This document shows, one piece after another, positions 1 through 26,792 of a stretch of DNA of 26,792 nt; position 1 is the stretch's first letter, and every line of letters starts with the position of its first letter. Source of the DNA: a virus; the IMG/VR virus record IMGVR_UViG_3300009182_000277, positions 1-26,792 of that record; one strand, written 5' to 3'. The notes under the pieces are model-generated. The model was not told the DNA's origin. It made no database searches and worked only from the letters and a program-made list of their open reading frames with translations. Both the position numbers and the translations under genes were made by a program.

Positions 1-59
1 CATGCCCGGTTCAGATTACTTTGGAACTAACTACCAAACTGTCAGAATGCATTGGCAAG

Positions 60-701
60 CTATTCAGTGGAGTTAAAATACTTCTTAACATTCTGCCAAG
101 TATTTTCAACTGAACCAGTATTGATATCAAGGACCTGACAACTAACAGTAATACGAAAGCCAGGCCCTTGCACAACATGGTGTGGTAATGCAGTCATTAT
201 TAATGCACTGGGAACATCTGTGTTTACAGAATAAATTGGAGCAGGACATTGATCCCAGGTTCGCGTTCCTGCTTGCAACTCATCTATCCAAGTATATCGG
301 TAATCTAAAATTGGTTCACCACCTAAATAACTTGGGCGCCAATCTTCGTAGCCAGTACCATCATCTGCGTACCAATTAATTTGTCCCGGCGTTTCTGCAA
401 GTTCATAAAAACTTAGTCGTGTGTTTAGTCGCATTGCATCAACATGAATATTGTTATCTCTTGTTGATTTGTTTAATGCAAATGCTCCAAATGCCCCTGA
501 GCGTAGGCCAATTGGTTCTAAGAAGACGTCAACAGCTTCTTTTAATTCTATTGCTTCAATTGAGCTTGGTAAAGGAAACAGCCCCAATTGTTTACGTTGA
601 GACTGTTTTAATTTTAGTTCGTCTAGATAAAATTCTTTTAAAAAGTCTTTTAACTTGGTTGGTAGTGTCAATTGTAACGGAACAAAGAAATCAGTGTGCA
701 T
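60..701 (-). CDS. 2OG-Fe(II) dioxygenase-like protein (putative)
   Basis: 213-aa protein with the pattern of a double-stranded beta-helix oxygenase. An iron-binding HxD pair lies at H86 and D88 (in NIHVDAMR). A distal His (H174 or H175) and R183 lie in LPHHVVQGPGFRITVS, where the family places its third iron ligand and the 2-oxoglutarate-binding Arg. No signal peptide or membrane segment is visible. It starts 3 bases after the stop of the upstream gene, so it is probably the last gene of the four-gene run from 2174. T4-like phages often carry such oxygenases, but the substrate (protein, nucleic acid or small molecule) cannot be read from the sequence. The fold assignment rests only on residue spacing. 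It ends with TAG; I call nothing in the 59 bases beyond it. Confidence 0.6.
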   Translation of the reverse strand: MHTDFFVPLQLTLPTKLKDFLKEFYLDELKLKQSQRKQLGLFPLPSSIEAIELKEAVDVFLEPIGLRSGAFGAFALNKSTRDNNIHVDAMRLNTRLSFYELAETPGQINWYADDGTGYEDWRPSYLGGEPILDYRYTWIDELQAGTRTWDQCPAPIYSVNTDVPSALIMTALPHHVVQGPGFRITVSCQVLDINTGSVENTWQNVKKYFNSTE

Positions 702-704
702 CCA

Positions 705-1163
705 TTACTTATCTTGTTCCAGTACTAATTTACAAGTGGCCATAAACTCATCATATGCTGCTTTGACCATTGGATTCTCCAACAGCTTGGCTGCTTCTGC
801 TTCCATGGCCTTAATGCCTGCTTCAGTAACTTCCCTAGCACTGGGAATTTCAACGTAGTAACGATCATCACCAAACGACTCGGCCATGGCCCGCCAGGCC
901 GCCCTTTGTTTTTCGGTAATGGGCTTGTTATGTGGTCTCATTTCACTGGCTCGAACCATTGCAGAACTCATTGCATCTTCAGCATATCGACCTGCGGCAA
1001 TCATTGGCGCCAGTGATGGTTCAATGTTAAACCTGCGCGAGCTACCGCCAGGATAACACATCACAAGATGATTGCCCTTGGGAAAGCTATCCAGGTAAGT
1101 GCTGTCGTACTCTGCAACAGGCACATACCTGCGACCTACTTTTTCGTAATAGATTTTTTTCAT
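705..1163 (-). CDS. hypothetical protein
   Basis: 152-aa soluble protein that I do not recognise. The N-terminal half contains a short basic beta-type start (MKKIYYEKVGRRYVPVAEYD) and a Gly/Ser/Arg-rich stretch near residues 38-44. The C-terminal half is helical and Ala/Glu-rich (about residues 105-150). Its ATG overlaps the TGA of the kinase-like gene upstream (ATGA, 1160-1163), which indicates translational coupling within one operon read from 2174 to 60. No zinc-binding cysteines, P-loop or membrane segment are visible. The basic N-terminus could bind nucleic acid, but that is only a guess. Confidence 0.75.
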   Translation of the reverse strand: MKKIYYEKVGRRYVPVAEYDSTYLDSFPKGNHLVMCYPGGSSRRFNIEPSLAPMIAAGRYAEDAMSSAMVRASEMRPHNKPITEKQRAAWRAMAESFGDDRYYVEIPSAREVTEAGIKAMEAEAAKLLENPMVKAAYDEFMATCKLVLEQDK

Positions 1164-1630
1164 AACTTTGCCTTTACCAATAAAACTTGATCAAATCCTT
1201 CTGCTGTGGTTGGCATTTCAAATTTGTCAATCATGTCTTGCACAATTTCCTTTGGTATTTCTTTACCTGGCCGGGCCAGCATCTTGGCATGAAGTTCTGC
1301 AGAAGGTGTTTCAAACACCACAGCAATTTTGTAGTAGTTGGGCAACATGCGAATCTTTCTGGCACGAGTTGCTACAGTAGTACTGGTCTGATCCCAAATT
1401 ATAGTGTGACCAAGCTCACGTGCTCGAACAACTTGTTGGGTCATTAGATCAATTGCTGTGGGCATGTAATCCTTAAACACTTCTGTATAAGTCTTGCCTT
1501 GTGATCTGGCATAATCTTCTACAAACACATCTGTACTGACCACAGTCAACCCCAAAGCCCAGGGCTGATTTTTAATCCAAGTACTTTTGCCCGAACCCGG
1601 TACACCAACCAATACATACAGTTTAGTCAT
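1160..1630 (-). CDS. P-loop polynucleotide kinase-like protein
   Basis: 156-aa P-loop kinase resembling the N-terminal 5'-kinase domain of T4 polynucleotide kinase (PseT/Pnkp); it lacks the C-terminal phosphatase domain. The Walker A motif GVPGSGKST is at residues 9-17. VVSTDVFVEDYA follows where T4 Pnkp has its acceptor-binding Asp/Arg segment. IIWDQTSTTVATRARKIR matches the DxTN plus Arg-rich lid region. The expected role is phosphorylation of 5'-OH ends in RNA or DNA repair. The reading frame stays open up to 1819, but 1630 is preferred because the protein then begins directly at the conserved strand (MTKLYVLVGVPGSG). That start gives an 8-base overlap with the upstream gene, typical of this operon. 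Kinase fold is near certain; the substrate is inferred. Confidence 0.82.
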   Translation of the reverse strand: MTKLYVLVGVPGSGKSTWIKNQPWALGLTVVSTDVFVEDYARSQGKTYTEVFKDYMPTAIDLMTQQVVRARELGHTIIWDQTSTTVATRARKIRMLPNYYKIAVVFETPSAELHAKMLARPGKEIPKEIVQDMIDKFEMPTTAEGFDQVLLVKAKL

Positions 1631-2174
1631 TGCTGTTGAGTTTACGTGCCTGATATTCTGCTTCGTGTGTGTCACACAAGGTACGAATCCAACCGCCATC
1701 TCGACGTCGACCAATGGCACCACATTCTTCGCAGGCAACATCAGCCCATGATTCTGCCATACGTACCATGCCGCTGATCTCGTCATCGCCGCCGTCGTAG
1801 TAAAAACGCAAACCGCCAAATTTTTCTTTGATCTGTGCTACAACAACTTGTTGGACTTCTTTGGATACTTCAACACCATTTTCAAGTGTTTCTTGTGCTT
1901 TACTTTCATCCCAGTCGCTTGGCTCTGCAGCTTTGCCTTGATAAAACTTTACCAGTGCTTCATAACCACTTGTATATGCTGCATGCAGTTCAAGTTCGCG
2001 GTTGCGTTGCTTGTTTCGCCAGTCAATATGATGTTGAATGTTAGCACATAGACTTTCAATGATTGGCCACCAACCTTGACCCACTGCAAATCCGCCATAG
2101 GGATTTGCAAACATCTTTGGAAACTTTTCTTCCATGCGTTGAGCAAATGCTTCGTATTGATCTTCTGTATTCAT
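1623..2174 (-). CDS. hypothetical protein with C-terminal zinc-binding site
   Basis: 183 aa. The C-terminal part carries C148-x2-C151 and C167-x2-H170 (ACEECGAIGRRR, then TLCDTHEAEY), a plausible treble-clef or ribbon zinc site. It is preceded by IKEKFGGLRFYYDGG (about 115-129), a block I associate with a conserved phage and bacterial family of unknown function. The N-terminal 90 residues are aromatic-rich (FAVGQGWWPIIESLC) with no recognised domain. It is the first gene of a four-gene run (2174 to 60). Its promoter -10 element ends only 6 bases before the ATG, so the mRNA is probably leaderless. Function unknown; the zinc site suggests nucleic-acid or protein contact. Confidence 0.75.
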   Translation of the reverse strand: MNTEDQYEAFAQRMEEKFPKMFANPYGGFAVGQGWWPIIESLCANIQHHIDWRNKQRNRELELHAAYTSGYEALVKFYQGKAAEPSDWDESKAQETLENGVEVSKEVQQVVVAQIKEKFGGLRFYYDGGDDEISGMVRMAESWADVACEECGAIGRRRDGGWIRTLCDTHEAEYQARKLNSND

Positions 2175-2180
2175 AAAAGT

Positions 2181-2209
2181 ATTATAACACCTTTGTCAAT
2201 TAAGGTCAA
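2181..2209 (-). promoter_or_regulatory. sigma70-type early promoter, leaderless
   Basis: On the minus strand TTGACC (2209-2204), a 17-base spacer and TATAAT (2186-2181). The -10 is extended (TGTTATAAT). The ATG of the zinc-binding gene lies 6 bases after the -10, about where transcription should begin, so the transcript should have almost no 5' leader. Hexamers and spacing are read directly; activity is inferred. Confidence 0.72.
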
Positions 2210-2211
2210 GG

Positions 2212-2232
2212 AAAAAGGCTCATAGAGCCTTT
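2212..2232 (-). terminator. rho-independent terminator
   Basis: Minus-strand hairpin AAAGGCTC-TAT-GAGCCTTT (8-bp stem, 3-base loop, 2232-2214) ending in a run of five T (2216-2212). It lies 20 bases past the stop of the winged-helix gene and just upstream of the next promoter, so it separates two transcription units. Confidence 0.75.
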
Positions 2233-2251
2233 CTCTTGTAATCAATCTAAA

Positions 2252-2530
2252 TTAGATTGCAATGCCCATGCTCTGTGCTTTGTATGCTAAAGCAACCATC
2301 TTGCGGCTTGCTTGGCCGTGTTGGTATTCAGTAACACGAACACCGTTACCAGCAACACGTTGCTTGGCGTAAACTGCATAACCACGCTGACGAATCTGGC
2401 TGATTGTAGCTGTTGGGTTGGCAATACCAAAACGCTTGGCAATGGCAGCTTCTGTCAATGTTTCACCGTTCAATACAAGTGCTTGGAACAGTTTGTACTG
2501 TTTAGTGGTTTCATCAAATTTCTTCAACAT
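2252..2530 (-). CDS. small winged-helix / HTH DNA-binding protein
   Basis: 92 aa. Residues about 22-50 (NGETLTEAAIAKRFGIANPTA, then a second helix) form a helix-turn-helix-like segment. A basic beta-wing follows (GYAVYAKQRVAGNGVRVTEYQHG), giving a compact winged-helix architecture often seen as a small regulator in T4-like phages. A good ribosome-binding site (AAGGAAAC) precedes the ATG. It stands alone between its own promoter (2585-2613) and its own terminator (2212-2232), so it is a monocistronic and probably early-expressed unit. The DNA target is unknown; repression or activation of neighbouring early promoters is a guess. Confidence 0.75.
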   Translation of the reverse strand: MLKKFDETTKQYKLFQALVLNGETLTEAAIAKRFGIANPTATISQIRQRGYAVYAKQRVAGNGVRVTEYQHGQASRKMVALAYKAQSMGIAI

Positions 2531-2584
2531 TTTAAGTTTCCTTTTATATAAAATACACCTTGCTTATGCTTTGGTGGTATATTG

Positions 2585-2613
2585 ATTATAGCAAGTTTAA
2601 AGCAGAAAGTCTA
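2585..2613 (-). promoter_or_regulatory. sigma70-type promoter of the winged-helix gene
   Basis: Minus strand: TAGACT (2613-2608), 17-base spacer, TATAAT (2590-2585) with an extended -10 (TGCTATAAT). The -35 is weak and lies inside the 3' arm of the upstream hairpin. It gives a leader of roughly 45-50 bases with a clear Shine-Dalgarno sequence. Confidence 0.55.
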
Positions 2614-2637
2614 TATGGTTCTTCGCCATATAGACTT
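2607..2637 (-). terminator. 12-bp hairpin, probable terminator
   Basis: Perfect inverted repeat AAGTCTATATGG / CCATATAGACTT with a 7-base loop, just past the end of the 88-aa gene (2660). The following minus-strand bases (TCTGC) are not a good T-run, so termination would be weak. It may instead be a processing or mRNA-stabilising hairpin. Confidence 0.5.
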
Positions 2638-2659
2638 CTTTTGGTTAAACTACTTTATC

Positions 2660-2926
2660 TTATTTGGTATTGATAAATTCGTTTAGGACCTTGGCCTTCT
2701 TGATGATCTCTTCCTCGGTAGGGAAAGGTCGGAAGGCTGGTTGTGCTGGAACTGCTTCAACTGGTTGATCCACTGAGTGGGCTCGAATTTGAACAAGATT
2801 GACTTCTTGTTCCCATTGTGCCCGAAGCATGTCGCGATGCGCATGCCAATCTTGCTCTAGCATTTCTTTTGACATCTTGAGTAGTTCAAGACGAATTGTG
2901 TAGCCGTTTGTAGCTGGTATACTCAT
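2660..2926 (-). CDS. small hypothetical protein
   Basis: 88 aa: MSIPATNGYTIRLELLKMSK, then a charged helix and a Pro/Ala-rich segment (about 53-65: PVEAVPAQPAFRP), ending in a short helix. The pattern 'LELLKMSKEMLEQDW' recalls a small conserved protein of T4-like cyanophages with no known function. The frame is open to 2989, but 2926 is the start: AGGAGA lies 7 bases upstream, while no ribosome-binding site serves the longer form, which would also include the promoter leader. It is a single-gene unit with its own promoter, and a hairpin at each end. Confidence 0.72.
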   Translation of the reverse strand: MSIPATNGYTIRLELLKMSKEMLEQDWHAHRDMLRAQWEQEVNLVQIRAHSVDQPVEAVPAQPAFRPFPTEEEIIKKAKVLNEFINTK

Positions 2927-2977
2927 TTTAGTTCTCCTGTGTTTGAGTGTGTTGTAAAACTGTTGTCTTACATAGTA

Positions 2978-2986
2978 ATTATAACA
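2978..2986 (-). promoter_or_regulatory. extended -10 promoter (TGnTATAAT)
   Basis: Minus strand TGTTATAAT with TATAAT at 2983-2978. No convincing -35 at 16-18 bases. It lies between the terminator of the outer-membrane gene and the 88-aa gene, giving a leader of about 45 bases. Confidence 0.5.
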
Positions 2987-2999
2987 CACTTGTCATGAC

Positions 3000-3023
3000 A
3001 AAGCCACCAATTACGGTGGCTTT
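3000..3023 (-). terminator. hairpin terminator after the outer-membrane gene
   Basis: Minus-strand AAAGCCACC / GGTGGCTTT (9-bp stem, 6-base loop). It starts 22 bases past the stop at 3045. The T tail is short (TTTGTC), so efficiency is uncertain, but the position fits a transcription-unit boundary. Confidence 0.6.
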
Positions 3024-3044
3024 GGTAGACTAATTTACTCTAAA

Positions 3045-3608
3045 TTAGAAACTACGTGTGTAATTTACTGCAACAATATTCTGTTTAACATCACCACGAA
3101 CTTGGTCGTAACGTACACCAACTGAGTCTTGCTTGGTAACAGCATATGATACACCAGCGCGGATAGTCTGTGTTGTATCTTTGTTTACGTTAACATCTTC
3201 CAATGCTGTACGGAAGCGGTAACCAACTTTAGCTGTCAAACCGGTATTGCCAATAGGAGCTGTCAAGCCTGGTTCAACTGAGTAGTAGGCAAAATTACCT
3301 GTACCAGCTGTGCTGTATTTCTCGCCAACGGCAACAGTGGTATAACCACTAACTGGCCCAAACAATCCAACTTGACCTGTAACACCAACTTCTAAACGTG
3401 TTGATACTGCGTTAGTACCATCAGTTTGCGTAGTTGAAACTTGAGTATGAGCTGTAAAGTTCTGGTTAATTGAACCACGAGCTGTCATATTAAAGTTTTG
3501 TTGGTCTGCACTGCCTTGGCCGTTGATACTTTGACCTTCGATAGTTACTGAACCAGCAAATGCTGCGCCACTAGTTGCTAGGGCTAAAATTGCTAAGATT
3601 TTCTTCAT
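3045..3608 (-). CDS. outer-membrane beta-barrel protein with signal peptide
   Basis: 187 aa. The N-terminus is a Sec signal peptide: MKK, hydrophobic ILAILALATSGA and a likely cleavage after AFA (about residue 18). The mature part consists of alternating polar/hydrophobic strands with Gly/Thr/Tyr (ITARG-, RLEVGVTGQVG-, YTTVAVGEKY-, AKVGYRFRTAL-, IRAGVSYAV-, VGVRYDQV-like segments). It ends in a strand closing with Phe (IVAVNYTRSF), the signature recognised by the BAM machinery. An 8-strand barrel is plausible for the length. It stands alone, between its own extended -10 promoter and its own terminator, which looks like a moron-type accessory gene. Possible roles are altering the host surface to block superinfection, or nutrient or permeability effects; these are inference. 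A virion role is unlikely given the signal peptide. Confidence 0.8.
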   Translation of the reverse strand: MKKILAILALATSGAAFAGSVTIEGQSINGQGSADQQNFNMTARGSINQNFTAHTQVSTTQTDGTNAVSTRLEVGVTGQVGLFGPVSGYTTVAVGEKYSTAGTGNFAYYSVEPGLTAPIGNTGLTAKVGYRFRTALEDVNVNKDTTQTIRAGVSYAVTKQDSVGVRYDQVRGDVKQNIVAVNYTRSF

Positions 3609-3685
3609 ATAAATTTCCTTTTTAAAGACAACAAAAACTTGTTGCTGAAATAGTTATGCTGTCCGATTTAGCACTGCTTACCAAT

Positions 3686-3694
3686 ATTATACCA
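3686..3694 (-). promoter_or_regulatory. extended -10 promoter of the outer-membrane gene
   Basis: Minus strand TGGTATAAT (TATAAT at 3691-3686), directly after the tmRNA terminator T-run. No clear -35 is seen. The transcript would have a leader of about 70 bases ending in AAAGGAAA before the ATG at 3608. Confidence 0.55.
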
Positions 3695-3718
3695 AAAAGA
3701 AACCCGCCGAAGCGGGTT
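3694..3718 (-). terminator. rho-independent terminator of the tmRNA gene
   Basis: Minus strand AACCCGC-TTCG-GCGGGTT hairpin with a stable UUCG-type tetraloop, followed by TCTTTTT. It lies just past the coding piece of tmRNA. Confidence 0.85.
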
Positions 3719-3721
3719 CTG

Positions 3722-3898
3722 AATTTCTGTTACGAGGTATGTCTTACCCTAAGCGGAGTTTAGGCCACTAATGCGAACTGTGAGTCGTTTGCGTTTACTT
3801 TTTTGCTTCTTCGGCCGAGTTCCCCCAACCCTACGGTTTTCACATTACCGTGCTGTCCACTCTGTTACTTGTTGCCCTGTCGAAACCTGGTCATCCCC
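3722..3898 (-). ncRNA. ssrA: tmRNA coding piece (two-piece, permuted)
   Basis: The 5' part of the mature tmRNA lies downstream of its 3' part, as in permuted tmRNA. The piece begins GGGGATG (3898-3892), which pairs completely with CATCTCC of the acceptor piece (4010-4004), including the conserved G-U as third pair. The tmRNA consensus GGTTTCGACAGGG follows. The tag frame is at 3792-3760. After the tag, CCTAA/TTAGG and GGTA/TACC stems resemble the usual post-tag helices. The 3' boundary is approximate. Its role is rescue of stalled ribosomes with SmpB by trans-translation. Segment ACAGCA (3856-3851) is complementary to TGCTGT of the acceptor piece (4061-4056), a possible P2 helix. Confidence 0.88.
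3760..3792 (-). other. tmRNA proteolysis-tag reading frame
   Basis: Resume codon GCA at 3792-3790; the frame reads ANDSQFALVA then TAA (3762-3760). It is preceded by AAAAAAGTAAAC, similar to the segment upstream of resume codons. The AND start and ALVA end resemble betaproteobacterial tags of the ANDERFALAA type; V replaces the usual penultimate A. Confidence 0.87.
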
Positions 3899-3988
3899 AT
3901 CAGAAAGATTTTCATCTTCAAACCACTGCCAACTTAAACTATAGTTCCATAAATTTAATGGAGGAAAATAGTTGTCCCATTGTTCCAT
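3845..3988 (-). CDS. small Trp-rich ORF inside the tmRNA intervening segment
   Basis: 47-codon ORF beginning with ATG at 3988, preceded by AAAAGGATTTTC (a good AAGGA site, 6 bases of spacing). It reads MEQWDNYFPPLNLWNYSLSW and continues with an acidic part (FEDENLSDGDDQV). Five Trp (residues 4, 14, 20, 22, 44) and an acidic middle make it protein-like. It fills most of the segment between the two tmRNA pieces and runs 54 bases into the mature coding piece, ending at TAA 3847-3845. It could be a real small phage gene translated from the precursor, or a chance frame; no homologue is known to me. Confidence 0.4.
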   Translation of the reverse strand: MEQWDNYFPPLNLWNYSLSWQWFEDENLSDGDDQVSTGQQVTEWTAR

Positions 3989-3999
3989 GAAAATCCTTT

Positions 4000-4075
4000 T
4001 GGTGGAGATGGAGGGAATCGAACCCTCGTCCAGAACACTTTTTTCTTTGCTTCATACAGCAATAACTTACAGTAT
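4000..4075 (-). ncRNA. ssrA: tmRNA acceptor piece (two-piece, permuted)
   Basis: Minus strand ends with a T-arm (GAGGG-TTCGATT-CCCTC, 4027-4011), acceptor strand CATCTCC (4010-4004), discriminator A and an encoded CCA (4002-4000). The acceptor strand pairs only with GGGGATG at 3898-3892, downstream, which makes this a permuted tmRNA rather than a tRNA. The intervening segment (3999-3899) would be removed during maturation. The 5' boundary is estimated. The gene fills most of the 495-base gap between the flanking protein genes (3609-4103). Confidence 0.88.
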
Positions 4076-4076
4076 A

Positions 4077-4084
4077 TATTTATT
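4077..4084 (-). promoter_or_regulatory. possible late promoter box before tmRNA
   Basis: Minus strand AATAAATA, one base from the T4 late consensus TATAAATA, placed just before the acceptor piece. If used, transcription would start near 4071. The region is A/T-rich, so chance is possible. Confidence 0.4.
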
Positions 4085-4103
4085 TGATTGTGTTGTCAAG
4101 TGT

Positions 4104-4700
4104 TTATTTTTCACTTGCTACAAAGCGCAGGTCTCTGCTGATAGAACCTAATTCTTTTTTCATTTGCGGACCTGCTTTTTTAACGTCAGCTCTGGCAACA
4201 TGAGTGTCAGGTTCGTCTTGTGTTGTTACATTTACACCTTGATTGGTTTTTGTATCAAACCCGTGTATGTTGATATTCTTATAACGCTTTTCCAGCTCTT
4301 GCCATACACGATAGCCGCCTGTGCTTTGTTTGTTATCGCTTACTAAAGTTAAACCTTGATCTAGTATTAAGAAAGCATATAAGTCTGCGGCACGGTATTG
4401 ATTCTCAGGTCCTGAGTATGTTCCTTGAATCACAAGACTGTTTGGATTTGATACATATGGACGGCCAGTGGTAGCAAGTTGACAGGAACGTGTGTCTGTA
4501 TTGAATACATAATATGTATTTGAACCCCTGGATGCCCAGTTCCATAGTTCATAGCTGCTGGACATTTTGGCAACAAACTTACCCAAGTATTCTGATTCTT
4601 GTCCTGGGGGAATAGGTTTACCATTGTTGGGCATAACATCCAAGTGCTGGCGTTTGCTTTTAGAAACCGTTGGGACAGATGTAATCTCTTTAATTTTCAT
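4104..4700 (-). CDS. hypothetical protein of the tail-tip cluster
   Basis: 198 aa beginning MKIKEITSVPTVSKSKRQ. The middle (about residues 40-130) looks like one folded domain with many aromatic residues (YELWNWASRGSNTYYVFNTD). The C-terminus is charged and helical (ADVKKAGPQMKKELGS, then SRDLRFVASEK). The start at 4700 directly follows the upstream stop (4702), and the frame upstream of it translates the end of the neighbouring gene, so longer forms are rejected. No good ribosome-binding site is seen; expression is probably coupled. The MKIxEI start resembles that of other late genes in this window (16808, 17995, 13700). No known domain is recognised. Confidence 0.7.
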   Translation of the reverse strand: MKIKEITSVPTVSKSKRQHLDVMPNNGKPIPPGQESEYLGKFVAKMSSSYELWNWASRGSNTYYVFNTDTRSCQLATTGRPYVSNPNSLVIQGTYSGPENQYRAADLYAFLILDQGLTLVSDNKQSTGGYRVWQELEKRYKNINIHGFDTKTNQGVNVTTQDEPDTHVARADVKKAGPQMKKELGSISRDLRFVASEK

Positions 4701-4701
4701 A

Positions 4702-6411
4702 TTAAATAAATTTAAATAGCCCAAAAATTGTGCCGGCGTTGTTACTGTAAGCAAGGTAGTTGGCATTTGGTGCACCAAATGTATTAGATGACCCAAACCA
4801 CTTGGCGGCACGGTCTGCGTCAGATACATCAACCCAAGAGCCAGTTCCATCTATTACTCCATCAACTACATTTTGTATCCAACGCTTTGTATCGCAGGTG
4901 GTAAGATTGTACCACCAGGTATCTTCACTTGGAAACTCTGGTGCTGTATTACCCGAGTATACTCGTTGTTCTGCAGCAAAGTAAAGTGTGGTGCCAGTTG
5001 GGTATGTTCCCTTGCGCTCTAGTGCGTAATTGTTATCCATCGCGCCATTGGCATCTTCTAATAGTTCACCGGTTTCTAAACGTGCAAGGCCAAGATTAAA
5101 CAACTCTAATTGACCGTTTAGTAACTTACGAGGTTTTAGATTCTCATCAACATAACAAATAAAGAATTCTTCAGCAACACCTATACCACTGATGTCAATA
5201 GAAGGAATACTAAATGTATGATTGTATCCTCGGCGTAATTCTATTGGTGGACTTTCATTTAAGTAAATGCCTTTACGACCATTGATTGTTTGTTCACTTT
5301 CTTTACCAGTCACTGCCCAACAATTTCTATCGCGGATCCATAAAAACTCAAAAGCTGTTGGCATTGGATCTAATATTGCATTTTCGGTTGGGTTACCACC
5401 TTGATCATTTTTATCACCTGATATAACTGTAGAAGTATATCCGACCAACTTGCCGCAATAGTCGTAAATGGGTTCTTCTTGTGCAAAGAAGGGATCTTGT
5501 GGAGTCAATGCTGTTACTGCTAAACTGTATACTTCTGGACCTAGTATTGGCATCCATATGTTGGCATTTTCAATACCGTCTACTTTTACTGGATAGCTAC
5601 CAGTTTGTTTTATGCCAGCTACCAAAGTTTGTGCTGTGGCTGTTGCACTTTTTAAGTTGGGTACATCAGGTGGTGGGTAAGGTGGATTCCATTGATTGGC
5701 CAATGGTGGTGCGGATGCAACTGTAGGACCACCGCCAGGCGTATATGGCTTACCGGTTGTTAGATCATGCTTATGGCGGAAGTCTGGAAACAGTTGTCTG
5801 TTGATTGATTTATTAAGAGCTTTGTTTACACCTTGCAATCTTTTCTTTAATGCATCCAATTGCTTTCCTGGAATATTTCCCATGTTACCAACGTGCTTGC
5901 TTAGACTTCCTAAGATACTGTCAGGGTTGTAACCTCCGCCGGCTCCGATGCCACCATTGCCAGATAAACAAATACTGGGTTTGGCCAAACGACCTAAATC
6001 GTTTAAAATTGCATTCAATTCCCTATACTCAGCGTCAATGACTTGGCCAATGACATCAGGAATCAACGGTGCCCTCAATGGAATTTTACATAGGCCATCT
6101 AACGCCAATAAACTTTGTACTTCTGCAATTGCAGCATTTATACGGCCCAATGTTTCTGGAATACCTGCCAGTGCTTCGGCTGCTTTTAATTGGTCACGCA
6201 CATCCTTTAGTTCATCCTTGAGGTCACCTAGACCAGCAAGCCCTGCTTCTTCAGCCATCTTGCTAAGGTCAAAGTTTACGCATAATAGCGGACCTTTGAG
6301 CATGTTGTTGATACCACCAAACAAGATAGCACAAATGATATCTTTAACGGGCTTGTTAAGAATGCCTTTGGTTGCAACGCTGACTCCGGGAATAACTGGG
6401 ATATTTGCCAT
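4702..6411 (-). CDS. large virion/baseplate-type structural protein
   Basis: 569 aa, the largest protein of the tail-tip cluster. Residues 1-140 are helical with coiled-coil-like stretches (KMAEEAGLAGLGDLKDELKD). A Gly/Pro-rich linker follows (about 150-260: GIGAGGGYNP, TPGGGPTVAS, NPPYPPPDVPN). The C-terminal 300 residues are rich in beta-type sequence, Trp and Tyr (TWWYNLTTCDTKRWIQNVV), like receptor-facing or baseplate proteins. It lies directly downstream of the PAAR and M15 peptidase genes. A near-late box CATAAGTA (6426-6419) lies 7 bases before the ATG. Baseplate hub or a short fibre component is the best guess; I cannot name a T4 counterpart. Confidence 0.65.
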   Translation of the reverse strand: MANIPVIPGVSVATKGILNKPVKDIICAILFGGINNMLKGPLLCVNFDLSKMAEEAGLAGLGDLKDELKDVRDQLKAAEALAGIPETLGRINAAIAEVQSLLALDGLCKIPLRAPLIPDVIGQVIDAEYRELNAILNDLGRLAKPSICLSGNGGIGAGGGYNPDSILGSLSKHVGNMGNIPGKQLDALKKRLQGVNKALNKSINRQLFPDFRHKHDLTTGKPYTPGGGPTVASAPPLANQWNPPYPPPDVPNLKSATATAQTLVAGIKQTGSYPVKVDGIENANIWMPILGPEVYSLAVTALTPQDPFFAQEEPIYDYCGKLVGYTSTVISGDKNDQGGNPTENAILDPMPTAFEFLWIRDRNCWAVTGKESEQTINGRKGIYLNESPPIELRRGYNHTFSIPSIDISGIGVAEEFFICYVDENLKPRKLLNGQLELFNLGLARLETGELLEDANGAMDNNYALERKGTYPTGTTLYFAAEQRVYSGNTAPEFPSEDTWWYNLTTCDTKRWIQNVVDGVIDGTGSWVDVSDADRAAKWFGSSNTFGAPNANYLAYSNNAGTIFGLFKFI

Positions 6412-6421
6412 AGTGTGTTAC

Positions 6422-7093
6422 TTATGCCCAGCGTAGGTCTGGTGGCAATGCTGAACCGCCGCGACCGCCGCCATTTTGATAAGGCGCTGAACCATTGCGG
6501 GCTACCAGTACTGCTACACTTGCAGGACTTGCTCCGTTGTAGGCCACGTGTACCCAACGTCCTTCAAAGATCAATTGACTGAATGGCAAACCAGATGCGC
6601 CAATCCACTTGAACATTTTCTTTGCTCCTTCAACTGCATCACCTTGCAACAGTTGAATGTCTGCCGCTTTGCCTTTGGTATGGTCACTTGTGGTTGACCC
6701 GTCAAACGAAGTTGGGCGGAATCCTGAACTGATACTCATACCTGGAAACTCAGCTTTGACTTTGTCTAATATGTTTTCGCAAAGAGCTTTCCAATTACAT
6801 GCTGCAGTTTTTGTTGTGACGCTGCCGCCAACTGGTTTACGATTCATGTGTGAATATCTGAATGATTTACTACAACCTTTGTCCCACATGCTGTCATCAT
6901 ATTCAGCACAGTCTGTAGGCTCATTGGTATCTGGAGGGCCAGGTGGTTGTCCGCCTTCGCCGGCTCCAGCACCCATTGTTTTGGCCATGTCAGAACGCAT
7001 GGCAGCATCGCCTTCGGGTGTATTAGGGTAATATATTACCCCGCTTTCTGTTGTTAATCTTGCACCTGAGCCAGGCGCTTTTGCATCACACAT
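6422..7093 (-). CDS. tail-associated peptidoglycan peptidase, M15 family
   Basis: 223 aa. A central M15 (D-Ala-D-Ala carboxypeptidase / VanY-like) domain spans about residues 100-190. Visible elements are GFRP (R126), SDHTKGKAAD (zinc ligands H138 and D145), E177 and WVH (H182 as third ligand). It would cleave peptide crosslinks in murein. It is flanked by low-complexity arms: residues 41-60 rich in G/P, and a Gly-rich tail ending DLRWA. No signal peptide. Its place between a PAAR tip and a large baseplate-type protein suggests a tail-borne enzyme used at entry, in place of the T4 gp5 lysozyme domain; a lysis endolysin is the alternative. Translation may be controlled by the hairpin at 7096-7127, which covers its GGGAGA site. 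Confidence 0.8.
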   Translation of the reverse strand: MCDAKAPGSGARLTTESGVIYYPNTPEGDAAMRSDMAKTMGAGAGEGGQPPGPPDTNEPTDCAEYDDSMWDKGCSKSFRYSHMNRKPVGGSVTTKTAACNWKALCENILDKVKAEFPGMSISSGFRPTSFDGSTTSDHTKGKAADIQLLQGDAVEGAKKMFKWIGASGLPFSQLIFEGRWVHVAYNGASPASVAVLVARNGSAPYQNGGGRGGSALPPDLRWA

Positions 7094-7095
7094 GT

Positions 7096-7127
7096 TGAAA
7101 TCTCCCAGGTATTTATGGGAGATTTCA
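7096..7127 (-). promoter_or_regulatory. hairpin over the RBS with a late-promoter box in its loop
   Basis: Perfect 12-bp inverted repeat TGAAATCTCCCA (7127-7116) / TGGGAGATTTCA (7107-7096) on the minus strand, with an 8-base loop. The second arm holds the GGGAGA ribosome-binding site of the M15 gene, whose ATG starts 3 bases later. CATAAATA (7117-7110), a T4-type late box, occupies the loop. Read-through transcripts would fold and hide the site. Late transcripts starting near 7104 would lack the first arm and be translatable. Confidence 0.7.
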
Positions 7128-7129
7128 TT

Positions 7130-7399
7130 TTAACCTACGTGTACATCAGGGCTACCGTCTGCCCGACTATCGCCGCAAGTATCAGCGTCACCTTCCCTAT
7201 TTACAGGAATTCCACCAATAAAAACAGTAGGGCTACCGTTTGCAGTGGTTGTGTCATTGATCTCGCCTGTTCTATGATCAGATACTGTACTGCCATCAAC
7301 GCTGGCCAATTGCCCATTGACGTAGACAGTACCTTGTGGCACATCTTCAATTATGCCGCCATCATCGTTGGCATCACCCTGGCGATGTACCGCTGGCAT
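7130..7399 (-). CDS. 5.4: PAAR-repeat tail-spike tip protein (T4 gp5.4-like)
   Basis: 89-aa PAAR-fold protein, usual length for gp5.4-type tips. It begins MPAVHRQGDANDDGG, then shows repeated short Gly/Val strands: GTVYVNGQLASVDG, SPTVFIGGIPVNREGDADTCG and a closing GSPDVHVG. Conserved His/Cys positions (H5, the Cys in DTCG, H87) could bind the metal that stabilises the cone. It caps the central spike of contractile tails and pierces the outer membrane. The stop of the preceding gene overlaps its start by one base, and the peptidase gene follows after the hairpin, so tip, enzyme and structural protein form one module. Confidence 0.88.
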   Translation of the reverse strand: MPAVHRQGDANDDGGIIEDVPQGTVYVNGQLASVDGSTVSDHRTGEINDTTTANGSPTVFIGGIPVNREGDADTCGDSRADGSPDVHVG

Positions 7400-7713
7400 T
7401 AGAACTTCAATCCAGCTGGCGCAACTTGGATACCACTCATAGCACTGCTGTATTGATCAGCAAGTTCTTTGTCAGTATTAGCCACGCACACTACCAGTGC
7501 TCGGTTGATCTTTAGATTGCGTGTGTTGGCAGGATTAACTGTCATCAGGTACGGAGTAAGTGCTGGGCCACCTTTGGGACCAACACTTAGTGTTACTGGG
7601 CGATCAATGGTGTACGTTAAGCTATCGTCATCTTTGTAAGTACCAATAAGTTCTTCGCCTGAACTCATTTTTAGAGTCACTACATCACCATCACGTTTGA
7701 CATCAATTAACAT
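7399..7713 (-). CDS. small SH3/Sm-like beta-barrel protein
   Basis: 104 aa. The first 50 residues (MLIDVKRDGDVVTLKMSSGE, then LIGTYKDDDSLTYTIDRPVTL) have the strand pattern of a small Sm-like or SH3-like barrel, which recurs in T4-like cyanophages near structural genes. The C-terminal part (about 65-104) is a helical tail. A ribosome-binding site (AAGGA, 7 bases before ATG) follows directly after the NrdB stop. Whether it is a virion protein or an RNA-binding Hfq-like protein cannot be decided from sequence; its neighbours favour a tail role. Confidence 0.62.
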   Translation of the reverse strand: MLIDVKRDGDVVTLKMSSGEELIGTYKDDDSLTYTIDRPVTLSVGPKGGPALTPYLMTVNPANTRNLKINRALVVCVANTDKELADQYSSAMSGIQVAPAGLKF

Positions 7714-7721
7714 TTTTTTCC

Positions 7722-8819
7722 TTAAAGTTTAAATCCAGCAAAGGTATCTTTGCTTACGTCTTGTTTAATACCACCAATAACATAACTTTCAATTTCTGTT
7801 TCCTGTGGCGCTACTTGCAGGCCCTTGCTGCTGGTCCAATGATCTGTCCAAGGCAAAGGATTGTCATTGGCACTGCGATCATAACGTGTTTCAACACCAA
7901 GACCTTTTAGTCGTTTGTTGGCAATATACTCAACATACTGATGTAATAGTTTTGCGTTAAGGCCAACAATGGCGCCACGGCTAAACAAATAGTCTGCCCA
8001 GTCTTTTTCTTCTGCAACAACTTGATCATAGATTTCGCCAATCAAATGCAAGTTGGCATTGGCAATTTCTTGCATCTCAGGATCATCACCTTTGAGCCAA
8101 TTTTTAATAATATGGCTTGTGATACTTAAATGTTGACTTTCATCACGTGCAATCAAACTAATAATCTTAGCACTGCCTTCCATCTTCTTTAATTCACCAA
8201 AGGCAAAACTGCAAGCAAAGCTGACATAAAAGCGAAGTGCTTCAAGCGCATTGACATTGACCATTGCTAAAAATAGTTTTGTTTTAACTTCACGCAAGGT
8301 ACCCTTGCCGCCATGTGTGTATGCTCCAGAGATTTCAATAAACTCGTCGTAGCTTTTTGTCACACTTTTAGCACGAGCAATAATTTTTTCATCTTCTAAT
8401 AGGGTGTCAAACACTTCACTTGGATTACTATAGATATTTTTAATGATGTGCGTATAACTACGGCTATGGATGTTTTCAAAAAACTGCCAGGTATTCATGC
8501 ATCCTTCAAGCTCGGGCAGTGTGCAATAAGGCATAAATGCAATTGCTGGCGCACGACCTTGAACTGAATCTAATAAAATTTGATACTTGAGATTTGAAGT
8601 AAAGATAAACTTCTGCTCGTCACGGAAGTCCATATAGTCACCGCGATCTTTTTGCAGTGACACTTCTTCAGGTCGCCAGAAGTAGCCAAGTTGTGTTTGT
8701 GTTAGCTTATCAAACACAGGATACTTGAATGTGTCAAATCGTTGGGCATTGAGTGCTTCACCAAAAAACATAGGCTGTTTGGTGAAGTCTACTTTATCCT
8801 TGTTAAAAACTGTTGACAT
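7722..8819 (-). CDS. nrdB: ribonucleotide reductase class Ia, beta subunit
   Basis: 365 aa, close to E. coli NrdB (376). The di-iron and radical site is complete and even numbered alike: D84, E115, H118 and radical Y122 (in ENIHSRSYTHI), then E193, E227 and H230 (ARDESQHL). It generates the tyrosyl radical used by NrdA to reduce ribonucleoside diphosphates, feeding dNTPs to phage DNA synthesis. It lies 9 bases downstream of nrdA in the same direction. The start region has only a weak site (AAGAAAA). Lytic T4-like phages normally carry this pair. Confidence 0.97.
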   Translation of the reverse strand: MSTVFNKDKVDFTKQPMFFGEALNAQRFDTFKYPVFDKLTQTQLGYFWRPEEVSLQKDRGDYMDFRDEQKFIFTSNLKYQILLDSVQGRAPAIAFMPYCTLPELEGCMNTWQFFENIHSRSYTHIIKNIYSNPSEVFDTLLEDEKIIARAKSVTKSYDEFIEISGAYTHGGKGTLREVKTKLFLAMVNVNALEALRFYVSFACSFAFGELKKMEGSAKIISLIARDESQHLSITSHIIKNWLKGDDPEMQEIANANLHLIGEIYDQVVAEEKDWADYLFSRGAIVGLNAKLLHQYVEYIANKRLKGLGVETRYDRSANDNPLPWTDHWTSSKGLQVAPQETEIESYVIGGIKQDVSKDTFAGFKL

Positions 8820-8828
8820 ATTATTTTC

Positions 8829-11159
8829 TTAGATTGTGCAGGCTTCACAAGCCTCAGAATCGTCATCATTGACTTGTTCTAATTGTAACATAGGTGCGGT
8901 GGTGGTGTCAAGTGTATCCTCGTCCTCACCTTTCATATCATATGTGTTTTGGTAATACGAAGTCTTCCAACCCAACTTGTAAGTGGTCAATAAGTCACGG
9001 AACATAACACTCATTGGCACTTCATTGTTGGGATAATGCTTGGGATTGTAACTCCAATTGCCCGAAATAGCTTGGTCAAAGTATTTTTGCATTGCCGCAA
9101 CAATTTTAACGTAACCATCTTGGACGCCTTCTTCATACAGGTATGAATAGTTGTTTTTCAAACTGCCGTATTGTGGGACAATTTGCTTGAGTGGTCCTTT
9201 TTTGCTCTTCTTAGTACTCATTGCTGCACGTGGTGGCTCAATGCCGTTGGTTTCGTTAGATGCAACAGAACTGGATTCGCTGGGCATTTGTGCGCTGAGT
9301 GTGCTGTGACGCATGCCGTGTTCAGCGATTTCGCGGCGTAACAATTCCCAATCGTAATGCAAGTCTGTGCCCAGAAACTCATCAACATCACGCTTGTATG
9401 TGTCAATAGGCAGAATGCCTTGGCTGTATTTGGTACGATCGAAGTATTCACAACGACCTTTTTCTTTTGCCAGTTCAACGCTGGCCTTGATCAAGTAGTA
9501 TTGAAACGCTTCTGTTAAGCGATTAACTGATTGTGCTGCTTCTAAGTCAGAATACTTTAGACCCTTCTTGGCCAAGTAATGTGCAAGGCCAATATAACCA
9601 ATGCCAAGACTACGACGAGACTTTGTACTGATCTCTGCGGCAATAACTGGATAACGCTGATAGTCAATAATCTGATCCAACGCACGAACAGCCAGTTCAG
9701 TCAAATTCTTCAAGTCATCTAATTCTCGAACATTGCCTACATTGATGGCACTTAGAATACAAAGAGCAATTTCGCCTTCCTTGTCATCCAGCGACTGAAT
9801 AGGATCAGTTGGCAATGTAATTTCTTGGCACAAGTTGCTCATACGCACCATGTCTGTAAAACTGCTGTGGCTGTTGCAATGGTCAATGTTCATGATATAG
9901 ATACGACCAGTTTCTGCACGTTCTTTTAGAATCTCCCCAAACAGTTCCATGGCCTTGACTGTTTTCTTGCTAATCTTAGAATCATTTTCGTACTTGACAT
10001 ACAATGCATCAAACACTTCGTTGTTACCAAATGCTTCGTACAAGCCTGGAACTTCGTGCGGAGAGAACAAGGTAATATCACCATTGGCCAACAAGCGTTC
10101 GTAAAAGATCTTGCTCAATTGAATTGAGTAATCAAGTTTACGCACACGATTATCTTCTGTGCCTTTGTTATTTTTTAAAACAACAACATCTTCAATTTCT
10201 TTGTGCCAAATTGGAAAATGTACTGTGGCACTTCCGCCACGTACACCATTTTGCGTACAGCTACGCACCACTGATTCAAATACTTTTAAGAAAGGAATAA
10301 CACCGGTATGAGCAACTTCACCTCCGCGAATCTTAGAATTGATAGCACGGATGCGGCCAACGTTCAAACCAATGCCAGCACGTTGAGCAATGTAATAACC
10401 AACGGCGGTAGAACTGTTAAAGATTGAAGGCAATGTGTCATCAACATCAACTAATACGCAACTGGCAAATTGACGAATAGGTGTACGTACACCACTCATC
10501 ACAGGAGTAGGAATGTTGATCTTAAATGTAGAGATAGCATCGTAGTAACGACGAATAAAACTCAGGCGCTTATCAGCAGGATATGTAGCAAACAGCGTTG
10601 CGGCAATCATCATGTACATATACTGTGGAGTTTCGTAGATGTGTCCATTGCTGCGATCTTGAACAAGATATTTGTCTACCACTTGGCGCATACCTGCGTA
10701 TGTAAAGTCTAAGTCACGTTGGTGATTGATGTAAACATCAAGTTGGCGCCATTCTGCTTCAGTATATTGAGTCAACAATTCAGCATCATATACACCACGT
10801 TCAACGTTCTTATTAACTAGGTCATACAATGGAATATAATCAAATTTTCCAAATACGTCCTTGCGTAAACCGTATAGCAATAAACGGGCGGCGGCATACT
10901 GATATTTTGGCTTGTCTAGACTAATTAAATCGCTGGCACTGCGTACTAGGATTTCTTGGATATCTGCTGTTGTGATGCCATCATTGAATTGTAAATCTGC
11001 ATTCATTTCTATTTGGCTAACACTTACACCAGCCAAACCCTCACATGCTTCTTCAACCATTAAATGGATTTTGTTAATATCTAACGGCTCTTTATGTCCG
11101 TCTCTTTTTACTACATTGATTTCTGATTTACTCATATTTCCTTTTAACTCAATTTTCAT
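8829..11159 (-). CDS. nrdA: ribonucleotide reductase class Ia, alpha subunit
   Basis: 776 aa. The N-terminal ATP-cone (about 10-100; VVKRDGHKEPLDINKIH) binds allosteric effectors. Catalytic residues match E. coli NrdA: C234 (FASCVLVD), N442, C444 and E446 (SNLCQEITLPT), C467 (EIALCILSA), the radical-relay Tyr pair in SYYQNTYD, and a C-terminal CEACTI pair that is re-reduced by a thioredoxin or glutaredoxin. The ATG at 11159 has AGGAGA 5 bases upstream. It carries an extra MKIELKGN before the usual MSKSEI start; M9 could be an alternative start. The 60 bases upstream hold no convincing promoter. Confidence 0.97.
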   Translation of the reverse strand: MKIELKGNMSKSEINVVKRDGHKEPLDINKIHLMVEEACEGLAGVSVSQIEMNADLQFNDGITTADIQEILVRSASDLISLDKPKYQYAAARLLLYGLRKDVFGKFDYIPLYDLVNKNVERGVYDAELLTQYTEAEWRQLDVYINHQRDLDFTYAGMRQVVDKYLVQDRSNGHIYETPQYMYMMIAATLFATYPADKRLSFIRRYYDAISTFKINIPTPVMSGVRTPIRQFASCVLVDVDDTLPSIFNSSTAVGYYIAQRAGIGLNVGRIRAINSKIRGGEVAHTGVIPFLKVFESVVRSCTQNGVRGGSATVHFPIWHKEIEDVVVLKNNKGTEDNRVRKLDYSIQLSKIFYERLLANGDITLFSPHEVPGLYEAFGNNEVFDALYVKYENDSKISKKTVKAMELFGEILKERAETGRIYIMNIDHCNSHSSFTDMVRMSNLCQEITLPTDPIQSLDDKEGEIALCILSAINVGNVRELDDLKNLTELAVRALDQIIDYQRYPVIAAEISTKSRRSLGIGYIGLAHYLAKKGLKYSDLEAAQSVNRLTEAFQYYLIKASVELAKEKGRCEYFDRTKYSQGILPIDTYKRDVDEFLGTDLHYDWELLRREIAEHGMRHSTLSAQMPSESSSVASNETNGIEPPRAAMSTKKSKKGPLKQIVPQYGSLKNNYSYLYEEGVQDGYVKIVAAMQKYFDQAISGNWSYNPKHYPNNEVPMSVMFRDLLTTYKLGWKTSYYQNTYDMKGEDEDTLDTTTAPMLQLEQVNDDDSEACEACTI

Positions 11160-11219
11160 TTAGGTCTCCTAATACAGTACGCAAGTTCATACTTAACAAA
11201 GATCCATAGCGCAATATCT

Positions 11220-11666
11220 TTATACTTTAACCAGGCTAGCGAGGTCGCTAGGCGTCCATGTTTGTAAAATTTGCATGTTTGTTTGACCTATGTCAATCAC
11301 TTCACCGTCATAATAATTTAACAAAGTTTTGTTGGGCAGTATTACCAATAGTCTGGGTATATCATTTATCATAGACAGCATCAGTTCACAGTTGATGCCC
11401 AGTAGTACAAGACTATAAAACATTCCGAGACCTTGTGCATTGGGGCAAAATGATCCGGTGCCAACCAATTCCCATGGATCAGGCCAAGTTTCTTGTCGCC
11501 ATGGGTCAACTGTTTTATTAACCATTGGAACAAATTTCCACCAAACAGCCACTTCTTGATAAACAGAGTCAAGGTCCAATCCTGTTAAACTTTGACGCCA
11601 ATCGCGCCAGGCCAACAACTTGCCTTGCTTGTCTATAAACCAATGTTCTAAATTTCTATGTTCCAC
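11220..11666 (-). CDS. hypothetical protein
   Basis: 148 aa from a GTG start (VEHRNLEHWFIDKQGKLLAW). Trp-rich N-terminal half (residues 9-70 include several W) followed by a hydrophobic segment (about 82-110: GMFYSLVLLGINCELMLSMI) that might be buried rather than membrane-spanning. The frame continues to a GTG at 11714 inside the exonuclease gene; 11666 is preferred because it lies 8 bases after the exonuclease stop. It is probably co-transcribed with the exonuclease from the promoter at 12367-12395. I recall similar proteins near nuclease genes in cyanophages but no function. Confidence 0.65.
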   Translation of the reverse strand: MEHRNLEHWFIDKQGKLLAWRDWRQSLTGLDLDSVYQEVAVWWKFVPMVNKTVDPWRQETWPDPWELVGTGSFCPNAQGLGMFYSLVLLGINCELMLSMINDIPRLLVILPNKTLLNYYDGEVIDIGQTNMQILQTWTPSDLASLVKV

Positions 11667-11674
11667 TCTGATAC

Positions 11675-12358
11675 TTATATCAGTTTGTAATATTGTTCTA
11701 CTCGACGCAACCACAAGTCTTGATAATGTTTGAACTCGTTACCTTCGATTATAAATTCTTGATATTCGTTGTCTGCACTGCACATGAAAATAACACCTTT
11801 TCTAATCTTGGTACCATGTACTTCGTCATGTGCCAATGCGTATGCTGTAGTTTGGACAAAGTAATCTTCAATCCATTCTTTTTTCTTTGGCTTATTGGTT
11901 TGCTTATGATCCATAATGGCATCTTGTCTACTGTGTACTCCTACCAAGTCAGTGGTGCCTGCATACAGTCCTGGACAATACAGTTGTACTTCTGTGCCCC
12001 AAACTTCATCACAATTGACCAAGCCTTCAGTGATAATGGTCTGCGCCATTTTGTGGCTTTGTACGCTGTATGGATTGGTGCCAGGTTCCCCAGTATCACC
12101 AGTAAGCACATAATTCTCAAGCCATTTGTGCATACGAGTTCCGCGGCCTGCAGCTTCGGTAGTAATTTCTTTGGCTTTTTGTTCGCCTACACGCTTGCGC
12201 CAATTGGCCAGGGCTTGTTTGGATTCTTCAGATTTGGTTCGATCTAAAATTGTTGTAACACTTGGTACACGAGCACCATCAGGTGTTTCATAAAGACGAC
12301 TTGCGCCGTCGATCCTGTTTAAAGGATTGTAATTATATTTGGGGTTGAATTTTATCAT
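11675..12358 (-). CDS. PD-(D/E)XK exonuclease (RecB/Cas4/MGME1-like)
   Basis: 227 aa. Core motifs are in order: H77 in GRGTRMHKWLEN, E123 (TEVQLY), D137 (AGTTDLVG), D150-x-K152 (IMDHKQTN) and Q169/Y173 (FVQTTAYAL). This is the layout of single-strand DNA exonucleases of the RecB-nuclease clan, as in phage exonucleases and mitochondrial MGME1. Likely role: DNA end processing in recombination-dependent replication, or host DNA breakdown. It has its own TTGACT-17-TATAAT promoter; the -10 ends 8 bases before the ATG, so the mRNA is nearly leaderless. Confidence 0.85.
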   Translation of the reverse strand: MIKFNPKYNYNPLNRIDGASRLYETPDGARVPSVTTILDRTKSEESKQALANWRKRVGEQKAKEITTEAAGRGTRMHKWLENYVLTGDTGEPGTNPYSVQSHKMAQTIITEGLVNCDEVWGTEVQLYCPGLYAGTTDLVGVHSRQDAIMDHKQTNKPKKKEWIEDYFVQTTAYALAHDEVHGTKIRKGVIFMCSADNEYQEFIIEGNEFKHYQDLWLRRVEQYYKLI

Positions 12359-12366
12359 TGTTACTT

Positions 12367-12395
12367 ATTATACACAGCAGTGTAATATAAGTCAA
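12367..12395 (-). promoter_or_regulatory. sigma70-type promoter of the exonuclease gene
   Basis: Minus strand TTGACT (12395-12390), 17-base spacer, TATAAT (12372-12367). The ATG at 12358 begins 8 bases past the -10, so the 5' leader would be about 1-3 bases. An imperfect inverted repeat (ATTACAC-TGCT-GTG) sits between the hexamers and could be an operator. Confidence 0.75.
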
Positions 12396-12398
12396 TGA

Positions 12399-12746
12399 TT
12401 ACCAGGCAATTACCCACTGAAACGTGGTATGGCCTGTTGGATTGATTTGGCGGTCAATTGTGTATCCTAAGTCTGAAAAGTACTGGATCACTTTTGCCAT
12501 TTGTAAAGTTTTTTGTCTATCGTCGTGAACACCTGTCCAAGTGTTACAATATTGAGTTGCCAATGCATATCCGGTGTCGTTGGGATTCTTGGCCATTGTA
12601 CTGGTTGTGGATACTGTTACTTCAACAGCACCTTCTGCGGCTGCAAATAACACAGCTTCTTCTAAGTCACGGATTTCTCTTAGTACAAAAATATCTTGAA
12701 GTGACTTTAATCTTGCTTCTGATGCTGTTAACATTACGCGGCTCAT
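12399..12746 (-). CDS. hypothetical protein, late-gene block
   Basis: 115 aa. N-terminal helices (SEARLKSLQDIFVLREIRDL, then EEAVLFAAAEGAVEVTV) are followed by a Ser/Thr-rich strand and a C-terminal beta/alpha part ending HTTFQWVIAW. The ATG overlaps the TAA-side end of the next upstream gene by 4 bases (12743-12746). It is the last gene of a block reading from 18243 down to 12399, with extra late promoters on the way. No known domain; a virion protein is a reasonable guess from position. Confidence 0.68.
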   Translation of the reverse strand: MSRVMLTASEARLKSLQDIFVLREIRDLEEAVLFAAAEGAVEVTVSTTSTMAKNPNDTGYALATQYCNTWTGVHDDRQKTLQMAKVIQYFSDLGYTIDRQINPTGHTTFQWVIAW

Positions 12747-13084
12747 AATCCCAAATCCTTTCGTGCTTGCTTGACAGCATCTTTACTTACAGTTTCTTTA
12801 TTTTGTTCTGCTTGATCTTGTGTATCTGCTGTAGGAGTAGTAGATAACATAATTTTATCATTGCTAACATCAGCAACCAATTCATTGTTCTTGGCTTTGA
12901 ATGTTGAAATTAAACCGCGGATAGCATCAATTTGATTTGATGCACTGAATCCCATACGGTTAAGACGTTGTACTAATTCTTGCATAGGCAAGGTTGCTAC
13001 GCCATCATTTTGACTCTTAATCAAGAGCATTTTGACAGCGTTGGCAAAACTTTGATCTACACTAGATAGTTCAAGCAATATCAC
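12743..13084 (-). CDS. hypothetical protein, late-gene block
   Basis: 113 aa from a GTG start, which overlaps the end of the upstream gene by 14 bases. It begins VILLELSSVDQSFANAVKML, with a helix-turn-helix-like layout at residues 30-65 (LPMQELVQRLNRMGFSASNQ) and an acidic/Gln-rich C-terminal tail (about 85-113). The middle looks like a compact winged-helix or head-protein helical bundle, but I assign no family. Coupled translation with both neighbours. Confidence 0.65.
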   Translation of the reverse strand: MILLELSSVDQSFANAVKMLLIKSQNDGVATLPMQELVQRLNRMGFSASNQIDAIRGLISTFKAKNNELVADVSNDKIMLSTTPTADTQDQAEQNKETVSKDAVKQARKDLGL

Positions 13085-13700
13085 TCTTCATCTCCCTGCC
13101 AGTAGGTTCTTCTTCTGGGCCTGCGCTACTTGGGAAAATTGGAGCTTCGCCGCCTGCTTCTTCGCCAGGAACAGCAACTGGCAATGCATCACCTGGGCTT
13201 GTTAAACCAGTAATAGCAGAGTCAAGTGTATCTTTTGTTTGCATCAACATGTTGATTGCTTCTTCCAACGCTGTTTTAACAGTCTGTGCATACTGTTCGC
13301 CAGCGCCATCGCCAAAGCGAGCTTTGATTTGGTCAACCAATGTGATCATATCACTGCCTAACATATCAGCTACATCTTCAATCATGCCTTGGAAGTCTTT
13401 GTTCATTGCACGGGCAGCAATTACAACTTCTGCTTGATCAAGATCTGCGTCATCTAATTCAGCTTCAAAAAGAACTGGGTCTACATTTGCCATTTCTTCA
13501 TAAACTTCACGCTGTAAAATTGCACGAGTATAAGCTGCGCCACCTTTACTTGATAAAGTATCAATTTCTTGTTTTACACGCTCTAGCTGTTCACGTAGCA
13601 TGCGGCCGCCCAATGGCTGTACCGCAATGCTTTCTTTACGTAATGCATGGCGAGCTGCTTGTCCCGGTGTTTGTGTTATTGTTATATCATTAAATTTCAT
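13071..13700 (-). CDS. acidic structural-type protein, late
   Basis: 209 aa, acidic and almost wholly helical: coiled-coil-like residues 30-60 (GRMLREQLERVKQEIDTLSS), a long acidic helical middle (about 70-165), and a Pro/Gly/Glu-rich disordered tail (about 170-205). It begins MKFNDITIT, similar to other MKI/F-starting late genes here. A late box CTAAATA (13724-13718) and GGAG site precede the ATG, so it is expressed late with a short leader. Composition suits a head-core, scaffold or packaged protein; no homologue is recognised. Confidence 0.7.
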   Translation of the reverse strand: MKFNDITITQTPGQAARHALRKESIAVQPLGGRMLREQLERVKQEIDTLSSKGGAAYTRAILQREVYEEMANVDPVLFEAELDDADLDQAEVVIAARAMNKDFQGMIEDVADMLGSDMITLVDQIKARFGDGAGEQYAQTVKTALEEAINMLMQTKDTLDSAITGLTSPGDALPVAVPGEEAGGEAPIFPSSAGPEEEPTGREMKSDIA

Positions 13701-13717
13701 AATGGTCTCCGATACTT

Positions 13718-13724
13718 TATTTAG
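13718..13724 (-). promoter_or_regulatory. late promoter box
   Basis: Minus strand CTAAATA, 17 bases before the ATG at 13700, with GGAG between. The box contains the TAA stop codon of the upstream basic-protein gene. The expected start near 13712 leaves a leader of about 12 bases. Confidence 0.6.
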
Positions 13725-13996
13725 TGTTTTGGCTTGTTCATTTTGTTCATTTTAGCCATACGTTTACTGAGCTGGTTGAACTTTTTGGTTCTACGAGCTC
13801 TAGCAATAAGTCTCTTTTTGAATTTGTTTTTTAAGCGTTTAAATCTAATGCTTCTTTTGATGTCAATTCGCTTGCTACAAGTACTGGCTGAGCTAACTAC
13901 TCTACCCTTTTTGCGGCCAACTGTGCAGCGAACTTTGCGTTTGATTCGTTTACCACTACGGCCCCATACTATTTTAGCTTCAACAACTATTTGCAT
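13721..13996 (-). CDS. very basic protein, possibly packaged with DNA
   Basis: 91 aa with 35 Lys/Arg and only 2 acidic residues. Two Cys (C24 and C40 in RCTVGRKKG and STCSKRID) are followed by a Lys/Arg-rich helical tail (KRLKNKFKKRLIARARRTKK). Such charge is typical of DNA-condensing or packaged proteins. It sits in the late block between the XhlA-like gene (2-base gap) and the acidic protein, so a virion internal protein or prohead core role is likely. T4 itself has basic internal proteins in its head, but no sequence match is claimed. Confidence 0.75.
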   Translation of the reverse strand: MQIVVEAKIVWGRSGKRIKRKVRCTVGRKKGRVVSSASTCSKRIDIKRSIRFKRLKNKFKKRLIARARRTKKFNQLSKRMAKMNKMNKPKH

Positions 13997-13997
13997 A

Positions 13998-14294
13998 TTA
14001 TTTTGGTAAGTGTGTAATCACATAACCCAACATTGCCAATAAACCTACAATTACTGTTGCAGTGGCCGAGACCATAATTTTGAATTTTTCATCTTTGGCA
14101 CTGCTTAACATGTTTTTAATTTCGCTCATGTTCTTAGAATTATCTGATTTAAAGGCTGAAAAATCATTGTGGATGCGATCCAAGGCGTCTTCTATTGATC
14201 CTATTTTTTCTTCTAAACGCTTATAGCGTTCTGCACACAGCTCAACGTGTAATTCTAAGCTGGTTTGTTCTGTAATTGGTTTTTCGCTTGACAT
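13998..14294 (-). CDS. XhlA-like protein: coiled coil plus C-terminal membrane helix
   Basis: 98 aa. A charged coiled coil (about residues 20-68; YKRLEEKIGSIEDALDRIHN) is followed by one strong transmembrane segment (about 73-93: IMVSATATVIVGLLAMLGYV) and a short C-terminal tail. This is the layout of haemolysin XhlA / phage lysis-accessory proteins, and similar proteins occur in cyanophages. It may help lysis or anchor to the inner membrane; no experiment is implied. A late box lies 110 bases upstream (14411-14405); the intervening leader has no clear gene. The ribosome-binding site is weak (GGGATAG). Confidence 0.75.
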   Translation of the reverse strand: MSSEKPITEQTSLELHVELCAERYKRLEEKIGSIEDALDRIHNDFSAFKSDNSKNMSEIKNMLSSAKDEKFKIMVSATATVIVGLLAMLGYVITHLPK

Positions 14295-14404
14295 CTATAA
14301 CTATCCCACGGTAAAGTTACCCGCATGGCTCTTGCCTAGTAGGTAATATTTTAGTTAAATTGTGAGCCTGGATGAGTTGTGCAAAGCGGTTGTTTATATA
14401 GATA

Positions 14405-14411
14405 TATTTAG
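14405..14411 (-). promoter_or_regulatory. late promoter box
   Basis: Minus strand GCTAAATA (CTAAATA 14411-14405), 6 bases past the stop of the upstream gene. It would give the XhlA-like gene a leader of about 105 bases, unusually long for this window. The leader contains a short inverted repeat (GGTAACTTTACC, 14321-14310 region). Confidence 0.55.
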
Positions 14412-14416
14412 CACAA

Positions 14417-14845
14417 TTAGAAAGAATCGTGGCGTATGTAAAACGTATTTGCGTCGGGTCCGCTTGTCATTAACCTACCATCTAATACGGCTGTTTCTGA
14501 TAATCCTGTGATTGCAACATGTCCAGTGGTATCAGTGGCCAATGTTTCTTCTGTCATTTGACCAATACGTTCAGCAATCCATTTTAAGCACCAAACACGC
14601 TGTGTACCAGTGATATTTTCCCCAAATAAACTGTCATTGACATTTTGTTGATCTATACAATCTACGCCTGCCAGCAAGGGTTGACCACGGCTGGCAATAA
14701 TATTCATCAGTGTGGCAAGATTGCTACGACTTTCATTTGTTGATGGGCCAATATCATATAGTGTCCAGGCCGTAAAAAATTCTGGGTCAGCACCCATGTG
14801 TGCCCCGGGAATCATCCAGGATTTTTTATCTTCTCTTTTTTCCAT
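14417..14845 (-). CDS. hypothetical protein, late-gene block
   Basis: 142 aa. It begins MEKREDKKSWMIPGAHMGAD and contains TAWTLYDIGPSTNESR, a pattern of alternating strands and short helices. The C-terminal part (about 100-142) is beta-rich (GHVAITGLSETAVLDGRLMT). No transmembrane segment or cysteine cluster. It abuts the gene above it (14846). The position among late genes suggests a virion or tail component; not recognised. Confidence 0.68.
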   Translation of the reverse strand: MEKREDKKSWMIPGAHMGADPEFFTAWTLYDIGPSTNESRSNLATLMNIIASRGQPLLAGVDCIDQQNVNDSLFGENITGTQRVWCLKWIAERIGQMTEETLATDTTGHVAITGLSETAVLDGRLMTSGPDANTFYIRHDSF

Positions 14846-15622
14846 TTATCTTAGTGTAGCAATGGCGCGGCCTAATGCATACCCTGCCAGGCCTGCAGCA
14901 CCAACCTTGGCAACACTCTTTAAGAAACTATCGCTTGATCTTGATCCAGCAATAGCACCTGCTCCAAGAGCTGCCAATTCAGCATTTGCTACTCCAGTTA
15001 CTTCGTATCCTTTGTTTCTACTCAATGCATCCAACACCGGTAGCAATTCGCTACGCTTGCCTCTTAAACGATAATACTGTAATAGTCGAGTCACACATAA
15101 CTCGCGTTGATGAGTAGACAAGTTTTCCCAGTCAGTGATCAATCTACGCAGGCTCTTATAGTTGCTGATGTCAATGTTCATTTGACCTTCTAAACGATAC
15201 ATGATTCTGATCGCTGTCACTCTATCTAGTGTTCCATTGGCAATACCACTTAAGAACTGTTTTACTAATTTAGCATTGGTACGAAGTTGTTTTGCTAATA
15301 CTAAATTCTGATCATGTGCTTTAAGCTGTTGAGCTGTGCCGCCCACCGGATTTAACATAATATGTAAACCTTGATATAGGTCAGTGCCACTTACTCGTGG
15401 AGATGTAAAATTACCAAACATCAATGTACGCTGTGCATAGTCTTTGGCAAATGGTGCTGTTTCAAATTCTTTACTCAACATGTAAAGTGTTAACATGTTT
15501 AAGAATACACTATCAACAGCATCACGTAATGTAAGTTGACCCAAGTAAGTGTTACGAAACATCTTGCTTTCGTTGCAGTTTTCTTTAATAAAGCTAAAGC
15601 TGTTGTCTTGAATATCTTCCAC
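14846..15622 (-). CDS. hypothetical protein with glycine-rich hydrophobic C-terminus
   Basis: 258 aa, helical, Leu- and Arg-rich (RIMYRLEGQMNIDISNYKSL). The last 50 residues contain two Ala/Gly-rich hydrophobic segments (about 208-223 and 238-255: VAKVGAAGLAGYALGRAIAT) that could insert into a membrane or pack tightly. The start codon is GTG, one base after the upstream stop, so it depends on coupling; an internal ATG at residue 21 (15562) is an alternative. Unknown function; head- or DNA-ejection-associated would fit the neighbours. Confidence 0.68.
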   Translation of the reverse strand: MEDIQDNSFSFIKENCNESKMFRNTYLGQLTLRDAVDSVFLNMLTLYMLSKEFETAPFAKDYAQRTLMFGNFTSPRVSGTDLYQGLHIMLNPVGGTAQQLKAHDQNLVLAKQLRTNAKLVKQFLSGIANGTLDRVTAIRIMYRLEGQMNIDISNYKSLRRLITDWENLSTHQRELCVTRLLQYYRLRGKRSELLPVLDALSRNKGYEVTGVANAELAALGAGAIAGSRSSDSFLKSVAKVGAAGLAGYALGRAIATLR

Positions 15623-15623
15623 T

Positions 15624-16808
15624 TTACTTGTCCTTCATAAACACAGGACGATTAACTAATTTAATCTTACCATGTGGTGTAGCAGATACAAAGCCTTCAT
15701 GGCCAGTACTTGTTTGAACGCTGCTTGTATCTGTACCAACTGCCTTATCAAGTTGGTCTTTAATCTTATGCTTGATAACAGTAATGCCAGCCACAATGTC
15801 CCAGGCTGTTTGGAATGCTTTTTTAAATTGATTAATGTGAGCTTCTACGTTTGCTTGTTTGTTTGGTGTTAAACCGCTTGTGCCCTTAAGCCAGGACATG
15901 AACTCATTGGCCACTGCTTTGCCGTTTGTAATTTCTTGTCCACCGCGAGCTTTAAAATTAATAAAGCTCTTGAAAACGTCTGGTAAGTTTGAAATTTTCA
16001 ATGTGCCAATTGTAAAAGGATCCATCATGTCATCAATCTGTGCAGCGGCTGGACTATTGATAAGTGCCTGTACTCGTTTAATGTCTGCGTCTGGCAGCTT
16101 AACAACTGTTTCTTGTGTTAAGTTTGTTGATGGTCCAAACACAACCAATCCTGGCACTGTTTTGATACCAACAGAATCTGGTGTAACGGGAGTTGGTTCG
16201 GCACTGGCCGATGCAGCTTCGTCTGCTGATTCATACATACCGTGTACTGCAATACCAGCACGGCTGCGAACAATCTTCTTACCAATTTCACTATTCTTGT
16301 CAATATGGTATTCAATTTTGTTAGGACTGAAGTTTACATTTGAATCATCAATGGTCAAATCTTGTGCCTTCATCCATAGCATGTCACCTTGGAACATTTT
16401 GCCTGCTGTCTTGGTAGGAGTAGCACGTTTTAACAAATCATACATGCCGCCAAAGTGTGCAGCATATTCAGCACGGCCTGGACTATCTGGCTTGCGATTA
16501 TAAATCATTGCAGACACTTCTTCGGCGCTGGTTGGGCGGCCATCATATTTCTTGGCGCCAATACCTGCTTTGTCAGTTACAATAAATGTAGCTTTGTCTA
16601 ACCAACCAAAGATAACTGCTGGGCTACCATCCCATTTGATTGTTGTAGTTTCGTGGTGTGATTCAGCAACATGCATTAGTGCAGACAGCGCACGTTGGGC
16701 ACCTTCAATACCATTTTCATCAAACATGATATCTTCTGGATGATCAATGCGAGCCTTGGCTTCTTTTAATACTCGCTTATGATTGGTTGTTACTTCAAAT
16801 ATTTTCAT
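15624..16808 (-). CDS. ligase-like nucleotidyltransferase (KxDG family)
   Basis: 394 aa. Motifs of the covalent nucleotidyltransferase superfamily are in order: motif I K58-W-D-G61 (TTIKWDGSPAVIFG), motif III FQGD at 139-142 (KMFQGDMLW), motif IV EGFV at 371-374 and motif V KIKLV at 381-385. This is the layout of ATP-dependent DNA or RNA ligases. Compared with T4 ligases it has an unusual spacer of about 230 residues between motifs III and IV, part of it low-complexity (198-215, A/S/P-rich). It may seal RNA or DNA; I recall this family in T4-like phages as uncharacterised. Oddly, it lies in the late structural block and begins MKIFEV like its neighbours. It overlaps the upstream gene by ATGA. 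Confidence 0.72.
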   Translation of the reverse strand: MKIFEVTTNHKRVLKEAKARIDHPEDIMFDENGIEGAQRALSALMHVAESHHETTTIKWDGSPAVIFGWLDKATFIVTDKAGIGAKKYDGRPTSAEEVSAMIYNRKPDSPGRAEYAAHFGGMYDLLKRATPTKTAGKMFQGDMLWMKAQDLTIDDSNVNFSPNKIEYHIDKNSEIGKKIVRSRAGIAVHGMYESADEAASASAEPTPVTPDSVGIKTVPGLVVFGPSTNLTQETVVKLPDADIKRVQALINSPAAAQIDDMMDPFTIGTLKISNLPDVFKSFINFKARGGQEITNGKAVANEFMSWLKGTSGLTPNKQANVEAHINQFKKAFQTAWDIVAGITVIKHKIKDQLDKAVGTDTSSVQTSTGHEGFVSATPHGKIKLVNRPVFMKDK

Positions 16809-17995
16809 GCTACTGGATTTGCTTTATCATAATTGGCTCGTGCCGTGTCATAAATTTGTTTCATCTCAGGTCCTGACAGGCCAGGATTTGATGCCAATGC
16901 ACGTTTAACTGCCTCTTCACCTGCGGTGTGAGAATCTTCTAATGCTTTGAACTCTGGTTTATTTTCTGCTTGAGCATCAGCAGCCGGAGTTGCATTAAAG
17001 TTCATGCGATCAATTGCGTCATACACTGTCTTTGCCCATTGTTTATAAATGTCAAATGACTTAGCTCTTGGTGGTTGATCTGTTACTGCAATTTTTAACC
17101 AAGCACCAAATTGAGCTTGAATCAATCTTTCAACTTTGGCAACTACTTGGCTAACCGCGGCTTGATCAACGTTGTCATGTGATGATAATAATCTTGCCAG
17201 TGCCGCTGGATTAACCAACTGTGGCACATTGGCCATTATAGCTTGCATTTCTTCTGTGCTGATATTCAAATAACGTTTTTGAATACCAGTGGTACCTGTC
17301 AGCATGTTAATGGTAACAAGTTCTTCTAAGTTGTCTGCCAACTGTTCGTTGGGATTCAATGATTTTAAGTCTGGGCTATTTTGTAAAAATAAAACTTTAT
17401 TAAGTGCTACACTGGCTGTCTTAAATTCTTCTAATGCGTTTTCGTCAACTTCAACATTTTCACTATCTTCGGCTTGAGTCTGAAGGAAGACAATTGTTGC
17501 AGCAACGATCAATGATATAATTTTAACTGCCTGCGCTACTTCTACTCCAATGTTGGCTGTACCTGTTCCGCTTAATATTGCATCAAAAATCAGTTTTACT
17601 TCATTGTTGGCGCCAGCATTGCTTGTAAGCACAAGACGTTCAATATCAGCACGATTGGATTTGATTGTTTGAGCAATAACAGTTCCATCTACGCTGATGT
17701 TATCACTTGCTGAAATTTTAGATGCAGCACTCAATGCCTGCTGATATATCATTTTTACTGGCAACGGTGATGTGCCGTTTTTAATCAAATCAAGTTGATT
17801 ACCAACACGTTGCATAATACGTGGTGTTGTTGCATTTGCAATTGCATCTGCAAACTTCTGTAAAGCAGCATCCTGGCCGCGTAAGGCACGAACGACACCA
17901 GTTGGGCCGTCTCCGCCGGCCATTGTTTTAACTTTAGAAATAAAGTTATCCAAAAATCCTTCGTCTAGCTGTCTGCTTAAATCATTAATTTTCAC
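16805..17995 (-). CDS. hypothetical structural-type protein, late
   Basis: 396 aa from a GTG start (VKINDLSRQLDEGFLDNFIS). Mostly helical, with one hydrophobic segment (about 155-175: VAQAVKIISLIVAATIVFLQ) that could be a membrane helix. The N-terminal peptide ends LDE-G, which resembles the LxE sites cut by the T4 prohead protease; this is only a resemblance. Start and stop overlap neighbours by 4 bases on both sides (GTGA and ATGA). Not recognised; head-internal or ejected protein is a guess. Confidence 0.7.
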   Translation of the reverse strand: MKINDLSRQLDEGFLDNFISKVKTMAGGDGPTGVVRALRGQDAALQKFADAIANATTPRIMQRVGNQLDLIKNGTSPLPVKMIYQQALSAASKISASDNISVDGTVIAQTIKSNRADIERLVLTSNAGANNEVKLIFDAILSGTGTANIGVEVAQAVKIISLIVAATIVFLQTQAEDSENVEVDENALEEFKTASVALNKVLFLQNSPDLKSLNPNEQLADNLEELVTINMLTGTTGIQKRYLNISTEEMQAIMANVPQLVNPAALARLLSSHDNVDQAAVSQVVAKVERLIQAQFGAWLKIAVTDQPPRAKSFDIYKQWAKTVYDAIDRMNFNATPAADAQAENKPEFKALEDSHTAGEEAVKRALASNPGLSGPEMKQIYDTARANYDKANPVA

Positions 17996-18243
17996 TGCTC
18001 ATTTTCCTTTATTGAACGGACACCCCTGGTAAACTTTGCCGGGTCTCCGTTTTTAATGGCTAGTTGCAGTCTACGTACTAGCTCTTCTGCTTGATGCGGA
18101 GGATAGTTAGTTTGTATAATTTCAACCAGATTAATAACGCGGGCAATAGCCTGTGTTGCTAGTCCTTCAACATGCAAGTGCTTGTCTTGCTTGGGAACTA
18201 AGCCTGTAATTTCTTCTAAGATGCTACGAGTTTGTTTACGCAT
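17992..18243 (-). CDS. small helical hypothetical protein
   Basis: 83 aa, all-helical, basic at the N-terminus (MRKQTRSILEEITGLVPKQD) with regular hydrophobic spacing (TQAIARVINLVEIIQTN). This type recurs in T4-like cyanophages without function. It is the first gene of the late block reading down to 12399. The late box ends 8 bases before the ATG, so its mRNA is nearly leaderless. Its 3' end overlaps the next gene's GTG by 4 bases. Confidence 0.7.
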   Translation of the reverse strand: MRKQTRSILEEITGLVPKQDKHLHVEGLATQAIARVINLVEIIQTNYPPHQAEELVRRLQLAIKNGDPAKFTRGVRSIKENEQ

Positions 18244-18251
18244 GATTAATA

Positions 18252-18265
18252 TATTTAGCTAAATA
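18252..18265. promoter_or_regulatory. palindromic divergent pair of late promoter boxes
   Basis: A perfect 14-base palindrome TATTTAGCTAAATA holds a CTAAATA box on each strand: plus 18259-18265 for the 146-aa gene at 18288 (leader about 17 bases with AGGAGA), and minus 18258-18252 for the gene at 18243. The two boxes are back to back with no bases between. Confidence 0.72.
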
Positions 18266-18287
18266 AAGTTAATAGGAGACTCTGAAA

Positions 18288-18728
18288 ATGCAACTTTCAC
18301 CCAGCGCACAAGATCTAAGAAACTTGGCAAATCGTTTACAACAATTAAGCGAGTACGATACCAGTACCGATACGCACGAACCTGACCATGAAATTACAGA
18401 TAGCGAACTAAGTCGCTTAAAAATTGCACTACGCCCATTGGTCGGCAGTGACATGCAAAGCCGTTTTATGCAGGTTTTGAACAAAATGGTAAGCGGACAG
18501 CCTGTGACTTTTGCTGAATCTAAAATGATTACATCTGCTTTTATTAGCATGGCTGACATTATTGCTTCAGACAGTTCATTGATTTCCCGTTTACGCAATG
18601 ATATTAGAGATTACAACGATGAAAAAGGTGGTGACAATTCAGAAGGCGACGAATACAACCCAGCTATTGGACCTGACGATTTTGAAGAGCCAGAAGAACT
18701 GCCAAAAGACGATCGCGAATTTAAGTAA
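18288..18728 (+). CDS. acidic hypothetical protein, plus strand, late
   Basis: 146 aa, one of only two convincing plus-strand genes. Helical first 110 residues (QDLRNLANRLQQLSEYD, LKIALRPLVGSDMQSRFMQV) and a strongly acidic, disordered tail (about 115-146: EGDEYNPAIGPDDFEEPEEL). AGGAGA lies 9 bases before the ATG and the plus-strand half of the palindromic late box lies 22 bases upstream. Its TAA abuts directly the stop of the convergent gp41 gene, leaving no room for a terminator. Structural or assembly role inferred from the promoter; not recognised. Confidence 0.75.
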   Translation: MQLSPSAQDLRNLANRLQQLSEYDTSTDTHEPDHEITDSELSRLKIALRPLVGSDMQSRFMQVLNKMVSGQPVTFAESKMITSAFISMADIIASDSSLISRLRNDIRDYNDEKGGDNSEGDEYNPAIGPDDFEEPEELPKDDREFK

Positions 18729-20207
18729 TTAAATTTCACGGCTTACAATAGCCCTTAGTGCATCTCTGTTAGCGTTGCTGGCAACTGGTGCAGTTAAGGG
18801 CTTTGCCTTGGATATGCCAGAATCTGGTTTTTCTAAATCAAAGCCTTCTTTTGCTTGAGGCTTTTCCCATCCGGTAGTAACTGGTCGGTCAGTGACAATT
18901 GGAGTACCCATAGTGTTGCGTTTTAACTTGTCATATACATCACCTGGGCGTGTGGTTAAACTGGCTTGATCACCTTCCATATCGCTAATGCGTAGTGTGT
19001 CTGGATTGAAACTTAAATCAATCTTTTGGCCAACTGCGCCTGAACTACGAGTCTTCATAAACTGTAACTGTACCATACAACGTTCACGCATTGTAGGCGT
19101 AGAGAAAATACCAAATACGTTATCAGCAGTTTGAATTTTACTTAAACCACCAGCAATCATTGAATGGTCAAATTCTACACTTTCAACAGCACTACGATTC
19201 AACTGACTGGCTGTTGCCAACAACAACTGCTCACCAACAACCAAGTTTCGCAATTCTTCCGCTACTAGCTTGTCCTTGACAAACATATCGCTTACACTGA
19301 TTTTTTGACCTGCTGGCATCATCAAGTCCAAGTAGTCAACCAAGATGGCATCTACTTTAATCTTACGCTGTGTTTGGAATTCACGAACCCAGGATAACAA
19401 GTCGTTTGGCGTGACGCCGTTGGTCAACTGTACAATTTGTAGTACACCAGCTTTCTTGCCTGCCATACGTACCTTAAGGTCAACGTCTTCTAGTTTCTTA
19501 AAAACTTCACGAGTAGGAGTATCTGATATCATTGCATCCATACGCATAGCACACAGGCCTTCAGATAGTTCTAATGAAAAGTAAACTGTATTCAATCCTG
19601 TCCTAGCCCAATTTAGTGCTAAGTTTTGTAAGAACAAACTCTTACCTGCACCAGATGCTCCAGCAAAGATGTTCAACTCACCCCTGTTGAACCCACCATA
19701 CAGTTTATCGTCAAGTGACTTCCAACCTGTGCTCAACTGTCCATTATTATCTTTAAGTGCATTGAGTCGACCTGCAGGGTCAGCAAAGTAATCTGTACCA
19801 AATGTCTTTGGTAAGCCAACTTGTACTGCATCCTTAATCAGCTTTTCAACTGCGCCATACTGGCTTTTATCCAACATGTCAGCACTTTGAAGAATAGCCT
19901 TCTCTAACGCTTTGTGTCTTGCAAAGCCTTCAAACTCTGTCAAGAACCAACTGCTGTGTTCAACAGCCTGTGTTTCTAAATTAGAAAGTTCTGTATTTGT
20001 GGTAGCCTTAACTTGTGTTATATCTGGTATGTTACCATGTTCATTTACATAGGTCTTAATAAACTCTGCGGCATTACGCAACCTACGATCAAAGTGTTCG
20101 GGATCCAATACGTTTTGACAACGAGCTGCCAAGTCTCTGTTACTGATTAAAAAGTCCAGAAATAATTTTTGTAACTCATATCCATATTCTTTTACATCAT
20201 CTGCCAT
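18729..20207 (-). CDS. 41: replicative DNA helicase, T4 gp41 type
   Basis: 492 aa DnaB/RecA-fold helicase. The N-terminal domain (1-130) is the primase-interacting helical region. The RecA core has Walker A GASGAGKS (183-190), Walker B ILVDYLDL (288-295), and DnaB-type segments (LELSEGLCAMRMDA; ATASQLNRSA; LQFMKTRSSG with a likely arginine finger). A disordered tail of about 60 residues follows. It unwinds the lagging-strand template 5' to 3' as a hexamer and works with gp61. The TTG immediately upstream of the ATG (20207) is not used as start: ATG overlaps the TGA of the 65-aa gene (TGATG). Order primase, small gene, helicase is that of a T4-like replication operon. Confidence 0.95.
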   Translation of the reverse strand: MADDVKEYGYELQKLFLDFLISNRDLAARCQNVLDPEHFDRRLRNAAEFIKTYVNEHGNIPDITQVKATTNTELSNLETQAVEHSSWFLTEFEGFARHKALEKAILQSADMLDKSQYGAVEKLIKDAVQVGLPKTFGTDYFADPAGRLNALKDNNGQLSTGWKSLDDKLYGGFNRGELNIFAGASGAGKSLFLQNLALNWARTGLNTVYFSLELSEGLCAMRMDAMISDTPTREVFKKLEDVDLKVRMAGKKAGVLQIVQLTNGVTPNDLLSWVREFQTQRKIKVDAILVDYLDLMMPAGQKISVSDMFVKDKLVAEELRNLVVGEQLLLATASQLNRSAVESVEFDHSMIAGGLSKIQTADNVFGIFSTPTMRERCMVQLQFMKTRSSGAVGQKIDLSFNPDTLRISDMEGDQASLTTRPGDVYDKLKRNTMGTPIVTDRPVTTGWEKPQAKEGFDLEKPDSGISKAKPLTAPVASNANRDALRAIVSREI

Positions 20208-20404
20208 CAATTATTCCCCCATCGCAATGCTGTCATTGCAGCATCTTCTTGTTTGTTAAAATTAAACACCATATAGTTCTCTGTTAATTCTGTGTTATAC
20301 TTACCGCCTGGTAATCCGTATTCTTCCACCACCCAGGCGCACACATGATTCCACCATTCGGTTGTATCTTGTCCCAGTTTCCAAGTTAGTTTAACTTTAT
20401 ACAC
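20207..20404 (-). CDS. small hypothetical protein between primase and helicase
   Basis: 65 aa from a GTG start. Trp/Tyr-rich, alpha/beta: WKLGQDTTEWWNHVCAWVVE, EYGLPGGKYNTEL, then a final helix (KQEDAAMTALRWGNN). Such a protein lies beside gp41 or gp61 in several T4-like cyanophages with unknown function. It overlaps the primase gene by 8 bases and the helicase by 1 base, so translation is coupled. It could be a replisome accessory protein; this is inference from location only. Confidence 0.75.
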   Translation of the reverse strand: MYKVKLTWKLGQDTTEWWNHVCAWVVEEYGLPGGKYNTELTENYMVFNFNKQEDAAMTALRWGNN

Positions 20405-21362
20405 ACCACCGCCTTGCTAATAATTTAATCTTCAATGAAGAGGTCTCAATTGCCGATATTACACTTTGTAAGGTAGCGACTCGCCCAAAATGTTGTACAG
20501 CATCATTGGCATCTTTAATACCCTCAGGCCATTCTGGAAAGCTAACACTCCACCCTAACTCTGCTGCTTGCAATGCCAACTGTAAGCCTGCTCTATCTCT
20601 GTCAGGTAATACAACTGGTTCGTTGTCAATGTCTTCAATTATCTTTGCTTGCTCAGGACTGATGCTGTTGGTCATAATGGCAACACCGTCTAAACTTAGA
20701 GCATCATATTCACCTTCTGTGACCACTGTGTATTTTCTTGCTTGGCTTTGTCGATCTAAGTTATAAACAAAACTTGCCGGACGGCTAGCAATAATCTTGG
20801 CAACACCTTTGGGTACTTCACCAATCCAACGTGCGTTATAACCAACTAACTTGCCATCATCAAAGAAAGGCAGAATTGCACGATTGTTCATGCCTTGTAT
20901 GCTGCTGGGACTAGACAGCCAATCAGTCAGCTCAAGAACTCGGCGACTATCCAAGTATTCAGCCGCTTCTAATGTAATGTCTTGTATTTCCCACGGAAAC
21001 TCAATTTCTGGCCAATCTGGTTTTTTAAATGGTTCGTGGATGGTATCTTCATCTTCGATGACCTGGTCCCATAATTGTATCTTGAGTCTTTGGATGTCAC
21101 CTTCGTCTACGCCAATGGCTCGCATGAACTTGATCAGCTTGATACCTAATCGTTGTCCTGGTCGCCAGCCTGTGGTATAACCACAGTTAAAACAATGATA
21201 GCCCACTCGGTCTTGTTCAAACTTGATGCCACCACGATGCTTGGTATCCGGACGTGCTTGTCCATTTTGAACACATACTGGACAGTTCATAGTCAACCAA
21301 CCGTTTGTGTTGCGTTTTAATGCAGGTAGGTGTGCTTGTAGTGTTGATTCAACTATACTCAT
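20397..21362 (-). CDS. 61: DNA primase, T4 gp61 type
   Basis: 321 aa. N-terminal zinc-ribbon: C27-x2-C30 (NCPVC) and C57-x2-C60 (HCFNC). TOPRIM-type catalytic centre: TEGEYDAL (E216, D220) and LPDRDRAG (D254, D256). It synthesises short RNA primers for lagging-strand DNA together with gp41. A host-type promoter (TTGACA-17-TAAACT, 21399-21371) lies just upstream; its -10 ends 8 bases before the ATG, so the mRNA may have almost no leader. It is the first gene of a three-gene replication operon. Confidence 0.93.
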   Translation of the reverse strand: MSIVESTLQAHLPALKRNTNGWLTMNCPVCVQNGQARPDTKHRGGIKFEQDRVGYHCFNCGYTTGWRPGQRLGIKLIKFMRAIGVDEGDIQRLKIQLWDQVIEDEDTIHEPFKKPDWPEIEFPWEIQDITLEAAEYLDSRRVLELTDWLSSPSSIQGMNNRAILPFFDDGKLVGYNARWIGEVPKGVAKIIASRPASFVYNLDRQSQARKYTVVTEGEYDALSLDGVAIMTNSISPEQAKIIEDIDNEPVVLPDRDRAGLQLALQAAELGWSVSFPEWPEGIKDANDAVQHFGRVATLQSVISAIETSSLKIKLLARRWCV

Positions 21363-21370
21363 ATAGAGTT

Positions 21371-21399
21371 AGTTTACACTCTTATAAGGACTTTGTCAA
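21371..21399 (-). promoter_or_regulatory. sigma70-type promoter of the primase operon
   Basis: Minus strand TTGACA (21399-21394), 17-base spacer, TAAACT (21376-21371), overlapping the 3' end of the upstream structural gene. The -10 is 4/6; the -35 is perfect. The ATG follows 8 bases after the -10. Confidence 0.58.
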
Positions 21400-22171
21400 G
21401 GGTACCAGCGTTCGAAAGGCTGTCTTCTTTTACTACTCGAAGCCAACGAACACCAGCGTAATAGTTGTATGGATCAATGCCAGTATAACCATTTAAGTTT
21501 AGTACTGCTGTGGTATAGTCCTGAGGCTTTAAGTTTGCCCACAATGTGGAGCCTGTTACATTTTCGTCCAATGTGCCTTGTACTATGATACTGCCTGTCC
21601 AATTACTGCCGTATAAGGCAACTGTGAAAAGACTAATGTCTTTTCTATAAAAATGTGGACCATTGAATGCACTGGATATTAATAAATTATTGACACTAGA
21701 CCAAGTGGTAATTTCATGAGTAGCACGGCTGGTTGGTACAACTGCATCTTTGACTTCAACATCAAATGCGCCTTGTTGGGCACGGTTCCATGTTAATGCA
21801 GTCTCTAGTCCATCACCGTCAACAAATGTGGCTCCCAATGAATAGATTCCAGAACCCAACATCATTAGATCGCGAGTAAGTACTGTTAAACGTGCTTGTC
21901 CGTTTTCGGCCACAGTTGGCATTGCTCTTCGACGAAAAATGGTTGTTCCTGTAGTGCTGTCCCACATTGTCACTGTTAGCTCTCTGCGTAATAAACTAAC
22001 AGGGCGACGGTCTGTACCTGTAATAGTAAGGTCTAAGATATTGTCTACACCTTTAAACCAAACAATACGTTGGTCAGTATAAGAGGGTGCATGTCTTGTA
22101 GCACTTGGACCTGTACCGGCTCCAGAGTAGTTTAATGTTGCAGTTGGAACGCTTGAGTTTAATGTGGCCAT
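21374..22171 (-). CDS. structural-type beta-rich virion protein
   Basis: 265 aa, rich in beta strands, Thr and Gly, with no long helices. Residues about 35-110 (GVDNILDLTITGTDRRPVSL, then TVTMWDSTTGTTIF) resemble the immunoglobulin-like N-terminal domain of upper baseplate proteins. The rest recalls fibre-associated proteins, ending NAGTLDKVLIRV. A late box CTAAATA (22183-22177) ends 5 bases before the ATG, so the transcript may be leaderless. Tail or neck protein is the best inference; no T4 counterpart named. Confidence 0.68.
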   Translation of the reverse strand: MATLNSSVPTATLNYSGAGTGPSATRHAPSYTDQRIVWFKGVDNILDLTITGTDRRPVSLLRRELTVTMWDSTTGTTIFRRRAMPTVAENGQARLTVLTRDLMMLGSGIYSLGATFVDGDGLETALTWNRAQQGAFDVEVKDAVVPTSRATHEITTWSSVNNLLISSAFNGPHFYRKDISLFTVALYGSNWTGSIIVQGTLDENVTGSTLWANLKPQDYTTAVLNLNGYTGIDPYNYYAGVRWLRVVKEDSLSNAGTLDKVLIRV

Positions 22172-22176
22172 GCTGT

Positions 22177-22183
22177 TATTTAG
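22177..22183 (-). promoter_or_regulatory. late promoter box, leaderless arrangement
   Basis: Minus strand GCTAAATA followed by ACAGC and the ATG at 22171. By T4 spacing the transcript would start at or next to the A of ATG. Confidence 0.6.
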
Positions 22184-22205
22184 CCAAGTACCCGGAGGTT
22201 TTAAG

Positions 22206-22229
22206 ATGCTAAGTAAAGCTGATGGATAA
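22206..22229 (+). CDS. 7-codon leader ORF coupled to the next gene
   Basis: ATG at 22206 lies 7 bases after GGAGG (22194-22198) and encodes MLSKADG. Its TAA (22227-22229) overlaps the ATG of the 124-aa gene (ATGGATAA). The downstream gene has no good site of its own, so re-initiation after this mini-ORF is plausible. Confidence 0.4.
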   Translation: MLSKADG

Positions 22230-22596
22230 CAAAGTTAAAGAATTTCTAGAGCGTTTCCCATTTATGAGCCTGGTGCGATATGGTGAAAATGAATTAGTTG
22301 GAATCATTCAAAATAGTGACAACGTGGTTGTGACTATGTACGTCTACAACCTGCTAAAAGACGATGCAGATAAAGTGGCATTTGTAGAACAAGGCGAAGA
22401 ATGGTGGTGGGGTAGCAATCGCTTGATACCTATTAACATTGTTCTAAAAGAGCAGATGCGCCGTTTTACCTACGCTCTAAAAACTTACAGTACCAAAGAC
22501 TTTGAAGTGCTGTACGGGCACCAAACAAGCCTAACAAATGTCATTACTAAACGTACAAAACGACGTCAAATTAGCCTTGTAAGAAAGATGACTTAA
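22222..22596 (+). CDS. conserved-type hypothetical protein, plus strand
   Basis: 124 aa. First half beta-rich (SLVRYGENELVGIIQNSDNV), then an acidic segment with EEWWWGSNRLIP (about 59-70), then a basic C-terminus (GHQTSLTNVITKRTKRRQIS, LVRKMT). The EEWWWGSNR and GHQTSL blocks recall a small family in T4-like cyanophages of unknown function. No late box or good host promoter is visible upstream; the only GGAGG serves the 7-codon leader. It converges on the oxygenase-like gene with stop codons overlapping by two bases. Confidence 0.72.
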   Translation: MDNKVKEFLERFPFMSLVRYGENELVGIIQNSDNVVVTMYVYNLLKDDADKVAFVEQGEEWWWGSNRLIPINIVLKEQMRRFTYALKTYSTKDFEVLYGHQTSLTNVITKRTKRRQISLVRKMT

Positions 22597-23450
22597 TTTA
22601 AGTTAAGATAATCGGAGGTTGAGTTAGTATCAATCCAAAGTTTATCAGTGCCTTGGTATTTTGCAATACTTCTATCAAGCAAATCCACATATTGATTCAC
22701 TTGCTGAGTCGTCTCAAGTTTATCTCTCCAAATAAACAAGATCTTTCTAGCAGTAGGACTCCAGGTACTTGAATGTTTGGTTCTCAAATTATTCCATGCG
22801 TAAGAATTTGATTCTTCTGTCCTTGGTAAAGAGATGTAGGTGTTGTTATGTTCCTTGATTGGATCAGTTAGAAGTTGCAATGTTTCCTGAGGATTTCTAT
22901 CAAATAATTTGATACGCATTGACAATGGCATGTCAATCATACTGGTATGATCTCTGTGTGGCGGAATTTTTTTTGCACTTGACCACATATTCCATTTAAA
23001 ATTTTTGCCTCCAGCCCAAGGCATCAGATCATGGATTTGTTCAAAAATTTCTGGGAATTCTGTGTAAATTGATTCAACAATGTTTCGTGTCCAAACTGGA
23101 GTCCAGTTATCTGCAATGCTATCAATTGACAAGTATGTTGATTTAGTAGACTTAAATGTACCAGAACTTAAATCTTCAATTTGCTTGCCTGCATGTTTGC
23201 CATTTTTAAAAAAGAAAACAACAAATTTTTGTATATCATTGGGTTGTATCTTTGGAAGATCATATGGAACAAACAAATACTTGCCGTATGTTTGTTCAAG
23301 TTCAGAATACAAAGTTTTAACTTCTGGTAACTGATTTAACTCAATACTTCTAAGTTGTGTTAAATTTTCTTTGGTCTCAGTGATAACACCATCATCTGTA
23401 CGTTCTACATTTGGTGCTGTATATACTGGTTGGTCGATTTCGTTGCTCAT
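22593..23450 (-). CDS. 2OG-Fe(II) oxygenase-like / aspartyl-hydroxylase-like protein
   Basis: 285 aa. Central HxD pair H165-R-D167 (IPPHRDHTS), then a downstream H226 and R235 (RTKHSSTWSPTARKILFIW), the spacing of aspartyl/asparaginyl beta-hydroxylase-type oxygenases. N-terminal 60 residues are variable and acidic; the C-terminal 45 residues are helical. Substrate unknown. It differs clearly from the oxygenase-like protein at 60-701. A late box (CATAAATA) sits 5 bases before the ATG, so expression is late and the mRNA may be leaderless. Fold assignment rests on motif spacing only. Confidence 0.6.
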   Translation of the reverse strand: MSNEIDQPVYTAPNVERTDDGVITETKENLTQLRSIELNQLPEVKTLYSELEQTYGKYLFVPYDLPKIQPNDIQKFVVFFFKNGKHAGKQIEDLSSGTFKSTKSTYLSIDSIADNWTPVWTRNIVESIYTEFPEIFEQIHDLMPWAGGKNFKWNMWSSAKKIPPHRDHTSMIDMPLSMRIKLFDRNPQETLQLLTDPIKEHNNTYISLPRTEESNSYAWNNLRTKHSSTWSPTARKILFIWRDKLETTQQVNQYVDLLDRSIAKYQGTDKLWIDTNSTSDYLNLN

Positions 23451-23455
23451 AGCAG

Positions 23456-23463
23456 TATTTATG
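23456..23463 (-). promoter_or_regulatory. late promoter box, leaderless arrangement
   Basis: Minus strand CATAAATA (23463-23456), then CTGCT and the ATG at 23450: the same 5-base spacing as at 22171. It overlaps the last codons of the DnaE-like gene. Confidence 0.65.
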
Positions 23464-24046
23464 TATACTCGTAACTGACTTGTTCACAAATTAAATTCAT
23501 TTGTGCAACAATAGCAACTGCATAGGCCACGGCATGAGCCTTTTTAAAGAAGTAATCACCATTCTCTGGTTTCGTCCATACTTCCTTCATAATCGTCGTC
23601 CATGGCTTCCCAATCAGATAGCGTTTGGCCGGGCGTATCATAGCCAGGACCGCAGACAATTGTTCCACGGAAGTCGGCTGGGTCTTCCGGAGAATATCTC
23701 CATGCCCGTTCAAATGAAATAACAGATTTACAAAGTCGTCCTGTAGTAGTAGATCCCATAATGGCTCCTGATTGGCTAGTTGGTCTAAATGCTCTTTACT
23801 TTTTACGCCCTGATATAAACTTACATTAAGTAAGTCTACTTTGAAGAATCCCAGTTCTTCTGCTTGCTGATAATCAATGTCACACCAACCCGTAAATGGA
23901 TTTGTGGGCACTGGGTGAAAATACACACCAGTCTTGTGCTTTTGTCTATTGCCATTGGGCAAGCGTTGCATTGCCGGAACATGCGGCAGTAATTTTAACA
24001 CTTGTTCTCTATCAGCAAAGTCAATGTCTACGTCAGGTAAGTTCAT
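23459..24046 (-). CDS. miniature DNA polymerase III alpha-like (C-family) protein
   Basis: 195 aa with collinear similarity to the catalytic core of bacterial DnaE. PDVDIDF at residues 4-10 matches E. coli PDFDVDF, with D7 and D9 at the two catalytic Asp positions. KHKTGVYFHPVP (36-47) matches the KHAGGVVIAP block. FFKVDLLNVSLY (67-78) matches KFDFLGL, with K69 and D71 at the third catalytic Asp. FFKKAHAVAYAVA (166-178) matches FNKSHSAAYALVS. DnaE is about 1160 aa; here the PHP domain, the GRGS loop before the first motif, thumb, most of the fingers and the C-terminal domains are absent. Whether it polymerises DNA is doubtful because of the missing GRGS motif. It overlaps the small coiled-coil gene by ATGA. 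Confidence 0.65.
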   Translation of the reverse strand: MNLPDVDIDFADREQVLKLLPHVPAMQRLPNGNRQKHKTGVYFHPVPTNPFTGWCDIDYQQAEELGFFKVDLLNVSLYQGVKSKEHLDQLANQEPLWDLLLQDDFVNLLFHLNGHGDILRKTQPTSVEQLSAVLAMIRPAKRYLIGKPWTTIMKEVWTKPENGDYFFKKAHAVAYAVAIVAQMNLICEQVSYEYT

Positions 24047-24252
24047 TGTTTTTTCTTAGTGGTTTCTTTGACGAAATTCAAAATATCATACTGTTGTTGT
24101 TTAATTTCAATGACTTCCTGTGTCATTTCGTCAAGTCGTTGTAAAAGTATTTCAAGTCGTGCTTCTAACTTAGCGTACCTAGTGCCTGCGTCATCATTGT
24201 GTTGATCCACAGCACTTGCTTGTCGTTTTGTTTTATTTTGCTTATCCACCAT
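24043..24252 (-). CDS. small coiled-coil protein
   Basis: 69 aa. A basic/polar N-terminus (VDKQNKTKRQASAVDQHNDD) precedes a heptad-patterned helix (RYAKLEARLEILLQRLDEMT onward to residue 60). The first 88 bases overlap the 3' end of the zinc-finger gene in another frame; the start is uncertain because no strong ribosome-binding site is seen and there is no later ATG before residue 43. Its TGA overlaps the start of the DnaE-like gene, so it could be a small partner of that protein. Confidence 0.6.
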   Translation of the reverse strand: MVDKQNKTKRQASAVDQHNDDAGTRYAKLEARLEILLQRLDEMTQEVIEIKQQQYDILNFVKETTKKKQ

Positions 24253-24857
24253 TTTGTATCCACATGCTTGGTAATTGCATCAATCTGTCCAGGTTCCATT
24301 CTATCTAATAATCGCTGTGCAGCTTCAGTTGAGTATAATATCCAAGGACTAATTCTGCCCATGGTCACCATATTCATTGCTGTTGCTGGTGCAACTTTGT
24401 CAAAAAATTCTTGCCAACTATTGTTTGTTTTACTACCCCATTCTACCATGGTTAGGATAGTTCTTTCCAATGCACGTTCTGAAGTTTCCTTCTTGGCAGC
24501 TTCTTGTACATATAGTTGATAAGTTCCTGGTTTTGTCCAATCACTTAATCGAACGCTCATTTTAAAAAGCCAGTTAATGAACTTTTCACTTTCCAATGGG
24601 CGCAACTCAATCAAGTAGTTAGCAAATTTTACAAATCCAATATAGTCTGCACTCCTTATAAAGTCGTCGATTGTTTTTTCTTTCTTTGCATTAGGACTTA
24701 CATATTTCATAAAGTCCAACCATACACTAAAAGCAATGCGACTATCAGTTTCATCCTTGTTCATCCATCTGCGTTTTTTTTCACACATATGACTGCTCAA
24801 GGTACGCTCACGTGTGAATGATTTTTCGCAGAAGCGACATTGGTAATCCTGTACCAT
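24165..24857 (-). CDS. zinc-finger protein (C2HC at the N-terminus)
   Basis: 230 aa. The N-terminus carries one classical finger-like site: C7-x2-C10, then H23-x-C25 (YQCRFCEKSFTRERTLSSHM, then CEKKRR). The remaining 200 residues are helical (RIAFSVWLDFMKYVSP, IGFVKFANYLIELRPLE). A similar finger-plus-helices protein is frequent in T4-like cyanophages. DNA binding is likely, and a role in transcription or replication is possible but unproven. The ATG shares one base with the stop of the upstream gene (TAATG), so it belongs to the uvsW operon. Confidence 0.78.
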   Translation of the reverse strand: MVQDYQCRFCEKSFTRERTLSSHMCEKKRRWMNKDETDSRIAFSVWLDFMKYVSPNAKKEKTIDDFIRSADYIGFVKFANYLIELRPLESEKFINWLFKMSVRLSDWTKPGTYQLYVQEAAKKETSERALERTILTMVEWGSKTNNSWQEFFDKVAPATAMNMVTMGRISPWILYSTEAAQRLLDRMEPGQIDAITKHVDTKWWISKIKQNDKQVLWINTMMTQALGTLS

Positions 24858-25348
24858 TATTTAAACAAATCCTTAAGATCTTTATTACCCATGTTTTGTG
24901 ATACGGCTATTTCAGCTAAGACATCTGTACCATTGATTTCTCGGAACAGTTCGATTTCATCGTCGCCTAAGTTTGGAAACTGTTCAATTAACCAAGCTGT
25001 TAGTTTATCCTTCTTTGCACCTTTGGGTGGAATGAACTCATGACGCATCTTATGACCAATGCCGCATAGTGCAAGTGTTCTCCACCGTAGTTCATCGTGG
25101 TTACTTCCTACTGCAATGTAATCCAAGTTACTCAGGTCATTGACTGTTGTCAAGTAGTATTCTTGCAAGTCCTGTGTGCCTTGTACTTGGCTACCCCAAC
25201 GCTGTGCCATGTATGTGCTAAGAGACTTTAGCTCATCTGTTTCCAGCTTACTATAATAATCGCCACGGCGTAGATCCACTGCCGCCATAACTTGGTCAAT
25301 TGGCAGTTGATACTTTGCTGTTGCTGTTGCTTTCTTTTTAGTAGCCAT
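24857..25348 (-). CDS. conserved-type hypothetical protein
   Basis: 163 aa: MATKKKATATAKYQLPIDQV, helical, with a charged C-terminal half (FIPPKGAKKDKLTAWLIEQF, DDEIELFREINGTDVLAEIA). The frame extends to a TTG at 25366 inside the upstream gene; the ATG at 25348, 8 bases after that gene's stop, is preferred. Similar proteins follow uvsW in related phages, with no function known to me. Confidence 0.72.
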   Translation of the reverse strand: MATKKKATATAKYQLPIDQVMAAVDLRRGDYYSKLETDELKSLSTYMAQRWGSQVQGTQDLQEYYLTTVNDLSNLDYIAVGSNHDELRWRTLALCGIGHKMRHEFIPPKGAKKDKLTAWLIEQFPNLGDDEIELFREINGTDVLAEIAVSQNMGNKDLKDLFK

Positions 25349-25356
25349 GCTGTATT

Positions 25357-25863
25357 TTAAAACCAAATTTTGTTTAAGTCAAGCACTTCTGGAATTTTAT
25401 TTGTTTCTTTGACAAAGAACGCACACATTGGTTCGTTGCCTTTTTCTAAAGGCACTGCCAATAAATGTCCAAACTTTAACTTTGGTACATACCATTTTAC
25501 TTCTTGGTAGATGTTAATAACTTCTACACGTTGCCACTCTGGCTTGTATCCATTGATGGGGTTAAACACAAAGGTACTGAAGCCACGATCGTTAATACTC
25601 ATTACATTGATAACTTCGGGTTCACCATGATCGGGTTCACCAATGACCAAAGACCAATCCAATGGAACTTTTACTTCTGTTTTGCCAATGCGTAGTACTG
25701 CCGCAGGACAACTGAAACTTTCTAAAAACACCAGAGGTACAAAAATGTAATCTACTTCAGCTGGATTAGAGTAATCAAGCACTCCATATCTCAAGTCTTC
25801 GTCAATTTCTTCTGGTAGACGATCCAAGTCATATGACCGATTGTCAACTGTTAATATGTTCAT
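25357..25863 (-). CDS. conserved-type hypothetical protein next to uvsW
   Basis: 168 aa, beta-rich (VDYIFVPLVFLESFSCPAAV, KVPLDWSLVIGEPDHGE, KWYVPKLKFGHLLAVPLEKG), ending in KIPEVLDLNKIWF. This looks like a family found beside uvsW in T4-like cyanophages; function unknown. The ATG overlaps the TGA of uvsW (ATGA), so it is co-translated with it. Confidence 0.75.
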   Translation of the reverse strand: MNILTVDNRSYDLDRLPEEIDEDLRYGVLDYSNPAEVDYIFVPLVFLESFSCPAAVLRIGKTEVKVPLDWSLVIGEPDHGEPEVINVMSINDRGFSTFVFNPINGYKPEWQRVEVINIYQEVKWYVPKLKFGHLLAVPLEKGNEPMCAFFVKETNKIPEVLDLNKIWF

Positions 25864-26792
25864 TTATAAGTAACCTTTTCTGTTTGATACGGGTAATTGG
25901 CATCAGTGTAAAATTGTTTACGCTTTGTTAAGTGCCGTTTAGCAAATTTTGCTGTACTGGTTATGTCCCAGATTTGTACAAAGTCTTTGTCTTGTGCTTT
26001 ACGAATACCACGCCCAATACTCTGTATAACCCTAACAAAACTCTTTCCAGGTTCAACCAAAACCAAGTTAAAGATCCTAGGTATATTAATGCCCACAGCA
26101 GCCACACCATATGTTGCCACAATGATCTTGTTGTCGGCGATTGTAATTTCATCATACTCATCTTTTCTATCCTTGCTTTTCATTGCTCCTGATACAAACA
26201 CACTATCAGGTAGTCGCTCTACTAACATTTTGCCAGAGGCAATACGATCAACCAAAACAAGTGTATTGCCTGCTAGACTAATGGTGTTAATAGTGTTTGC
26301 AAGATGATCCATTCGCTTTTCGTTGGAAGTCAAATATGTTAATTCTTCTTGGTAGGTTTTATACTCAACCTTATCATCAAACTGTAGCACCTTAACGTGA
26401 CAATTTGACAGTACGCCTATGTCTTGCAGCTCGCTGGCTTGCAATCTGTGCAGCACTTCACCTAGGCTGGCAATAAGGCTGACGTATTCATGTTCTTCTT
26501 TGGGAATGGTACCAGTAAGTCCCCAACGGATTGGGATATGCGCAAACGGGCCTGTTAGCATTGTACGAAGTACATCTGCTTTGGCCATGTGTACTTCATC
26601 AACAATGACTGCAATCAAATCATCTGTGATTGCTTCCATGCCAATAGCACTGATACCTTCTTTATTGCGTTTAATTAAACTGTTAATACTTTGCCATGTT
26701 GCAATAGTGTGTGTATGTCCCAGGTCTTTCTCATCACCAAAAAATACACCAACATCCAAACCCATGTTAACATAGTCGGCATGTGTTTGACG
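25860..26792 (-). CDS. uvsW: UvsW-type DNA/RNA helicase, 5' part beyond the window
   Basis: At least 310 aa of the C-terminal part of a superfamily 2 helicase; the frame is open to the window edge. It contains the DExH box (IVDEVHMAKAD), motif III-like GLTGT, the second RecA domain (LVLVDRIASGK, IIVATYGVAAVGINIP) and motif VI with arginines (QSIGRGIRKAQ). T4 UvsW is about 590 aa and remodels replication forks and R-loops, helping the switch from origin to recombination-dependent replication. It heads the run of genes down to 23459. The first ATG inside the window (26765) is internal. Confidence 0.92.
   Translation of the reverse strand, partial: RQTHADYVNMGLDVGVFFGDEKDLGHTHTIATWQSINSLIKRNKEGISAIGMEAITDDLIAVIVDEVHMAKADVLRTMLTGPFAHIPIRWGLTGTIPKEEHEYVSLIASLGEVLHRLQASELQDIGVLSNCHVKVLQFDDKVEYKTYQEELTYLTSNEKRMDHLANTINTISLAGNTLVLVDRIASGKMLVERLPDSVFVSGAMKSKDRKDEYDEITIADNKIIVATYGVAAVGINIPRIFNLVLVEPGKSFVRVIQSIGRGIRKAQDKDFVQIWDITSTAKFAKRHLTKRKQFYTDANYPYQTEKVTYK

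Follow-up and report, generated by a model that had tools for sequence, protein, structure and literature searches.

Lysozyme synthesis from the long RNA of bacteriophage T4 gene e is cut approximately 100-fold, and the late transcripts of this gene lack the left strand of the hairpin (PMC3014915). T4 soc and gene 49 are also named as carrying translational hairpins (PMC3014915). In the homing endonuclease genes I-TevI, I-TevII and segB of T4 and mobE of Aeh1, read-through RNA has its ribosome site tied up in a hairpin, and a late promoter is located at or inside this hairpin; T4 genes under hairpin control are late-type genes that end early or middle runs (PMC2988022). Here, we describe an element upstream of an M15 peptidase gene in a 26.8-kb stretch of viral DNA (the window). 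Its features are those of a timing lock acting in cis on translation, like that of T4 gene e, and we consider this reading very probable. The timing lock of T4 lysozyme, known chiefly from coliphages and from homing endonucleases, would then extend to a broad, uncultured clade of T4-like phages. In that clade it would be a selected, covarying element on an unrelated murein enzyme, and a case of convergent control over an enzyme that would be harmful if produced too soon. The approach also offers a sequence-only route to spotting late-only genes in metagenomes.

The hairpin at the M15 gene and its counterpart in T4

A 12-bp inverted repeat with 100% complementarity precedes the M15 gene on the minus strand, with arms at 7096-7107 and 7116-7127 and an 8-nt spacer. 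In minus-strand order, the region upstream of M15 reads TGAAATCTCCCA-TAAATACC-TGGGAGATTTCA-AC-ATG. The left (5') arm (7116..7127) is predicted to be present only on read-through RNA. It is followed by the loop (7108..7115) and the right (3') arm (7096..7107), which spans the ribosome-binding site. The Shine-Dalgarno-like GGGAGA (SD; 7101..7106) is wholly within the right arm, with its GGAG core 8 nt ahead of the ATG, and the ATG itself (7093-7091) lies immediately beyond the stem. The arms and the SD position confirm the perfect repeat over GGGAGA that the earlier note had reported. A T4-type late promoter box, CATAAATA (7110..7117, minus strand), had been assigned to the loop. Most of the box is indeed there, but C7117 and A7116 are the final two bases of the left arm.

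Perfect stems of at least 12 bp with loops of 3–25 nt are rare; the window contains two, against a mean of 0.05 in local shuffles. The other, at 2607-2637, is intergenic, is followed by a T-rich stretch and resembles an ordinary terminator. A search of Rfam found no family matching the M15 hairpin, and the only matches in the window were to tmRNA. The 52-nt read-through RNA has a predicted folding energy of −18.1 kcal/mol (z = −4.0; 0 of 200 shuffles were equally stable), and GGGAGA has a predicted unpaired probability of 0.00. In the predicted fold of the late RNA form, which begins at 7104, the ribosome site is free of structure. The two transcript forms thus behave in silico as the earlier note had proposed, the long RNA hiding the SD and the late form leaving it open.

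We propose that RNA reading through from nrdA-nrdB-phrog_527-PAAR would carry both arms and form the 12-bp stem, which would bury GGGAGA and prevent early synthesis of the M15 peptidase. Late in infection, a gp55-type RNA polymerase would start from CATAAATA at about base 7104. From the geometry, the resulting mRNA would lack the left arm, and its ribosome site would be open. In support, the sequence shows the hairpin and the box at a fixed spacing, a left arm under purifying selection, and changes that preserve pairing. The hairpin switch put forward in the earlier note fits the conserved left arm, the compensatory changes, the gene e-like geometry of box and SD, and the placement of late-type genes behind nrdA-nrdB.

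The scan, when run on T4, recovered gene e (AATACCTTCTATAAATACTTAGGAGGTATTATG), segB and I-TevII. The M15 locus resembles gene e in having a late-type gene behind early/middle-type ones, a stem that hides the SD on the long RNA, a murein-degrading product, and a late box between the arms; the spacing from ATAAATA to the SD is 3 nt in both. It differs in that its product is a Zn peptidase, non-homologous to lysozyme, and in that its hairpin has another sequence and sits after nrdA-nrdB and PAAR. Furthermore, the gene e lock is experimentally proven (PMC3014915; McPheeters et al. 1986, cited therein), whereas the M15 lock is a prediction. The endonuclease hairpins have the same arrangement, and relatives of the window carry such hairpins at HNH and GIY-YIG endonuclease genes; those are genes of mobile elements, whereas M15 belongs to the structural or lysis genes of the phage. 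For T4 soc and gene 49, the likeness is by description, in that the initiation region of a late gene is sequestered on early RNA, and their products differ from M15. The M15 lock would join this known group (e, soc, 49, I-TevI), the novelty being a non-homologous enzyme. Timing control had been suggested to be inherited or else convergent. The M15 enzyme is unrelated to T4 lysozyme, and the hairpin of three relatives (L076-L078, below) is built differently, so convergence with T4 gene e is the most likely origin and inheritance is less favoured.

Conservation and pairing of the element in relatives

Relatives were found by protein and DNA-pattern searches, with full-length protein identities down to approximately 48%. 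The hairpin is present on 45 contigs, including the window, in 23 distinct versions that share one register between box and SD. Most relatives keep 27–31 of the 32 element bases, whereas their M15 coding DNA is 62–80% identical; the element is nearly invariant even where this figure is only 62–70%. Over the 40 nt preceding the element, identity is often just 17–38%, which is near random. In T4 late promoters, the −35 position lacks sequence conservation (PMC2988020). That the left arm is conserved therefore needs another cause, of which pairing is the simplest. Judged by these comparisons, the left arm is under purifying selection.

Pairing was assessed on the 23 distinct versions, comparing the cells of the arms with shuffles and with shifted partners. 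Standard pairs were formed in 93.8% of arm cells. Two-sided changes occurred in 14 cells against 5.0 ± 2.0 in shuffles (0/500), and the covariation score was 0.130 against 0.073. When the partner was slid by 1–3 columns, pairing was at most 57%. In L053/L084, AAATCTCCC...GGGAGATTT has become AAAGCCTTCC...GGGAGGCTTT, with adjacent compensatory swaps of U-A to C-G and A-U to G-C, and one change of C-G to U-G. In the M15 tree, an outer G-C to A-U swap is found on several separate branches. The A/T-rich outer pairs hold most of the two-sided changes; the stem core beside the loop hardly varies, so its near-invariant pairs contribute no information on covariation.

These compensatory changes, which show that selection maintains the pairing, are what the earlier note had expected of relatives, and it had counted loss of pairing without compensation against the switch. 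Pairing is mostly kept, with exceptions. Each of the two outermost pairs is unformed in 7–8 of the 23 versions (L012, L052 and L065 are among those losing outer pairs), L054 has one internal A-A mismatch, and L080 has the box and GAGG without such a hairpin. The SD is still predicted to be hidden in the folds of L012 and L054. L076-L078 have a different hairpin at M15, AAATAGCCC/GGGCTATTT, with the box within the left arm. Late initiation would again strip this hairpin, although its hiding of the SD is weaker (unpaired 0.29).

The gene directly before M15, at loci with enough flank, encodes PAAR, a PAAR-CHAP fusion or a protein of 163–191 aa. Because the element is constant while the adjacent upstream gene changes, it belongs to M15. 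This bears on the possibility that the hairpin serves chiefly to end the nrd-PAAR transcript, as an intrinsic terminator, or to stabilize its 3' end, and hides the SD as a by-product. The hairpin does lie 2–3 nt past the PAAR stop codon, and a U-tract follows the stem in some relatives (L071: TGGGAGATTTTTTTTATG). We nevertheless regard this explanation as unlikely: in the window the stem is followed by ACATG rather than a U-tract, the terminator scan omits the element, the U-tract is variable where stem, box and SD spacing are constant, and the element goes with M15, not PAAR.

It is still harder to see the palindrome as a DNA operator, where a protein would occupy a site of two-fold symmetry that covers the late promoter. 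The palindrome is near-invariant and overlaps the promoter, and I-TevI is known to bind at, and repress, its own late promoter (PMC2988022). Yet the changes in L053/L084, L058, L067 and L030 keep pairing and not sequence, L076-L078 differ in sequence with the same fold logic, and there is no known candidate for the binding protein; we therefore give the operator very little weight. Least credible is the view that the element is a DNA module, repeated or recently spread, that owes its sameness to recombination between phages instead of functional selection: T4-like phages do swap modules, and the adjacent upstream genes differ among relatives around an unchanged element, but across all scanned contigs the element was seen solely before M15, and it is kept, with paired arm changes, where the M15 proteins are only about 50% identical.

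Late initiation and predicted leaderless genes

The predicted late 5' end is at 7104..7105 (minus strand), the fifth or sixth base past the box, giving an 11–12-nt leader. This placement derives from T4 numbering and from boxes located 4–5 nt before an ATG. The first base of the T4 late box is at −13 (PMC2988020), so +1 is the sixth base past the box and, with a gap of 5, coincides with the A of the ATG. The calculated late 5' end lies within the SD for both T4 gene e and M15. If initiation occurs exactly at the sixth base, the late RNA keeps just GAG of the SD, and by the same calculation T4 gene e keeps GAGG.

By itself, CATAAATA shows no enrichment in the window, with 38 one-mismatch sites against 39 expected; the significance of the box comes from the relatives and from its position rather than from its frequency in the window. 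Of 96 distinct ATAAATA sites in the clade, 28 lie 4–5 nt ahead of the ATG of an ORF. The corresponding share is 0–3% for most control 7-mers and 13% for TAAATAA, a control that overlaps the box. The spacing is an independent signal in favour of the promoter and also of a start at 7104 (or 7105), as predicted. Judged by its position, ATAAATA functions as a late signal in this clade. A gp55-type sigma factor is encoded in a 177.7-kb relative, G001 (phrog_12791, E = 2.9e-77); none was shown on the 26.8-kb window fragment.

Boxes with this spacing were observed in the window at 23450-23463 (minus strand) and at loci L003, L005, L010, L019, L094, L097-L099 and L104-L106. The corresponding genes are predicted to have leaderless late mRNAs, unlike those of T4. 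If true, this would be a clear break from T4 and the less expected part of our findings. The spacing also occurs in Pelagibacter phage Mosig (5/35), and it was absent from the partial genomes of T4 (0/44), S-PM2 (0/21) and P-SSM2 (0/10) that were compared. We found no report of leaderless T4-like late genes in the open-licence papers searched.

Stems of at least 10 bp enclose 4 of 64 non-M15 late boxes, a modest excess over the roughly 1% at control 7-mers. L101 (G004) has a perfect 13-bp stem at 6770-6812 (plus strand), CATAGGTATCTCC/GGAGATACCTATG. Its loop holds a late box, and the stem spans the SD and ATG of a gp13-like neck (head-tail adaptor) gene. Three homing endonuclease genes, one HNH and two GIY-YIG (L097, 3515 and 10897, minus strand; L005, 2119, plus strand), have late boxes within 10-bp stems; the hairpin at the HNH gene has weak predicted SD hiding. 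In Pelagibacter phage Mosig (L108, ~32985-33025, minus strand), a stem of 13 Watson-Crick pairs is built around a late box and takes in the start codon of Mosig_00118. This gene has leaderless spacing and encodes a predicted Asp/Arg hydroxylase.

These arrangements raise the tentative idea, which we would rate at slightly under an even chance, that the clade has two alternative locks against early synthesis of late proteins, either a leaderless box 4–5 nt before the ATG, as at many of its late genes, or a hairpin. If so, read-through RNA would present the box where the SD belongs at leaderless genes, and late genes bearing an SD, such as M15, some endonucleases and the gp13-like neck gene, would be shut by a hairpin that late initiation takes away. 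The two GIY-YIG endonuclease genes and Mosig_00118 would combine both locks.

The M15 peptidase and its genomic setting

The M15 gene (6422..7093, minus strand) encodes 223 aa and matches PF08291 (26.9 bits; cut-off 23.2) and phrog_894, labelled endolysin (E = 4.4e-15). The candidate Zn ligands H138, D145 and H182 are invariant across 12 relatives, which is consistent with an active Zn peptidase. The AlphaFold model is weak (pLDDT 60.8), and Foldseek gave weak matches to M15/LAS-type peptidases, all with E > 0.1. The enzyme had been called a tail peptidase. Its PAAR and PAAR-CHAP neighbours do suggest a tail role, but the endolysin label that PHROGs gives the M15 domain suggests a role in lysis; the structural model and its matches favour neither. 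M15 is the single match to phrog_894 in each of four relatives examined. A search of four relatives with T4 gp5, made without a positive control, did not find the hub lysozyme. An early supply of the enzyme could harm the host wall whether its role is in the tail or in lysis, which would explain a lock in either case.

Directly upstream of M15 on the same strand is the PAAR protein gene (7130..7399). It is preceded by a small conserved gene of unknown function (phrog_527; 7399..7713, minus strand), before which the ATAAATA box is absent, and by nrdB and nrdA (ribonucleotide reductase; 7722..11159, minus strand), the presumed source of read-through. The order nrdA-nrdB-phrog_527-PAAR, all on one strand upstream of M15, is also kept in relatives. 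M15 would thus be a late-type gene closing an early/middle-type run. A 569-aa gene of unknown function with no family match (4702..6411, minus strand) lies 10 nt downstream of M15 and is probably co-expressed with it from the late promoter. The window NrdA is 68–69% identical to NrdA of T4-like marine phages, and other window genes match the DnaB-like helicase, primase and phage DNA helicase families; together, these indicate that the window is a fragment of a T4-like phage.

In L084 (2988-3965) and L066 (2951-3964), both on the plus strand, the PAAR protein is longer than that of the window. The CHAP-like C-terminal domain of the L084 protein matches a family annotated as baseplate hub subunit and tail lysozyme, hinting at a murein enzyme at the puncturing tip. 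The window also encodes a permuted phage tmRNA (3669-4092, minus strand), for which ARAGORN gives the tag ANDSQFALVA and Rfam gives matches to tmRNA_permuted and beta_tmRNA. A sigma-70-like TTGACA...TATACT is immediately upstream of it, and a tmRNA is annotated in Pelagibacter phage Mosig as well.
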